Virus record (IMG/VR): IMGVR_UViG_3300045020_000042
Coordinates: 1-57,355 of that record
Length of the DNA: 57,355 nt
Strand: one strand, 5' to 3'
DNA from: a virus
Below the pieces are notes generated by a model. The model had not been told where the DNA came from and ran no database searches. It worked only from the letters and a program-made list of their open reading frames with translations. Numbering within the stretch: the first letter of the stretch is position 1; each line of letters opens with the position of its first letter. This document shows positions 1 to 57,355 of the stretch, one piece after another. A program made the position numbers and the translations under genes.

Positions 1-47
1 TGACGGCGCTCGCGGTCTGCTTCAAGAAGTTGGTGGAACTGTTTTAG
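1..47 (+). CDS. 3' end of a small membrane protein (second copy of the gene at 56904-57014)
   Basis: This is the C-terminal part of the 36-residue protein whose complete gene lies at the other end of the contig. It is cut only because the contig begins inside the gene; the stop is TAG at 45-47. Confidence 0.7.
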   Translation, partial: TALAVCFKKLVELF

Positions 48-225
48 AGGCGAACGGCCGACGACCGTGAAGTTCGGCCCACCAGACAGAGGTACGGAGG
101 CTCTATGCAACGCGCCCGTATTCAACCCGTAACAGCTGAGGACGAAATGGAAGACAAATCAAAGCAGCCAGTGGTAACCGTATCTGCGCCACCCCAGGTG
201 GAAAATCCACGCGCCCAGCGCCGCG
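1..225. repeat. Left copy of the terminal overlap (circularising repeat), short form
   Basis: Bases 1-116 are identical to 56968-57083, and 117-225 are identical to 57247-57355. The right-hand copy carries 163 extra bases (57084-57246) between these blocks. The overlap shows that the contig is circular or terminally redundant. The missing segment contains a hammerhead ribozyme. It could be a real deletion variant, or an assembly or amplification artefact caused by the very stable hairpins. Confidence 0.9.
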
Positions 226-563
226 TTCCACAGAGCCTGAACCGCCTCGAGCAGGCGGAGTACTTCAAGCTCTACAAGTGGATCGAGGCCGTCTGGTCCG
301 AGATCAGCAAGGAGCCCGGGATCCTTCGCGCGACGATCGCGCAACGCGCAACGGGCGCGCTCGGGTTCACGATCACCGAGCACCACATCTTCGGCGCGCT
401 CAAGAGCATGGGTCTCGAGCTTCCCGGCGTCAAGCGCGTTGTGAAGACCGACGAGGCCGTGAAGACGCTCGCGCAGACGCTCCTCATGCTGATCTCCGAG
501 ATCCCGCTGCTCGCTGCGAAGGTTCCTCAAGAGATCTTTGACGCGGTCAAGGAGCTGTCGTGA
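147..563 (+). CDS. Hypothetical early protein
   Basis: 138 residues if started at ATG 147, which follows the phage's characteristic CTGAGGAC Shine-Dalgarno box (136-143). The N-terminal 30 residues are polar and proline-rich. The rest looks alpha-helical, including a hydrophobic helix near residues 105-120. In the long form of the genome junction the frame extends upstream to ATG 57169, giving a longer N-terminus. In this short copy the frame is instead fused to ATG 105. I do not recognise the family. It opens a run of small, tightly packed genes. Confidence 0.7.
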   Translation: MEDKSKQPVVTVSAPPQVENPRAQRRVPQSLNRLEQAEYFKLYKWIEAVWSEISKEPGILRATIAQRATGALGFTITEHHIFGALKSMGLELPGVKRVVKTDEAVKTLAQTLLMLISEIPLLAAKVPQEIFDAVKELS

Positions 564-799
564 GCGTCCTTGAACCGTTGCCGCGCGGAGCGATCAAGCT
601 GCTGAAGGAGGCGATCGACGAGGCCGCAGGCTGGCGTGGCACGCTCGTCGGCAACCCCGACCCGCAACCGCTCGAGGAGTTTGACTCTCGGATCGCAGCC
701 ATGCGCGCGGCGCTCGAGGCCGTTCGCCTCCAGAACGCCGCGGTGAAACGGGCCGTGAGCCTCAACAAGATCGCGCTCACTGCCATCGTACCGCACTAA
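560..799 (+). CDS. Hypothetical protein
   Basis: 79 residues. A GTG start overlaps the previous stop by four bases (GTGA), with AAGGAG nine bases upstream. The protein is mostly helical and charged. It contains a short amphipathic segment and no recognisable domain. Tight translational coupling to its neighbours suggests co-expression. Function unknown. Confidence 0.7.
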   Translation: MSVLEPLPRGAIKLLKEAIDEAAGWRGTLVGNPDPQPLEEFDSRIAAMRAALEAVRLQNAAVKRAVSLNKIALTAIVPH

Positions 800-808
800 G
801 GAGGGGTT

Positions 809-1042
809 ATGATGATTCACCCGTTAGTCCTGTGCGCGTTCGTCGTTGCGGTGTACGTCGTTGGATTCCTCAGCGGCGACGTGACGGTTGCGTGGCTTGT
901 AAGGGAGCCGAGACCGAGGTTCACTGAGCCGGTCGTTATCGAGAGCCCGACCGCGGTCTACCGGTTCAGTATCGCGCAGCCGGGAGACTACGAGTTCAAG
1001 GTCTACGCCGACGGCTCGACGACCTTCATGAGGGTCAGGTGA
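809..1042 (+). CDS. Small membrane protein
   Basis: 77 residues with one N-terminal hydrophobic segment (about residues 4-30) followed by a polar C-terminal domain rich in beta-forming residues. The likely topology is a membrane anchor with a soluble tail. A strong GGAGGGG box precedes ATG 809. The family is not recognised. It is one of several small single-span proteins in the early arm. Confidence 0.7.
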   Translation: MMIHPLVLCAFVVAVYVVGFLSGDVTVAWLVREPRPRFTEPVVIESPTAVYRFSIAQPGDYEFKVYADGSTTFMRVR

Positions 1043-1266
1043 TGGCCAAGATCTACCGCATCGGTACCCTCGGCCGCAGCCAGGCCGCGCGGCGCGAGGA
1101 CGGCCAGTGGTTCGTCCGTGACCGGATCCGGACGCCGTTCGGCAACAAGTGGCTTCGCTGGTCGCCCGTCGCGGCCCGGCCCGATCACGCCTGGTACTGT
1201 GCGGGCGACGGCGAGGCGCGGCTTCCCCAGACTGATTCGTATCAACAACAAGGAGTTGCATCGTGA
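1042..1266 (+). CDS. Hypothetical protein
   Basis: 74 residues starting at ATG 1042, which shares one base with the previous stop. It is basic and rich in Arg and Trp, with a compact predicted beta fold. No family is recognised. Coupled translation with both neighbours supports it as a real gene. Confidence 0.6.
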   Translation: MAKIYRIGTLGRSQAARREDGQWFVRDRIRTPFGNKWLRWSPVAARPDHAWYCAGDGEARLPQTDSYQQQGVAS

Positions 1267-1550
1267 ATAGCATTAAGGTTTTCAAGCACCCGTCGAAGCT
1301 CAAGGTCGTGATCGACCCGCCGCCGGCCCCGGTCAGCATGCTGTCCGGTACCGTGAAGGGCGACACGTTCCTTCGCGAGGGCGCGCTCTGTATGCGAGTC
1401 GAATTGGGTTACCACTGTGAAAGGGAGGGAATCGTAGGGTCGCCGGCGCTCTGGATCATCAACTTGCAGACCGGTCGGGTCTGGGCCGCGGGTGACCGTG
1501 TCATCGATCACGTCAAGGCCTGCCTGACGCTGGAAGGGGGCCGGGAATGA
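1263..1550 (+). CDS. Hypothetical protein
   Basis: 95 residues from a GTG start with AAGGAG upstream, overlapping the previous stop by four bases. The composition is that of a small beta-rich soluble protein, with two Cys residues around positions 40-52. Function unknown. Confidence 0.65.
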   Translation: MNSIKVFKHPSKLKVVIDPPPAPVSMLSGTVKGDTFLREGALCMRVELGYHCEREGIVGSPALWIINLQTGRVWAAGDRVIDHVKACLTLEGGRE

Positions 1551-1849
1551 GAATCGTCCAGCTCGCCGTCGCGACCGACACCGAGAACGGCGAGGCCCTG
1601 TACGGGCTCGATGAGTTCGGCCGGTTGTACCTGTACCGCTACGTTCCTCTGGAGCCGAGGCGCTACGTCAAGCACCTGACCGACCGCAACGGTCACGCGA
1701 TCACGGGCACCGAGCACGGCGTGAACCTCTACGAGGCCGCGACCACGTGGACCTATTGCGACGGCTACACCAAGGGCTGGGAGCTGATCTGCGAGCACGA
1801 TGAGCCCCTGAGCCATCCCATCTCTCACCCGGAGGATCCTTCAAAATGA
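1547..1849 (+). CDS. Hypothetical protein
   Basis: 100 residues starting at an ATG that overlaps the previous stop (ATGA). GGGGGCCGGGA lies upstream as the ribosome-binding region. The protein is rich in Tyr and Trp and resembles small phage proteins that read like a regulatory or host-interaction domain, but no family is recognised. Confidence 0.65.
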   Translation: MRIVQLAVATDTENGEALYGLDEFGRLYLYRYVPLEPRRYVKHLTDRNGHAITGTEHGVNLYEAATTWTYCDGYTKGWELICEHDEPLSHPISHPEDPSK

Positions 1850-2226
1850 AGTTCCTGAAGAAATGGCGCCTCGAGCGACGCCTCAAGGCCCTTGCGGCCG
1901 AGCTCGACCAGCTCGACGATACCGAACGGCAGGTCACTGAGCGCAAGGGTCTCGTGATCAACGCCATGATCCGGACCCGGCACGCCCTGCTCGACTGCGA
2001 GGTCAAGTCACGCACCGAGGGTCGGACCTGGACCGTCACGCACGCGGTCGAGGGCGCAACGATGAAGAAGGGAGACACGTTCACGGTTGGCCCGTACCAT
2101 CCGGCCGTCCGGCCCGCGATCATCGTCAACTGCCCGGTCGATATCAACGTGCGGAACTGCACGTGGAATGATACGAACCCCGTCGCCTCCGGGCCCGTCG
2201 ATATCGATACGAGGAACCAGTCATGA
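1846..2226 (+). CDS. Hypothetical protein with N-terminal coiled coil
   Basis: 126 residues. Residues 1-50 are highly charged and helical (Lys/Arg/Glu/Leu heptad-like), probably a coiled coil. Residues 60-126 look beta-rich. The start overlaps the previous gene's last codons (ATGA-type) after a GGAGG box. Function unknown. Confidence 0.65.
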   Translation: MKFLKKWRLERRLKALAAELDQLDDTERQVTERKGLVINAMIRTRHALLDCEVKSRTEGRTWTVTHAVEGATMKKGDTFTVGPYHPAVRPAIIVNCPVDINVRNCTWNDTNPVASGPVDIDTRNQS

Positions 2227-2456
2227 AGCCCTGGCAAGTGGTGGCCGTAATGATCATCGTCGGGTGCGCCGTCGGCTCGCTCGTCCTTCTGGTCGGGGCG
2301 GCGACGTATCACCCGCGGCTTGAGGACGACTTCGACGCGCACTTCATCTGCTCGATCGACGGTCACGCGTACGTCGCCGCGGCCGACGACGGGGTCTCCG
2401 CCCAGAAGACTCTCACCAGGGCGCAGGAGTACGACTCCCAGTGCGCAGGGCGATGA
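2223..2456 (+). CDS. Small single-span membrane protein
   Basis: 77 residues. Residues 5-27 form a strong transmembrane helix, followed by a soluble C-terminal part with two Cys residues. This could be a periplasmic domain, but no processing site is obvious. It is coupled by ATGA to the upstream gene. The function is unknown. Confidence 0.65.
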   Translation: MKPWQVVAVMIIVGCAVGSLVLLVGAATYHPRLEDDFDAHFICSIDGHAYVAAADDGVSAQKTLTRAQEYDSQCAGR

Positions 2457-2611
2457 TGAACCGCCGGCGACCCGGACTTCGCCGGTATCCACTGACGCGG
2501 CTGCTGCCGGCCGCGACGTCGGCGCGCCCGTTCCTGATCCGTATCCGGGGCCGGTCGCGCCGGCAGATCGTAAGGATCCTGCGCAAGGCGGGGTCTCATC
2601 TTTTAACCTGA
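2453..2611 (+). CDS. Small, very basic hypothetical protein
   Basis: 52 residues from the ATG at 2453 (a second ATG follows immediately), overlapping the upstream stop. Nearly one third of residues are Arg or Lys, suggesting nucleic-acid binding. GCAGGG is a possible ribosome-binding site. The coding potential of so short and basic a frame in GC-rich DNA is uncertain. Confidence 0.45.
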   Translation: MMNRRRPGLRRYPLTRLLPAATSARPFLIRIRGRSRRQIVRILRKAGSHLLT

Positions 2612-2618
2612 GGAAATC

Positions 2619-2933
2619 ATGGCACATAACCGTATCGGGACGTTCAAGGAAGCGGAAAAGAAGTTAAACGCCCAGCTCAACCCGGCCAACCCGGTAGACG
2701 ATCCGGTCAACCATCCGGCTCATTACACGCAAGGTGCTGTAGAATGTATCGACGCGATCCGCGCGGCGCTTGGCCGGGACGGGTTTATCGCGTTCCTGCG
2801 CGGTCAGGTCATCAAGTATCAGTGGCGGCTCGGCCTGAAGGGTGTAGCGGCCGAGGACGCGGCGAAGGCGAACTGGTACGGCCAGAAGCTGGAGCAAGTC
2901 CTGAAAGAGGACCCTCTCGTTCTTGTCGATTAA
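2619..2933 (+). CDS. DUF3310-family protein
   Basis: 104 residues. The segment PVNHPAHYTQGAVECIDAI is the hallmark of the DUF3310 family, common in phages and often labelled as nucleotide-kinase-like without biochemical support. The family region spans about residues 28-95. TGAGG precedes the ATG. Its place among early genes fits a role in host takeover or nucleotide metabolism, but the reaction is unknown. Confidence 0.8.
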   Translation: MAHNRIGTFKEAEKKLNAQLNPANPVDDPVNHPAHYTQGAVECIDAIRAALGRDGFIAFLRGQVIKYQWRLGLKGVAAEDAAKANWYGQKLEQVLKEDPLVLVD

Positions 2934-2943
2934 GGAGTGAATC

Positions 2944-3111
2944 ATGTGTGAGGTGCTGGCGTTTCTCGTAATCTGTCTCATCGTCCTCTACCTCGGCCTG
3001 GTGCTGCTCGGCACGTGGTTCAACTGGAGATGGGAGAGGCACTGCCGGGAGTGCGAACGGTCCGTCCGCGACGGTAACGAGCTGCGCCGGAAGTTGGGGT
3101 ACGACCGGTGA
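2944..3111 (+). CDS. Small membrane protein
   Basis: 55 residues. Residues 3-27 are a long, Leu/Val-rich transmembrane helix. The rest is charged and contains a CxxC pair (residues 33-36). AAGGAG precedes ATG 2944, and the stop overlaps the next gene's GTG. Function unknown. Confidence 0.6.
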   Translation: MCEVLAFLVICLIVLYLGLVLLGTWFNWRWERHCRECERSVRDGNELRRKLGYDR

Positions 3112-3416
3112 GCCGCCTCCCGACTGACTCGCACGTGCACAGCCCGTTCGCAAAGCTGGGCCTGGCGCCGGGCGCGACGCCCGACCAGGTCAAGCAGGCC
3201 TGGCGCCGGCTCGCCGCGATCTACCACCCGGATAAGGGCGGTGACGGCGCCAAGTTCCACGAGCTCCGCCTCGCCTACGAGGCCGCGCTTGTGCAGTCGC
3301 AGCTGCCGAAGGTCTGTTCGAGGTGTAACGGGTCGGGCAAGACCGAGTACCGGAACGGCTTTAGCAGCATCATGATCGTCTGCTCGTTGTGTAACGGAAT
3401 CGGAGAAACAGCATGA
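3108..3416 (+). CDS. J-domain (DnaJ-like) protein with a zinc-knuckle tail
   Basis: 102 residues. Residues 13-65 form a J domain with the diagnostic HPD tripeptide (YHPDKGGD) between helices II and III. HPD is the motif that stimulates DnaK ATPase. The C-terminus carries two CxxCxG repeats (around residues 70-100), like half of the DnaJ zinc finger. It probably recruits host DnaK to a phage replication or assembly target. The start is GTG, overlapping the previous stop. No substrate-binding domain follows, so it is a minimal J protein. Confidence 0.85.
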   Translation: MSRLPTDSHVHSPFAKLGLAPGATPDQVKQAWRRLAAIYHPDKGGDGAKFHELRLAYEAALVQSQLPKVCSRCNGSGKTEYRNGFSSIMIVCSLCNGIGETA

Positions 3417-3742
3417 CCGTAATTTTCAAGGACCAGGCGTTCTACGATGAGTACATCGGGCTCGACGATCGCGATTACCGCGGCTGTACGTTCCATCGCT
3501 GCACGTTCTGCTACCGCGCCGAGGGCGAGGTACGCATGGAGCGTTGTACGTTCAGCGGCTGCAACTTCATGCTCGACGGTCCGGCGAAGGCCGTGGTCGA
3601 GTTCCTGACCGTCCTTCACCAGATGAAGAACGGCGGCGACCTGCTCGTCGAGTCGTTCTTCGCGCTCGTCCGGAGCGGCGAGGTCTTGAATCCGCAATCG
3701 TTCCAGGTGGCGTCGAGCGATGGCAGCCGGACGCTGAACTAG
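3413..3742 (+). CDS. Hypothetical protein with a short pentapeptide-like Cys/Phe repeat
   Basis: 109 residues. Residues 22-52 show a five-residue periodicity with CTF or CNF triplets, suggestive of a few pentapeptide-repeat coils. The C-terminal half is helical. It follows the J-domain gene with ATGA overlap, so the two are probably co-translated. A promoter starts just after its stop. Function unknown. Confidence 0.6.
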   Translation: MTVIFKDQAFYDEYIGLDDRDYRGCTFHRCTFCYRAEGEVRMERCTFSGCNFMLDGPAKAVVEFLTVLHQMKNGGDLLVESFFALVRSGEVLNPQSFQVASSDGSRTLN

Positions 3743-3771
3743 TTTACAGGTGGATTTTTTCGCTGTACGAT
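3743..3771 (+). promoter_or_regulatory. Putative sigma-70 promoter
   Basis: TTTACA (3743-3748), exactly 17 bases, then TACGAT (3766-3771). It immediately follows the stop of the preceding gene and lies about 25 bases upstream of the next start. The same -35 hexamer and 17-base spacing recur at 15739-15767. Confidence 0.6.
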
Positions 3772-3798
3772 CGCGCTGTCAACCTGCTGAGGACGACC

Positions 3799-4317
3799 AT
3801 GCCATTGGTTCCCAACGATATTTCAAAGAAGGCCCTTGAGCTCATCCGGGGCTTAGGCCCGGACGATCCGGACCCGTTCCTTCCCTCTGACTACGCTCGC
3901 ATGCTCGGCGGCCGACGCGCCGGCAAGTCGATGGTGCAACGTCAGTGGCTGCAGGACTTCGGCGTCGACCTGACTAAGCACGTGTTCCAGCCGCTGCTGG
4001 TCGAGAACGTCCTCTCGGTCGATGAGGGCGGGCGCGAGTATACTATCATCTCGGTCGACGAGGCCACCAGCTTCGACCATACCGCGATCGCGCGGATTGT
4101 CCGAGAGTTTACCGATTTCAAGCCCAACTCAGTGTGGTTCACTGAACTCCCCGACCCGGAGGACTGGTACCTCAAGGGCTGGCCGTACGTCGAGCAGGCA
4201 CCCGTCGACCTGGGTCCTTGGCCCTGGCCGAAGGCGCCGCCCGTTCCTCACGTCATGGGGCTCGACCCCGAGGAGATCAACCAGGCGGCGTTCGCCGCGT
4301 TCCGTCACCTGCTGTAA
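3799..4317 (+). CDS. Hypothetical protein
   Basis: 172 residues. ATG 3799 is chosen because it follows a CTGAGGAC box (3787-3794) and the promoter just upstream; the frame is open further 5', but that part overlaps the previous gene. The protein contains an acidic, Pro- and Trp-rich C-terminal third. It has a GGRRAGKS-like stretch near residues 37-43 but no other P-loop NTPase motif, so I do not call it an ATPase. Function unknown. Confidence 0.7.
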   Translation: MPLVPNDISKKALELIRGLGPDDPDPFLPSDYARMLGGRRAGKSMVQRQWLQDFGVDLTKHVFQPLLVENVLSVDEGGREYTIISVDEATSFDHTAIARIVREFTDFKPNSVWFTELPDPEDWYLKGWPYVEQAPVDLGPWPWPKAPPVPHVMGLDPEEINQAAFAAFRHLL

Positions 4318-4358
4318 ACCCGTAGCACACTCACTCGTAACCCGTAAGGAGAGTAACC

Positions 4359-4763
4359 ATGGCAGTTGCCAAGAAGGCTCCCGTTTTCAAGATCCCCAAG
4401 ACCATCGGCGCGGTCGCCGACCTGCTCTACTCGACGCGCGAGGAGCGGCTCGCGCTCGCGAAGGACGTCGCCTCGCTGCAGGAGCGGGAGAACCTGCTCC
4501 GTGAGCACATCATCAACACGCTACCGAAGTCCGAGGCGACGGGCGCGGCGGGAAAGCTCGCTCGCGTGACGGTCGTCAACGACGAGGTCCCGCAGGTCAA
4601 GGACTGGGACGAGCTCTACAAGTTCATCAGCCGCACGAAGTCGTTCGAGCTCCTGAACCGCGCGCTGTCGAAGTCCGCGGCGACTGAGCGGCTCGCGGCC
4701 GGCAAAAAGATCCCCGGCGTTGAGATGTTCCCCATCGTGAAGGTCTCGATCAACAAGGTGTAG
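4359..4763 (+). CDS. Conserved-looking early protein next to the putative ssDNA-binding gene
   Basis: 134 residues with a good AAGGAG box. The N-terminal half is a charged helix (residues 20-55, possible coiled coil). The C-terminal half alternates strand and helix and ends in a conserved-looking PIVKVSINKV. Proteins of this kind sit near replication genes in many phages, but I cannot assign a function. Confidence 0.7.
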   Translation: MAVAKKAPVFKIPKTIGAVADLLYSTREERLALAKDVASLQERENLLREHIINTLPKSEATGAAGKLARVTVVNDEVPQVKDWDELYKFISRTKSFELLNRALSKSAATERLAAGKKIPGVEMFPIVKVSINKV

Positions 4764-4767
4764 GCCC

Positions 4768-5418
4768 ATGACTCACTGTCTTGCGCGCCGTCACCGGCTG
4801 CTGTCGTTGCTGCCCGACGATGAGTGGAAGGTGCTCGAGCCGCTCCTGAACCTCACCGAACTGCGCGGCGGCCGGCAGCTCCTCAGCGGCGTTTTCTTTC
4901 CGACGTCCGCGACGCTCGCGGTCTTCGATCGCAGCCTTATGGAGGCCGGCGCGATCTACGGCGGGGAGGCCGCGATCGCCGGGTCGACGTTCAGCATGGC
5001 GCCGCTCGACGCCCAACTCGTCGTGCGGCACACCGGCTACGCCTGGACGATGCTTCACCACCACTACATGGAGTACGGCCTGCAGCTCGTCAGGCTGCGC
5101 AGCCTGATCGAGGGCATGGACCGGACCTACACGCGCCGGGCGCTCGCGACCCTGCGCTGTGCGGCTACGCACACGCTCGAGCGGCGTGTCGCGCGCTACC
5201 TCCTCGAGCAGGGGGAGGCCGAGCTTGACGTGACCCAGCAGTCGGTCGCTGACGCGCTTGGTATCCGTCGTGAGAGCGTTACTGAAGTGTTCGGGATGCT
5301 CGACCGCCACGGCGCAATCGCCCACGTTCGCGGGCACGTGACGGTCAACCTCACGGCGCTTCGCCCGTACTCGTGCGGCTGCGTCAGTTTCACCCGTAAC
5401 CCGTATACCAGCGTTTAA
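4768..5418 (+). CDS. Crp/Fnr-family transcriptional regulator
   Basis: 216 residues. The C-terminal part (about 145-200) is a winged helix-turn-helix of the Crp type: TQQSVADALGIRRESVTEVF matches the turn and recognition helix. The N-terminal 110 residues read like the Crp beta-barrel (LLSGVFFPTSATLAVF, then GGEAAIAG), but the cyclic-nucleotide phosphate-binding Arg/Ser signature is not evident. It is therefore probably regulated by another ligand or is constitutive. A long dimerisation helix precedes the HTH. It likely switches phage or host promoters. Phage-borne Crp proteins are uncommon. Confidence 0.8.
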   Translation: MTHCLARRHRLLSLLPDDEWKVLEPLLNLTELRGGRQLLSGVFFPTSATLAVFDRSLMEAGAIYGGEAAIAGSTFSMAPLDAQLVVRHTGYAWTMLHHHYMEYGLQLVRLRSLIEGMDRTYTRRALATLRCAATHTLERRVARYLLEQGEAELDVTQQSVADALGIRRESVTEVFGMLDRHGAIAHVRGHVTVNLTALRPYSCGCVSFTRNPYTSV

Positions 5419-5434
5419 CCCACAAGGAGCAGTC

Positions 5435-6283
5435 ATGGCAGCACGCAAACCTAAGATGTCAGAGTCAACCGCGGTCGCGAACTGGGACGAGGAGCTCGCA
5501 GCCGCCGCAGCTGCGGCCGCCGCGCAGGAGGCGTCGACCTCATCGGGCCAGTTCTTCGGACTGCGCGCGGGCGTCCTCACGTTCAACGACGCGCCGTTGC
5601 CGAACAACGAGATGGCGGTCATCATCCTCGACGCTGTGCTCGAGAACGTGTTCTACGGCGGTGCGTACGACCCTGACACGCCCCAATCGCCGGTCTGCTT
5701 CGCGTTCGGCCGTGATGAGAAGACCATGGAGCCGCACGCGAACGTCGACTCCGAGGAGGGGTTCGACCGGCAGCACCAGTCGTGCCATGGCTGCCCGAAC
5801 AACGAGTTTGGCTCGGCCGACGTCGGTAAGGGCAAGGCATGCCGGAACACGCGCCGCCTCGCGATGATCAGCGCGGGCACGCTCGAGCGCATCGGGCGCA
5901 GCGACTCGACCACGTTCACCGCGTTCGAGGACGTCGAGCACTTCGAGACGTCGCCGATCGGGTTCATGAAGCTGCCCGTCATGTCGGTCAAGGGTTACGC
6001 CGCGTTCGTCAAGCAGGTCGCCGGCGCGCTGCAACGTCCGCCGCACGCGATCTTCACCAAGGTACGCGTTGTCCCGGACGCCAAGTCCCAGTTCCGCGTG
6101 CTGTTCGAGCCGATCGGACAGGTCCCGAACGAGCTGCTCGGCGCGGTCATGGCGCGGCATCGTGAGGCGACGGAGTCGATCGAGTTCCCGTACACCCCGC
6201 GCAGCGATGACTTCGAGCAGGCGAAGCCCGCGCCGAAGCGTGGCGGCAAGGCAGCACCGCCGGCGCGCGGGAAGAAGTATTGA
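5435..6283 (+). CDS. Putative ssDNA-binding protein (Cys-rich, conserved phage type)
   Basis: 282 residues with an AAGGAG box. It starts with an alanine-rich low-complexity stretch (residues 24-30). A core follows with a putative metal site, CHGCPN near residue 115 and a further Cys-Arg-Asn near 133. The tail is basic and Lys/Gly/Pro-rich. The position just before the replication genes, the zinc-like cluster and the flexible tail suggest a single-stranded DNA-binding or recombination protein. This is inference, since I do not see an OB-fold signature. Confidence 0.55.
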   Translation: MAARKPKMSESTAVANWDEELAAAAAAAAAQEASTSSGQFFGLRAGVLTFNDAPLPNNEMAVIILDAVLENVFYGGAYDPDTPQSPVCFAFGRDEKTMEPHANVDSEEGFDRQHQSCHGCPNNEFGSADVGKGKACRNTRRLAMISAGTLERIGRSDSTTFTAFEDVEHFETSPIGFMKLPVMSVKGYAAFVKQVAGALQRPPHAIFTKVRVVPDAKSQFRVLFEPIGQVPNELLGAVMARHREATESIEFPYTPRSDDFEQAKPAPKRGGKAAPPARGKKY

Positions 6284-6288
6284 TTTAC

Positions 6289-6410
6289 GGAGGGTTCGCC
6301 GGGCGACGGGTGTCAAGCTGTATAGGTGCGTGCCGGTAGGCATGTCGTGGTAATCAATCCATACTAGCTCAGCGGCCACGGGCGGGGTTCAACTCCTCGG
6401 CCCTCCCCCA
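6289..6410 (+). ncRNA. tRNA-like / tmRNA-like RNA with encoded CCA
   Basis: Acceptor stem GGAGGGT (6289-6295) pairs with GCCCTCC (6400-6406), followed by C and an encoded CCA (6408-6410). A canonical T-arm precedes it: CGGGG (6383-6387), loop TTCAACT, CCTCG (6395-6399). At 122 nt it is too long for a tRNA and shows no anticodon arm. The 5' half contains GACGGG and AGGTGCGTGCCG, resembling bacterial tmRNA (GACGGG, then AGGTGCATGCCG). A P2-like helix pairs 6316-6326 with 6359-6369 (AGCT, GTAT and GG against AGCT, ATAC and CC, with two one-base bulges). It encloses a hairpin 6329-6334/6339-6344. No tag frame or room for PK2-PK4 exists. Confidence 0.6.
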
Positions 6411-6465
6411 CTAACAGGAGCGAGTCGTGAAGATCCGCTTTTTCAAACTTATCAAAGGAATCGTC

Positions 6466-6654
6466 ATGTTTGACATCAAGGCGTTGAAGGAGTCGGTACA
6501 GAAGGAGCTCGGCGAGGAGATGGCGTCCAAGGCCAAGGCCGTGCTGAAGTCGAAGTACAAGCAGCTCGAGAGCGCGAAGGCTGTGGTGCGTAACACCGAG
6601 CGCGAGATCGCCGACCTCGAAGCGAGCATCGAAGATGGTTCCTTCACTGGTTAG
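6466..6654 (+). CDS. Small coiled-coil protein
   Basis: 62 residues from ATG 6466 with AAAGGAA upstream. An alternative GTG at 6427, with CAGGAG, would add 13 residues. Lys/Glu/Ala-rich and helical throughout, with heptad-like spacing over residues 10-55. Short helical proteins of this type are common in phages, and the function is unknown. The 3' end overlaps the next gene by 20 bases. Confidence 0.65.
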   Translation: MFDIKALKESVQKELGEEMASKAKAVLKSKYKQLESAKAVVRNTEREIADLEASIEDGSFTG

Positions 6655-7225
6655 CCGTATCGTCTCGATCCCGCACCGCATCTTCTTTGCGGGGTGGGAG
6701 TCGACGACGACCGAGCTGCAGCAGTGCGGCTGGCGGTTCGCGGCCGAGGAGGACATCGCGCGGTACGAGGTTCGCCTGGTCTTGCGGCACGCGGTCGCCG
6801 GGCTGTACGGCGTCACCGAATCGGTAAGCCACATGTACTTTATGGGTAGGGGCGAACCGCTGAACTTTCACGTGATCTATCTGGGACCGCACTTCAGCGT
6901 TAACCCCCGGAGCTTTAACATGAATGGTGGGATGGACTTGCGCAACTTCCGTTCGATCGACGCGTACCCACAGATGATTCACGTGGACGAAGTGCAGAAC
7001 GTTGAGGACTTCAGCCACCTCTTCGCCGTCCCGCTCGTGAGGACCGAGCAGCTGATCGTCGAGCCGCACATGGTCGCAGGGCTGCTCGAGAAGATCCGGG
7101 AGGCCCAGTCGCCCGAGCAGGCCGCGATCCGCGAACGCAACAGGACCCGAGACCGTCGGGCCGAGTACCAGACCGGTGTGGAACGTCAGGTGTTTCACGC
7201 CCAGATTTTAAGCATCGCAAGTTAA
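6635..7225 (+). CDS. Hypothetical protein
   Basis: 196 residues. ATG 6635 overlaps the preceding gene. The N-terminal 150 residues look globular with alternating strands and helices, and the last 45 are charged and helical. No catalytic motif or known family is recognised. Confidence 0.6.
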   Translation: MVPSLVSRIVSIPHRIFFAGWESTTTELQQCGWRFAAEEDIARYEVRLVLRHAVAGLYGVTESVSHMYFMGRGEPLNFHVIYLGPHFSVNPRSFNMNGGMDLRNFRSIDAYPQMIHVDEVQNVEDFSHLFAVPLVRTEQLIVEPHMVAGLLEKIREAQSPEQAAIRERNRTRDRRAEYQTGVERQVFHAQILSIAS

Positions 7226-7241
7226 CCAGGAGCTGAGGACG

Positions 7242-8855
7242 ATGGAAAAGATTGCAAACGCGGCCGACCTGTTGGCCGATCACGTACATGAGTACCCGGA
7301 GCTGTTGAGGCTCATTCAAGCCCGGTTCGACATGCTGACGATCGACCCGAAGGTCCGGCTGTTCACGACGCGGGCCGATAACCTGTGGAGCATCTATCTC
7401 GACAGCCTGCCGGTCGACCGTCAGTACCACACCTGCCACTGCTGCCGCCGGTTCATCGAGACCTATGGCGGGCTCGTGACGATCGACGAGTCGGGCGTGA
7501 CCCACAGCGCGATCTGGAGCGCGGAGACCGCGGGCCCGTTCTACGGCGGCGTCGTGCAGGCGCTGTCCTCGTACGTCGAGCACCAGAGAGTCACCGGGGT
7601 CTTCGTCTCTGATGAACAGGTCTGGGGAACTCCGTCCACCGGGCCCTGGACGCACTTCGCGGTAACGCCGAGCTGGGGGCTCGTTCACCGGTCGATCCAT
7701 CAGACCGCTCACCAGGCCGCGGCCGAGAAGTTGCAGGACTACTCCCAGGTGCAGGCCGCGCTGATCGACTACGACCAGCGGACCCTCACCACCGCGATCC
7801 AGCTGCTCGAGACCGACTCGCTCTACCAGAGCGAGAAGTGCCTGGGCGTCGCGAAGTGGCTGCTCGAGCGCCGGCGTGAGCGCACGGAGTGCAAACCGTA
7901 CAGCTCGAACCTGCTCTGGCGCGCGATCGCGTCCGCGCCTCCCGGCTACGCGCACCCACGAAGCAGCATGATCGGCACGCTGCTCGACGACATCGCCGCG
8001 GGCAAGCCGTTCGAAGCGGTCGCGGCCGCGTTCAAGGCGAAGATGCACCCGCTGCGTTACCAGCGCCCGCAGGCCGCGCCGTCGCAGGGCGCGATCCAGG
8101 CCGCTGAGAAGCTCGTCTCGCAGCTGGGGATCGAGCGGTCCCTGGAACGTCGCTACGCTCGTCTTGAGGAGCTGGAGGCGGACTGGCGGCCGACACCGAG
8201 GGTCGATAGTGCGCCCAAGAGCGTGTTCGGGCACCTGAAGCCGAAGGACGAGACCGTGCCGGAGCTGAAGCTGCCGGTCAAGACGATGACCTGGTCGCTG
8301 TTCCTCGAACGCGTCCTCCCGACCGCGGACCGGATCGAGCTGCTGGTCCCGCCGTCGGGCTCGTTCGTCGCGTTCGTGACTGCACAGCACGCCGACGCGC
8401 CGCCGATCCTGCAGTGGGACCTCGAGGGCCGCCGGAACCCGATGAGCCTGTACGTCTACCACCCGTCGTCGAACGCGCACAACTGGGGCTTGCAGCCGAG
8501 CACCTGGGTGTCCGTAGAGGCGATCGCGAAGAACCCGGCGGCCTGGGGACAAAGCGACCCCGGTCATCACGGTAAGAGCGTGTCGTTCATCCTGAAGGGT
8601 GCTCGTGACAGTCGCCATGACAGTATCGGCAACGCGCTGTTTCCGGCGAATCTGAAGGCCGAGCTGCACGGCGTTCGGAGCGTCGTCGAGGCGTACTCGA
8701 AGACCGCGCGGATCGGTGGCTTCGACGAGTCGAGCGCCTGCGGCCTGGTGATCAACCAGAACGGCGGCAGGCTGTTTGGCACGCAGGTCGTCCTTCGCGT
8801 CAGGGTCAAGGACGCCGACGTGACGATGAAATACCACCTCGACCGCTGGGAGTGA
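7242..8855 (+). CDS. Large conserved early protein of unknown function with a CxCC metal-like site
   Basis: 537 residues, preceded by AGGAGCTGAGGAC. Residues 63-70 contain CHCCRRF, a possible half zinc site. Residues 150-270 are helical, and the C-terminal 180 are beta-rich and end in a strand-forming stretch. It lies directly upstream of DNA polymerase with close spacing, which suggests a replication or recombination role. I do not recognise a catalytic motif. Confidence 0.7.
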   Translation: MEKIANAADLLADHVHEYPELLRLIQARFDMLTIDPKVRLFTTRADNLWSIYLDSLPVDRQYHTCHCCRRFIETYGGLVTIDESGVTHSAIWSAETAGPFYGGVVQALSSYVEHQRVTGVFVSDEQVWGTPSTGPWTHFAVTPSWGLVHRSIHQTAHQAAAEKLQDYSQVQAALIDYDQRTLTTAIQLLETDSLYQSEKCLGVAKWLLERRRERTECKPYSSNLLWRAIASAPPGYAHPRSSMIGTLLDDIAAGKPFEAVAAAFKAKMHPLRYQRPQAAPSQGAIQAAEKLVSQLGIERSLERRYARLEELEADWRPTPRVDSAPKSVFGHLKPKDETVPELKLPVKTMTWSLFLERVLPTADRIELLVPPSGSFVAFVTAQHADAPPILQWDLEGRRNPMSLYVYHPSSNAHNWGLQPSTWVSVEAIAKNPAAWGQSDPGHHGKSVSFILKGARDSRHDSIGNALFPANLKAELHGVRSVVEAYSKTARIGGFDESSACGLVINQNGGRLFGTQVVLRVRVKDADVTMKYHLDRWE

Positions 8856-8856
8856 C

Positions 8857-9399
8857 ATGGAGCAGAGAAAGCGGCCCGTTCCGGTCGTCTTCAACGTTCG
8901 GGTCGACCGCGAGCCGACCCCAACGCAGCGCGCCGCGGAGACGGTCCGGACGATCGCCGGGGGCGGATCGGTCAAGTTCGTCATCGAACCGCGCGAGCGC
9001 GCCCAGCGCGTCAAGGTGAAGAACATCGCCGACCGGCTGAAGCGCGCGAAGACGCGCGGCCGGAAGGCCTGGTGGCGGTCGGAGCCCGACAAGACCTACG
9101 CGCAGATGCGCGCCGAGCGCAAGAAGCTGAAGGAGGACCTGCTTAACCAGGGGCTCTACCGGCTCGGGATCAAGTCCTGGTTAGAGCTGCAGGACGCGCT
9201 GATGGCCGGTGACGAGCGCTACGCGTTAAAGCTCCTGAAGGTTGAACTGAACTCCCACGCCCGTCGCAGCTGGGCGATCCGGATCTACCAGCGGTTCCAC
9301 CTCCTGCGCGGTGACCGCGAGCGTCAACTAATCTGGGACCAGTGTGAAAGCAAGATCAACAGCAAGTTCCGAAAAGCTACCTCGTCCGACGACGATTGA
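8857..9399 (+). CDS. Basic hypothetical protein
   Basis: 180 residues, strongly basic in the first two thirds (Arg/Lys clusters between 50 and 100). It is helical and ends in an acidic SSDDD tail. The ATG lies two bases after the previous stop. The 3' end overlaps the polymerase reading frame by 56 bases. The charge pattern suggests nucleic-acid binding; the family is unknown. Confidence 0.65.
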   Translation: MEQRKRPVPVVFNVRVDREPTPTQRAAETVRTIAGGGSVKFVIEPRERAQRVKVKNIADRLKRAKTRGRKAWWRSEPDKTYAQMRAERKKLKEDLLNQGLYRLGIKSWLELQDALMAGDERYALKLLKVELNSHARRSWAIRIYQRFHLLRGDRERQLIWDQCESKINSKFRKATSSDDD

Positions 9400-11425
9400 T
9401 TTTGAGACATTCGGGATCGAAGACCGGCCGCATTACCCCCCGGTGCCCGTCAGCGTCTCGATCAAACGCCAGGGTGAGCCCGCGCGCAGCTACGCGTGGG
9501 GGCACCTCGAGGGCAACAACTGTACCTGGGGCGAGGCGCGACAGGCGCTCATCGACGCGTACGCGAACCCGGACGGGATCCTCTGTCAGAACGGGAAGTT
9601 CGACGTGGACGTGGCCGAGGTCCACATGGACCTGCCCGTGCCACCGTGGACCGACGTGCATGATACGATGTTCCTCCTGTTCCTCGATGACCCGCACCAG
9701 GCGGAGCTCGGACTGAAGCCCTCGGCTGAGCGGCTGCTGGGCGCGGCGCCCGACGAACGGGACGAGGTCGTTGAGTGGCTCGTTGCGAACCAGCCCGTGC
9801 CCGGGGTCAAGGTCAGCAAGTCGAAACAGTCTGACCACTACGCGATGAAGTACCTGCCCTACGCCCCGGGCGACCTGGTCGGCACGTACGCGAACGGCGA
9901 CGTGGACCGCACCGAGGACCTGTTCCACCTACTCTACCCGAAGACGGTCGAGCGCGGGATGCTTGAGGCGTACGAGCGCGAACGGCGCCTCATGCCGATC
10001 CTGCTACGGATGGAACGGCGCGGGATCCCGGTCGATCTCGGCCGGCTTCGTGCGGACGTCCGGCAGCTGACTGAATGGCGGGTGAAGGTCGACGACTGGG
10101 TCATCAAGAAGCTGAAGGCGCCGGCCGGCATCAACCTCGACAGCGGCGATCAGGTCATGGCTGCGATGCTGGCCGCTGGTCTGGTCGATGAGTCGAAGGC
10201 CCTGAGGACCGCTACGGGCAAGTTCCAGACGAACAAGGACGCGCTCCTGGTCGCTGTCAAGGATCGCACGCTGCTCGCGATGCTGCGTTACCGCGCGGCG
10301 CTCAAGACGTGTCTCGGGACATTCATGGGGCCGTGGCTGCACATGGCTGAGGAGACGGGTGGAAAGATCCATACGACCTGGAACCAGGTGCGCAGCCCGA
10401 AGGGCGACGATACGAGCGGCGCGCGGACGGGCCGCCTGAGCGCGACGTGGTTCATGAACATGCCGAAGCCGTTCGAGAAGCTCTGGGTTCACCAGAAGAC
10501 GGCCGAGACGAAACCCGACGACGCGAAAAAGCTCGTCAAGTGCCCGATCGTCGGCCTGCCCGACCTGCCGGAGTGCCGGTCGTACATCGTACCGGGCGAC
10601 GGCCGCGTGCTGATCGATCGTGACTACTCGCAGCAGGAGCCTCGGATCCTCGCGCACTTCGACGGCGGCGCGCTGATGCAGTCGTACCTCGATGACCCGT
10701 GGATCGACTTCCATGACTCGGCGCGTGACAAGCTCGCCGCGGTCGGCAAGCACTACGAGCGCAAGCCGGTGAAGAACACGAACCTCGGCCTGATCTACGG
10801 GATGGGCGTCGGTAAGCTCGCGATGAAGAACGACATGACCGTGAACGAGGCGGGGGACCTGAAGAAGGCGATCCTGACGCTCTACCCGGGGCTGAAGGAC
10901 ATGTACAAGGACATGAAGCTGCGGGCCCGGACGAACACGCCGATTCGCACCTGGGGTGGCCGTGAGATCTACTGCGAGGAGCCGAGGATCGTGGACGGCA
11001 AGCTCCGCCAGTTCGACTACAAGCTCGTGAACATGCTGATTCAGGGCTCGGCTGCGGACTGCACGAAGGAGGCGATTATCCGCTTCGACGCGAAGTGCAA
11101 GGACGACTGGTGGCTGCTGCTGAACGTCCACGACCAGCTGACCGCGTCCGTCCCGCTGTACGATACGACTGAGGCCATGGGGGTCATGCGCAGTTGCATG
11201 GAGTCCGTGGAATTTGATGTACCAATCCTGTCCGAAGGGTCGATCTCAGACACAAACTGGGCCGAACTGAAGGACATCGACAAGAAGGGCAAGGAACTCT
11301 CATGGCCGCTAAAATCGCGCCCGGGATCATCCCGGTCAAACCGCTCACTAGCTGGTCGTTCAGCCGGTACAGCGACTACAAGCAGTGCCCGGCGAAGGCT
11401 AAGTACAAGCACGTCCTTAAGCTGA
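9344..11425 (+). CDS. DNA polymerase, family A, with 3'-5' exonuclease domain
   Basis: 693 residues. The N-terminal exonuclease domain has IDFETFG (Asp/Glu of Exo I) and later acidic motifs around residues 70-190. Polymerase motifs are A, DRDYSQQEPR; B, a Lys-containing KNTNLGLIYGMG; and C, LNVHDQL. Motif C keeps the catalytic Asp but has Gln in place of the usual Glu after it. It replicates the phage genome. The start is uncertain: GTG 9344 is the best available and lies inside the upstream gene. The last 41 residues are read through the start of the next gene (124-base overlap) and look non-homologous. Confidence 0.9.
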   Translation: MKARSTASSEKLPRPTTIDFETFGIEDRPHYPPVPVSVSIKRQGEPARSYAWGHLEGNNCTWGEARQALIDAYANPDGILCQNGKFDVDVAEVHMDLPVPPWTDVHDTMFLLFLDDPHQAELGLKPSAERLLGAAPDERDEVVEWLVANQPVPGVKVSKSKQSDHYAMKYLPYAPGDLVGTYANGDVDRTEDLFHLLYPKTVERGMLEAYERERRLMPILLRMERRGIPVDLGRLRADVRQLTEWRVKVDDWVIKKLKAPAGINLDSGDQVMAAMLAAGLVDESKALRTATGKFQTNKDALLVAVKDRTLLAMLRYRAALKTCLGTFMGPWLHMAEETGGKIHTTWNQVRSPKGDDTSGARTGRLSATWFMNMPKPFEKLWVHQKTAETKPDDAKKLVKCPIVGLPDLPECRSYIVPGDGRVLIDRDYSQQEPRILAHFDGGALMQSYLDDPWIDFHDSARDKLAAVGKHYERKPVKNTNLGLIYGMGVGKLAMKNDMTVNEAGDLKKAILTLYPGLKDMYKDMKLRARTNTPIRTWGGREIYCEEPRIVDGKLRQFDYKLVNMLIQGSAADCTKEAIIRFDAKCKDDWWLLLNVHDQLTASVPLYDTTEAMGVMRSCMESVEFDVPILSEGSISDTNWAELKDIDKKGKELSWPLKSRPGSSRSNRSLAGRSAGTATTSSARRRLSTSTSLS

Positions 11426-12039
11426 AGGAGCCGAGCAACGACGCGATGGCTCGGGGCGCGCTGATCCACACGATCGCCGAGCAGTACATCAAGGGGGTCT
11501 TGCCGGCGAAGATCCCGCCTGAGCTCAAGGCGTTCGCCGCGGACTTCAAGGAGCTGCGCGCGATGTACAAGAAGATCGCGTACAGCATGGTCGTGGAGGA
11601 TAACTGGGCGTTCACCAAGGGCTGGGACGAGACGGCCTGGAACGACTGGGTCGGCTGCTGGGTCCGGATCAAGCTCGACTGCGCGTTCCACTTCGACGGG
11701 ACGACGCTGCGCGTCCGCGACTGGAAGACGGGCAAGTTCCGCGAGGAGAAGAACGAGGAGTACCTCGAGCAGCTCGAGCTCTATGCTCTGTCGGCGCTCC
11801 TGCTGCACGAGCACATCCAGGAGGTGCGGCCCGACCTGGTGTACCTCGACGTCGGGGTCGTCTACCCGCCCGCGGACGCGCCGCTCGTCTATACGCGCGC
11901 TGACATCCCGCGGCTGAAGAAGCTCTGGGAGAAGCGCGTCAAACCGATGCTGACCGATACGGTCTTCGCGCCGCGGCCGAACAACCTGTGCAAGTGGTGC
12001 CACTTCCGGAAGGATAACGGCGGGCCTTGCCAATACTAG
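11302..12039 (+). CDS. RecB/Cas4-like PD-(D/E)XK nuclease
   Basis: 245 residues. The core motif RVRDWKTGK (about residues 138-146) is the D-(D/E)xK centre of RecB-family nucleases, followed by QLELYA, the conserved glutamine motif. The C-terminus has a Cys cluster (C..W.C, then a final C near the end) as in Cas4/AddB iron-sulphur enzymes, although a first upstream Cys is at residue 29. It likely acts in end processing or recombination with the polymerase. It starts inside the polymerase frame. Confidence 0.85.
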   Translation: MAAKIAPGIIPVKPLTSWSFSRYSDYKQCPAKAKYKHVLKLKEPSNDAMARGALIHTIAEQYIKGVLPAKIPPELKAFAADFKELRAMYKKIAYSMVVEDNWAFTKGWDETAWNDWVGCWVRIKLDCAFHFDGTTLRVRDWKTGKFREEKNEEYLEQLELYALSALLLHEHIQEVRPDLVYLDVGVVYPPADAPLVYTRADIPRLKKLWEKRVKPMLTDTVFAPRPNNLCKWCHFRKDNGGPCQY

Positions 12040-12048
12040 GAGGGAGCC

Positions 12049-12777
12049 ATGCTTCCGCAGAAGCAGAAGTTTCGTCACCGCCCTGATGAGGGGATGATCG
12101 GTGACTGTCACAGGACCGCGATTGCGTGCCTGTTAGACCTGCCGGCTGAGTTCGTACCTCATTTCGGTGAGGTCCATTGGAACGAACCAGAGAAGTTTAA
12201 CGCCGCGTTTGAGGACTGGCTTGCCCAGAGGGGACTCAGGACGATAGTCATCCCCTATGACTGTGAACTCCAGCACGTTCAAGCCTGTATCGACGCGCAG
12301 AACAAAGGCGCGTACTACCTGCTTGGCGGGATGAGTCGAACAGGCGTAAATCATACGGTCGTCGGATGCGGCGGAGTAATAGCCTGGGACCCGTCGTTAG
12401 ACGACGCTGGTATCGTCGGCCCGTGCGATGACGGGTACTACTGGGTGACGTTCATCGTTCCCGACTTCATGTACAGGAGCTCAGATCGCCGTTCCGTTGT
12501 GGGACGAGACCAATGGGACTTCCTCCAGCACGACCGCGTCGAGGAAGCCAGATCCATGAGTCACCACTGTCACTGGCCCGGGTGCACGACGGAAGTGCCA
12601 CCCGCGATGTGGGGCTGCAAGCAGCACTGGTTCAAGCTGCCGTTGCGGCTGCGTAACAAGATCTGGGCCGCGTACCGGCCCGGGCAGGAAATTACCAAGA
12701 CCCCGTCGAAGGAGTACCTCGAGGTGGCGAACGAGGTCCAGCGCTACATCAAGGAGAACTTCAATGTCTCTGCGTAA
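12049..12777 (+). CDS. Fusion: papain-like/C39-like Cys peptidase domain plus a zinc-knuckle phage domain
   Basis: 242 residues. Residues 15-140 resemble a papain-like or C39-type fold: GDCHRTAIA supplies Cys, NHTVVG the His, and AWDPS the Asp. Residues 170-242 form a separate small domain with HHCHWPGC and GCKQHW Cys/His pairs, resembling a short stand-alone phage protein. A possible internal start, ATG 12556 with GAGGAAG, begins exactly at this second domain, so both fused and separate products are possible. Confidence 0.65.
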   Translation: MLPQKQKFRHRPDEGMIGDCHRTAIACLLDLPAEFVPHFGEVHWNEPEKFNAAFEDWLAQRGLRTIVIPYDCELQHVQACIDAQNKGAYYLLGGMSRTGVNHTVVGCGGVIAWDPSLDDAGIVGPCDDGYYWVTFIVPDFMYRSSDRRSVVGRDQWDFLQHDRVEEARSMSHHCHWPGCTTEVPPAMWGCKQHWFKLPLRLRNKIWAAYRPGQEITKTPSKEYLEVANEVQRYIKENFNVSA

Positions 12778-13090
12778 CAAGGAGATCCTCCTGTGCTACC
12801 TCGAGGAGGACCTGAACATGGAGCAGCTGGCCAGGCGCTTCGACATCAGCCACTCGCGCGTCGGCCAGACTATCTCTCAGGAGCTGCACAGGTTGCGGTG
12901 CTCCGACGTCTCGACGCCCTCGCGGCGGATCGAGGCCCGGCAGCGCCTGCACAGCCTGATCATCGATAACGCGCAGTACGAGCCCGACTGGACGAGCACG
13001 CCGGCCGGGTTTTATCACATGGAGCGTGGGCTTAGCAACGAGAACGAACTCGCTAAAGCCTACGGCCGTAAACTACCGGAGTACCTATGA
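12764..13090 (+). CDS. Helix-turn-helix protein (sigma-region-4-like)
   Basis: 108 residues. Residues 15-45 read as an HTH: MEQLARRFDISHSRVGQTI matches the sigma-70 region 4 or resolvase-like pattern, with a conserved Ala/Gly turn. The remainder has no clear domain. It probably binds DNA and may regulate the early arm. It overlaps the upstream gene by 14 bases and has AAGGAG before ATG 12764. Confidence 0.65.
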   Translation: MSLRNKEILLCYLEEDLNMEQLARRFDISHSRVGQTISQELHRLRCSDVSTPSRRIEARQRLHSLIIDNAQYEPDWTSTPAGFYHMERGLSNENELAKAYGRKLPEYL

Positions 13091-13974
13091 ACGACGTAAT
13101 GGTTGACCTTGAGACCCTGGACTCTGTCCCGGGCGGCGTGATCGTGAGCATCGGCGCGATCTTCTTCAACGAACTCGGCGAGATGGGACGCCACTTCTAC
13201 CAGGTCGTGAACGTCGGGTCGTGCATCCGCGCGGGCCTGACGACGAGCGACGACACGGTCGACTGGTGGGGGCGCCAGGCGTCTGAGGTCCAGCAGACCC
13301 TGTCGGACGCATACCGCACGTCGAAGTCGGCGATCCTGCCTGTTGCGTTGCAACTGTTCGACGACTGGCTGGGAGACGCGTCTGACCTGAAGATCTGGGG
13401 CAACGGGTCGGACTTTGACAACGCGTTCCTGATCAAGGCCTACCAGTCGGTCGGCCGAACCCCGCCGTGGAAGTTCTATAACAACCGGTGCTACCGGACG
13501 TTAAAGAACCTGCCCGGGGTGCGCGAAGCGGTCCCGGCCCCGAAGCGTACTGGGGTTCACCACAACGCACTCTCTGACGCCGAGTTCCAGGCCGAGCACG
13601 CAAGCGCGATCCTGTTTCACCTTGGCCCGAAGACCGTGAAGTTCAACGACCCGAGAGACAAGCAGGTGCTCGACGAGGCGTATCGCCGCCGGGCCGCGGG
13701 CGAGCCGCCGCTTACCAAGGCTCAGGTCACCCATCAAGAACCGTTCCCCTTCCCGACGTCGGATCAGGCCGCGGCCGCGCTCGCGAACGTCCAGGCCACG
13801 GAGGACGCCGCGCTCGTCGATCGCAGCGAGGGCCTGACTTCGTTTAACCCGCTCAACGCTGCGAGTAACGTTCAAAGCGGGGCGAGGCAGAAGGCCTGGC
13901 CGAGCTGCCCGATCTGCGGCTCTGCGATGGGAACAGTTGCCGAGGGCCTCATCTGTCCGAACAAGCATGGCTGA
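13087..13974 (+). CDS. DnaQ-like 3'-5' exonuclease with C-terminal zinc ribbon
   Basis: 295 residues. The DEDDh exonuclease motifs are present: VDLET (Asp/Glu), GNGSDFDN (second Asp) and HHNALSDAEFQA (His and Asp). The layout resembles the Rv2179c-type exoribonuclease family. A low-complexity linker leads to a CPIC/CPN zinc ribbon at the C-terminus (residues 278-293). It may degrade RNA or primer ends. The ATG overlaps the previous stop. Confidence 0.85.
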   Translation: MNDVMVDLETLDSVPGGVIVSIGAIFFNELGEMGRHFYQVVNVGSCIRAGLTTSDDTVDWWGRQASEVQQTLSDAYRTSKSAILPVALQLFDDWLGDASDLKIWGNGSDFDNAFLIKAYQSVGRTPPWKFYNNRCYRTLKNLPGVREAVPAPKRTGVHHNALSDAEFQAEHASAILFHLGPKTVKFNDPRDKQVLDEAYRRRAAGEPPLTKAQVTHQEPFPFPTSDQAAAALANVQATEDAALVDRSEGLTSFNPLNAASNVQSGARQKAWPSCPICGSAMGTVAEGLICPNKHG

Positions 13975-14359
13975 GGAAAGCGCGATCGAGCGCTGGGTGA
14001 CGAAGCACGCGCTCGAGGACTACGGCGTCGAGAGCACGAAGTTCGGTTACGACGGCTGGCCGGACCGCCTGTTCTGGGTCCCGGCCCCGCTGCTCCTCAT
14101 CGAGTTCAAGGCGCCGGGTGAGCAGCCAGGCCCCCGGCAGTCGTACCGTATCAACAAACTGAAGAGGCTAGGTTATGACGTCGAGGTCCACAACAATCGC
14201 GAATCCGCGCTCGAAGCGATCATCAAAAGAGTCAAGCGAGCCCGTCATCACGCCCGAGGAACTGTTCAAACCGCAACCGCAGAAGTGGGCACCGCACGCG
14301 TACCAGAAGAAGGCGGTCAAGTTCCTCATCGAGCACGCGTGCGCCGCCCTGTTCCTTGA
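13967..14359 (+). CDS. VRR-NUC domain nuclease
   Basis: 130 residues from ATG 13967. It begins with a helix and then has GYDGWPDRLFW and LLLIEFKAPG, the G-x-PD and (E/V)xK motifs of the VRR-NUC branch of PD-(D/E)XK nucleases, with QPGPRQ after it. The family core ends near residue 95. The last 60 or so residues are translated in the overlap with the helicase gene (185 bases) and are basic and low complexity. VRR-NUC proteins beside Snf2-type helicases are a recurrent phage pair. Confidence 0.85.
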   Translation: MAEESAIERWVTKHALEDYGVESTKFGYDGWPDRLFWVPAPLLLIEFKAPGEQPGPRQSYRINKLKRLGYDVEVHNNRESALEAIIKRVKRARHHARGTVQTATAEVGTARVPEEGGQVPHRARVRRPVP

Positions 14360-15755
14360 CCCGGGGCTGGGGAAGACGAGCGTCACGTACGGCGCGCTGA
14401 AGCTGATGTTCAAACGGCAACTCGTCAGCAAGGTCCTGATCATCGCCCCGCTGCGCGTCTGTCACCTGGTCTGGCCGAAGGAGCAGCAGAAGTGGATGGA
14501 CTTCGCGGAGCTGCGTGTCGTCGTCCTGCACGGCGCGAAGAAGGACGAACTGCTGAAGCAGGACGCCGACATCTACGTGATCAACCCCGAGGGCCTCGAC
14601 TGGCTGCTCGACACGCACAAGACGAAGACGCCGAAGGGCAAGACGAAGGTCGAGGTCGACCTGCGGCGCTGGCGGCTCTTGGGGTTCGATACGCTCATCA
14701 TCGATGAGCTGAGCAAGTTCAAGCATGTATCGACGAACCGCTTCAAGGCGCTGAAGCTCGTGTTGCACACCTTCGGCCGCCGCTGGGGCCTGACCGGGAG
14801 CCCGGCCGCGAACGGGCTGCTCGACCTGTTCGGGCAGTGCTACATCCTCGACCAGGGGCGGAGCCTCGGGCCGTTCATCACTCACTACCGGAGCAAGTAC
14901 TTCGAGACCGTGGACAAGGAGGGGTTCGTCTGGGTCCCGAAGCCTGGCGCGGAGGAGGCGATCTACGAGCGTGTTGCGCCGCTGGCCCTTCGCATGGCTG
15001 CGGAGGACTACCTGGAGCTGCCGGAGCTCGTCCAGAACGTCGTCAAGCTCGATCTGCCGCCCGACGTCCGTAAGGTTTACGACCAGCTCGAGGAGGACCT
15101 TATAACGCGTCTTGACGAGGGCGTCGTCGTCGCGCAGAACGCGGCCGCGGCGTCGGTCAAGTGCCGGCAGGTCGCTAACGGAGGGATCTACCTGACGCCC
15201 GACCTCGAGATCACCGGGTTCAAGCTCCCGAAGGTCAAGCGGGAGTGGGTGAACCTGCACACGGTCAAGGTCGACGCGCTGGCCGACCTGATCGACGAAC
15301 TCCAGGGGTCGCCGCTGCTCGTTGCGTACGACTTTGAGCACGACCTCGACCGGCTCCGGGTCAAGCTGGGAACCGATCTGCCGTACATCGGCGGCGGCGT
15401 CAGCACGACCCGGAGCAAGGAGCTCGAGCGCCTCTGGAACGCGGGGAAGCTGCCCGTCCTCGCGGCGCACCCGCAGGCGATCGCGCACGGGCTGAACCTC
15501 CAGGAGCTGGGGAACCACGTCTGCTGGCACTCGATGACGTTCGACTATGAGCTGTACGACCAGTTCATCCGGCGCGTGCTTCGGCAGGGGAACAAAGCGA
15601 AACGGGTCTTCGTCCACCACCTGCTGATGAGAAACACCGTAGATGAGGTGATGCTGCTTGCGGTGAAACGGAAGGCGAAGGGCCAGAACGCGCTGTTTGA
15701 AGCGCTCCAGCTCTTGGCGCGCCACCGCAAAAAAGGTGTTTACATCGACCAGTGA
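14175..15755 (+). CDS. Snf2/SF2-type DNA helicase
   Basis: 526 residues. Motif I is LDPGLGKTSVT (Walker A), motif II is IIDELSK (DExx-type) and motif III is LTGSPAANG. The C-terminal half carries the second RecA domain, with GLNLQ and QFIRRVLRQG near the motif V/VI region. It is a double-stranded DNA translocase likely to work with the VRR-NUC nuclease whose gene it overlaps. The start ATG 14175 with AAGAGG is the first plausible one. Confidence 0.88.
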   Translation: MTSRSTTIANPRSKRSSKESSEPVITPEELFKPQPQKWAPHAYQKKAVKFLIEHACAALFLDPGLGKTSVTYGALKLMFKRQLVSKVLIIAPLRVCHLVWPKEQQKWMDFAELRVVVLHGAKKDELLKQDADIYVINPEGLDWLLDTHKTKTPKGKTKVEVDLRRWRLLGFDTLIIDELSKFKHVSTNRFKALKLVLHTFGRRWGLTGSPAANGLLDLFGQCYILDQGRSLGPFITHYRSKYFETVDKEGFVWVPKPGAEEAIYERVAPLALRMAAEDYLELPELVQNVVKLDLPPDVRKVYDQLEEDLITRLDEGVVVAQNAAAASVKCRQVANGGIYLTPDLEITGFKLPKVKREWVNLHTVKVDALADLIDELQGSPLLVAYDFEHDLDRLRVKLGTDLPYIGGGVSTTRSKELERLWNAGKLPVLAAHPQAIAHGLNLQELGNHVCWHSMTFDYELYDQFIRRVLRQGNKAKRVFVHHLLMRNTVDEVMLLAVKRKAKGQNALFEALQLLARHRKKGVYIDQ

Positions 15756-15767
15756 ACGCAATACAAT
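15739..15767 (+). promoter_or_regulatory. Putative sigma-70 promoter
   Basis: TTTACA (15739-15744), 17 bases, TACAAT (15762-15767), inside the 3' end of the helicase gene. Transcription would start close to 15773, so the RNA would begin with a perfect hairpin. It drives the alanine/lysine-rich protein gene. Confidence 0.65.
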
Positions 15768-15772
15768 GCTCC

Positions 15773-15792
15773 TACGGTCAACGAGGACCGTA
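15773..15792 (+). promoter_or_regulatory. 5'-terminal leader hairpin
   Basis: TACGGTC (15773-15779) pairs with GACCGTA (15786-15792) around a 6-base loop. It sits right at the expected transcript start and just upstream of the CTGAGGAC ribosome-binding box, so it probably protects the 5' end. A related GGTC/GACC hairpin follows the promoter at 55359-55386. Confidence 0.55.
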
Positions 15793-15815
15793 ACCCGCTG
15801 AGGACGACTGATCAC

Positions 15816-16859
15816 ATGGATAAACGCTGGCTGACCGCCTTCGCGTTCAGAGGGAGCCTCCGTCGCTACGACGAGACGGTCCTGACTGGGTTCGAAGCGT
15901 TGGTGCTCGCGGCCGATGACGATAAGGTCACGGTCGCGACGCACGACCTGTATAAAACCTATGTCGAAAACCTGCCGTGGCCAACGTTCGTTGACCGGTT
16001 CGTGTTCGACCCCGTCTGGACGCCCGAGAACATGGGGCGCCAGCTGCTGAACACCGGACGCACGATCGCAATGAAGCATGACAAAGACGTCTTGCCCGCG
16101 ATCGCGAGATGCATCGAAAACCACGCTGACCTCGACGAGGTACCCATGAAGAAAAAATCGAAGGAGCCGCCGGTCTCATCGGCCGTCACCGTCTGCCAGG
16201 ACTACTATCGGCACAGCTGTATCGTGCTGCGTCGCGGCGAGTCGTCGGTCGATTACATCGCGTTGAACCGGCCCGGCGGCCTCGACGTCGAGGCAAAAGA
16301 TTCCGCGACGTTCGACGAGTACTGGGTCCCGTCAGACACCTACCCGGCCGAGAAAGCAGCTCGGCTGTACGTTGAATTCGCCCAGCACCTGGGCGCTACC
16401 CCCGAGGCCATGCGCGAGCTGGCCAAGTTAACCACCGTAAGTGAGAAGGAGCAACAGATGGCAACCGCAAAGGCACCGACCGCAGCAGACGCAAAGACGA
16501 AACCCACCCCGGCCGTGAAGAACGTGCCGGCCGCGAAGAAGGCCACAGTCACCGCGGCGAAGCCCGATGCGAAGGCGGCACCCGCAGCGGCGAAGAAGCC
16601 TGCCAAGCCGCCCGTAACTGCGAAGGCTGACCCGAAGGCAGCAAAGGTGGACAAGGCCCCGAAGGAGAAGAAGCCGTCGGCCGCGTCACGCTTCCAGGAG
16701 CTGATCATGGAAGGCAAGCTGACGGACGACAACATCTTCGCGACCGTGAAGAAGGAGTTCGGGCTGTCGGACGACAAGCGTGGTTACGTGACGTGGTATC
16801 GCAACCACCTGAAGAAAAACGGCAAGAACCCGCCGGCTGCGATCGAAGCGAAGAAGTAA
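15816..16859 (+). CDS. Hypothetical protein with AK-rich linker and shared C-terminal domain
   Basis: 347 residues. The globular N-terminal 215 residues have no known motif. Residues 215-290 are an alanine/lysine/proline-rich linker resembling histone-H1 tails. The last 55 residues form a compact domain (LI-GK, VKKEFGL, YVTWYRN) that is clearly related to the C-terminus of the protein at 51424-52236. It has its own promoter, leader hairpin and strong terminator, so it is probably highly expressed. A DNA-coating role is possible. Confidence 0.7.
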   Translation: MDKRWLTAFAFRGSLRRYDETVLTGFEALVLAADDDKVTVATHDLYKTYVENLPWPTFVDRFVFDPVWTPENMGRQLLNTGRTIAMKHDKDVLPAIARCIENHADLDEVPMKKKSKEPPVSSAVTVCQDYYRHSCIVLRRGESSVDYIALNRPGGLDVEAKDSATFDEYWVPSDTYPAEKAARLYVEFAQHLGATPEAMRELAKLTTVSEKEQQMATAKAPTAADAKTKPTPAVKNVPAAKKATVTAAKPDAKAAPAAAKKPAKPPVTAKADPKAAKVDKAPKEKKPSAASRFQELIMEGKLTDDNIFATVKKEFGLSDDKRGYVTWYRNHLKKNGKNPPAAIEAKK

Positions 16860-16898
16860 GAAGGGGCGGGGTCGCTCGGGCTGAGGACCCCTTCTTTT
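16858..16898 (+). terminator. Strong intrinsic terminator
   Basis: AAGAAGGGG (16858-16866) pairs perfectly with CCCCTTCTT (16888-16896), and the stop codon overlaps the stem. An alternative inner stem GGGGTC/GACCCC (16868-16873/16886-16891) is followed by TTCTTTT. Either stem ends in a T-rich run. Confidence 0.8.
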
Positions 16899-16918
16899 AC
16901 TCCACCAGGAGTCTCACC

Positions 16919-17689
16919 ATGGGACTAGAAGTCAAGCGCGAGAAGAAGCGCGACACGGACGCGTTCGACACGACGCAGCTCCACGAATCACAGCACGGGC
17001 AGATCCTTCACCGCGACTACTCGGCGCACTTCTTTCGCTGGTCGTTCGCTAAGCGGCTGATCGGGAAGACCGCGCACGTCCTCGACGTCGGGTGCGGTCA
17101 GGACCAGCCGCTGCAGAAGATCCTGTTCCGGAACGCCGCGCCGTACGCTGCGTCCTGGACCGGGGTCGACCTGAACAAGCTCAAGCCGACTCGTCATCAG
17201 CACTCGACGATCTTCCCCGAAACGGACTTCACGTCACCGGCCGGGTTCAAGGCTGTCATGGCCTCGCGCCCGGAGGGATTCGATGTGATCGTGCACTTCG
17301 AGATCATCGAGCACATGCCCGTTGACGCGGGCAAGCGGTTGCTGGCGAACTGCTTCAAGGCGCTGAAGCCGGGCGGGATCATGATCACGTCGACCCCGGT
17401 CTACGACGGAGTGCGGCACGCGGCGAACCACATCCATGAGTACACGGTACCTGAGCTGCAGGTCGCGATTGAGAAGGCGAAGTTCGTGATCGAGCAGCGG
17501 TTCGGCACGTTCATGGATATCAAGCACATCGGTCGGGCGGAGTCGGGCGCTGCGTCCTCGCTGGCGATCAAGGCGGTCAAGGACGCGCTCATGCAGTACT
17601 TCGATAACGACGCGATCTCGAACATCTTCGGCCCGCTCTACCCTGACCACGCGCGCAACAACCTCTGGGTCTGCCGGAGGCCTGCATGA
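16919..17689 (+). CDS. SAM-dependent methyltransferase (class I)
   Basis: 256 residues. The glycine-rich SAM motif LDVGCGQDQP lies at residues 59-68, with the acidic residue of post I in GVDLNK. FDVIVHFEIIEHM is the motif IV/V region of methyltransf-11/23-type enzymes. The substrate is not apparent: it could be a nucleobase, protein or small molecule. The gene follows a terminator and has AGGAG before ATG 16919. It is coupled to the next gene and close to a DNA cytosine methyltransferase. Confidence 0.8.
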   Translation: MGLEVKREKKRDTDAFDTTQLHESQHGQILHRDYSAHFFRWSFAKRLIGKTAHVLDVGCGQDQPLQKILFRNAAPYAASWTGVDLNKLKPTRHQHSTIFPETDFTSPAGFKAVMASRPEGFDVIVHFEIIEHMPVDAGKRLLANCFKALKPGGIMITSTPVYDGVRHAANHIHEYTVPELQVAIEKAKFVIEQRFGTFMDIKHIGRAESGAASSLAIKAVKDALMQYFDNDAISNIFGPLYPDHARNNLWVCRRPA

Positions 17690-18262
17690 TGTCCCGGCAT
17701 ACACTGCCCGACGTGATTCGGGCCATCCGCGACGCGTTCGAGGTCACCGCTGGTGAGAACGGCCATCAGCTGATGGCACGCAACCAGCTGGTCGTTGAGG
17801 CCGGTTACGTGTCAGACTCCAGTAAGTACCGGTTTACGATCTCGTACCTGGGTGTCATGCGCGTGTCGGGTCTGGTCGATCTCAACGACGAGCTCCCTCT
17901 CGACCGGATCATCGCTCGTGACGTTGGTAGTGCTATCGGCACCGTTGCGAAGTTGACCGCGCCGAACACCGTCATTGACGAGTTCAACAAGCTCCCAGTT
18001 GATAACGGCTCCTGGGGCTTTACCGGCAGCACCGAGCCGAGACCCAAGGCCTCGGTTGAACCGCTGCTCCGGAACGGCGCGCCGAACACCTTGTTCACGA
18101 ACCTCCTCGAGCTGGCGAACGACGGAGAGATCAAGGAAGCCTACGTCGTGACGCTCAGCACGAACGGCAAGAGCTACCGTCACCACTGGACGAACTGTGA
18201 GAGCCCGATGCAGGCGATCGGCCTCATCGAGTCGCTCAAGCGGGCCTTCCTGGAGAGTCTCG

Positions 18263-18270
<8 letters not shown>
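17686..18270 (+). CDS. Hypothetical protein
   Basis: 194 residues. ATG 17686 overlaps the methyltransferase stop. The protein is globular with mixed alpha/beta character and no motif I recognise. Its position between two methyltransferase genes hints at a shared modification pathway, but nothing in the sequence proves this. Confidence 0.65.
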
Positions 18271-19306
<1,036 letters not shown>

Positions 19307-19310
19307 TCAT

Positions 19311-19826
19311 ATGAGCGAAATTAAAGACGTTTTAGTGTTTCACAAGAAGTTCAACCAGATCCACGCTGACAGCCCGGTGTTTGTCAGCCAACGCCTCATG
19401 AAGGAGCGCTTCAACTTCCTGATGGAGGAACTGAACGAATTCTGGTCGAAGGGCGTAGTGCCGAGCAACATGGAGGAAATCGCCGACGGCCTGGTCGACC
19501 TCGTCTACGTCGCGAAGGGGACGGCCGTCATGCTGGGACTCGCGCCGGCGTGGAAGGACCTCTGGGACGACGTGCAGCGCGCGAACATGGCGAAGGTACC
19601 GAAGGTCACGCATCGCGGCACCTCGCACGACGTCGGCAAGCCCGAGGGCTGGGTGGGGCCGAAGACGCTCGAGATCCTCATGGCGCACGGCTTCAACCCC
19701 TGCCGGCCGATCACCGGTGTCGACTACCCGGAGTTCCGTGACCAGCCTGGTCAGGCCCTGAACGTGAGGATGGTGGACGGTGCCGAGGTACTGACTAACC
19801 CGAACGGCAACATGGGAGAGCGTTGA
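19311..19826 (+). CDS. MazG-like all-alpha NTP pyrophosphohydrolase (first of two)
   Basis: 171 residues from ATG 19311. The first 95 residues carry the fold's signatures: EEL (helix 2), then EIADGLVDLVYV (ExxD motif) and a VQRANMAK terminal helix. These enzymes hydrolyse (d)NTPs to (d)NMPs, and T4 gp56 dCTPase belongs to the same superfamily. The C-terminal 75 residues are a separate, unassigned extension. It lies in a block with a dNMP kinase and a ThyA-like enzyme, so nucleotide-pool remodelling is likely. Confidence 0.8.
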   Translation: MSEIKDVLVFHKKFNQIHADSPVFVSQRLMKERFNFLMEELNEFWSKGVVPSNMEEIADGLVDLVYVAKGTAVMLGLAPAWKDLWDDVQRANMAKVPKVTHRGTSHDVGKPEGWVGPKTLEILMAHGFNPCRPITGVDYPEFRDQPGQALNVRMVDGAEVLTNPNGNMGER

Positions 19827-20743
19827 TGTTCAGCAAGAAAGTAACCATCTTCGAGGGCTGCGACGGGTCGGGCAAGTCGACCGCGGCCCAGCGCTTCGCA
19901 GCCGACACGGGCGCGCGCTACGTGCACCTGGGGCCATTCCCACGGGTCTACACCGGCCTGCCGCGCCTCTACGCGGAGGCGATGCTTCCCGCGCTCCTGG
20001 GGTACCAGGACGTTGTCATGGACCGGTCGTGGCTCAGCGAGCCGATCTACGGCGCCGCGTATCGCAACGGGACGGACCGGGTCGGCGGGGTCAGCCGCAT
20101 GATGCTCGAGCGCCTGGCGCTGCGCTGCGGCGCGATCGTCGTCCGCTGCGACCCGGGCGACGAGGCGTGCGTCAGCGCGTGGGCTGCACGGAAGGGTGAC
20201 GAGTACCTGAAGACCGAGAAGCAGCTCCGGCAGGTTCACTCTGACTACCGCGGCCCGTTCTGGCACACCCAGCTGCTGACGGTCGACTACGACTACATGA
20301 ACCAGCCCGAGTTCCACGCACCCGAGGTCCTGGACAACTTCCGCGCGCCGCTGCACCCGCTCGGCGTCGCGTCGGCCGGCAACTGGCTGGGTAACATCGT
20401 CCTGGTCGGCGAGGCATTCGCGGAGGTGAAGAACGACGACTTGGTGTACCAGTGGCCGTTCGCGTCGTTCTCTAACCAGGGGTGCAGCCGCTGGCTGACC
20501 GCGAAGCTCTGGGAGGCCGGGATCAACGAGAACAACCTGGCGTGGATCAACGCAGACCAGCTCGACCGGTTCGTCATCCCGCCCGACGCTGCGGTCGAGG
20601 TCATCGCGCTCGGTGGCGAGGCGTCGAAGACCCTGACCGCCTGCGGCCTGAAGCACCACACCGTCGCCCATCCCTCATACTGGCACCGGTTTCACAACGG
20701 AAGTCCGTACGAACTGACGACGTTGATCAAGGAGCTGGTATGA
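19826..20743 (+). CDS. dNMP kinase fused to a uracil-DNA-glycosylase-like domain
   Basis: 305 residues from ATG 19826. Residues 1-165 are a thymidylate-kinase-type P-loop domain: EGCDGSGKST (Walker A), DRSWLSEPIYG (the DR motif) and an RK lid. Residues 190-305 look like the uracil-DNA-glycosylase superfamily: IVLVGEAFAE (motif 1), WPFASFSNQGCS, INAD, VIALGG, and AHPSYWHRF (motif 2, HPS). The kinase would convert dNMPs, perhaps modified ones, to diphosphates. The partner domain may recognise or excise a base or act on nucleotides. Confidence 0.75.
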   Translation: MFSKKVTIFEGCDGSGKSTAAQRFAADTGARYVHLGPFPRVYTGLPRLYAEAMLPALLGYQDVVMDRSWLSEPIYGAAYRNGTDRVGGVSRMMLERLALRCGAIVVRCDPGDEACVSAWAARKGDEYLKTEKQLRQVHSDYRGPFWHTQLLTVDYDYMNQPEFHAPEVLDNFRAPLHPLGVASAGNWLGNIVLVGEAFAEVKNDDLVYQWPFASFSNQGCSRWLTAKLWEAGINENNLAWINADQLDRFVIPPDAAVEVIALGGEASKTLTACGLKHHTVAHPSYWHRFHNGSPYELTTLIKELV

Positions 20744-21543
20744 ATCCGGTCGAAGTGAACTTCGCGTGGTTTCACCTCATCAACCAGATCCTGCAGTTCG
20801 GGACTGAGGTGTCACCACGCGGCATGCGGACGAAGGAGCTGCCACAACGGACGATCGCGGTCGACATGCGCTTCCCGCTGCTGACCGTCCCCGAGCGCCG
20901 GCTGTCGTTCCAGGGTGCGGCCGCGGAGGCGTTCTGGATCTGTAACGGCGACGACACGGTCGACGGGATCGTGCCGTGGCTGCCGCGCATGCGAGACTTC
21001 AGCGATAACGGAGCCACGTTCTTCGGCGCGTACGGCCCGCGAATCGCCCAGCAGCTCGAGTATGTGGTCGAGAAGCTGCGCGCGGACCCGGACACGCGTC
21101 AGGCAACGCTCGTCACGTGGCGTCCGAATCCGCAGCCGACGAAGGACTGCCCGTGCACGGTCGCGATGGACTTCAAGATCCGTGACGGCAAACTGAACAT
21201 GCACGTGTTCATGCGCTCGTCCGACGCCTGGCTCGGGATCCCGTACGATGTGTTCTCGTTCTCGATGGTCGCGCACATGGTCTGCTGCCGGCTGAACTTC
21301 CGCGGCTGGACCATGGCGAAGGGTGACCCACCGAAGGTCATCGAGCCGGGCGCGCTGTACCTGACCGCGGCCAGCAGTCACCTGTACGAGGCGAACTGGG
21401 CCGCGGCCGACGAGGTGATGACGCTCAGCCTGCCGGTCAAGGCGGTGCCGGCACAGTTCCACCTGTCCGAGGAGACCCTGCTCCTCGCGCTGCGCTGCCT
21501 GCGCAACACGAAGCCCGGCGACCCGCTACGCTGGTGGGAGTGA
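20740..21543 (+). CDS. ThyA-family enzyme, probable dCMP hydroxymethylase/methylase
   Basis: 267 residues. Thymidylate synthase landmarks are present: catalytic Cys in CPCT, Arg in FMRSSD, LGIPYD, and SSHLYEANW at the nucleotide-binding end. The Asn that selects dUMP in ThyA (Asn177 in E. coli) is Asp here (GIPYD). That swap is known to confer dCMP specificity in T4 dCMP hydroxymethylase. The enzyme thus likely makes 5-hydroxymethyl- or 5-methyl-dCMP. It is coupled to the kinase gene (GTATGA overlap), and the His next to the catalytic Cys is also changed (PCT instead of PCH). Confidence 0.78.
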   Translation: MNPVEVNFAWFHLINQILQFGTEVSPRGMRTKELPQRTIAVDMRFPLLTVPERRLSFQGAAAEAFWICNGDDTVDGIVPWLPRMRDFSDNGATFFGAYGPRIAQQLEYVVEKLRADPDTRQATLVTWRPNPQPTKDCPCTVAMDFKIRDGKLNMHVFMRSSDAWLGIPYDVFSFSMVAHMVCCRLNFRGWTMAKGDPPKVIEPGALYLTAASSHLYEANWAAADEVMTLSLPVKAVPAQFHLSEETLLLALRCLRNTKPGDPLRWWE

Positions 21544-21546
21544 TCC

Positions 21547-21744
21547 ATGGACTACGGCTGGCAGATCGTCACGAGCCCGACGGATGACGAGACCCACATA
21601 ATACCCACACTCGATACTGAGCCGCACGTGATGGAGGATACCTGCCACTGTAGACCTACGTGGCACGACGACGCGTGTGCCTTTGTTCACAACAGCTTCG
21701 ACGGCCGCGAGGCCTTCGAGCACGGAGGGAGGAAGAAGTCATGA
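21547..21744 (+). CDS. Small Cys/His-rich protein
   Basis: 65 residues. Near residues 32-47 it has a CHC followed by His and Cys, a possible zinc knuckle. The ATG follows the ThyA-like gene after 3 bases, and its stop overlaps the next gene's start. Unknown function; the presence of metal is only inferred. Confidence 0.5.
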   Translation: MDYGWQIVTSPTDDETHIIPTLDTEPHVMEDTCHCRPTWHDDACAFVHNSFDGREAFEHGGRKKS

Positions 21745-22091
21745 ATGAACCGTTCAGCAAGTTGTCCCCGGCCGAGGTCGAACGATTGGCGAAGCTCAGC
21801 GAGGAGCTGGGAGAGACCCAGCAGGAGATCGGTAAGATCCAGCAGACCATCGGCAAGATATTGATTCATGGCTACGATTCTCATCACCCTGATGATCCGA
21901 TGACTCATAACAGGAACGCGCTCCAGTATGAGCTCGCGGACGTCATCGCCATTTCCATGTTTATGGCCATTAAGGGCGATATCTCTCGTGGAGATCTTGA
22001 CATCCTGGCTGCGCAGAAGCTCGACAAATTGATGACTAACAGGTGCTATCTTCACCATCAGGAGCTGCTCGATGACTCGTCCGACACGTGA
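21741..22091 (+). CDS. MazG-like NTP pyrophosphohydrolase (second of two)
   Basis: 116 residues from ATG 21741. Residues 13-80 show the all-alpha NTPase pattern: LSEELGETQQEIGKI (ExxE), then NALQYELADVIAISM (ExxD). It probably hydrolyses dNTPs or dCTP-type nucleotides and shares the neighbourhood with the ThyA-like enzyme and dCMP deaminase. The 3' end overlaps the deaminase by 20 bases. Confidence 0.75.
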   Translation: MNEPFSKLSPAEVERLAKLSEELGETQQEIGKIQQTIGKILIHGYDSHHPDDPMTHNRNALQYELADVIAISMFMAIKGDISRGDLDILAAQKLDKLMTNRCYLHHQELLDDSSDT

Positions 22092-22569
22092 CGCCTGGGC
22101 CATGGCGGTCGCCCGTGAGACCGCGAAGCGCGCGACCTGCCTTCGCCGTTCGGTCGGCTGCGTCCTGGTCGACCGGCGCGGCCACGTCCTGTCGACCGGG
22201 TACAACGGGGTCGCGGCCGGCCTGCCGCATTGCAACGAGCCACGGTTTGACCGGTGGCCTGATGGACTTATCATTAGCGGGCCACACTTCCCAGATGCAT
22301 GTCCCGGTCACGCCTCGCCCAGCGGGACGAACCTGGACGCGTGCCAGGCCGTACACGCGGAGCAGAACGCGCTGCTGCAGTGCCGGGACCCATGGGAGAT
22401 CGACACCTGCTACGTGACGGCCAGCCCGTGCGTCACGTGCACGAAGCTGCTCCTGAACACGTCCTGCAGTCGGATCATCTTCGCTGAGGAGTACCCACAG
22501 CCGGCTGCGAAGCAGTTGTGGCTCGGCGCCAAGCGCCCGGTGTGGGAGCAGTACAAGGAGGGAACGTGA
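22072..22569 (+). CDS. dCMP deaminase
   Basis: 165 residues. The zinc-site motifs are HAEQNAL (His and catalytic Glu) and PCVTC (two Cys ligands). The family's N-terminal substrate region is complete. It would convert dCMP to dUMP, feeding dTMP synthesis. In this phage it competes with the putative dCMP-modifying enzyme for the same substrate, which makes the direction of flux worth testing. Confidence 0.9.
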   Translation: MTRPTRDAWAMAVARETAKRATCLRRSVGCVLVDRRGHVLSTGYNGVAAGLPHCNEPRFDRWPDGLIISGPHFPDACPGHASPSGTNLDACQAVHAEQNALLQCRDPWEIDTCYVTASPCVTCTKLLLNTSCSRIIFAEEYPQPAAKQLWLGAKRPVWEQYKEGT

Positions 22570-22841
22570 AGTATATCGTGTTCGAAACGAAGGGCAGGCT
22601 GCCGCGCTCGTTCCCGATCATCTTCCCAGACGACTTGACGCACGCAGACGTCGCGAAGGCGCTGCTGTCGGTCTGCCCCGAGCTCGCGAAGGCGTTCGTC
22701 GCTGGAGCCGGCTTCCTGTCCTGCACCGACCTGCATAGCGTTGAGTGTCATGGGGAGAGCGAGTCGCTGAAGGTCAAGAGCCGCGGCGCAAAGGACGACG
22801 CCGCTTTCATCATGAGGGACTACACCCACGGGATCCTATGA
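22566..22841 (+). CDS. Hypothetical protein
   Basis: 91 residues from GTG 22566, overlapping the deaminase stop, with AAGGAGG upstream. The protein is compact and mixed alpha/beta. No motif is recognised. Confidence 0.6.
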   Translation: MKYIVFETKGRLPRSFPIIFPDDLTHADVAKALLSVCPELAKAFVAGAGFLSCTDLHSVECHGESESLKVKSRGAKDDAAFIMRDYTHGIL

Positions 22842-23029
22842 AACAGAACCTCCAGGTAACCAAGCCCCGGGCGCGGCCGTTCTACGCCGACCAGAACAGG
22901 ACCGTTTTCTGGTATTGGTTAGTCAGCGGCAACGGCCATTCTGTCACCGGCTTCGAGCTTGACCGCGCGGTCAAGTTCTGGTACAGCGCCGAGCTGGAGT
23001 CCCAGACGAGACGACGGGTGGAACAGTGA
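22838..23029 (+). CDS. Hypothetical protein
   Basis: 63 residues from ATG 22838, overlapping the preceding stop. Basic and rich in aromatic residues (FWYW at 29-32). Function unknown. Confidence 0.55.
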   Translation: MKQNLQVTKPRARPFYADQNRTVFWYWLVSGNGHSVTGFELDRAVKFWYSAELESQTRRRVEQ

Positions 23030-23427
23030 AAACAACTAACGGCGGCGGAACGCCCACCAAGACCTGGCCCGAGCGGGCCCGCGGGATGTTCAGAGCACAC
23101 GGCCCGCTTGATATCACCGCGCTCGCGCGATATCTCGGCAACAGCGTGGGGGAGTGCAGGGAGCTCCTCGATGGACCGCTGGCAGGCGAGATCGGCGAGC
23201 GGTTGGTGAAGACTCGCACGAAGCCGAAGCGGGTGTACTTCCTGCTCGACGATCGACGCGTCGAGGACCTGGAACCCGCGGAGCTGGTGAGGTACCGGGC
23301 CGCTGAGACGCTCGAGGCGTTCCAGCGGCATGCGGCTAGGCTGGTAAGAGCGCGGCGAGACGGGAAAGGACCAAACCCATATCGTGGTCCGATGGCCATC
23401 GACCTCCAGGCCACTGATCTGGGGTGA
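23026..23427 (+). CDS. Hypothetical basic protein, convergent with the lipase gene
   Basis: 133 residues from a GTG start. Residues 25-55 resemble a winged-helix or HTH (HGPLDITALARYLG), followed by a charged helical part. It is the last rightward gene. Its final 92 bases overlap the 3' end of the leftward lipase gene, so the transcripts are complementary there. No terminator hairpin is visible in the overlap. Confidence 0.6.
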   Translation: MKTTNGGGTPTKTWPERARGMFRAHGPLDITALARYLGNSVGECRELLDGPLAGEIGERLVKTRTKPKRVYFLLDDRRVEDLEPAELVRYRAAETLEAFQRHAARLVRARRDGKGPNPYRGPMAIDLQATDLG

Positions 23428-24040
23428 TCAGCTGGTAGCCCGAGTCTTGAAGCCACACCTGAGTCCTCAGGGGGTGGCTGTACTCACTGATGAACGGCCA
23501 GCTGACCCAGAGGTCACGACCGTTCACCACCGACGTGAGCTTGTCCATCTCCCAGGCGTACTCCGACCAGAACGCGGCGTTCGCGAACTTCGGCGACTCG
23601 AACGAGTACATTGCACCGAGCTCCGCGGGACTGAGGAACAGCGGCGCGAACCGCGCCCGGCCGCCGCCCAGTGAGTGACCCTCGACCGTCCAGATCGTTC
23701 CAGCGGGCGCGAGCGACTTCGCCCAGGCGTAGACGTCGACCAGACCGCCGTACGCTCCAGCGGCGACCTTCGCGCCGAGCGCTGGGTCGCCGACCGGTAC
23801 GGCCGTCGTGTCGAGGTCGTCGAACAGGTCTCCCCACTCCTTCAGGAACCGCGTCCCCGAGATCGACAGGAAGAACTGCCCGGCAGCGTCGTGCGAGACG
23901 ACGGCCTGGTGGCTGTCGTTCTGGTAGAGCCCCAGGTGCGTGAGGCCAAGCGCTGCGAACCCGGCCACCGAGGCGACCGGGTTCATCTCATACGCCGCGT
24001 TCGCGCGCTGAGCCGCGGCATAGGTCAGCGCCAGGTTCAC
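23336..24040 (-). CDS. Class 3-type lipase (alpha/beta hydrolase)
   Basis: 234 residues from a GTG start that overlaps the lipoprotein stop. The nucleophile elbow GHSLGGG (about residue 122) and the preceding structure (SISGTRFLKEWGDLFDD, as in the lipase-3 family) identify a Ser esterase. A Pro-Phe-Ile-Ser-Glu segment and later His/Asp candidates (SDHD near the C-terminus) could complete the triad. It is last in the lysis cassette and lacks a signal peptide, so holin-dependent release onto outer-membrane lipid is plausible. Confidence 0.82.
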   Translation of the reverse strand: MNLALTYAAAQRANAAYEMNPVASVAGFAALGLTHLGLYQNDSHQAVVSHDAAGQFFLSISGTRFLKEWGDLFDDLDTTAVPVGDPALGAKVAAGAYGGLVDVYAWAKSLAPAGTIWTVEGHSLGGGRARFAPLFLSPAELGAMYSFESPKFANAAFWSEYAWEMDKLTSVVNGRDLWVSWPFISEYSHPLRTQVWLQDSGYQLITPDQWPGGRWPSDHDMGLVLSRLAALLPA

Positions 24041-24408
24041 TTCGCGCTCGCCGCAGCTGGCGCAGTGGGTACGGCGGCCGGTGCGACAGGAGCCGAGGCT
24101 GCAGTCGCAGCGCTTGCGGCTTGAGCGGCCACAACGGCGCTGGCTGCGCTCGTCGCCACGTCAGCGGTCGCGCAGACGACGCCGTTCACGGCCGCAGCGG
24201 TTGCGACCTGCGGGCTCGCGACACCGGCCGCCATCAGCGTGGGCTGCACGATCTTGCACCCGTTGCTGATCGTCTGCAGCGCGATCAGGTTCGTCTGGTT
24301 CAGGTTCGCCAGCGTGGTGTTGAGGTTTCCTTGCTGAGCGGCCGAACAGGCTGCGAGACCGACAGTCGCAGCGGCGAGCACGAGTACTGCAATGATAGCA
24401 CGTTTCAT
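24037..24408 (-). CDS. Lipoprotein (candidate outer-membrane lysis factor or spanin-like)
   Basis: 123 residues. Residues 1-21 form a lipoprotein signal ending in the lipobox LAAC. The mature part is short, Asn/Gln-rich, and ends in a long Ala/Pro/Val-rich repeat. It resembles an outer-membrane lipoprotein such as an o-spanin, but the usual overlapping i-spanin is not found. The start has CTGAGGAC on this strand. Confidence 0.65.
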   Translation of the reverse strand: MKRAIIAVLVLAAATVGLAACSAAQQGNLNTTLANLNQTNLIALQTISNGCKIVQPTLMAAGVASPQVATAAAVNGVVCATADVATSAASAVVAAQAASAATAASAPVAPAAVPTAPAAASAK

Positions 24409-24419
24409 GGTTAAAGTCC

Positions 24420-24593
24420 TCAGGTTTTGCTCAGGGTGAGCGGGAGGTTAGTCACGAGGTGACCACCGGTAATAAGCCCGAAGACCGAAAACAGCGCATA
24501 GCGCAGCATAGGGTCGTTGAGCTTCAGCAGGTCCATCGCGAGCAGACCCGCGACGGTCAGCGTTCCAGCAATGATCTTCTCAGTCGGATTCAT
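24420..24593 (-). CDS. Small membrane protein, candidate holin/antiholin
   Basis: 57 residues from ATG 24593 (GGAGAA upstream). Two hydrophobic segments (about residues 6-21 and 28-47) with short charged ends suggest a class II-type holin. It is directly downstream of the endolysin. A second membrane protein flanks the endolysin upstream, so one may be holin and the other antiholin. The assignment is by context and topology only. Confidence 0.55.
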   Translation of the reverse strand: MNPTEKIIAGTLTVAGLLAMDLLKLNDPMLRYALFSVFGLITGGHLVTNLPLTLSKT

Positions 24594-24594
24594 C

Positions 24595-25113
24595 TCAGTT
24601 CTCCGCAACGACCTGGAGGTTCGTCGCACCACGGCCGGTCCACCCGTTGCCCTCGTTCGGCCAGTTACTGAGCGAGCGCCAGTAGTTGAACCGTGACGCC
24701 ATGAACTGCATGCACAGCTTCAGCGGGTCGGCCTGGCGGACCGCGGCGATCGTCTGCGCGCCGATGATCCCGTCCTGGGCGACCGCGACGGCCTCCTGCA
24801 GCCACAGGGCCGGGTGGCCGCCATTATACGCCGAATCGAAGATCAGGTAACCTATCCTGATATCGAACTGGTCGCACTGGTACGGGTCCCAGTACCGGCT
24901 CTTTGCGAGTGCCTGTGCCTGCGCGTAGGTGAGCGTTGCAAAGTTCACGTTCGGGAACCACTCAGCGCTGATCCCGTAGCGCGAACCGACGAACTTTCCC
25001 GAGCCGACCGCGCCACCGGTCCAGTTGCCCGGGTCGTTGACGTCGGTGCTAAGCGCCGTGCCCTCAGTGCCGACGACCGCGGCGAAGACGTCATTGAAGG
25101 TGATCATGGTCAC
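24595..25113 (-). CDS. Endolysin, GH108-like muramidase
   Basis: 172 residues from GTG 25113 (AGGAGG seven bases upstream; ATG 25107 is alternative). The N-terminal segment VGTEGTALSTDVNDPGNWTGG carries the catalytic Glu of glycoside hydrolase 108, followed by GTRYGIS-like spacing (SRYGISAEW) and a C-terminal peptidoglycan-binding-like half. It cleaves murein. No signal peptide is seen, so holin-dependent release is expected. Confidence 0.85.
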   Translation of the reverse strand: MTMITFNDVFAAVVGTEGTALSTDVNDPGNWTGGAVGSGKFVGSRYGISAEWFPNVNFATLTYAQAQALAKSRYWDPYQCDQFDIRIGYLIFDSAYNGGHPALWLQEAVAVAQDGIIGAQTIAAVRQADPLKLCMQFMASRFNYWRSLSNWPNEGNGWTGRGATNLQVVAEN

Positions 25114-25288
25114 GATGCTTCCTCCTGTGCTTGATGACCTTGTCCCTCATGAGGATGTAGATCTGCAGCACGGTAAACACAAACGTTGAAAACAGCACCA
25201 GCCGAGACAGGGTAATCTGCTCGACGAAGTGCCCGATGACGGTCCCGAGCCAGGAGATCGCGACCATCCACCAAGAGTTTTTGTCCAT
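25091..25288 (-). CDS. Small membrane protein, candidate holin
   Basis: 65 residues with two hydrophobic stretches (about 8-24 and 29-47), then a strongly basic, His/Arg-rich tail, the usual C-terminal charge pattern of holins. It overlaps the endolysin start by 23 bases. GGGGATG precedes ATG 25288. The role rests on topology and context. Confidence 0.6.
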   Translation of the reverse strand: MDKNSWWMVAISWLGTVIGHFVEQITLSRLVLFSTFVFTVLQIYILMRDKVIKHRRKHRDHDHLQ

Positions 25289-25313
25289 GAATCATCCCCG
25301 TTGACTGCTTGTT

Positions 25314-26015
25314 TTAACGCCGGCGACGCGCTGCGATAAATCCTTGAGCCGCCATTGTGCTGACAGAGAACTGCACGTCCGCAACCAGATAGAAGGTGGT
25401 CGTGGACGTGATGTTGTACCTGGAAACGGGCGGCGCGTTTGTGAAGATCTGTCCAGTCAGTACGTTATAGTTGGTAATGCTTTTCGAAGGAGAGGCAGGG
25501 AGAGTCGCCGAGACAGAGTTGACCCCAACGACAGAGGTCGACGCGGTCGTGCTGGCCGCCGGGTCGAACTCGACGTTACCCCAGATCTCCCAGTCGCCGG
25601 CCGTCAGTGTGATTGACGTGATGTTTGCGGGGACACTAGCGGTCATTCCAATCGAGCCGCTCGTACCTATCACGATCTCGCCAATGCTTCCCGCGTTCGC
25701 GTTGTCACCCGCAGTCGTGCCTTTGATCCCGTTCGTCGTGGACGGCGAGATAAGACCGGTCGCGCTGATCGTCGTTGCGGCGACCGGCTCAGGCGTCGTG
25801 CTGCCGTAACCGGTCGAGGGCGGCGACGCGAACGTAGCGCCGTTGAGCGTAGCCGCGTTGATCGTGGTCCACGCAGGCGCCGAACCCGAGCCGGTCGAGA
25901 CGATCGCCTGGCCCGAGGATGACCCGGACGGGTTGATCAGCTGGACCGGAAGGGTCGTTGCGCTCAGCGCGAGGGTCGAGTAAAGAAGGGCCAGACACGC
26001 AAAGAGTTTTTTCAT
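25314..26015 (-). CDS. Tail-associated protein with predicted signal peptide
   Basis: 233 residues from ATG 26015 (AAGGTGA upstream). Residues 1-19 (MKK then a Leu/Ala stretch ending ALSA) look like a Sec signal peptide. The rest is a Ser/Thr/Ala/Gly-rich beta-structured protein, like tail fibre or virion-surface domains. A signal peptide on a structural-looking protein next to the tailspike is unusual. It could be exported, e.g. for superinfection exclusion, or could be a misread N-terminal hydrophobic stretch. Confidence 0.6.
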   Translation of the reverse strand: MKKLFACLALLYSTLALSATTLPVQLINPSGSSSGQAIVSTGSGSAPAWTTINAATLNGATFASPPSTGYGSTTPEPVAATTISATGLISPSTTNGIKGTTAGDNANAGSIGEIVIGTSGSIGMTASVPANITSITLTAGDWEIWGNVEFDPAASTTASTSVVGVNSVSATLPASPSKSITNYNVLTGQIFTNAPPVSRYNITSTTTFYLVADVQFSVSTMAAQGFIAARRRR

Positions 26016-26025
26016 GTGGTTCACC

Positions 26026-28059
26026 TTAGAGGTTAGATGTTGAGTTAGCGAGACCAGCGGCGAGGAACGTCATCCCGTCGAGCGACAGGTACTGGTTCTG
26101 ACCGGCCTGGATCGTGACGTTGCCCGCCGTATCGATCCAGACCTCGCCCGCGACGATCGAACCGCCACCGCGTGTAAGCGCCGGGAGCTTCACCTGCTGG
26201 TCCGGCTGGAACCCGGCGGGCAGCGTGAACATCAGCGTGCCGGGCGTCGTCGTGCCGTTCGCGAGCGTGCCAGCCAGGTGAACGACACCGTTCGCGTCCT
26301 TCATGAACCGGCCAGTAGACGTGGGAGCGGTCGGGCTGTTCGCCCAGGCGTTTGCGAACGTCGTAATGGACTTGATGACACCCATCGTACCGATGCCGTT
26401 ATCGATCACCGGAGCGGCGACGCTCGACCCGTACGTGTTCGGGCCGATCCGGGTATTGACCGCGGTTGTGTCAACCACGATCCCGGCAGAACCCGCGTTC
26501 GCGTTGAGGATCACGTTGTCCTCGACGTGTACGCCGATACAGTTGTTCAGGTGAACCACACCGGCGTTTGAGACCCCGCTGAAGATCGAGATCAGGTTAC
26601 CGCGGATCTCACCCGTCGACATGGTGCCGTTCTGACCCCGGATATCCACCGCGTACTGCTGCGCCCCGGTGAACGCTCCGCTCTGTTCGCAGTTGTTCCG
26701 CAGGAACTTGAACCGGGACCCCGAGTCGATCTGAAGCGCGCCGCCCGTGTTCGTGATGTTGTTGTTTTCCATCGTGAGCAGCGAGGCGCCGGCGGTGAGC
26801 GACGCGTAGATCCCAGTGTTTGCGCCACTGATCACGTTCTTATGGATCGTGTTCGAGTCCCCAGACGACTGCAGGTTGACGCCACCGATCAGCGTGCTGT
26901 GCTCAATAGCCGAGCCGAACATCGCGCCGTTCACGTTGTTCGCCGGGTTGTTGATGTGTAGAAACGCGGCGCCGCCTGCCTGGTCGGCCCCCATGATGTT
27001 CATACGCGAGAAAACTTTCTTCTTGACCGTGCACCCTACGGCCGACGTATTGATGTAGATCCCGTTCAGTCCATGCCGCGTACCGGTGTCTGGGTCGCCG
27101 AGTGCGAGACCGTTCCACTCCGTGCAGATATCGGGGTTGTTCGGGTCCGGGTTGTACTGGATCGTTGATACTATGGTTCCAGCGACCGGAAAGATGGATC
27201 CGAACGCTCCGTCTGCGTAGATGTTAACGGGTTCAGTGATAGGGATACAGTAGGGATTCGCGACGTCTTGCGACACTACGTAGGAGTTCGCCGCCGTCGC
27301 AAAGATGTTCGCCTTCCCGTAGGCCGGGATCGCAGCGAACATGGCCCTGAAGGCCGCGGAATCGTCGGTCGACCGGTTCCCCACGGCACCGTAGTCCTTC
27401 ACATCGTAGATGTCGAAGATCCGGTTGTAGAGCCGGCTGCTCGACGAGACGCTCGAGTCCGTTACGGTGCCCGCGCCAGGCGCGCCGATCGTCAGTACGG
27501 TCCCGCCCTTCACGTAGAGCTTCTGGGTACCGACCGGGATGCCGGCCGGGAACGTCAGGGTCTCGTTGTTCGCGCCGCCGAGCGTGAAGGTGTCTCCGCC
27601 CTGGGAGGCCGCGTCGAACTGGACCCAGAGGTTCCCCGCCGAGCCGTAGTTCTGAGAAAGCGTGACCGACGTCGGTCCCGGGCCGGCGACGAAGTCGACG
27701 CCTGCCACGAAGCCGACCTGACCGCCCGACCCCTTCTCATCGGTCTCGTTCCCGACGGCCGGACCGGAGTTCGAGGTGATGTTATTGACGGTCCAGTACG
27801 GGTTCGTCGGTGGGTTCGTATCGGTCGCTGGCGACAGGACGAACTTGTACGCGACAGACGGGAGCAGCCAGATCGACGCCTGGCCGTTCGCGTCGAGAAT
27901 GATTGGGTTCGCGTTCGCCACCAGCCCGGTCGAGTCCGTGTAGGTCGCGATCGGGTTCGTGGTGCCGGCAGCGTAGGTGAACAGCTGGCCACCAGCGACG
28001 GGCGAGCCGTTCTGGTTGAACTGTTGCAGCGCAAGCGGTGCAAGTTGGACGGTTGACAT
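26026..28059 (-). CDS. Tailspike / tail fibre with right-handed beta-helix
   Basis: 677 residues. An N-terminal head-binding-like part (residues 1-100) resembles other podovirus tail fibre anchors. Repeating short strands with Asn and Gly turns (residues 330-560) form a beta-helix, as in pectate-lyase-type tailspikes. The C-terminal domain is a distinct beta-rich module. It likely binds and degrades a host polysaccharide, but I cannot place catalytic Asp/Glu residues. Confidence 0.8.
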   Translation of the reverse strand: MSTVQLAPLALQQFNQNGSPVAGGQLFTYAAGTTNPIATYTDSTGLVANANPIILDANGQASIWLLPSVAYKFVLSPATDTNPPTNPYWTVNNITSNSGPAVGNETDEKGSGGQVGFVAGVDFVAGPGPTSVTLSQNYGSAGNLWVQFDAASQGGDTFTLGGANNETLTFPAGIPVGTQKLYVKGGTVLTIGAPGAGTVTDSSVSSSSRLYNRIFDIYDVKDYGAVGNRSTDDSAAFRAMFAAIPAYGKANIFATAANSYVVSQDVANPYCIPITEPVNIYADGAFGSIFPVAGTIVSTIQYNPDPNNPDICTEWNGLALGDPDTGTRHGLNGIYINTSAVGCTVKKKVFSRMNIMGADQAGGAAFLHINNPANNVNGAMFGSAIEHSTLIGGVNLQSSGDSNTIHKNVISGANTGIYASLTAGASLLTMENNNITNTGGALQIDSGSRFKFLRNNCEQSGAFTGAQQYAVDIRGQNGTMSTGEIRGNLISIFSGVSNAGVVHLNNCIGVHVEDNVILNANAGSAGIVVDTTAVNTRIGPNTYGSSVAAPVIDNGIGTMGVIKSITTFANAWANSPTAPTSTGRFMKDANGVVHLAGTLANGTTTPGTLMFTLPAGFQPDQQVKLPALTRGGGSIVAGEVWIDTAGNVTIQAGQNQYLSLDGMTFLAAGLANSTSNL

Positions 28060-28081
28060 CAGAGTTTTACCCCGTTATTAG

Positions 28082-28519
28082 TTAGTAGCTGAGATTCGCA
28101 TCGACCGAGATTGTCATGTTTGGAGTCGTTGCGCCGACGAGCTGCACCCGCCAAACTGCGGGCAGAAAATCCGATGCGGACAGGTTCGCAGCCACGGTCT
28201 CACCCGGATAGACCTTAAGGACCACGACCCCGGTCGCTGCGAGCGCGGTACTCGAGAGGATGGTATAGTAGTTGCCGAACGCGTCCTTGCCCTGCAGGTT
28301 CACCGTGTAGGTGCCTGAGGTGAACGCGCTGACATTGACGACTAGGTGCAACCCCTTCCAGCTAGCGTTCTGCTGGTCGTTCGAATTCACGGTCGTTGCG
28401 GTCTGAACAGCCGCGGGGAAGATCGTGACCTGCTGGTTCGGGGCCTGCTGGGCCTGAGCGGGCGCCGACAGGAGACAGGCAGCGATCGTGAGAACGAGTG
28501 CGGTAAGCAGTGCTTTCAT
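28082..28519 (-). CDS. Secreted beta-sandwich-like protein beside the tailspike
   Basis: 145 residues. Residues 1-23 form a classical Sec signal peptide ending APAQA. The mature part is a small, Val/Thr/Ala/Asn-rich beta protein without Cys, Ig-like in appearance. AAGGAG precedes ATG 28519. It is the second exported-looking product in the tail operon. Function unknown. Confidence 0.65.
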   Translation of the reverse strand: MKALLTALVLTIAACLLSAPAQAQQAPNQQVTIFPAAVQTATTVNSNDQQNASWKGLHLVVNVSAFTSGTYTVNLQGKDAFGNYYTILSSTALAATGVVVLKVYPGETVAANLSASDFLPAVWRVQLVGATTPNMTISVDANLSY

Positions 28520-28529
28520 GGTACTCTCC

Positions 28530-29870
28530 TTAGAAGTCGGGCAGTTCTTTGAAACCCAGCGACTTGGCCTTCGGGATCAGCTTCTCGAGATCCTTGCCGA
28601 CGTCGGTGCGCAGGATACGGTCCTGGTACTTGATCCGTTCGGCGGCCGCGTACGCCTCAGCGATCGCGTCGTGAACGTCTGACCCCTGGGCGGTCACCGT
28701 GCAGACGTACGGCCCCGAGGTCTTGTAAACCATGTCTTTGATCACCTTGCCGTGGCTCATGCACGGGCCCTCCTCGATGATCATTGCGGCCGGGGAGACG
28801 TACTCCCACACCTCCTCGATCCCGGTAATCAGCGAGCCAACGGCCTCCATGTGGTCATGCGTCGGCTGCGGGTACGGCGGCTTCGCCATGACGAGACAGA
28901 TAGCGGGCCGCTCATCAACGACCAGCGAGTCGTAGCCGTTAGCGAGATCGCTCATCCACTCGATCGGGTCGCAGCGGTGGCAATGAAGGAACGCGAAGAT
29001 CTCCGGGTAGCCGAAGCGCGCGCTGACCTCGAACGGGACGTACTTCCCCTTCTTCGTGACTGCGCCGCCGACCGCGAAGTCACCGACGTGACCCATCTCA
29101 ACGAGCGTCTCCTCGAACCGCATGAGATGGTCAGACAGCACGCTCTCGGCCGTGTCGGTGTAGTATTTCGTGAGATCTCCCATCTCACCGGTCGACGGGC
29201 CGTAGTTCTCGTTCATGAGCTTCTTGTACTCAACGCTCACGTTATGCGCCTTCGAGAACCCGTTCGGGCCGCACCAGGCCGAGACACCAAGCTCCATGAG
29301 CAGGTCTGCCTTCTCCTGCAGCATGAGTTGACCCTTGATCTTCGCGCCCTGGGTCTTCTTCGACTCGAGAAACGCGACCAGGTCGGCCGGATCGTGCGCG
29401 ACGTAGGTGAGACTCTTGTCCTCCTCGTCGCCCATCGGCTTCATGACCATCGGGTCCTGGCACTTCCACGCGTACGCGATCGTGGCGTCGAGCGTCGGGA
29501 AGATCTTGTACTCGGGAACTTCGAAGCCGAACTTCTCAAAGAGCTTCATCCCGGCCCCGCGATCGTGCTCGAGCGTCATGCTCTTGACGGTCGGCCCGAA
29601 GACCCGCCAGCCGCGATTCTTCCACTTCTCGAGCGCGGTCGTGACCTGCCGGTCGTTGAACATGTTCACGACCAGGCCGTCCTTACCGACCCAGAGCATA
29701 GCCTTCGGCCAGTCCTTCACCTTGGTGATACCGGCGAAGCCCTTTCCGTCAAGCGGCTGCATCCCGCCGTCGCCGGGTCGTTGCCACCACTGGACCTCAT
29801 GGCCTCCTTCGGCCGCACGGTACGCGAGGTCCAGGCCCATGCAGTCGGGGTCGACAATCAGCACTCGCAT
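28530..29870 (-). CDS. PurD-like ATP-grasp ligase
   Basis: 446 residues from ATG 29870. The N-terminus (MRVLIVDPDCMG) and the central ATP-grasp region (MVMKPMGDEEDKSLTY and GQLMLQEKADLLMELGV) resemble phosphoribosylamine-glycine ligase (PurD), as do GGAVTKKGKYVPFEVSARF and the acidic metal-binding patch. Cellular PurD makes glycinamide ribotide. Whether this protein does so or a related ligation, such as a DNA-base or cell-surface modification, is unknown. It lies between ejection and tail genes. Confidence 0.75.
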   Translation of the reverse strand: MRVLIVDPDCMGLDLAYRAAEGGHEVQWWQRPGDGGMQPLDGKGFAGITKVKDWPKAMLWVGKDGLVVNMFNDRQVTTALEKWKNRGWRVFGPTVKSMTLEHDRGAGMKLFEKFGFEVPEYKIFPTLDATIAYAWKCQDPMVMKPMGDEEDKSLTYVAHDPADLVAFLESKKTQGAKIKGQLMLQEKADLLMELGVSAWCGPNGFSKAHNVSVEYKKLMNENYGPSTGEMGDLTKYYTDTAESVLSDHLMRFEETLVEMGHVGDFAVGGAVTKKGKYVPFEVSARFGYPEIFAFLHCHRCDPIEWMSDLANGYDSLVVDERPAICLVMAKPPYPQPTHDHMEAVGSLITGIEEVWEYVSPAAMIIEEGPCMSHGKVIKDMVYKTSGPYVCTVTAQGSDVHDAIAEAYAAAERIKYQDRILRTDVGKDLEKLIPKAKSLGFKELPDF

Positions 29871-29871
29871 G

Positions 29872-30054
29872 TTACTTCTTCCCTTTGATCTTCGAACCCG
29901 ACTGGCGCGACTTGCTGTACGCGATCGCGACATCGATCTTCTGCGCCTTCGCCTTCCCGAACTTCTTCTCCATCTTTGCGTGGTGAGGACCCTTTGACAG
30001 CTCGGAGATGTTCGAACTGATCGTTTTCTTCGACTTTCCCGCTTTGAGTGGCAT
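29872..30054 (-). CDS. Small basic phage protein
   Basis: 60 residues from ATG 30054 with AGGAGAG. Lys-rich (about one quarter), helical with no motif. Small basic proteins of this kind recur between virion genes and may be packaged. A second frame, opening at ATG 30127 with a CxxC, overlaps it and is not called. Confidence 0.6.
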   Translation of the reverse strand: MPLKAGKSKKTISSNISELSKGPHHAKMEKKFGKAKAQKIDVAIAYSKSRQSGSKIKGKK

Positions 30055-30129
30055 GATCTTCTCTCCTGATGACGCCAAAATCACACTGGCAGCATGAGAC
30101 GTCGCGGCCGCAGAGTCCGCAATCCATGG

Positions 30130-30273
30130 TTAATACCTCTTCTTGCGTGGCTTGTCGACGTTCTTCAACGCCGTCTTCACGATCTTAGTCTTCAACCCCT
30201 TCGCGGGGTTCGGCTCGGCCTGAGGTTTCGGAGACTTCATCTGTTTCACGCTTTTCATTCCGATCTTCTTCAT
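30130..30273 (-). CDS. Small basic protein
   Basis: 47 residues. It starts at the ATG overlapping the previous stop (TGATG) and ends at 30130. Nearly all Lys/Met/Pro/Gln in the first half. Translational coupling with the ejection protein gene supports it; function unknown. Confidence 0.55.
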   Translation of the reverse strand: MKKIGMKSVKQMKSPKPQAEPNPAKGLKTKIVKTALKNVDKPRKKRY

Positions 30274-33185
30274 CACTGACCCTCAGCTGGTTGAGGTTGA
30301 GCGGCCTGGTTCGCTGACCGGAGCGCGGCGGCCGCGGCCTGCGCTGGTTTCTTCCCACTGATGATATTCGCGACGATCTGCAGCGCACCCGGGCTCTTGG
30401 TATCAAGGTTCGCGAGGTCTTGCATCTCACGCACCGAGAAGTCGCTCGTCATCACGCTAGCGAGCTTCCCGTACGCGCCCCTGCGCGTGAAGTCCGTGAT
30501 CGCGTTCAAGATCGTCTTCTTCGCCCCCACTGAGACCGCGTCAACGGCGGCGTTTGCGGCGTTCTTAGCCGCTTCCTCTCCGACGTCGCCGACTCGCGCA
30601 GCCTTCGGCGCACCGAGGCGTCCTGTCGCGTCAAGGACGTCGAGGAACCGGCCGAAGCCCTGGTAGACCTTCGTCGGGTCGGCGCCTTGCGCCTCGGCGG
30701 ACTTCTGGATCATGGTGCGCAGGTTCGCTGCCTCCTTCGGGTTCGGCTCGAGCGCGTCGCGCAGCGTCGTCCCACGCGTCGTCAGCGTCTCGCCGCGGCT
30801 CGGCTTCAGCGCGGAATTCAGCTTGTCCTCGAGGTACGAGCGTACCACGTTCGGGAACGTGGTTTTATCGCTCTTGTTGAACGCGTCGGCGATCGTTGCG
30901 ATCCGCTCGGGGGTGGCGTTCTTTCCCTGCAGCTCGCTCGCGACCCTGCTAGCAACCGCTTCCTTCTGCGCGTCCGCGCCTCGGCCGGCCAGCTTACCGA
31001 TCGGCCCCTTCATCATCGGGTCGATGACCTCCTTGCTGATCTGCTCGTAGATCTGACGGCCGTTGCGGATCGCCGGTGACACGTCCTTGATCAGGTTATC
31101 AAGGTCCGAGATGTGGCTGCCGATCACACCGGCCTGGGTACGCTGCTCCGGGGTCGGGTTCAGGCCGAGCATGGTCTTGTCGCGGTTCGCCTTGTAGATG
31201 CTCTCGAGCTGTGACGGCAGGACGATCGGACGCCCACCGGGCGCGAGCTCGTCCCGGTACTGCTGAAGGATCTTGCCCTCGGGCGTGTCGCCAGCGAGCC
31301 GGATCTGACTGTCGATCTTTGACAAGAGGCCGCTGACCTTCGTCTGGATCTGCGGCAGGTTCTTCTGGGCGAGCCGGTCTGCGGCGTTCTCGAGGTCGCG
31401 TTGCGACGCATCGAGCTGCGCGCGGAACTGGTTCGCACGGTTCACGGCCTCGTAGGTGCCCGACTTGCCCTCGTCGGCGCGCATATCGTGACGCTCGGCC
31501 TTCGTGCGTTGAGTCCACGTCGTCTGCGTGTTGCCTTCCTCGTCCTTGTACGCACCCTTCCTGATCGCCTTGTTCATCAGGTTAATCTGCTCGTTCGCGA
31601 ACTGATGCAGCTTACCAGCGACTTGCACCGCGCTGTTGCGCGAGTCGCTGAGCGCCACGATCTTCGACGGCAGCGACTTCACCGTGTCGGTCAGGTCAAG
31701 CGCCTCGGTGTCGCTCGCGCGCTGACCCTGATAGTGCGGCCCTGCGGCCTCCGTACGGTACTCCTGAGCGTCGCGGATGACCTTGTCCGCGGCCTCCTGC
31801 GCGGCGTTCGCGGCCTCCTGGGTCCCGGTGTTCGTCCCGCCGATCTTCGCGAGGTTGTTCCGCGCGGCGTCCTCGACCTGCTGCGGTCGCTCGGCGAGCG
31901 CGTTCTGGATCTTGTTCCCGCTTGCAGGCGCCGCGGCGACGTCAGACGTAAGGGTGTGCAGCTGCTGGCTGCCGGCAAGCGCCTCCGGGCCCAGCAGCGG
32001 GATCCCCTGCCGTTGCGACTCGGTCAGCAGCTCCCGGGCCTTGTTCCAGTCCTCGGGTGAGTTGGCCTGTACCGCCTTCTGGAGGAGCCTCGCGGCGTTG
32101 ACCGTCGCACGGTCCGACGACTGCAGGAGGTTCGCGACGCTCAACGGCGCCATGCCGCCCGTCAGGCCGATGATGAACTGACCGAGCGGGCTGGCGCCGC
32201 TCTCCCGGGCCGTTCCCGCTGCGCCTGCGCCCGTCGCGGCCGCTGCAGCCTGCTGAACGGGCTGTTGGCTCAGTTGGGCGAGCGCGTTCTGAGCGATCGG
32301 GTTCGCCACGACCTTGCTGGCCTGACCAGCGAGCCCAGCGCCCGTGAGCGTGCTTGCGACGCCGCCTTGAACGTCGGAGAGGACGCGCTCGGTCGGCGTC
32401 GCAGGCTGCGGCAGCCCAGCCGCGGTCAGCGCGTTCTGCGTCACCTGGGACGGCAGCGCGAGCTGAGGGATGTTCGTACTGGCCAGCGCGTTGACGCCAC
32501 GGATTCCAGCGTTGATCCCCGTGTTCAGTAGATCGCCGATCCCGGTGATTGGGCTCGCTGCGCCAGCCGCGACCGCCCGAGTCCCCAGCCCGACGCCTCG
32601 GACGTCTGACTGCAGCTGGGTGGGTTCCTGATAGTCGTCGGCCGGCGCCGCAGCGGCCGGCGTGTCGGTGACACCGTCGAACTGGTCAAACGGGTTCGTG
32701 GTCTTCGAGCCAGGCACGCCGGCGACGGTCGCGGCCGAAGCGGCGACCTTCGTAGCATACTGGTTATCCTCAGCGTAACCCTTCAGCCCGGTCGTGAACT
32801 TCTTGACGTCGTTACCTGCGTCGACCGCGTTCGGGTATTTCGTCTTGACCAGGTCGACGTAGTGGTCCGCGAACGCGTCTGGGCTCTCGAACTTCGCGTA
32901 TGAGTCGGTCGACCCGGTCTGGTTGTCCTTTGCCGCTACCCCCGTCTTTGACTTGATATTTCCCAGGTTGTTCGTCCCTGGGATGATTGACTTGCCCCAT
33001 CGCGTTTCTTCGCCCCATTGGCCCAGGATCAGGTCGGGGTCGATGCCCAGCGCCTTGCCGGCCTTCTCCGCGGCTGCGCCGTACTTCGCCTTGAACGACG
33101 CGGGGTCTCCGGACATGCCGGTAGTGTCCGGAGTCGACGTGGTCGAGCCGGTAGTGCCGTCAAACTGGTCGAAGACGTTTGCCAT
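30273..33185 (-). CDS. Large ejection (injection) protein with N-terminal muramidase-like domain
   Basis: 970 residues. Residues 35-125 look like a glucosaminidase/muramidase domain: GQWGEETRWGKS contains a catalytic-type Glu, and NNLGNIKSK follows. The remaining 800 residues are long, helical and coiled-coil rich, like the internal virion proteins ejected by podoviruses. The N-terminal domain probably locally degrades peptidoglycan during DNA entry. The start is translationally coupled to the preceding gene; no Shine-Dalgarno is seen (TGATCATG junction). Confidence 0.78.
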   Translation of the reverse strand: MANVFDQFDGTTGSTTSTPDTTGMSGDPASFKAKYGAAAEKAGKALGIDPDLILGQWGEETRWGKSIIPGTNNLGNIKSKTGVAAKDNQTGSTDSYAKFESPDAFADHYVDLVKTKYPNAVDAGNDVKKFTTGLKGYAEDNQYATKVAASAATVAGVPGSKTTNPFDQFDGVTDTPAAAAPADDYQEPTQLQSDVRGVGLGTRAVAAGAASPITGIGDLLNTGINAGIRGVNALASTNIPQLALPSQVTQNALTAAGLPQPATPTERVLSDVQGGVASTLTGAGLAGQASKVVANPIAQNALAQLSQQPVQQAAAAATGAGAAGTARESGASPLGQFIIGLTGGMAPLSVANLLQSSDRATVNAARLLQKAVQANSPEDWNKARELLTESQRQGIPLLGPEALAGSQQLHTLTSDVAAAPASGNKIQNALAERPQQVEDAARNNLAKIGGTNTGTQEAANAAQEAADKVIRDAQEYRTEAAGPHYQGQRASDTEALDLTDTVKSLPSKIVALSDSRNSAVQVAGKLHQFANEQINLMNKAIRKGAYKDEEGNTQTTWTQRTKAERHDMRADEGKSGTYEAVNRANQFRAQLDASQRDLENAADRLAQKNLPQIQTKVSGLLSKIDSQIRLAGDTPEGKILQQYRDELAPGGRPIVLPSQLESIYKANRDKTMLGLNPTPEQRTQAGVIGSHISDLDNLIKDVSPAIRNGRQIYEQISKEVIDPMMKGPIGKLAGRGADAQKEAVASRVASELQGKNATPERIATIADAFNKSDKTTFPNVVRSYLEDKLNSALKPSRGETLTTRGTTLRDALEPNPKEAANLRTMIQKSAEAQGADPTKVYQGFGRFLDVLDATGRLGAPKAARVGDVGEEAAKNAANAAVDAVSVGAKKTILNAITDFTRRGAYGKLASVMTSDFSVREMQDLANLDTKSPGALQIVANIISGKKPAQAAAAALRSANQAAQPQPAEGQ

Positions 33186-33187
33186 GA

Positions 33188-34657
33188 TCAGGGGAGGTAT
33201 CCGTATTTAGCCTTGAACTGGTCCTTTGCTTCCGGGTGCGCCTTCAAGTAGTCGATCGCGGCCTGCGGAGCCTTTTCTTTACCCCCGCCTGAGCTGGCCT
33301 CCTGCTTCTTGACGAAGTCCTTCAACGTCGCCTTCGGATTCTTGCTCGCCTGCAGGTTATCGATGTCCTCGACCGTGAACGGCACGGCTTGCTTCGTCTG
33401 GTTCACGATCTTCGTGGCCAGGTCCTTCGCCGACTGCGGCGCGCGATCGTTCGACTGGATCACGTCCATGGCGCCTTCGACGATCTGCCGGGTCTCAGCG
33501 AGCTTGTAGGCCTTCGTCAGGTTCGTGTCGCCTTCCTTGAAGACGATCGCGTCCATCTGGTGCGTGAGCGAACCGCTCGGCGCCAGGCCCTGGGACTCGA
33601 GCGTGGCTAGGTTCCGCTGCAGGCCCGCGATCTTCACGTTGTACGTCTGTGCCTCTTGCGACGTCACTGTGTTTGCAAGCACGTTCTTCGGTGCGTCAAG
33701 CAGCGATGGTCCAGCGGTCGAACCACCGAAGATCCCGGAGCTGGAGGTCGTCGGTCCGCGTGCGATGTTCGAGATGTCGCGCATCGCCAGACCGGCCGAC
33801 GACAGCGCACGGTTCACGTACACGGCCTCTCGGGCGCCAAACGGCGTGCCCTTGGCACCGCCCGGAGCTGTCTCCTTAGCCACGTGGTCGGCGACCGCCT
33901 TCTTGTACTCAGGCGTGTCCTTGCCGTACGTCGCCGCGGCCTCCTTCATGAACGGCGTCTCCTGCGCAGCCTCGGTGCGAGTGTTGTCGTTATTCTCGAG
34001 CCGGACCTCGCGATCCTGCTGGACCTGCAGCGCGCTCTGCTGACGACGCTCATCGAGCACGCGCTTGTACCCCGGAGCGGCTGCGACAAACGCACGGTTC
34101 ATGTCCGGGTTAAACGGCCCCTGGAACCGCTGCGCCTGCTGCGGTAGCAGCGTGCCGTCCTGCTGCGCCTGGTTGACCGCGTCGTTCCGTTCCTTCGACA
34201 CGATCTTCGTGGCCTCAGCGGCCGGCGTCCCGCTCGCGACCAGGTCGTCATACCGGACCTGCGCGTTCGTGGCGATCTCCTGGAGCCGGTCGGTCTGGTT
34301 ATCGTTCACCTGCAACCCGAGCAGCCGTTGGTGGATCTGGTTCGTCAGCGCCGCCTGGCGTTGCTGCTCGTACCGCGCCAGGTTGTTCTGTAGAGTTATC
34401 CCCGCCTCGGGGTTGATCGTCGTGATCTTCCCGATAGTCTCTTGGGTCGGCAGTCCGTTGTCACCAACGGCCCCCGGCTGCCTCAGGATGTCGAGCATCG
34501 CGTTCTTCTGCTGGGCCTGTTGCTGGGCATCGGCGACCTGCAGCTGCGTGAGCTGGTTCTTGTACTGCAGCTGCTGCAGCGCAGCCTGGCCCTGAGGCGT
34601 GAGAGCCTCAGGGAATTTGTACCCCAGAGGGATGCTTGCATCAACGGTATCAGCCAT
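33188..34657 (-). CDS. Internal virion / ejection protein
   Basis: 489 residues, mostly helical, Gln/Ala-rich in the first 100 and coiled-coil-like. Its position between the larger and smaller ejection proteins matches P22 gp20-like or gp7-like cargo. No enzymatic motif is visible. The start follows the same TGATCATG junction without a strong ribosome-binding site. Confidence 0.7.
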   Translation of the reverse strand: MADTVDASIPLGYKFPEALTPQGQAALQQLQYKNQLTQLQVADAQQQAQQKNAMLDILRQPGAVGDNGLPTQETIGKITTINPEAGITLQNNLARYEQQRQAALTNQIHQRLLGLQVNDNQTDRLQEIATNAQVRYDDLVASGTPAAEATKIVSKERNDAVNQAQQDGTLLPQQAQRFQGPFNPDMNRAFVAAAPGYKRVLDERRQQSALQVQQDREVRLENNDNTRTEAAQETPFMKEAAATYGKDTPEYKKAVADHVAKETAPGGAKGTPFGAREAVYVNRALSSAGLAMRDISNIARGPTTSSSGIFGGSTAGPSLLDAPKNVLANTVTSQEAQTYNVKIAGLQRNLATLESQGLAPSGSLTHQMDAIVFKEGDTNLTKAYKLAETRQIVEGAMDVIQSNDRAPQSAKDLATKIVNQTKQAVPFTVEDIDNLQASKNPKATLKDFVKKQEASSGGGKEKAPQAAIDYLKAHPEAKDQFKAKYGYLP

Positions 34658-34659
34658 GA

Positions 34660-35442
34660 TCAGTTCCCACTATAGTTAGCGATGAGATCTTGCGGCGTGT
34701 TACCGTTCTGGCTGTACACGGACGCGTTAGCGGCCCCGTTATTGTTGTTCGCCAGGCCCTGCAGCGAGTTGATGAGCCCCGAGTTGCTGAAGATGCTTTG
34801 CAGCCCGCTCGAGAACGCGTTAGCCGATCCGATCGTGCCGGCGGCTTGGGCGTTGCCCGCACCGATGGTATTGCTTCCGATCTCGCCAGCGACGTTCGTA
34901 CCGATGCCGGCGACCCCGGCCGCGGCGTTTGCGCCCTGTCCAGAGATGCCCGACAGGCGCGAAAACACGTTGTTAAGCTGCGTGTTCCAGTTGTTGAACT
35001 CGGTCTGATAGGCCGACTGAGCGGTCTGCTGACCATAGTTCGTCAATGCCTCGAGCGTCGCCCCTGAGTTCACACCACCGAGCGAGCTCGCATTGTTCAG
35101 GATCGCGTTCTCACCAGTCTGGAGCTGGAAGTTGTACAGCGGGTCGTTCGCAGGGTTCCACTGGAAGTTTGCGACGCCCGGCGCCGTGCCCGTCCCGTTG
35201 ACACCAGTACCGTTGTTCAGACCGAGGAACGACTGCAGCGCGGTAAGCGCGTTGTTGCCCGCACCCATGTACGGTTGCAGGTTCGCCTCGTTCTGGTTGT
35301 ACATCTGCAGTTCGGCCGCGGTTGCACTATTCGCAGCATTGGCCTGTGTATTCGCCGCGCTCTGCGAGGCGTTTGAACCGATCACCGAGCTACCGATCGC
35401 CCCGACCGCGCCGACCGCGGCAGCTGCAACTCCCCATGGCAT
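34660..35442 (-). CDS. Small ejection protein (P22 gp7-like)
   Basis: 260 residues. An N-terminal hydrophobic Ala/Gly/Val stretch (4-22) is followed by an Asn/Ala/Gln-rich coiled-coil and a low-complexity Gly/Asn/Ala C-terminus. AAGGAG precedes ATG 35442. The order of three ejection proteins after the tail hub matches P22-type phages. Confidence 0.7.
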   Translation of the reverse strand: MPWGVAAAAVGAVGAIGSSVIGSNASQSAANTQANAANSATAAELQMYNQNEANLQPYMGAGNNALTALQSFLGLNNGTGVNGTGTAPGVANFQWNPANDPLYNFQLQTGENAILNNASSLGGVNSGATLEALTNYGQQTAQSAYQTEFNNWNTQLNNVFSRLSGISGQGANAAAGVAGIGTNVAGEIGSNTIGAGNAQAAGTIGSANAFSSGLQSIFSNSGLINSLQGLANNNNGAANASVYSQNGNTPQDLIANYSGN

Positions 35443-35443
35443 T

Positions 35444-35818
35444 TCAGCTCTCCTTGATCAGGACTCGGTCGATCGTTTCAGGATCGGTCTCATCGGTTGC
35501 GTGGACGCACAGCCAGATTGAGTCGGTCAGTGCATAGATACGATGTTTCTTACCTGCCGCGATGTTAATCACGTTAAAGCCTTGGTAAAGGGTCTTTTCG
35601 CCATCGATCATGACCTCTACCACGCCAGAAGCGAGCACGGACATGTGATCATACTTGTGTTCGTGCGTATCTGCGTACCACCCGGCCGGAAGGTGCATCT
35701 CTTTGCCGTAAACACCCGGTGAAAAGTGGTGTTTTATCCCCAGGTCAGCCTCGAGCCGAGCCTTTTCCGTCTCACGCGCAATCGCGGAAGCCGCAAGACC
35801 AAAGAATTGAACCGTCAT
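35444..35818 (-). CDS. Cupin-fold protein
   Basis: 124 residues. The conserved cupin segments are visible: GWYADTHEHKYDHMSVLASGVVEV (Gly, two His, Glu, His) and a C-terminal AAGKKHRIYAL motif (Gly-Lys-Lys-His). A single-domain cupin would bind a metal. Its neighbour is a 2OG-dependent oxygenase, so together they may modify a virion component or a small molecule. It overlaps the upstream gene by ATGA. Confidence 0.7.
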   Translation of the reverse strand: MTVQFFGLAASAIARETEKARLEADLGIKHHFSPGVYGKEMHLPAGWYADTHEHKYDHMSVLASGVVEVMIDGEKTLYQGFNVINIAAGKKHRIYALTDSIWLCVHATDETDPETIDRVLIKES

Positions 35819-36390
35819 TTCATCCTCCGGATGCAGATGATCATCGTAATGCGGTCAATATCGCTTCCATTCACGACCCAGTGGTTCTTTTTGTTGTCAA
35901 ACAGCCAGATTTCACCAGTTTTCGGGTTCAGCTGCTCGATTATACCACCGTCGTCGCACCCGAAGATCGATCCTGGCGCGCTTTGGATCGAAAGGTAGAA
36001 CTTTTCGTAGTATTCAACGTGCCAGCCATAGTCTAGGTGGGGCGCGATACGTCCACCGGGGGGGATCTTCGTGATAAGTACGCCACCAAGCATCTCGCCC
36101 TCGACCCTGGCCATCAGTTCGGCGATGACCGGCCGTACAAACGGAGCCAGGACGTCATAGGCGGGGTACCAGATGGGCACGTGCACGTCGTTAAAGCGCC
36201 GGTAATCGCCTGAGGACTCGTAAGGAGCGACGTCGTTATAGCGAACCCAGATATCAGACATCTGAGCATGCGGCGATCCTGGCGACTCCTTGCGGATCCG
36301 GTGCGTATTCCACAGGTCTGGACGAGAGTCGAGCAGCATCGCGAGCGGCTCGACGTCGACTCCTTCGCAGATAAGTTCGAAGTGGTTCAT
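35815..36390 (-). CDS. 2-oxoglutarate/Fe(II) oxygenase (Asp/Asn hydroxylase-like)
   Basis: 191 residues. The double-stranded beta-helix core holds the HxD...H triad in PHLDYGWHVEYYEKFYL and in KNHWVVNG. A downstream Arg (SDIDRITMIICIR) could bind 2-oxoglutarate. The fold resembles aspartyl/asparaginyl beta-hydroxylases. Its location among tail genes suggests modification of a virion protein, but the target is unknown. Confidence 0.8.
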   Translation of the reverse strand: MNHFELICEGVDVEPLAMLLDSRPDLWNTHRIRKESPGSPHAQMSDIWVRYNDVAPYESSGDYRRFNDVHVPIWYPAYDVLAPFVRPVIAELMARVEGEMLGGVLITKIPPGGRIAPHLDYGWHVEYYEKFYLSIQSAPGSIFGCDDGGIIEQLNPKTGEIWLFDNKKNHWVVNGSDIDRITMIICIRRMK

Positions 36391-36734
36391 GAGTTTGAGA
36401 TCTGGTTCGCTGAAACGGTAAGGGTCACGACGTTCACAACGCTGGCGTTCGCATACAGCTCGTCGCCTGTGACCATGGTCAGGCCGGCGAGTTCGGTCGA
36501 GACGTAGGTCTCTCCGGGCTGCAGCGTTCGGCCCGGAATCATCGTGTTACCCGTAAGGGGGGCTCCAGATGCGGCCACGCAGTTCGCCGTGATCGTGCGC
36601 GGCACGGTATCCGTGTTGACAAAGACCGCCCGGGTGATCGACCAGGTGACTCCTGATGGGACTGATCCACCGTACGGCGCTGAGACGTTGCTCAGTGCCT
36701 GCGTTGGTACCGGCTTGATGTTCTGTACAGTCAT
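36387..36734 (-). CDS. Hypothetical virion protein
   Basis: 115 residues with a predominantly beta composition (Thr/Val/Ser/Asn). It looks like a virion decoration or tail-associated module. The ATG follows GAGGTGAG. No homologous family is recognised. Confidence 0.6.
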   Translation of the reverse strand: MTVQNIKPVPTQALSNVSAPYGGSVPSGVTWSITRAVFVNTDTVPRTITANCVAASGAPLTGNTMIPGRTLQPGETYVSTELAGLTMVTGDELYANASVVNVVTLTVSANQISNS

Positions 36735-36737
36735 TGC

Positions 36738-37247
36738 TCACCTCGGAAAGAAGGCCATCGACGGTACGGTCGTGTACGTGACCGTGACGATGTCGAGGCG
36801 AGATACCGGGACCGCGCCGCCGCCCAGCAGCCCGGTGTTGTACGTGTTATTCCTCGTCAGGTCGATCTCAGTCACGATCCCACCACTGACTAGCACCGTT
36901 CCGTCAAACGGTGCCTGAAACTGAAACGGCGATGCACCCACAGTGATCGCCGATTCTGGCTGAGCCCGGGTCGATTGTGGAGGGTCGGATCGGGTCACGA
37001 TCAGGGTATGCAGGCTGTTGAGCTTCGCAATCACGCTCTCGATCGCCGCCCCCTCGTACAACAGCCCAGGAATGGTCGCAAGCAACGCCTCGGCGACGGG
37101 GTCGGTAACTGACGCGGGAGGTGGAATCGACCCGCCCGTCGTCGACACGCTTCCGAGCAGCGCGTCCAGGTTCTGCAGGAAAATGAACCACGGACCGTTG
37201 ATCGTCCGACCGTCGGGACCGAGCCATGGAACCTGGTTGCTGATCAC
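36738..37247 (-). CDS. Hypothetical tail/virion protein
   Basis: 169 residues from GTG 37247 (GGGGG upstream). The C-terminal half is beta-rich (FDGTVLVSGG) and resembles a tail fibre trunk or attachment module. The N-terminal half is helical with a possible trimerisation stretch (VIAKLNSLHTLI). Unknown. Confidence 0.6.
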   Translation of the reverse strand: MISNQVPWLGPDGRTINGPWFIFLQNLDALLGSVSTTGGSIPPPASVTDPVAEALLATIPGLLYEGAAIESVIAKLNSLHTLIVTRSDPPQSTRAQPESAITVGASPFQFQAPFDGTVLVSGGIVTEIDLTRNNTYNTGLLGGGAVPVSRLDIVTVTYTTVPSMAFFPR

Positions 37248-38680
37248 GTTGGACCCCCATCGAGGTCAACGGCGACGATCGCCTGCGGCACCGGGTCGGT
37301 ACCCGAGAGTTCAAAGATCCGGTCCAGGCCGGCCGAGCGCTTCGTCGACCCCAGACGCTGGTAGATGATCCGTGAGGTAGTCGCTCCGATCTTGTTTCCA
37401 TCGGTCCACCACTCGTTCGACCAGGTGTAACCACCGTCGTCAGACCAGCGAAGCATGAACTGCGGGTCGAGACCGGGCGGGATGTTGAACCCAGTCATGC
37501 AGTCGATGAACAGTGAGTCGAACCGGAACGGAACGTACGACCGGGTGTTAGGCGGGAACGCGCGCCATGACCGCAGCCACTTACGGACGTTGCCGTTGTC
37601 CGTGTAGGTGTTGTTATCGAACGCGTACAGGTTGCCGTTCTGAAAGTCTCCGATCACCTGCTTGCCGTACGCAAACGCATGGCTGTTCCCGATGTGACGG
37701 CTAAACGCTCCGTTCGAGAACGCGGCCCGCTCATGCCACAGCTTCGTCGTGTAGTCGTACACGAAGGTCTGGTTACCGGACGGGAACGTCAGCACGTAGA
37801 AGATGTGGCCGGTGTCCTGGTACGTGTAGGCGATCGCGTCGGAGATCGTTGAGTACTGCGAAATGACGTACTCGATCGCATGAGTCGAGATCCGCGCAGC
37901 CTGGTAGCCGGCCGACATGTACACGATTCCCTGCCCCTGCTCGTCGCCGCCCAGCCACACGATGCTGTCGCCGATCCGCGAGACCGAGGACGGCGCGATA
38001 CAGCCGTTAGGGATCTGCACGCCTTGCAGGCGCTGGAACGCGAAGTTCGGGAGGCCAGCGTTGATCCATACCTCGATCCGATCAGACTTGAACAGCCAGA
38101 CCTCGCGGTGCAGGTCGTACATCGTAACGATCCCGAACGGCGTCGAGTCGGCCGACGAGAAGTTGAGTGCGCTCCACGTGGTGAAGTCGTTCAGGTTCGA
38201 CTGGTACCACTGGTTCGTTCCCACGAAGTTGACCAGTCCGAACCCGTCCTGATACGCGAGCACCATTGGAACTACACCGATCAGCGCGGGCAGCACGTTG
38301 ATGAACGCTCCGGTCACAAACACCAGGCACCAAGCCTTTTGTCCATCCACAAGAAGCAGCTGCTTCCCGTTATCAACCATCTGCACGGGACCCGTCGTCG
38401 TGCCGATGATTCCGAGAGGCGTTGCCACCCAGGTCGAGCTGACACTGAACAGCTGGTTACCGCTGACTACGTAAAGCACCCCGTTCGACGCGAAGTACGA
38501 CCCCCGTTGCGGTCCCGTACCGGCGCTGCCGAGCAGGTCCAGACCGGGGCATCCGTAAAGCGCACCGACAGCCTTCCCGTCCTTCGTATCAACAAACTCA
38601 GGAAAGAGGTTGATGCATCGGTTATCGGCTATCTCACGCGACCGGCCGACGTAGAATCCACCGAAGAACGGAGTGTCCAT
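37244..38680 (-). CDS. Tail hub / packaged-DNA stabilisation protein (P22 gp10-like)
   Basis: 478 residues, close to P22 gp10 in length. Repeating YVVSGNQLFSV-like blades suggest a beta-propeller. The N-terminus FFGGFYVGRSREIADNRCINLFPEF matches the family's conserved start. It would plug the portal channel with gp4- and gp26-like partners. The start lacks a strong Shine-Dalgarno. Confidence 0.82.
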   Translation of the reverse strand: MDTPFFGGFYVGRSREIADNRCINLFPEFVDTKDGKAVGALYGCPGLDLLGSAGTGPQRGSYFASNGVLYVVSGNQLFSVSSTWVATPLGIIGTTTGPVQMVDNGKQLLLVDGQKAWCLVFVTGAFINVLPALIGVVPMVLAYQDGFGLVNFVGTNQWYQSNLNDFTTWSALNFSSADSTPFGIVTMYDLHREVWLFKSDRIEVWINAGLPNFAFQRLQGVQIPNGCIAPSSVSRIGDSIVWLGGDEQGQGIVYMSAGYQAARISTHAIEYVISQYSTISDAIAYTYQDTGHIFYVLTFPSGNQTFVYDYTTKLWHERAAFSNGAFSRHIGNSHAFAYGKQVIGDFQNGNLYAFDNNTYTDNGNVRKWLRSWRAFPPNTRSYVPFRFDSLFIDCMTGFNIPPGLDPQFMLRWSDDGGYTWSNEWWTDGNKIGATTSRIIYQRLGSTKRSAGLDRIFELSGTDPVPQAIVAVDLDGGPT

Positions 38681-38704
38681 GCTTTTAGCTCAGTTAAGCT
38701 CAGT

Positions 38705-39016
38705 TTAGCCTGCGATCTTTGCCAGTTCTTCCAACTTCTTCTTCGCCACGGCCTTCGCTTCAGCGTGACGCTTTGGGTGAGCGTGGATCTCTGCAGCCCG
38801 CGCGAGCGTGTGCATGTCGCTGTGCGGGTCGTAGTACTCACGAATATCCTCACGCTTCGCCAGCGTCGGGACCGACGCGGCCTTGATCTTCGTGTTTCGC
38901 TCCTGCGCGTAACGTTCCATCGCAGACTTTCCCTGACCGTTCTTCTTGTCCACCTTCTTCGGAGCGTCAGGCTTGACTTCCTTTTTCCGCATCTGCATCG
39001 GGGTCGATTTCTTCAT
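38705..39016 (-). CDS. Small basic virion-associated protein
   Basis: 103 residues. The first 30 are highly Lys-rich, and the rest is helical with conserved-looking HPKRHAEAKAVAKKK. Probably a virion or DNA-binding accessory. AGGAGC precedes ATG 39016. Confidence 0.6.
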   Translation of the reverse strand: MKKSTPMQMRKKEVKPDAPKKVDKKNGQGKSAMERYAQERNTKIKAASVPTLAKREDIREYYDPHSDMHTLARAAEIHAHPKRHAEAKAVAKKKLEELAKIAG

Positions 39017-39025
39017 GACGAGCTC

Positions 39026-39763
39026 CTATTGGTAACGGCCAGAGTAGATGTTGAAGTTCGGCATCCCGGACTTCGTGATTTCACGGTCAAACTTCGCCAC
39101 GTTGTTCCGCTTGTTCGCCCGCTTGATGGCCGCGAGTGACTTCGCCGCGATCTTGACCACGTCGGTCGAGACCGTTGCGTTCTTGCAGAACGGCGCGAGG
39201 TGAATCGCCAGGTTCGACTGGATCGCAAGCTCGTACCCGGGCGGCAGCATGAACTGCTGCGTGATCGACGACATGTCAACGAGCTGCTGGTACGAGTCCC
39301 AGAACAGCGTGTAACCCAGGGTCGGGTACGGCCAGATGTTGATCACACCAAGCGGGAACTGCGGGTCATACCACAGCGTGTCGGGAATGTCCGAGACCGT
39401 CGTCGAGCTGCGGTTCGCGATCTGGTTCCAATCCTCCTTCGTCACGACGTCAACCCGGTAGTTATTCCCGTTAAAGTCCTGGAGGTACGCCGCGCCGGGG
39501 CCCTCCATGATGCGGATCGGCCGCTGTTGCGCGATCACCGCCCCTCCGGTCAGTCCGATCGTGTAAGCGGCAAGGCCGGGTTGCAGCGGAAAGCTCTGCT
39601 CGAGGATCGCAAAGCACGCCTGCGGCTCGTTCGACCATGAGTCGAGCATCTTGTTCAGCTGGTCGAGACCCAGCAGCGCGTCACCACCGTTCATGGTCTC
39701 GTTTGACGCGAGATACCCAATCATCTGGTACGCGGACTTGATGATAGCGCCTGAGGTTGACAT
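39026..39763 (-). CDS. Head-to-tail adaptor (P22 gp4-like)
   Basis: 245 residues. The C-terminal segment FMLPPGYELAIQSNLAIHL is the conserved PPGYE...NLA motif of gp4-like tail accessory proteins, and the order (before gp10) fits. It is longer than P22 gp4 (166 residues), mostly through the N-terminus. It likely joins portal and tail hub. Confidence 0.75.
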   Translation of the reverse strand: MSTSGAIIKSAYQMIGYLASNETMNGGDALLGLDQLNKMLDSWSNEPQACFAILEQSFPLQPGLAAYTIGLTGGAVIAQQRPIRIMEGPGAAYLQDFNGNNYRVDVVTKEDWNQIANRSSTTVSDIPDTLWYDPQFPLGVINIWPYPTLGYTLFWDSYQQLVDMSSITQQFMLPPGYELAIQSNLAIHLAPFCKNATVSTDVVKIAAKSLAAIKRANKRNNVAKFDREITKSGMPNFNIYSGRYQ

Positions 39764-39778
39764 GAACGGCTCCTGGGG

Positions 39779-40258
39779 TTAACGCTTCTTCTTGACGCTA
39801 GTCGCTGCAGCCTCGGCCTCGCCTTCGGACGCTCCAGCGCCGGTCTCAGGCTCCCCTGGATCGTCGCCAGCGTCTCGCGCATCGTCGGGCGTAGCGTACC
39901 AGAAGCCGTCGAGCTTGTCCTGCGCTGCCTGGTCCTTGACGAGCTGGCTTACGACCTCGCCGTCCTCGCTCCGGTACAGGTACTTCGGGAACTCGACGTG
40001 CTTGTGGTGCACGGGCGTGCCGACTCCGGCCACGGCCGCGGCGTACGCCTCGGGGTCCGGGGTACCATTCGGAACGTAACCACGTGACGCGTAGAGCTGT
40101 TCCTGGTCGATGTTATTCACATAGACGGGCGGGAACTGGGCGGGTGAGCCAGGCGGCGCCTTGGTGATGGACTTGTCAGCGTTGACAATGTCTTGCGACA
40201 GGACGGCGGGCCGGTAGTTCGGGTGGCTCATCGCCTTCGGATATTCGGAAAAGGACAT
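39779..40258 (-). CDS. Hypothetical head/tail accessory protein
   Basis: 159 residues, acidic and proline-rich, ending in an acidic Ala/Glu-rich tail followed by KKKR. ATG follows GAGGTG. Similar-sized genes occur here in other podoviruses, but I cannot assign it. Confidence 0.6.
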   Translation of the reverse strand: MSFSEYPKAMSHPNYRPAVLSQDIVNADKSITKAPPGSPAQFPPVYVNNIDQEQLYASRGYVPNGTPDPEAYAAAVAGVGTPVHHKHVEFPKYLYRSEDGEVVSQLVKDQAAQDKLDGFWYATPDDARDAGDDPGEPETGAGASEGEAEAAATSVKKKR

Positions 40259-40284
40259 CTCACACCTCGTGACGAGTTAAGGGC

Positions 40285-40461
40285 TTACGACGCGAAGAAC
40301 TCTTTGAGCTTGTCAAAGACCTCTTGAGTCATGTTGTGGAACTCGACCGGAATCTCGTTCACGAGCTTGTTGAACTTCGCGGTCTCGTTGTCCAGCTGAG
40401 CCTGGATCGCGTCACGCTGAGCCTGCAACTGAACGATTTTGGCTTCGATCTCTGCTTTCAT
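40285..40461 (-). CDS. Short coiled-coil protein
   Basis: 58 residues from ATG 40461, chosen because GGAGG stands 7 bases upstream; ATG 40530 would add 23 residues. A clear heptad coiled coil runs over the whole length (MKAEIEAKIVQLQAQ). It could be a scaffold-like or assembly accessory. Confidence 0.6.
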   Translation of the reverse strand: MKAEIEAKIVQLQAQRDAIQAQLDNETAKFNKLVNEIPVEFHNMTQEVFDKLKEFFAS

Positions 40462-40534
40462 GATGCTGCCTCCAATAGTTGGCATCGGGTACTGCGGTTT
40501 GAGGTTAAGATTCCACTTGATGCCGAACATGGAT

Positions 40535-40726
40535 TCACCCCGCTTCGACTTGCAGCACGTGAGCGTCGCGCCAGCCATGAATCCGACCCTTGACAACCGC
40601 GAGATTCACCTGTTCGGCGAACGGGTAGAGCGCCTCGGGGTTATCCATCGCCGGCCCGATCGGGATCTCCTGGCTTACAGCGGTATCCGTCACATAGACC
40701 TGGAACAGCGGTACGTTCTTCTTCAT
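40535..40726 (-). CDS. Hypothetical protein
   Basis: 63 residues, overlapping the co-chaperonin gene's last codons (ATGA-type). Mixed composition with no motif. Confidence 0.55.
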   Translation of the reverse strand: MKKNVPLFQVYVTDTAVSQEIPIGPAMDNPEALYPFAEQVNLAVVKGRIHGWRDAHVLQVEAG

Positions 40727-41043
40727 TGCGGGTCTCCTACAAGACCTACAAGACCGACCACGGCGTCACGACGGATCAACGTCAGTTCTTGACCGTCGAT
40801 GACCTGTGTCACGCTGCAGACCGGGCTGAACTTCACCACATGACCGGGCCGGAGGTCCCACATCGAGTCGCGCCGGCGCGCGCTGAGCTTCAGACCCGGG
40901 CCGACAGCGAGCACCTCACCTTCCACGATCTCTTTCGTGAAACCCTCATCGACGTGCTCGCCGATGAAGATTCCGCTCTTTGTCTCAACCGGGTCCTTGT
41001 GCAACCGAACCACGATCCGGTCATGAAGTGGAGTTACTTTCAT
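40723..41043 (-). CDS. GroES-like co-chaperonin
   Basis: 106 residues from ATG 41043 (GAGGG upstream). It matches the GroES fold: VTPLHDRIVVRL (N-terminal strands), KSGIFIGEH at the mobile-loop position, GEVLAVGPG (conserved turn), GHVVKFSP and LTLIRRDAVVG. Hydrophobic IFI in the loop should contact GroEL. It probably customises host GroEL for folding the coat protein, as T4 gp31 does. It is located right after the head genes, and no phage GroEL is present. Confidence 0.9.
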   Translation of the reverse strand: MKVTPLHDRIVVRLHKDPVETKSGIFIGEHVDEGFTKEIVEGEVLAVGPGLKLSARRRDSMWDLRPGHVVKFSPVCSVTQVIDGQELTLIRRDAVVGLVGLVGDPQ

Positions 41044-41091
41044 CTCAGCCCTCAAGGGTTATGGGCCGCCAGACTGGCCGGCCCGCGTGTG

Positions 41092-41397
41092 TTACAGAGC
41101 GATCAGGCCCAGGTTCTTCAAAGCGATCACAAGGTCACCGATCGTGTAAGCGGTCGTGCCGATCGACCCATCGAACGTCGTGTTCACAAAAACGGCCGTA
41201 GTTGAACCGACGGTCGGGGTGTGAACGTTACCCGTCGGGCTGGCCGGCTGGGTGACCGGCGTCGCTCCGAAGAACGAGATTTTGTCTCCAACTCCGGACG
41301 ACGACATGATACCGGCCAGTCCAAGCGTGGTACCAACGGAATTGCCGTCCGACAACTGCTTGGGGATGTCGTTGGCAAGAGTAGTGCCTTCACTCAT
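41092..41397 (-). CDS. Head fibre / decoration protein
   Basis: 101 residues, compact and Ser/Thr/Gly-rich. Conserved KISFFGATPVTQP and a C-terminal VIALKNLGLIAL helix are typical of short head-fibre-like proteins encoded next to coat genes. AAGGAG precedes ATG 41397. It likely binds the capsid exterior. Confidence 0.7.
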   Translation of the reverse strand: MSEGTTLANDIPKQLSDGNSVGTTLGLAGIMSSSGVGDKISFFGATPVTQPASPTGNVHTPTVGSTTAVFVNTTFDGSIGTTAYTIGDLVIALKNLGLIAL

Positions 41398-41439
41398 GAT
41401 ACTCTCCTTTACAAGGTCAGGTGTGCAGAACCGTTCCGA

Positions 41440-42624
41440 TCAGTTCGTGAGACGAACCGCGAGCTCCGGATAGTACGTCGTGGTACCGTACAAGATGTCA
41501 ATCCGGCAGGGGAACACATAGTTCTGGATGTCGAAGGCACGGATGATCGCCATCGAAATCCCCTTGTATTCCTGACGGGCCTTGAAGTCCACGCCTTCCG
41601 GCAGCTCGAGCGGCACGGTCACCAGGCCGAACGCGTCCTTCACGAACGCCAGGTTCTGCGCGTACTGCGTCGAAGCCGTTCCCAACACCGTGATCGCGGC
41701 ACCGTTCGCCGGCGAGTTCGACACGGTCTGGTACGCACCGGAGGTCGTGATTGCCGGGTAGATCGGAATCGTTGCAGCGCCACCGGCCGAGTTGACCGTT
41801 GCGGTGACCACGAAGTTCTGCAACACGCCCGTCGACTGGCGGTTCTTCGGGTTCACCGAGAACACGCCTGCGATGGTGAACACGTCGCCAACGTTCAGCA
41901 GGCCGTTGACCGAACCGGTCCAGCCGTTCGTGACGAGTGACGAGCCAGTCTGTGCTGCGCCGTTGACCACACCAGCACCGACGTACGCGCCAACCGTCTG
42001 GTTCTGGATGTTCTGGTCCTCGTAGATCTCCATGTTCGCAATCTTCGCGAGGAAACCCTTGAGGGCCGGTTCTGCGACCGACGTTACAAACAGCCCGGTC
42101 AGGCCCGAAGCGAGCGACCAGTACGCGGCCGGGTTCAGCATGACCACGCGGCCGTCTTGCGGCACCGAGCCTTCATCCATACGGCGACCGATCAGCGCGA
42201 CCGAGTTCGCGAACGAGCTCGGAACGGTGCCAGGCGTGCCAACTTCGTTGAACACCGACGTGAAGTTGCTGATCACGTCATAGTCCAGCTGGTTGGCAAG
42301 TTCGGCAGCGGCCGGCTTCAGGTAACGCTCGCTGAACTCCTCGATGACCAGCGTGAGTTCCTGGTTCGAAAACTGGAAATCCACGTGCTTCTGGTTGCTG
42401 ATCGTGATGCTGGTCGACGGTTCGACAACGTCCTGGATCTGCAGGCCCGGGCCCGACACGACCTTGAAACGGTTCGGTTTACGGACCGTCAGCGTCGAAC
42501 CAATCTTCACGAACTGGTTCTCGAACTGGCGGTTGACCTTGCCGGCCGCGACAAGGTTGTTCTCCAGCATCACGAGCGTTTCCTTCGAGATGATGGAGGG
42601 GGTGAGAACGGCATTGTTACTCAT
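41440..42624 (-). CDS. Major capsid (coat) protein, P22 gp5-like
   Basis: 394 residues. Early N-arm, FENQFVKIGSTLTVRKPNRF (conserved in the P22 coat family), then a domain with repeated Gly/Thr-rich insertion sequences. HK97 fold inferred from family. It assembles the capsid. AAGGAG precedes its ATG; located between scaffold and head fibre. Confidence 0.88.
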   Translation of the reverse strand: MSNNAVLTPSIISKETLVMLENNLVAAGKVNRQFENQFVKIGSTLTVRKPNRFKVVSGPGLQIQDVVEPSTSITISNQKHVDFQFSNQELTLVIEEFSERYLKPAAAELANQLDYDVISNFTSVFNEVGTPGTVPSSFANSVALIGRRMDEGSVPQDGRVVMLNPAAYWSLASGLTGLFVTSVAEPALKGFLAKIANMEIYEDQNIQNQTVGAYVGAGVVNGAAQTGSSLVTNGWTGSVNGLLNVGDVFTIAGVFSVNPKNRQSTGVLQNFVVTATVNSAGGAATIPIYPAITTSGAYQTVSNSPANGAAITVLGTASTQYAQNLAFVKDAFGLVTVPLELPEGVDFKARQEYKGISMAIIRAFDIQNYVFPCRIDILYGTTTYYPELAVRLTN

Positions 42625-42669
42625 GATTCATGCTCCTTGTGTTGCGGCCGGGTAGAGTTAACGACCGCG

Positions 42670-43626
42670 TTACTTTTTACGTGCGTTGCGCTTCGCCGCG
42701 TATTCTTCCATCGACAATTCATCATCAGACTTCAGATTCGGCTCAGACGACCCTGTGAGCGGCTTGATCGGTGGCGTCGCCTTCGAGACCGGGACCTTGG
42801 GTGGCTTGTTCAGTTCCACCTTCAGCATGCCGAGTTCCATCAACTGGAGCTGCGGCGGCAGCTTCGAAATGCGTTCAGCGAGTTCCGGGTTCTTGCCAAG
42901 GTGGTACGCGAGCTTCGGCCCGGCATCGTCCGTCGAGATCGCCATGGCCATTGCAGGACTGATGTGCAGGTTCGGGTCCTCGGCAACTTCCACATAGTCA
43001 GGGGTCTCCTCGATCGCCTTCTGGCGGCGAGTCGCCCATGCCTGCTTATGCTGTTCCTGAGTGTTCCTTGCTGCCGTCTCAGTCTCCTCACGCTTACGGT
43101 TCGCTTCGGCCGCAGCAAGCTGCAGCTTCACGGTCCGTTCGGTGACCTTTTGCGTGTACACAGCCATGTCGCGCTGGTACTGCTCGGGGTCCTCGAAAGT
43201 CGGCGGCGTCGGCTCAGGATCCTCAACTACAGTCTCCTTCTTCACCGGCGCTACCGTCGTGGGATTGACCTTGTTCAACGCCTCGAGTGCAAGTTGCAGC
43301 TTCGCATCTGCGTCACGCTGGCGTCGGACGGCCTCGTCGCGCTCCTTCGTGATCTGACTGAAACGAACCTTGACCTTGTCCTCGGGTGTCGTTTCGGGCG
43401 TGCCTGCTCCCGTGCCACCCTCGCCAGCACCTGCGCCGCCACCTTCACCACCGGCTTCGCCCGTGCCAGATCCACCCTCGCCACCAGCAGTCTCGGTCCC
43501 CGACAGCTCGGTTGTTTCACCGCCAGTCGTGCCGGCACCGCCAGCTCCACCACCTGCACCACCCGCTCCTGCCTCGGCTTCTTCCTGCAGATAACGACCG
43601 AGAACCTTCGTCAACAAAATACTCAT
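42670..43626 (-). CDS. Scaffolding protein
   Basis: 318 residues. Residues 15-80 are low-complexity Gly/Ala/Glu/Thr. The middle is a long coiled-coil-like helical region, and the C-terminus is basic with the NARKK end, as in P22-type scaffolds, where the basic tail binds coat protein. It precedes the coat gene, as expected. Confidence 0.75.
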   Translation of the reverse strand: MSILLTKVLGRYLQEEAEAGAGGAGGGAGGAGTTGGETTELSGTETAGGEGGSGTGEAGGEGGGAGAGEGGTGAGTPETTPEDKVKVRFSQITKERDEAVRRQRDADAKLQLALEALNKVNPTTVAPVKKETVVEDPEPTPPTFEDPEQYQRDMAVYTQKVTERTVKLQLAAAEANRKREETETAARNTQEQHKQAWATRRQKAIEETPDYVEVAEDPNLHISPAMAMAISTDDAGPKLAYHLGKNPELAERISKLPPQLQLMELGMLKVELNKPPKVPVSKATPPIKPLTGSSEPNLKSDDELSMEEYAAKRNARKK

Positions 43627-43716
43627 GGCTGTTCTCCAAGGCCTTACAGCTCACGACCGCTGCCACGCGATCGCGCCAGTAAGGCTGGGTTGCCGGGAAA
43701 ACCGTCCCGGAGTCGG

Positions 43717-46065
43717 TTACATCTGCGCTGGGTTCCCGACCGGCGAAACGGGCAGAGCGGCCCCGTTCGGCGGTACTTGCGGGCTTCCCGGCGGTACGCC
43801 TCCGCTCGAGCCATCGGGCACGGGCGGACGAGTCTGATCCGTGATCGCTACGGCGGCCCGGACATCCTCGGACCCGATCTGTAGCGCCTTGCTCTTTGCG
43901 TCGACAAAAACCTTCATGATCTTGGCCTCGAAGTCCCGGTCGATCTTCAGCTGACGCACCGCGCGATCGGCCTTCTGGTCCGTGAGGTCCTTGAGCATCT
44001 GCATCCGTTCGGCCGCGAGCGTCGAGACCTGGGTCGTCAACGACTTGACGAACGACGCGATGGCCGGAGGCAGGTCGCGAGGGTCCGGTGCCAGCAGCTG
44101 CGGCGGCAGCGCCTTGACGAGGATCTTGTACGCCTCGTCCGCGCCGGGCCAGTCGCTGTACTTCGCGATCAGGTGAGCGATCAGCTGACCTTTCTCCGGG
44201 ATCACCCGGGCGAACTGCATCAGCTGTTCCATCGCCTCGATCCGTTTCGTTGCGTAGGACGGCCCGATCGTGACCGTTACCCCGTACTCGCCGACCGTCG
44301 GGTCGAAGATCTTGCGTGCCTGCGGGTTCTTCGCCGATGAGTTGTGCGTGAACGGCTGGCCCTGTTCGGGGTTCAGCATGATCTGCTCCTCGCTATCGTC
44401 CTCCTGGAGGATCGTGATCACGCGAGGCGTGTCATAAACCTTCGGAATCAGGTCGACGAGGATCCGTCCGACGTGCCGCAACGACCGGCACGAGTTGTCC
44501 ATGAAGTGATACGAGCCGATATCGACGTTCCGGCGGATCTCCTTCAGTGCCTTGCCCGACTCATCGTACAGCCGGTCCTGCGCGGTCGCGTCGAACCGGA
44601 CGCCGGTCGTCGCCATCATGTCTTGCTGGCTCGACTGCTCAGCCTGCACGATCCCCTCAGGGATCCCGACCATCGGCTGGCGCTGCGGCGGCGGCACGGG
44701 AACACCCTCGAGGCTCACCGGGTTGTACTCAAGCACCGTGAACGTCTTGACGTGCGCGTTCTCCCACTCGTACTCGTGGCCTTCCTTCTGGCCCTCAGCC
44801 ATGACCCACGGGGCTTTCGGTGCGAGCGCGACCATCTCGGTCTTCGCCGTTGCCCAGTAGTTCTTCATGCGCTGGGCGTCTTTCACGTTGCGGATCATCC
44901 CGCTACGAAGCACCTTGCCCTGGACGTCGATCTCCTCGCCCAGGAACTCGATCACTGGAATCCAGCGGCCCATCCACGGGATCGTCTCGAGTACCTCGAG
45001 CCCCGTGATCTTCCGCCACATGACGCGTTGCACCTCGCTCATGCGCTCGTTCAGGATCTCGACTTCGCCGTCCTCGATCTGCTTCTTGATGTCGTCGTGC
45101 AGCTCCTCATAGAACCCGGTGTGACCGGTCGACAGCTGCACGAGCCGCTTCAGGTCGTGCTCGATCGTGAAGTACTCGGCGACGCGCACGAACTCCTTCT
45201 GGATCCATTGCTGGAGGTCGTCTCCCGAGCCGCGTTCGGTCCAGCCGAGCGGGTCGGCGTTCGGGTACTTCTCATCGTACTCGCTGCGCTCGAGCAGGTC
45301 GGAGATAAACGCGAACTTCGCATCGCAGCCGTCCGGCTCCTGGCGCTCTGGGTCCATGTACACGCGGAATGCGTTACGGATCCGCTGGATCATGATGATC
45401 TGGTTGAACGAATCCTGCCGTTCATACTCGGTAATCACGCGGCAGTAGCCGAACCCGATGTTCACGGCCGATGAAATGGCGGTGTCGTATGCGATGTCGG
45501 CCTGGCAGTCACGCTCGATCCCGTTGATCATCCCGGCGAACGCCTTTGCGCCTTCCTTATCGGCGACCATGCCGACGGGCGAGATGTTGATCGCGGGCCG
45601 GTTCTGGCGCAAGTCGTTCGACACCTGGTGAGTCAGCGTCGGCACGGTGTTAATCGTCAGGCACGGGCGCTTGTCGTTCGAGCGCTGCTGCGCGACGTCG
45701 GCGGGCCACTGGTCGCCGGCGAGGAACTTCAGGTCCTCGAGCGCTTTCTTCCGGTTCTCGTCCTCGGCCTCGATGCACCGCTTGAACCGTTTGCGCGCAG
45801 TCTCGACGATCTTATCGTCCAAGCGACGCTGCTTCGCCCGTTCCTTGTCGCGCTCGGCCTGTTCGTCCTTAGCGACGTCCTCCGCGCTCCTGACCGGTCC
45901 TTGATCGTCGTCTCCGGGCTTCTTCTTGTCCGGGTCGCGTTTAGACCCGCCCTTTGCCGTGCCGGGCGGCTTCATCGACTTGGAATAGGTCTTGTTCATC
46001 CCGGGTTCCTGCTTCGGGATGCCGATCTTGCCGCTGTCGCGAGGTTTCGTTGGGTCTTGCGCCAC
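43717..46065 (-). CDS. Portal protein, P22-like
   Basis: 782 residues from GTG 46065 (GAGGAGG upstream). A basic, low-complexity N-terminus (residues 1-90) is followed by the P22-like portal core: FLAGDQWP, INTVPTLTHQVSNDLRQNRPAI, YCRVITEYERQDSF and MDPERQEPDG. A C-terminal helical crown follows. It forms the dodecameric DNA channel. The first 85 residues are longer than in P22. Confidence 0.9.
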   Translation of the reverse strand: MAQDPTKPRDSGKIGIPKQEPGMNKTYSKSMKPPGTAKGGSKRDPDKKKPGDDDQGPVRSAEDVAKDEQAERDKERAKQRRLDDKIVETARKRFKRCIEAEDENRKKALEDLKFLAGDQWPADVAQQRSNDKRPCLTINTVPTLTHQVSNDLRQNRPAINISPVGMVADKEGAKAFAGMINGIERDCQADIAYDTAISSAVNIGFGYCRVITEYERQDSFNQIIMIQRIRNAFRVYMDPERQEPDGCDAKFAFISDLLERSEYDEKYPNADPLGWTERGSGDDLQQWIQKEFVRVAEYFTIEHDLKRLVQLSTGHTGFYEELHDDIKKQIEDGEVEILNERMSEVQRVMWRKITGLEVLETIPWMGRWIPVIEFLGEEIDVQGKVLRSGMIRNVKDAQRMKNYWATAKTEMVALAPKAPWVMAEGQKEGHEYEWENAHVKTFTVLEYNPVSLEGVPVPPPQRQPMVGIPEGIVQAEQSSQQDMMATTGVRFDATAQDRLYDESGKALKEIRRNVDIGSYHFMDNSCRSLRHVGRILVDLIPKVYDTPRVITILQEDDSEEQIMLNPEQGQPFTHNSSAKNPQARKIFDPTVGEYGVTVTIGPSYATKRIEAMEQLMQFARVIPEKGQLIAHLIAKYSDWPGADEAYKILVKALPPQLLAPDPRDLPPAIASFVKSLTTQVSTLAAERMQMLKDLTDQKADRAVRQLKIDRDFEAKIMKVFVDAKSKALQIGSEDVRAAVAITDQTRPPVPDGSSGGVPPGSPQVPPNGAALPVSPVGNPAQM

Positions 46066-46066
46066 C

Positions 46067-46288
46067 TCAAACCTCCTCTGTCAGCCGGACTTCGCCGGCC
46101 GGGTGACCGGTTGCGAGCGCCTCGTCGAGCGTCTCGAGCGCCTTCGTGCGCCATGCGCGGTTCTCGCTGCCCCTTCCGTTCTGCGGTACGATCGCAAACA
46201 ACTCATCACCGTGCGAGTTATGAACCGAGAACCGGGCCACGTTGCACCCGTGCACGATCGAGTAGTAGCGGAACTGGGTGAAGGTCAT
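46067..46288 (-). CDS. Hypothetical protein
   Basis: 73 residues between the terminase and portal genes, overlapping the preceding gene by ATGA. Beta-rich N-terminus, acidic C-terminus. Function unknown. Confidence 0.6.
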   Translation of the reverse strand: MTFTQFRYYSIVHGCNVARFSVHNSHGDELFAIVPQNGRGSENRAWRTKALETLDEALATGHPAGEVRLTEEV

Positions 46289-46566
46289 ATCACCTTCCTC
46301 CGCTCACGCCAGATCCTGTCCTGGATGAAGTGAGCCAGCGGCACGATGAACCGTGCACTGAACTCGTCAAGGCTCATGGCCAGATCGCTCATCCTCACTC
46401 TCGACTCGGTGACGCCGGTCCGGTGAAACAGGAGCATCATCGGCGGCGAGACGAACGCGGTGATATGGTCATCCTGGAATCCGGGCTCGTCGAACAGGCT
46501 CGCGAGCACGCGCTTCGTCTCGCAGGCGATCACATGGTTTGACAGGAGGTGCCTCATCTCACTCAT
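46285..46566 (-). CDS. Hypothetical protein
   Basis: 93 residues from ATG 46566 (GGGAG upstream), directly after the large terminase. Predominantly helical with a conserved-looking basic C-terminus. Unknown. Confidence 0.6.
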   Translation of the reverse strand: MSEMRHLLSNHVIACETKRVLASLFDEPGFQDDHITAFVSPPMMLLFHRTGVTESRVRMSDLAMSLDEFSARFIVPLAHFIQDRIWRERRKVI

Positions 46567-46567
46567 C

Positions 46568-47977
46568 TCAGACTCCCAGCCAGGCGCTCGAGCCACCCGC
46601 GCGGCCCGACGTCGTACGTGCACGGGCCTCCTTGCGGACAGTCTTCGCGATCCCTGGAAACAGTTCGGTCATGGCCCAGACGAACGCGTCCGCGCGGTTC
46701 GGCGACGAGGCACCCAGGTACCCGCCGGTCGTGAACGCGCACAGCTCGTCCTCGAGGTCGTTAAAGGTCCCGGCGAACCGGATCTTCCCCCGTTCAGTCA
46801 GGCTCGAAATGGGTTCGGCGCGGACCGCCTTGCCGCGGCTGGCCGTCACCTTCTTGAACGGCACGTCGGGCTTCGCGGTCCGCACGACAAACTTCACCAT
46901 GTCGCCGCCGTAGTTCGTCTCCGCGACGATCAGGTCCGCCGCGTGCCGGTCGTAGGCGGTCGTCGCGACCTCGCCCCAGGTCTTTGGACCCGCATTGATC
47001 GTCAGGTCCTCGAGCACGTAACCCCGCCCGTCGACACCCAGGCCCGCCACTATGATCCCGATCGGGTCGTGTCCGGCGTTGTCCTCATCGGACGAGCCCG
47101 ACGGGTCGACCGCGACGACGATCCGTTGCATGTCGGGCAGCTCGGTCTCGCGCGCAACGTCGAGCATCTCGATCGTCCACAGCGCGTTCTCAGTCACGTC
47201 AGCGAACTTCCCGTCCCGGAACCGTAGGCGCATGCGTGACGGCAGGCTGTCAAGCGTGTTCAGGTAGTCGTCGGGCAAGTTCTCCTTGTTATCGACCGGG
47301 TTCAGCTGGATCGACGCGTAGCGCGCACGATCGACCGGCTTCTTGTCGACCGGGTCGATGCCGCGCTCGAACAGCTGGTACGTCCAGTGCGCCTGCGACG
47401 GCGGGTTGCAGTCGTACAGCATCTTCCGGCGCAGCTCGTGCTGTTCGCCGTCGCGCCAGTACTTCGCACGTTGGGCCAGGCGTGTCACGGCGAGGTTTCT
47501 CGACGCGTACGGGATCTGGCTGCACTCATTCAGTGCTATGGTCGCGTATTCCTGGCCGAGGATCTTCTCGGTCCGCTCCTTATCGTCGAGCCCGCCGAAC
47601 CACAGCTGCGACCCGTTCGGGAACTCCGCGTACCAGTCGGTCTTGTCCATCCGGTACGTCACGCCCGGGAAGCACTTCTGCATCACCTTCGGGAACGTGT
47701 CAAGGATGACCGACGTCTTCACGTGGTTAAACCGGAGCCGGAGCAGCGCGTGCCGGCTGCCGGGCGCAGCGAGCGCACGCAAGACGAGGATCCGCACGAT
47801 CAGGAACGTCTTGCCGCTGCGGCTGCCGCCGAACAGCATGACGTGTTGCGCGTGGCCGCCGATCAGCCGGACGGCTTCTTCCTGTTTCGCGTTCAGCCGG
47901 AACGGCGCGTCATCGATCGCCGCCTCACCGGTGAGGTGAGGTTCGACCTTCGCGACCGGGACCGACCGGGTAGCCAT
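46568..47977 (-). CDS. terL: Terminase large subunit
   Basis: 469 residues. Walker A is GGSRSGKT (residues 50-57). The Walker B region with catalytic Glu is YATIALNECSQ. The nuclease domain has AVDPSGS and IVAETNYGGD (Asp clusters). It drives ATP-powered packaging of concatemers. The start overlaps the terS stop (TGATG). The C-terminal tail is basic and Gly/Ser-rich. Confidence 0.92.
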   Translation of the reverse strand: MATRSVPVAKVEPHLTGEAAIDDAPFRLNAKQEEAVRLIGGHAQHVMLFGGSRSGKTFLIVRILVLRALAAPGSRHALLRLRFNHVKTSVILDTFPKVMQKCFPGVTYRMDKTDWYAEFPNGSQLWFGGLDDKERTEKILGQEYATIALNECSQIPYASRNLAVTRLAQRAKYWRDGEQHELRRKMLYDCNPPSQAHWTYQLFERGIDPVDKKPVDRARYASIQLNPVDNKENLPDDYLNTLDSLPSRMRLRFRDGKFADVTENALWTIEMLDVARETELPDMQRIVVAVDPSGSSDEDNAGHDPIGIIVAGLGVDGRGYVLEDLTINAGPKTWGEVATTAYDRHAADLIVAETNYGGDMVKFVVRTAKPDVPFKKVTASRGKAVRAEPISSLTERGKIRFAGTFNDLEDELCAFTTGGYLGASSPNRADAFVWAMTELFPGIAKTVRKEARARTTSGRAGGSSAWLGV

Positions 47978-48540
47978 CAGAGGACCCCGGCGTCGTCAGC
48001 GGTGATGTTTAGCGTCACCGGCTTCTGCTTGTTATCCTTCTCGTACGCGCCGAGGTGCTTCATGGCCTTGTCGATGGCCGAGTTCTTGTCCCACATCTTG
48101 ACCTTCGCGGTGCGGCCAATCGATACCCGGCTGCCGTCCTTGCCCGGTTGGCCGACGTAGAGCTCCTCGACCTCGAACGAACTGACCATTGAAGCCGTCT
48201 CGTCGTCGAGCTCGACGATCGCCTTCAGCGTCCCGTCGGCGCGGAACAGCTTCCGCGGATCGGCCATCACGAGCCGGCGCAGCGACTCGATAACGTTTTC
48301 AATGGTGAGTCCGGTCTTCGCCTCGAGCTCCGCGGCGACCCGGTCCTTGTGGTCCTGCAACAGCTGTTGCGTATAGGCGTGAGCGAGGCACGCACGGCCG
48401 AGTTGCGCGGCCCCTGTCCGCCCCTTCTTCTTCAGCTCGGGCCGTGCCTCGAGGATGGCCGCCGCGGCGTTCCCGCCGTTCGCGAGGTACGCCGCGGCGA
48501 ACCGTTCGCACCGTTCCTTCACGTCAAGACGGATCCTCAT
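47977..48540 (-). CDS. terS: Terminase small subunit
   Basis: 187 residues from ATG 48540 (GGAG upstream). The N-terminal helices with ERCERFAAAYLANGGNAAAAI match the Terminase_2-type DNA-binding HTH, and the C-terminal half is the helical oligomerisation part. It recognises the packaging site. It directly precedes terL. Confidence 0.85.
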   Translation of the reverse strand: MRIRLDVKERCERFAAAYLANGGNAAAAILEARPELKKKGRTGAAQLGRACLAHAYTQQLLQDHKDRVAAELEAKTGLTIENVIESLRRLVMADPRKLFRADGTLKAIVELDDETASMVSSFEVEELYVGQPGKDGSRVSIGRTAKVKMWDKNSAIDKAMKHLGAYEKDNKQKPVTLNITADDAGVL

Positions 48541-48755
48541 GGCTGGCTCCAGGTTCGCAGGGTGGCCGTGACCGCAAGCGAGATGGGTGTCGGACGCAGC
48601 CGCGCCGTGAGGACCTGGCGCAACCACTCGTCGAACGTGAGGTACCAGCCCTCGCGTCCTACGCGCACAAGATCGTCTGGCGCGGCCCGATACGCGGCCT
48701 CGTAAGCTCTGAGCGCTCGGGCCGCGTCTGGACGCACTTGATCGATTCTGGGCAT
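48537..48755 (-). CDS. Hypothetical protein
   Basis: 72 residues, overlapping terS by ATGA. Mixed charge, helical; function unknown. Confidence 0.6.
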   Translation of the reverse strand: MPRIDQVRPDAARALRAYEAAYRAAPDDLVRVGREGWYLTFDEWLRQVLTARLRPTPISLAVTATLRTWSQP

Positions 48756-48756
48756 G

Positions 48757-48954
48757 TCAGCTCAGCGCACCCTTGGGCTTCCGGCCGTCCAGGCCGTAGG
48801 GATCCATCGGGGCGGACGACTCGATCGGGATCGAGCTGCGCGTCGGGCGCGAGCCGGAGCCGACCGAGGTGTTCTGCGGGGCCGAGCCGCCCTTCGACGG
48901 GGGTTGGACGCCTTTCGGGACGGAGTGAAACAGACCACCAGACGACTTTGCCAT
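48757..48954 (-). CDS. Small Ser/Gly/Pro-rich protein, first gene of the late operon
   Basis: 65 residues, disordered-looking (Ser, Gly, Pro, Lys), with GGAG before ATG 48954. It is transcribed first from the late promoter at 49011-49039. Function unknown. Confidence 0.65.
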   Translation of the reverse strand: MAKSSGGLFHSVPKGVQPPSKGGSAPQNTSVGSGSRPTRSSIPIESSAPMDPYGLDGRKPKGALS

Positions 48955-49010
48955 GACCAGGCTCCATGTGAGGATGAGAAAATCGGTGGCTGACCCACGC
49001 GACTACCAAG

Positions 49011-49039
49011 ATTCTACTCCAAAGTAAACTGTTTTTGAA
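49011..49039 (-). promoter_or_regulatory. Putative late (leftward) sigma-70 promoter
   Basis: Read leftward, -35 TTCAAA (plus-strand 49034-49039), 17 bases, -10 TAGAAT (49011-49016), about 55 bases upstream of the first late gene. The region is A/T-rich relative to the genome. Confidence 0.5.
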
Positions 49040-49116
49040 AACATTTTGAAGTGGCGGTAAACACATATTTAAAAGACTTTTTCACCGCGCGTTTCTTCTG
49101 GGTGCAGGGGTGGCAC

Positions 49117-49203
49117 GGTGCACGGAGCCGGGCTCCGAAGGGTCCAATGAACGGGATCACTAGTCACCAATAATCAAGCTCCAAGCTCCAAGCTCCGTGC
49201 ACC
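49117..49203. repeat. 12-bp inverted repeat with 7-bp tandem repeats in the loop
   Basis: GGTGCACGGAGC (49117-49128) is the exact reverse complement of GCTCCGTGCACC (49192-49203). In the spacer, CAAGCTC is repeated three times in tandem (49175-49195). Could be an operator or an RNA stem. Confidence 0.7.
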
Positions 49204-49635
49204 AAGTCTGTAATCATAATGTAATCTTATGGAATGTGGTTTTGTTCCTTTGGCAAAATTTCCCCAGGCAAAATTTTTTGCGTTTGCTGTCGCGGTTTTA
49301 GTTCCTGGCGCGCAGAGCCAGGTGCGCACCATTGGACAGCCGGCACACGACGAGCAGAGCGCCGGGCACCAGGTACTACGCACTACGAACAACAGTGAAG
49401 TACTACGCACCACGTATCATCGTCGTCGCGACGCGTATGGACTGATAGCAGATATTACGTAAAGTCGCGCCGGTCGGCTGCCGTGTGCCGAGCGCTCAGC
49501 GCCGGGCTCGATGCTCTCACTCGAGAACGTTCGACGTCGTATGATACATGGTGATATGGTGCGGTGTGGTACGTGGGTGGCTGTGGAAATCTGGAGATTA
49601 GGGCCTAGCACCGAGCCCAACGGTGTTGTGTGACA

Positions 49636-49697
49636 TTATAACATCTCATTGTGATCATTTGTTCAATCACGAAACATTTGCTCATGAGATGTTATAA
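49636..49697. repeat. 14-bp A/T-rich inverted repeat with nested hairpin
   Basis: TTATAACATCTCAT (49636-49649) and ATGAGATGTTATAA (49684-49697) are perfect inverted repeats around a 34-base loop. The loop holds a nested GTGAT/ATCAC (49651-49655/49666-49670). GAAACATT occurs in the loop and again near 49730. A protein-binding or origin element is plausible. Confidence 0.75.
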
Positions 49698-49888
49698 CAT
49701 AACAAAGTTGTGAATCCGTCTCACAATATGAAACATTCAGAATCACGCCTGTGACGACCATGACGATGTGTCCATACGTTGATATCAACCCGGTCACAAA
49801 CGTGATAGAGACGCGCTACGTGAGTCTAAGCATGTGCGATCGGCCGGCGCGTGAACGATCGACGTCGAACGGTGACTCACACTGGTAC

Positions 49889-49946
49889 AAGACATAGATA
49901 TCTTCACACGTATAATTCACACTAACGCGTGTGTGCACGATATAAT
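49889..49946 (+). promoter_or_regulatory. Putative rightward early promoters (two -10 boxes)
   Basis: TATAAT occurs at 49911-49916 with AAGACA 16 bases upstream, and again at 49941-49946. The segment after the second, TAATCTAG, also follows the promoter at 55381. A CACAC/GTGTG inverted repeat between the two could be an operator. They lie about 55 bases upstream of the first rightward small gene. Confidence 0.5.
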
Positions 49947-50000
49947 GTAATCTAGTTCGGCGCACCACGCGGCGAACACGGCTGAGAACGGAGATTGGAA

Positions 50001-50159
50001 ATGCTCGGATACCACGCTCAATGGATTATCTGTTTGATCGAACGTCGCGCTGCTGCACTGGCACGCGGTGAAAACCACGCAGCACGTTTGATCGAAAACA
50101 AACTACGTCGCACGGTTCGTTCGATGTTTAACGACGACGATCAAATATCATACGATTAA
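50001..50159 (+). CDS. First small rightward early gene
   Basis: 52 residues from ATG 50001 (GGAG upstream). Basic and Arg/Ala-rich, ending in acidic DDD. Stop at 50157-50159, directly before the first hammerhead. Function unknown. Confidence 0.6.
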   Translation: MLGYHAQWIICLIERRAAALARGENHAARLIENKLRRTVRSMFNDDDQISYD

Positions 50160-50161
50160 CA

Positions 50162-50215
50162 GATCGAAACGTCGCGCGAGCGGCGTTCGTACGTTACGCG
50201 TACGCTGATGAGATC
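50162..50215 (+). ncRNA. Type II hammerhead ribozyme, copy 1
   Basis: Order: GATC (50162-50165, helix II) / GAAA (50166-50169) / helix III ACGTCGC-GCGA-GCGGCGT / T50187 (H17) / helix I CGTACG-TTACG-CGTACG / CTGATGA (50205-50211) / GATC (50212-50215). All invariant core bases are present. The cut is predicted after 50187. Downstream lie CTGAGGAC and the next start. The transcript would be left with helix I at its 5' end. Confidence 0.9.
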
Positions 50216-50235
50216 AACCGCTGAGGACAAAAATC

Positions 50236-50556
50236 ATGGCAAAGTTTAACTTCAAGAAGTTCAACGAACAAGAGCGCGTTGCGCTCGAACGCGCTCGCGA
50301 GAATCATCCCGGCGAGTTCTATGTTGAGATCGACTTCGCAACCGGACAGACTGACGGCGCACCGAACGACGAGACGAAAGAAATCACGCAGTATTTCGCA
50401 GCGCGCGGTCTCGACTCCGAGATCATTACGTTGAATGGTCCCGGCGGCGGTTGGCCGTCCGTGTTCGTCGTCGGAACGTTCGACAAAATTACCGCGTGGG
50501 CAAACAGCGCGGAATGGAAAGATTCAATTGATCTTGGTTTTATCAAGCCGCTGTAA
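50236..50556 (+). CDS. Hypothetical early protein
   Basis: 106 residues with an acidic, mixed alpha/beta composition (FVVGTFDKITAWAN). Preceded by the first hammerhead leader and a CTGAGGAC box. Its leader is almost the same as that of the next gene, so the two are probably expressed with the same timing. Function unknown. Confidence 0.7.
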   Translation: MAKFNFKKFNEQERVALERARENHPGEFYVEIDFATGQTDGAPNDETKEITQYFAARGLDSEIITLNGPGGGWPSVFVVGTFDKITAWANSAEWKDSIDLGFIKPL

Positions 50557-50565
50557 ACCAGACCA

Positions 50566-50619
50566 GATCGAAACGTCGCGCGAGCGGCGTCCGTACGTTA
50601 CGCGTACGCTGATGAGATC
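50566..50619 (+). ncRNA. Type II hammerhead ribozyme, copy 2
   Basis: The 54-nt core is identical to copy 1 except C50591 at H17 (T in copy 1). Core: GATC 50566-50569, GAAA 50570-50573, helix III to 50590 with GCGA loop, helix I 50592-50608, CTGATGA 50609-50615, GATC 50616-50619. Predicted cut after 50591. The preceding gene ends 9 bases upstream, so the cut separates it from the next message. Confidence 0.9.
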
Positions 50620-50636
50620 AACCGCTGAGGACAATC

Positions 50637-50843
50637 ATGAAAATCACGCAAATCAAGTTTGAAGTTCCGTCTGAGCAGATCGACGCAATTGAAGAACTGC
50701 TTGGTAATGAATGCGCGTTGTACGACACGTCGCTCGGCGCAGCGCTCGATAACAACGTTTTCACTGTAACTCTGCACTTCGACCCAAATATGGTCGATCG
50801 CGATACGATCAACAGTTTGCTCGACGCGATCGAATCCGTTTAA
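50637..50843 (+). CDS. Hypothetical early protein
   Basis: 68 residues, acidic with a predicted alpha/beta fold. Preceded by the second hammerhead leader and CTGAGGAC. Function unknown. Confidence 0.7.
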   Translation: MKITQIKFEVPSEQIDAIEELLGNECALYDTSLGAALDNNVFTVTLHFDPNMVDRDTINSLLDAIESV

Positions 50844-50918
50844 CCCAGATCGAAACGCACTATACGGGCAAACCGCTAGCTCCCGATTGCTACCGCTTTT
50901 ACGCTTGAGGACAGAATC

Positions 50919-51116
50919 ATGGTCATGGTCAAATATTTCCATAACGGAAACCCAGTTACCACAGAACGCGCGTGGGAAATTATTACGCACGAGTCGGTCG
51001 ATATCGACCCAGAAGAACTTGCCGTACTCTGGCTTCATTCTCAATTTTCCGAAGAAGCACGTGACACGATTTTTGACTTGAGCGACTGCACTCTGGAGAT
51101 CGTCGTTGATGAATAA
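50919..51116 (+). CDS. Hypothetical early protein
   Basis: 65 residues, acidic. ATG 50919 follows CTTGAGGAC. The leader shares only its first 12 bases (CAGATCGAAACG, 50846-50857) with the hammerhead leaders and has no CTGANGA core. Function unknown. Confidence 0.65.
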   Translation: MVMVKYFHNGNPVTTERAWEIITHESVDIDPEELAVLWLHSQFSEEARDTIFDLSDCTLEIVVDE

Positions 51117-51222
51117 AATCGACTGGCGCGCTGTCGGCGTCGCGGTCATGGCGATCGTCGGCTGCGCGCTCGGCGCGGCCACGATCATCCTGACGTCGAT
51201 CGATCCGGACTTCATTTTGTAA
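51109..51222 (+). CDS. Small single-span membrane protein
   Basis: 37 residues overlapping the previous gene's end. Residues 8-30 are a strong transmembrane helix. GGAG precedes ATG 51109. Function unknown. Confidence 0.55.
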   Translation: MNKIDWRAVGVAVMAIVGCALGAATIILTSIDPDFIL

Positions 51223-51287
51223 CTTTATTACGATTCAAGATTTACATATTTTTGTACATAAGTTAGCACACCTCGTACTTCACACTA

Positions 51288-51293
51288 TACAAT
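51288..51293 (+). promoter_or_regulatory. Possible promoter -10 box for the downstream gene
   Basis: TACAAT with TATACAATGTAATC context, similar to the -10 contexts at 49941 and 55381. A convincing -35 is not visible. The A/T-rich 51223-51423 holds no gene. Confidence 0.35.
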
Positions 51294-51423
51294 GTAATCA
51301 CTGCAGTCTAACACGCCGCAGCAACGGAAATGGAAATCAAAGCTAGACGTCGTTGATGACGCTGCTGTACCAGGACCGGCACTCGTAACTGACTTTCTAA
51401 CTTTCTCGTATTGGAGATTTATC

Positions 51424-52236
51424 ATGATCGCTCAAACTGTCAAGACTTTCAAAGCGCGCTCGTCCGCGACGGACGTTCTTCGCGCTATCGGCGTACCCAC
51501 GCGTGATTACAACCTCTTCATCGAACCGGTCGACGGCGGCGTCGCATGCAAGATCGGACTCGCTCAGTCTCACGTCGAAGCGCTGAAGATCCAGACCCAG
51601 GTCGGCGGCGGCGCGCTCGTAACGACAGCAGCACCGAAGAAGTCGAGACGCGCGGTCAAGAGCGACCCAGTCGGAAAGTCGATCGCGCAGACCGCCGCGG
51701 GCATTACGAACGCTCTCAGCGACGTCGGCGCCGAAGCGGCCGCGAGCGCGATCGTCGAAGCAGCGGAGAAAGCCGTAACGCTCGTCAACCCGGCCGCGTG
51801 GCCGTTTCCGACTACGAAAGCGCTGCAGATCGCGAAGAACGCTGCCGAAGCGGGTCGCGGTCAGCGCGCGAGCGACGCGCAGACTTCCGCGAGCGTTCGT
51901 GCGACCGGACAGAACGGATCGACGGTCGTTGTTCCGAAGAACGTTGCGAAGAACGCTGGACTGAAAATCCACAAAGACGAACGTCCGTCGAAACTGAACC
52001 GCGCCGACGCGGCCGCGTTCGTGAAGAAGTCCGGGTCGACGCCGGTCACCGCGCCGGCGAAGAAGGCCGACGAGAAGCGGACCGTCTCGTCCGTCGCTCG
52101 CGCGCTGATCGTCGCGGGCAAGACGAACGAGGAGGTATGGGACGCTTTGGTCAAGGAATTCAAGCTCGACGACAGCAAGAAATCCTATCCGGCGTGGTAC
52201 CGCCGTGAATGCAAGAACAAGGGATTGATCAAGTGA
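51424..52236 (+). CDS. Alanine/lysine-rich protein with the domain shared with the gene at 15816
   Basis: 270 residues. The middle is alanine-rich and low complexity, and the last 50 residues (ALIVAGKTNEEVWDALVKEF...YPAWYR) resemble the C-terminus of the protein at 15816-16859. It is bracketed by a weak promoter and a strong terminator, implying an independent unit. Its role could be DNA binding. Confidence 0.7.
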   Translation: MIAQTVKTFKARSSATDVLRAIGVPTRDYNLFIEPVDGGVACKIGLAQSHVEALKIQTQVGGGALVTTAAPKKSRRAVKSDPVGKSIAQTAAGITNALSDVGAEAAASAIVEAAEKAVTLVNPAAWPFPTTKALQIAKNAAEAGRGQRASDAQTSASVRATGQNGSTVVVPKNVAKNAGLKIHKDERPSKLNRADAAAFVKKSGSTPVTAPAKKADEKRTVSSVARALIVAGKTNEEVWDALVKEFKLDDSKKSYPAWYRRECKNKGLIK

Positions 52237-52276
52237 TCGATCCGACTCCGCACCTCTTGATGGGGTGCGATGACCA

Positions 52277-52314
52277 CAACTCAGAGCGAAGTTCTGGGCT
52301 CTGGGTTGCTTTTT
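52277..52314 (+). terminator. Intrinsic terminator
   Basis: CAACTCAGAGC (52277-52287) pairs with GCTCTGGGTTG (52298-52308) with one G-T pair, loop 10 bases, then C and five T. It terminates the upstream gene. Confidence 0.85.
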
Positions 52315-52327
52315 CACTTATTTTCAC

Positions 52328-52468
52328 CTGTTACAGACCGTCTGTTACGAAACAGGTTACAGACGTTTTTTAAACCTCTCTAAGAAAATTCTCTCTTTCT
52401 CTCTTCTCTATCGTTTCTACTATATACTTATTTAGTAACAGTAACAGTAGTTGGTAACAGAGAGAAAG
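52328..52468. repeat. Iteron-like GTAACAG/CTGTTAC cluster, candidate origin
   Basis: CTGTTAC occurs at 52328 and 52342, and GTAACAG at 52435, 52441 and 52454. GTTACAGAC repeats at 52330 and 52356. Between them is an A/T-rich and polypyrimidine stretch; CTTTCTCTCT (52395-52404) is mirrored by AGAGAGAAAG (52459-52468). It sits about 370 bases upstream of the primase/helicase. Confidence 0.65.
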
Positions 52469-52608
52469 TGATGAATATTCCACATTTCCCTTACGGATCA
52501 AGAGCTTAGCGCTCGGCGCTCGGCCTTTTATCGTCTCGTCATTTCACACTGCCAATCTGTAACTGCCGTAGTTACGCTCTGCGTCCTGCGCTCGTCGTCG
52601 CGTTACGG

Positions 52609-52637
52609 TTTACTTTCATGAGCGCGCGCTATACTAT
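52609..52637 (+). promoter_or_regulatory. Possible promoter for the primase/helicase gene
   Basis: TTTACT (52609-52614) and TACTAT (52632-52637) at 17-base spacing. TATACT (52630) at 15 is an alternative. Confidence 0.4.
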
Positions 52638-52719
52638 CTTCTGGCCGGCGTCTGCCGCAGTATCCTCCGAAGTCACGCTCGTGGCTTGGCCGCATCTTCC
52701 CGGCCGATCTCTGCAAAAC

Positions 52720-52796
52720 GTCCTCAGCCCACCTAGGACGCCGGCGCCTTTACCTGGGGCAATGGGCTGAACGCGTAGGAAACCTTGGCTGAGGAC
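52720..52796 (+). promoter_or_regulatory. Structured leader with mutually exclusive stems
   Basis: GTCCTCAGCC (52720-52729) pairs exactly with GGCTGAGGAC (52787-52796). CAGCCCA (52725-52731) can instead pair with TGGGCTG (52763-52769). The two stems share bases, so they exclude one another, the hallmark of a switch or attenuator. Confidence 0.5.
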
Positions 52797-52836
52797 GACG
52801 CGAGAGAGGATCCGGGACTGACAGGAAGAAGTACCC

Positions 52837-54984
52837 ATGACTACTAAACGTTCGCGTTCTCCCGCGAAACCCGTTATCGACCCGTCACTTGAACTGGCCG
52901 TGACGGAGAAACTTCGATCTTCGGGGCTCGACTTCGACGACGCGCGCGCGCTCGGGATCGACGTACTCGACAAGCACGCGGTCAGGTCGCTGCACCCATC
53001 GTTCGATCTCCGTCCGGCCATCAAGATTCCCTATTTTCGTCCCGACGATCCCATATCCGCGCTTCGTTGCGGGCAGCGGCCGCCGTTCTACCGGCTCCGC
53101 TATCTGACCGACCCCCCGGCCGGCCCGTTCGGTGAACGTGAGCTGAAGCCGCGACGTTACACGAACGAACCGCGCATGGGTGTCTGCGCATACTTCCCTC
53201 GGCTGACCGATTGGCCCGCGCTGATCGCTGACGTCGACCGGCCGCTGATCATTACCGAGGGAGAACTGAAAGCAGCGTGCGCGACGAAGCACGGATTTCC
53301 TACGATCGGGCTCGGCGGCGTGTTTAACTACGCGTCGAAGGAGCTCGACTTGCCGTTTCTCGACGAGCTCGACCTGGTTTGCTGGCTCGGCCGCGCGGTC
53401 TATATCGTGTACGACTCGGACCTCGCTTCGAACAGCAACGTCTGTCTCGCGCTGAACCGGCTCGCGCGCAAGCTGCAGCAACACGGCGCGAACGTTCTCG
53501 TTGGGTTTCTCCCGTCCGTTACGGAAGGCGGCAAGACGGGGCTCGACGACTTCATCGTTCATCAAGGTTCCGACGAACTGAAGAAACTGCTCGCGGCCGC
53601 GTCTCCGATGACGACCGAGCAGGTCCTTCACCAGATGAATGATCACAACGTTTTCATCTACGAATCGGCCTCGATCTGGTCTACACTCACGTTGACGAAC
53701 CAGCCCGTGAAAGGTTTCTTTGACGCGTACGCCGCGAAGGTGTTCGAACGTCGCGAGGTCAAAGTCGATAAGGACGGACTGCCAGTACTCACGCGCAAGC
53801 CGATGCCCGCAGCGAAGGCCTGGATTGAGTGGCCGTTGAGACGTGAGGCGGGGAAACTGTCCTACGAGCCCGGCATGCCGCCCGGTCTGGTCGACCACGA
53901 AAGCGGGTACCCAGAGATGCGGAGATGGAACGTCTGGTCGGGCTGGCCGGTTGAGCCGCAACGCGGCGACATCGACCCGTTCATGACGCTGATCGATCAC
54001 GTGTTCAAGGATGTCGATGAGTCAGTCAAGCGATGGTTCTTGAGTTGGGTCGCGTGGCCGCTGCAGTTTCCGGGGACTAAGCTCTACAGCGCCGTCGTCA
54101 TTCACGGTCGACTTCACGGAACGGGCAAGTCGTTGCTCGGTGAGACAGTTGGAAAGCTGTACGGGGAGAACTTTACCATCATCGGTAATGAGGAACTTCA
54201 CGGCAAGTATAACGGCTGGGCCGCGCGTAAGCAGTTCATTCTCGGCGATGAGATTACCGGCTCGGACCGTCGCACGCTGCAGGACAAGATCAAGCGGATG
54301 ATTACCCAGACGCGGATCCGGATCGACAACAAGTACGAGAAAGCGTACGAGCTGCGTGACTGCGTTAATTACCTTTTCACGTCGAACCGTGCGAACGCGT
54401 TCATGATCGACGACGACGACCGCCGGTTGCTGATCCATGAGATGCCAGAGGATGTGGTGCTTGACGAGGAGAAGTTTTTCAAACGTGAATACGAAACGTG
54501 GATCGATTCGCGCCAGGGCCAAGCCGCGCTGCTTGACTATCTCCTGAAGTATGACGTCTGCGACTTTAACCCGAACGGACGTGCGCCGATGACGGTCGCG
54601 AAGCAGCAGATGATCTATCATTCGAAGTCCGACCTCGGCGCGTGGGTCATGCAGCTTCGCGAGTCGCCCGACCAGCTGCTGCTCGGCGCCGCTCAAGACC
54701 TGTTCACGAACGGCGAGCTGCTCGCGTACTATCAGGGCGCGGACGTCAGCGGGCGGGATAAGGTCACCGCTCAGGGGATGGGAAACGCGTTGCGTGACGC
54801 CGGCTTCGTCATGGCGAATAAGGGACAGCCGATGCGCGGGCCCGGCAGCGTCGGCCGATATTACGTCATCCGGAACCCTGAGAAATGGCGTTCGGCCTCG
54901 GTCTCGGAGCTGGGTGCTCACTTAAAGGATCCGAAACCCGTGCCGCGTGAGAAAGTCACGCCGATCAAGAAGACGAAGTACTGA
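52837..54984 (+). CDS. Primase-helicase (TOPRIM-like DUF3854 plus superfamily 3-type ATPase)
   Basis: 715 residues. An N-terminal TOPRIM-like domain holds LIITEGELKA (Glu) and VYIVYDSD (DxD) with DUF3854-like context. The C-terminal ATPase has GRLHGTGKS (Walker A) and FILGDEI (Walker B), followed by NRANAF (sensor 1) as in DUF5906/D5-type helicases. It primes and unwinds phage DNA. AGGAAG precedes ATG 52837. Confidence 0.85.
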   Translation: MTTKRSRSPAKPVIDPSLELAVTEKLRSSGLDFDDARALGIDVLDKHAVRSLHPSFDLRPAIKIPYFRPDDPISALRCGQRPPFYRLRYLTDPPAGPFGERELKPRRYTNEPRMGVCAYFPRLTDWPALIADVDRPLIITEGELKAACATKHGFPTIGLGGVFNYASKELDLPFLDELDLVCWLGRAVYIVYDSDLASNSNVCLALNRLARKLQQHGANVLVGFLPSVTEGGKTGLDDFIVHQGSDELKKLLAAASPMTTEQVLHQMNDHNVFIYESASIWSTLTLTNQPVKGFFDAYAAKVFERREVKVDKDGLPVLTRKPMPAAKAWIEWPLRREAGKLSYEPGMPPGLVDHESGYPEMRRWNVWSGWPVEPQRGDIDPFMTLIDHVFKDVDESVKRWFLSWVAWPLQFPGTKLYSAVVIHGRLHGTGKSLLGETVGKLYGENFTIIGNEELHGKYNGWAARKQFILGDEITGSDRRTLQDKIKRMITQTRIRIDNKYEKAYELRDCVNYLFTSNRANAFMIDDDDRRLLIHEMPEDVVLDEEKFFKREYETWIDSRQGQAALLDYLLKYDVCDFNPNGRAPMTVAKQQMIYHSKSDLGAWVMQLRESPDQLLLGAAQDLFTNGELLAYYQGADVSGRDKVTAQGMGNALRDAGFVMANKGQPMRGPGSVGRYYVIRNPEKWRSASVSELGAHLKDPKPVPREKVTPIKKTKY

Positions 54985-54997
54985 GGAGGCCACGTTT

Positions 54998-55345
54998 ATG
55001 TCCGCTTCAAGTTTCAATGATCACCGTCCTACGGTCTGGTACGTCCTCGCTCCGTCCCAGCGGCTCGCGACGTACGCGGCCCAGGAGTTCCGGCAGATTC
55101 TCAGCGACTGCGAGACGTCGAGCCGGGAGTTCAAGGCCTGGACGTGGCTCGACGCTCGCGACGTTCACGCGATCTGCTCGCCCGCCACGGTTCGCGTGCT
55201 CTATGTCGACTCGCCGCGGCCGTTCGCGTGTCTTGACCAGGCGTACAAGCGGGAGAACTGGGCCCGCGCGATGGAGGTTCTCGAGGCCGAGATGACGAAG
55301 AACCGGTCGAAAGACCACTGGTACGTCCGGCTCGTCCTGCCGTAA
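54998..55345 (+). CDS. Hypothetical protein
   Basis: 115 residues from ATG 54998 (GGAGG upstream). Mixed alpha/beta; no motif. The gene directly follows the primase/helicase, so co-expression is likely. Confidence 0.65.
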   Translation: MSASSFNDHRPTVWYVLAPSQRLATYAAQEFRQILSDCETSSREFKAWTWLDARDVHAICSPATVRVLYVDSPRPFACLDQAYKRENWARAMEVLEAEMTKNRSKDHWYVRLVLP

Positions 55346-55358
55346 CCGCATTCCATTA

Positions 55359-55386
55359 TGTACATTCACATTCGACATACTATAAT
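55359..55386 (+). promoter_or_regulatory. Putative sigma-70 promoter with downstream hairpin
   Basis: TGTACA (55359-55364) and TATAAT (55381-55386) at 16 bases. Directly after it, CGGTC/GACCG forms a hairpin near the transcript start, as at 15773. Confidence 0.5.
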
Positions 55387-55436
55387 CTAGTTACGGTCAC
55401 TCACGACCGCAAGCGAACTCTCTGGCTGAGGACAAC

Positions 55437-55847
55437 ATGAAACTTGAACGTTTTGACAAGCTGACCGCGAACGCGCTGGTCGCACGGCTGAACGCGGCCC
55501 TGAAGGGGCTGGGCGAAATGTACGGCGTTACGTTGAATATCAACGGCGGTTCGATCCAGACGCCGACCGCGATGAAGCTGAACCTCGAAGCAACGATCGC
55601 CGGTACGGCTTCGGTCCGCCTGCAGCGCGCCAGCGACGACCTGCGCCGCTACCGCGACCTGTACCTGCCCGGCGTCGACCTGGAACAGCTCTACGCGCAC
55701 TTGACGCTCGGCTTGGTCCGGATCACCGGATTTAACGCGCGCGCGCCGAAACTGCCCGTGCTCGTTACGGCCGAAGACGGGAAGGTTTACCGCATGACCG
55801 TCGACTCCGTCAAACGCATGACCGCTCACGCCCCGAGGACAGCATGA
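55437..55847 (+). CDS. Hypothetical protein
   Basis: 136 residues with its own promoter and CTGAGGAC box. Mixed alpha/beta; a basic C-terminus. Function unknown. Confidence 0.65.
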   Translation: MKLERFDKLTANALVARLNAALKGLGEMYGVTLNINGGSIQTPTAMKLNLEATIAGTASVRLQRASDDLRRYRDLYLPGVDLEQLYAHLTLGLVRITGFNARAPKLPVLVTAEDGKVYRMTVDSVKRMTAHAPRTA

Positions 55848-56005
55848 AAACTTTCACTATCGTTTACAAGCGGCTTGGGTTCAAGACGAACCTGCGCGCT
55901 CACGTTCCCGCGCTGTCGGCACTCGACGCACAGGACATCTTTCTCACCGACATCGCGCCGCGCATCATGATCGAGCGTCTCGACGTCTTTCACGGACTGG
56001 TCTGA
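55844..56005 (+). CDS. Hypothetical small protein
   Basis: 53 residues. The ATG overlaps the previous stop, with GAGGAC upstream. Beta-alpha composition; unknown. Confidence 0.6.
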   Translation: MKTFTIVYKRLGFKTNLRAHVPALSALDAQDIFLTDIAPRIMIERLDVFHGLV

Positions 56006-56007
56006 CC

Positions 56008-56160
56008 GTGAGCAAGCGGTATCGCGTCATCGTTGAGATCGGAGGACAGAGGTTGTTCTCCGGGTCTCTTTCGCAGTGCGAGCAGTACATCAGGGACAAT
56101 GGTCTTGTTCTTGAGTACCGCTCGTCTGCTCACCCGCACCTTTACGTGAGCGGAGTCTGA
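56008..56160 (+). CDS. Hypothetical small protein
   Basis: 50 residues from GTG 56008. No strong ribosome-binding site is seen. Weakly supported, but it fills an otherwise empty gap. Confidence 0.45.
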   Translation: MSKRYRVIVEIGGQRLFSGSLSQCEQYIRDNGLVLEYRSSAHPHLYVSGV

Positions 56161-56161
56161 C

Positions 56162-56350
56162 ATGTTCAAGATCCTGATTACCACCCGGTACTGGTCATCG
56201 TCCGGGTGCAACGTTCATACCATCGTCGAGTCATTCGATACCGAGCACGACGCGTTGACGGCCGTGCGGGTCATCAACACCTGCGCGAAGTCGGGCATGG
56301 ACTCCTCGGTCAACCGCGAAGCGATCGCGCTGTTTGAGGTACGGTTATGA
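56162..56350 (+). CDS. Hypothetical small protein
   Basis: 62 residues with GGAG upstream. Soluble, mixed alpha/beta. Unknown. Confidence 0.6.
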   Translation: MFKILITTRYWSSSGCNVHTIVESFDTEHDALTAVRVINTCAKSGMDSSVNREAIALFEVRL

Positions 56351-56529
56351 GTCCGGTCCAGTTCACACCGCCGTCGCGGCCCGTGCATACCGAGCTCGTC
56401 ATGCTCGCGCACGGTTACATGGAAGTCACGGTCGTCAACGCCGACGAGCCCAACCCGCTCAAGCGTGTCGCGGTCCTGCGCCGCACGGTCGACTATCGCG
56501 ACGTCTGCATCGAGGGCTGGGTGTCATGA
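56347..56529 (+). CDS. Hypothetical small protein
   Basis: 60 residues, ATG overlapping the previous stop. Beta-rich. Unknown. Confidence 0.6.
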   Translation: MSPVQFTPPSRPVHTELVMLAHGYMEVTVVNADEPNPLKRVAVLRRTVDYRDVCIEGWVS

Positions 56530-56624
56530 TCTGGCTCTTTGTCCTCGGCTCATACTGCGCCGTGTCCGTTACCGCGGCCGCGGCATTCTCGCTGTTGTTT
56601 ATCGGCTCGCGCCTGAGGGACTGA
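56526..56624 (+). CDS. Small membrane protein
   Basis: 32 residues, almost all one transmembrane helix (residues 2-27) with RLRD at the end. The ATG overlaps the previous stop. Confidence 0.5.
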   Translation: MIWLFVLGSYCAVSVTAAAAFSLLFIGSRLRD

Positions 56625-56626
56625 CG

Positions 56627-56893
56627 ATGGAGATCCTTTACTCTCACAACCTGGGCGGGAACGTACACGCCGCCGTTGCCTGGGTGAACAAGTTCGACCT
56701 CGCCGAGCGCGTGATCCAGATCGTCCCGGTCGATAGCTGCGCGACGATCATCGTCTTGCGGATGAACCTGCGGGACTACGTGTATTACGTGTACGACCGC
56801 AAGCGCCTGTCCTCACGCACGAACCTCGACGACTTGGCGAGGAAGCACGGCCTGCTCGCGTTCGACATGCGGCAAGGCCATTACATCGTTTAG
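56627..56893 (+). CDS. Hypothetical protein
   Basis: 88 residues from ATG 56627 (GAGGG upstream). Mixed alpha/beta with a central YVYYVY stretch. Unknown. Confidence 0.6.
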   Translation: MEILYSHNLGGNVHAAVAWVNKFDLAERVIQIVPVDSCATIIVLRMNLRDYVYYVYDRKRLSSRTNLDDLARKHGLLAFDMRQGHYIV

Positions 56894-56903
56894 GAGCGCG
56901 CTC

Positions 56904-57014
56904 ATGATTGCGACGCTGCAGGAGCTTGGAGTCATCGCGGTCGACGCCGTAGCCGTACTCGGGTTCGTGACGGCGCTCGCGGTCTGCTTCAAGAAGTTGG
57001 TGGAACTGTTTTAG
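56904..57014 (+). CDS. Small membrane protein
   Basis: 36 residues, one hydrophobic helix with a basic patch (KK) near the end. TAGGAGCG upstream. Its end is repeated at 1-47. Confidence 0.55.
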   Translation: MIATLQELGVIAVDAVAVLGFVTALAVCFKKLVELF

Positions 57015-57071
57015 AGGCGAACGGCCGACGACCGTGAAGTTCGGCCCACCAGACAGAGGTACGGAGGCTCT

Positions 57072-57269
57072 ATGCAACGCGCCGGGGAAAGCCCGGTCAG
57101 GTCGAAAAGGTCGGGAGGACCTTCGCAGCGTGAGGCGCTGCCTGATGAGACCCTAACCGAGGTGCCGCATGGCCCGACTGATCAAGGTATCAAAGCTGCA
57201 GGCCCAGATGCTGAGTCGTGTCGGCGTCGCCACGGTCCGCGTAACTCGTATTCAACCCGTAACAGCTGA
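57072..57269 (+). CDS. Possible leader ORF containing the hammerhead
   Basis: 65 codons from an ATG with a strong GGAGG box seven bases upstream. The ORF runs through the ribozyme. Translation would unfold it, so the reading frame may regulate cleavage rather than make a protein. No recognisable protein features. Confidence 0.3.
   Translation: MQRAGESPVRSKRSGGPSQREALPDETLTEVPHGPTDQGIKAAGPDAESCRRRHGPRNSYSTRNS
57095..57158 (+). ncRNA. Type II hammerhead ribozyme, copy 3 (genome junction)
   Basis: Core: GGTC (57100-57103, helix II) / GAAA (57104-57107) / helix III AAGGTC-GGGAG-GACCTT / C57124 (H17) / helix I GCAGCG-TGAGG-CGCTGC / CTGATGA (57142-57148) / GACC (57149-57152); an outer GGT/ACC extends helix II. 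Its helices differ in sequence from the other two copies but the core is the same. The cut is predicted after 57124. It is absent from the left end of the contig. Confidence 0.9.
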
Positions 57270-57355
57270 GGACGAAATGGAAGACAAATCAAAGCAGCCA
57301 GTGGTAACCGTATCTGCGCCACCCCAGGTGGAAAATCCACGCGCCCAGCGCCGCG
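57169..57355 (+). CDS. 5' part of the first early gene (long form), truncated by the contig end
   Basis: ATG 57169 has GAGGTG upstream and is in frame with the gene at 147-563 (via 57277). The N-terminal extension of 36 residues, basic and hydrophobic, precedes the shorter alternative start that follows CTGAGGAC. The sequence continues at base 226 after circularisation. Confidence 0.55.
   Translation, partial: MARLIKVSKLQAQMLSRVGVATVRVTRIQPVTAEDEMEDKSKQPVVTVSAPPQVENPRAQRR

What the first reader, a model, noticed from the sequence alone, without database searches (positions are those of the whole stretch)
50162..50619. Two near-identical hammerhead ribozymes differing only at the cleavage-site base
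Both leaders fold as complete type II hammerheads with every invariant core base. Over the 54-nt ribozymes the only difference is T50187 versus C50591, which falls at H17, the one core position where A, C or U is tolerated. This is what selection for ribozyme function would leave, although one difference is a small sample. The second copy cuts between two early genes, so each small gene would be released as its own 5'-OH message that begins with helix I, just before the CTGAGGAC ribosome-binding box.
Basis: partly seen in the sequence, partly recalled or inferred. Interest (0 to 1): 0.92.

Follow-up and report, generated by a model that had tools for sequence, protein, structure and literature searches.

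The report
Self-cutting ribozymes between phage genes
This phage carries three small self-cutting RNAs (type II hammerhead ribozymes), two of them near-identical, just upstream of small genes; hundreds of other phages carry the same element fitted tightly between one gene's stop codon and the next gene's ribosome-binding site, so it most likely chops the phage's long messages into single-gene messages.

Summary
The 71-nt repeats at 50160-50230 and 50564-50634 differ at one base (T50187/C50591). Each folds as a type II hammerhead with every core base, and both are strong hits (54.5 and 59.1 bits, E ~1e-12) to a covariance model built from other phages. Rfam's Hammerhead_II is the best Rfam match (20.4 bits) but below its cut-off (37). 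1500 shuffled windows gave no such motif. A survey of IMG/VR contigs gave 254 relatives with compensatory covariation in all three helices. They sit flush after the upstream stop codon (median gap 1 nt) and about 27 nt before the next ATG, in front of unrelated small genes. This fits intercistronic processing of phage mRNA, proposed for phage hammerheads in 2011. Possibly new: relatives' 3' tails tend to pair with the catalytic core, so the cut product may refold and lock cleavage. Cleavage itself was not tested.

The parts
50162..50215 (+). Ribozyme copy 1, type II hammerhead: helix II GATC 50162-50165 with GATC 50212-50215; GAA 50166-50168; helix III 50169-50175 with 50180-50186; H17 = T50187; helix I 50188-50193 with 50199-50204; CTGATGA 50205-50211
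   Evidence: R1 covariance model 54.5 bits, E 3.5e-12; RNAfold minimum-energy fold; Rfam Hammerhead_II 20.4 bits
50187..50188 (+). Predicted self-cleavage site of copy 1 (GUU cut)
   Evidence: Position of H17 by homology; T here in only 2 of 236 dereplicated relatives; cleavage not tested
50222..50229 (+). CTGAGGAC ribosome-binding box of copy 1's gene
   Evidence: Sequence; inside the 71-nt repeat
50001..50159 (+). Upstream small gene, 52 aa, stop TAA 50157-50159, two bases before ribozyme copy 1
   Evidence: ORF with GGAG upstream; no family match for the longer mechanical ORF 49995-50159
50236..50556 (+). Gene between the two ribozymes, 106 aa
   Evidence: ORF; PHROG 5922, unknown function, E 7e-7
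50566..50619 (+). Ribozyme copy 2, identical to copy 1 except H17 = C50591; starts 9 nt after the stop of the 106-aa gene
   Evidence: R1 59.1 bits, E 2.1e-13
50591..50592 (+). Predicted self-cleavage site of copy 2 (GUC cut)
   Evidence: Homology; cleavage not tested
50626..50633 (+). CTGAGGAC ribosome-binding box of copy 2's gene
   Evidence: Sequence
50637..50843 (+). Gene downstream of ribozyme copy 2, 68 aa
   Evidence: ORF; no family match
50845..50918 (+). Third leader of the run: same outer flanks (CCAGATCGAAACG, TGAGGACA), no ribozyme; possibly a degenerate copy
   Evidence: filter-off R1 search finds no significant hit there
57100..57152 (+). Third ribozyme, sequence-distinct: helix II GGTC/GACC, helix III AAGGTC/GACCTT, H17 = C57124, helix I GCAGCG/CGCTGC, cut predicted 57124/57125
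   Evidence: R1 53.0 bits, E 8.9e-12; descriptor; Rfam does not report it
57169..57355 (+). ORF starting 16 nt after the third ribozyme, open to the end of the window
   Evidence: Sequence, translation

Best explanation
These are genuine type II hammerhead ribozymes used as intercistronic mRNA processing elements. As RNA polymerase reads through the run of small phage genes, each element folds and cuts its transcript once, between H17 and helix I. The upstream message keeps its stop codon and ends in hairpin III with a 2',3'-cyclic phosphate; the downstream message starts with hairpin I and a 5'-OH, followed by an intact ribosome-binding site. Because in type II hammerheads helices I and III are both closed hairpins on either side of the cut, both new ends are hairpin-capped, which should slow 5'-end-dependent decay (RNase E/RppH) and 3' exonucleases and give each small gene a standard leader. 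Shown: motif, covariation, placement between genes. Inferred: cleavage, end protection, effect on expression. Copy 1 (GUU) is predicted to cut more slowly than copy 2 (GUC).
For: Model hits and shuffles. 243 dereplicated relatives: helix I 99.6-100% paired at all six pairs with all four Watson-Crick types; helix II, not required by the descriptor, 95-98% paired in 137 non-GATC members with many pair types; the 46-sequence alignment gives a covariation score of 0.95 against 0.19 shuffled and about 0.1 slid (members were chosen for pairing, so the unselected helix II is the cleaner test). Placement: 227 of 254 have an ATG with an ORF of 30 aa or more 4-45 nt after the core, against 23% of random positions; upstream stop to ribozyme gap median 1 nt (quartiles -1 to 3); core to ATG median 27 nt (quartiles 23-31). 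Downstream proteins fall into 182 clusters out of 223, so the element is gene-independent. Up to nine copies at successive genes in one contig (L143). Published: phage/prophage type II hammerheads flank single genes; a triple array cuts in vivo in E. coli; in another phage the 5' end of the early transcript maps within 3 nt of a hammerhead-variant cut (PMC3088659).
Against: No cleavage was tested here. Rfam's Hammerhead_II cut-off is not reached. Predicted ribosome-binding-site accessibility is the same before and after cutting (0.637 and 0.642), so cutting does not act by exposing that site. 79 of 80 relatives chosen by terminase, including the closest (77% identity), show no such ribozyme in the fetched DNA, so the element is accessory. 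The third leader in the same run has none. The third ribozyme overlaps a possible short ORF starting at 57072 rather than following a stop codon closely.
Confidence: 0.8

Rival explanations
1. The elements cut, but their purpose is regulation of translation: uncut and cut forms differ in access to the ribosome-binding site, so the ribozyme is a switch, perhaps controlled by a ligand or by folding competition between tail and core.
For: Nearly always just upstream of a start codon; tails of relatives tend to be complementary to the core CTGAN, which could compete with the ribozyme fold.
Against: Predicted site accessibility does not change on cutting; no conserved aptamer-like extension seen; the element starts flush with the upstream stop codon, which a leader switch would not need.
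Confidence: 0.12
2. Cleaved ends serve RNA circularisation or ligation (2',3'-cyclic phosphate with 5'-OH), giving circular mRNAs or RNAs between two neighbouring ribozymes.
For: Two ribozymes flanking one gene at 404-nt spacing; end chemistry suits RtcB-type ligases; circular RNA is the role of hammerheads in viroids and retrozymes (PMC7761336).
Against: Many loci show a single copy (145 of 185, though fragments are short); Perreault et al. looked for spliced or circular products of clustered phage hammerheads and found none (PMC3088659).
Confidence: 0.04
3. Copy 1 or both are decaying or inactive remnants; the near-identity is only a recent duplication of a leader.
For: Near-identity runs on into the ribosome-binding site (71 nt); H17 = T is rare and costs 4.6 bits; the third leader looks like a degenerate copy.
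Against: All other core bases and every pair are intact in three elements, one of them of unrelated helix sequence.
Confidence: 0.1
4. A chance inverted-repeat-rich DNA element (promoter, terminator or protein-binding site) that merely resembles a hammerhead.
For: GC-rich palindromes CGTACG and GATC; fold energy is not unusual for the composition.
Against: Zero full motifs in 1500 shuffles; 254 relatives covary while the single-stranded core is invariant, which a DNA site would not show.
Confidence: 0.01

Closest known systems
Type II hammerhead ribozymes of bacteria and phages (Rfam RF02276 Hammerhead_II; Perreault et al. 2011, PMC3088659)
   Same: Topology open at helix II, all core bases, clusters flanking single genes in (pro)phage genomes, proposed cutting of long phage transcripts into single-gene mRNAs.
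   Different: Helix II is a fixed 4 bp, almost always preceded by A and usually followed by A; the helix I hairpin is 17 nt with a GUNA-type loop (the length was part of the descriptor, but nearly all clean hits of the first, length-free search also had it); no signal for the loop I-tail pseudoknot that most described type II members have; scores below the Rfam cut-off.
Hammerheads in Agrobacterium prophage (ardA triple array) and phage PaP3 (PMC3088659)
   Same: Hammerheads between small phage genes; activity shown in vitro and, for the triple array, in E. coli.
   Different: Different phages and genes; no homology beyond the motif was tested.
RiboJ genetic insulator (sTRSV hammerhead plus hairpin; PMC6206723)
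   Same: Hammerhead just before a ribosome-binding site leaves every gene with the same hairpin-tipped leader; in E. coli RiboJ raises transcript level about twofold.
   Different: Synthetic part made from a plant satellite RNA ribozyme; placed after a promoter, not between genes.
RNase III processing of T7 early mRNA (general knowledge)
   Same: Cuts a long phage early transcript between genes and leaves hairpin ends.
   Different: Protein enzyme of the host, not self-cleavage; 5'-phosphate instead of 5'-OH.

Membership tests
Hammerhead ribozyme (type II) | Core C3 U4 G5 A6 N7 G8 A9, G12 A13 A14, A15.1-U16.1, H17 | tested here: met
   All three window elements
Hammerhead ribozyme (type II) | Three helices around the core, I and III closed by loops, II open | tested here: met
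   RNAfold for the two copies; R1 alignments for all three
Hammerhead ribozyme (type II) | Compensatory covariation of the helices with an invariant core across relatives | tested here: met
   helix II is the unselected test
Hammerhead ribozyme (type II) | Score above the Rfam Hammerhead_II gathering cut-off (37 bits) | tested here: not met
   20.4 bits, third element not reported; an unambiguous relative scores 28.8 and none of 13 relative-bearing loci passes, so the cut-off misses this subgroup. This is a detection threshold, not a biochemical defining feature
Hammerhead ribozyme (type II) | Self-cleavage 3' of H17 giving 2',3'-cyclic phosphate and 5'-OH | not testable with these tools
   Needs transcription and cleavage mapping
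Pseudoknotted type II subclass (Perreault 2011) | Pairing of 4 bp or more between loop I and the tail after helix II | tested here: not met
   Loop I-tail longest run 3.12 against 3.17 with tails permuted among sequences; window copies allow at most GUU/AAC, 3 bp (by eye)
Intercistronic phage hammerheads | Between co-directional genes, just upstream of a start codon | tested here: met
   Copies 1 and 2: stop 2 and 9 nt before, ATG 20 and 17 nt after; family-wide. Third element: ATG 16 nt after, upstream stop not adjacent
Natural RiboJ-like insulator | Cleavage standardises the leader and changes expression | not testable with these tools
   Architecture matches; function needs reporters

The most novel reading that the evidence does not exclude
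A phage-wide, gene-independent punctuation module 'stop codon - 4-bp-helix-II type II hammerhead - ribosome-binding site - start codon', in which the tail after helix II is selected to re-pair with the catalytic core (CUGAN with N'UCAG) once the RNA is cut, locking the cleaved state and adding a second hairpin to the 5'-OH leader.
Probability: 0.3. Interest if true: 0.7.

Novelty: new member of a known kind. Interest (0 to 1): 0.5.

Why it matters
The role of prokaryotic hammerheads is stated to be an open question (PMC6155905). The geometry found here (flush with the upstream stop codon, about 27 nt before the next ATG, unrelated genes, up to nine in one contig) makes one role, cutting polycistronic phage mRNA into single-gene messages with two hairpin-capped ends, directly testable. 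It also shows that Rfam's type II model overlooks a common phage subgroup, and it offers natural counterparts of the RiboJ insulator.

Tried and rejected
Loop I-tail pseudoknot: no signal. Ribosome-binding-site unmasking by cutting: no predicted change. Selection signature from the single H17 difference: rejected. Ribozyme in the third leader 50845-50918: none. Close DNA relatives in GenBank phages: none; an attempt to find cultured phages with a common relative ribozyme gave only hits of 18-26 nt at E ~7. Relatives of the 106-aa protein in IMG/VR: none. Synteny: 80 terminase relatives give ribozymes in only one contig, L326 (four copies with a longer helix I loop); the closest long relative L253 shares the primase but none of the small genes. 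Weak R1 hit at 15594-15633 (14.5 bits, E 0.13) judged chance because helix II is unpaired. Of the 254 descriptor hits five have no contiguous helix II; four of these show a one-base shift and one, L142 at 11571, looks like chance.

Full report
OBSERVATION. The two leaders are a 71-nt direct repeat with one mismatch. Each has every hammerhead core base in type II order: helix II strand GATC, GAA, helix III hairpin, T-H17, helix I hairpin, CTGATGA, helix II strand GATC. RNAfold's minimum-energy structure of each isolated element is this junction. Rfam at its gathering cut-off reports nothing in the window, but with a short query Hammerhead_II is the best match, 20.4 bits, E 0.019.

BETTER TEST. 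A second scan that leaves helix II free but fixes a 17-nt helix I hairpin also reached its limit. Together 254 distinct hammerhead-like elements in 185 loci were parsed. The 17-nt length was part of the parsing descriptor, but in the first scan, where it was free, all but one of the 105 cleanly parsed elements also had it (the exception, L118, looks like a chance match). In 243 dereplicated elements helix I is 99.6-100% paired at six pairs with all four Watson-Crick types; helix III pairs 1-5 are 98-100%. Helix II was not required by the parser; in the 137 members not fixed by the GATC query it is 95-98% paired with GGTC/GACC, GGAC/GTCC, GGCC/GGCC, GACC/GGTC, AGTC/GACT and others. A gap-free alignment of 46 gives a covariation score of 0.953 against 0.19 in shuffles and about 0.1 in slid controls (its members were selected for pairing).

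A covariance model from those 46 (window sequences excluded) finds three elements in the window: 59.1, 54.5 and 53.0 bits, E 2e-13 to 9e-12; the next hit is 14.5 bits. The third, at 57100-57152, has a different helix I, helix III and a changed helix II (GGTC/GACC), and lies 16 nt before an ATG. In 1500 dinucleotide shuffles of the window no motif with a helix II of 3 bp or more occurred.

PLACEMENT. Of 254 elements 227 have an ATG opening an ORF of at least 30 aa 4-45 nt after the core, against 23% of random same-strand positions; the median distance is 27 nt. An upstream ORF stop lies within the searched range for 90% (35% random) and its median gap to the ribozyme is 1 nt; the commonest value is -1, where the last base of the stop codon (as in TAG) is the first base of helix II. 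Most leaders carry a Shine-Dalgarno-like box. The 223 downstream proteins fall into 182 clusters, median about 99 aa. So the ribozyme fills the gap between two genes whatever they encode. Some contigs carry one at gene after gene: nine in L143, seven in L081, six in L125. The strict GATC pattern gave 21 stretches in 257 billion bases of bacterial and archaeal genomes, and the parser accepts only elements in one Pyrinomonadaceae bin, so the subgroup is essentially viral.

In the window copy 1 starts two bases after the stop of a 52-aa ORF and ends 20 nt before the ATG of the 106-aa gene; copy 2 starts nine bases after that gene's stop and ends 17 nt before the ATG of the 68-aa gene. These genes have no known function. 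They lie between a terminase/portal block on the other strand and a primase-like gene on the same strand. The closest long terminase relative has the primase but neither the small genes nor the ribozymes: the cassette is accessory.

MECHANISM. Cutting between H17 and helix I leaves the upstream coding sequence with its stop codon and a 3' hairpin III, and the downstream one with hairpin I at its 5' end and its ribosome-binding site. Only the type II permutation puts a closed hairpin on both sides of the cut; this may be why it suits gene borders (inference). Predicted ribosome-binding-site accessibility is unchanged by cutting (0.637 and 0.642), which argues for end definition and stability rather than unmasking. 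RiboJ, an engineered hammerhead insulator, raises transcript levels about twofold in E. coli (PMC6206723), a precedent for the effect.

H17. In relatives H17 is C 217, A 17, T 2, and the T lowers copy 1's score by 4.6 bits. GUC and GUA have the greatest intrinsic rates (PMC3138052), though GUU can be cleaved (PMC9217987). The difference is therefore more likely slightly harmful or tuning than neutral, and the near-identity over 71 nt, ribosome-binding box included, is what a recent duplication gives.

SIDE RESULT. There is no loop I-tail pseudoknot signal in this subgroup. Instead tails after helix II are enriched in TCAG (24 of 129 non-GATC members against 3.5 expected from shuffled tails, maximum 10), the base before it tends to match core N7 (N7 T with A 16:2, N7 C with G 4:1, one per locus, Fisher p 0.008), and the folded 3' product pairs its core with the tail more than with shuffled tails (0.75 against 0.48 for GATC members; 0.48 against 0.37 for others). 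Relatedness was only roughly controlled. The product may refold so that cutting is not reversed. In the window copies this pairing is weak by eye (UGAU/AUCA).

KNOWN OR NEW. Perreault et al. [quoted passage not shown] The window elements are new members of that kind. What I did not find described in the open library is the precise stop-ribozyme-start geometry, the 4-bp/17-nt subgroup missed by Rfam's cut-off, and the tail-core pairing; most subscription papers and that paper's supplementary alignments could not be read, so these may be known.

Noticed in passing
window 57100-57152 (+): A third type II hammerhead with unrelated helix sequences, 53.0 bits, just before an ORF at 57169; it overlaps a mechanical ORF at 57072-57269 that has a GGAGG upstream.
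   Followed up: yes
window 50845-50918 (+): Leader of the 65-aa gene shares the outer 13 nt and the TGAGGACA box with the ribozyme leaders but has no ribozyme; perhaps a degenerate or replaced copy.
   Followed up: partly
L081, L179, L194, L128, L144 and others, tail after helix II: Tails carry ATCAG or GTCAG complementary to core CTGAT or CTGAC, matching N7; a possible product-locking hairpin.
   Followed up: partly
L143, L081, L125: Contigs with nine, seven and six type II hammerheads at gene after gene; good material for 5'-OH mapping.
   Followed up: partly
L326 10618-11934 (-): Four hammerheads with a longer helix I loop and a shorter helix II in one array near a distantly related terminase; perhaps the pseudoknotted subclass.
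   Followed up: no
window 49629-49704: 21-nt inverted repeat (86% complementary, 34 nt apart) upstream of the small-gene run; possible operator or other regulatory site.
   Followed up: no
window 49936-49952 and 51283-51299: Similar 17-nt TATAAT-like elements (CACGATATAATGTAATC / CACTATACAATGTAATC), with similar 12-nt TTCACACTA elements a short way upstream, at both ends of the small-gene run; possible repeated phage promoters.
   Followed up: no
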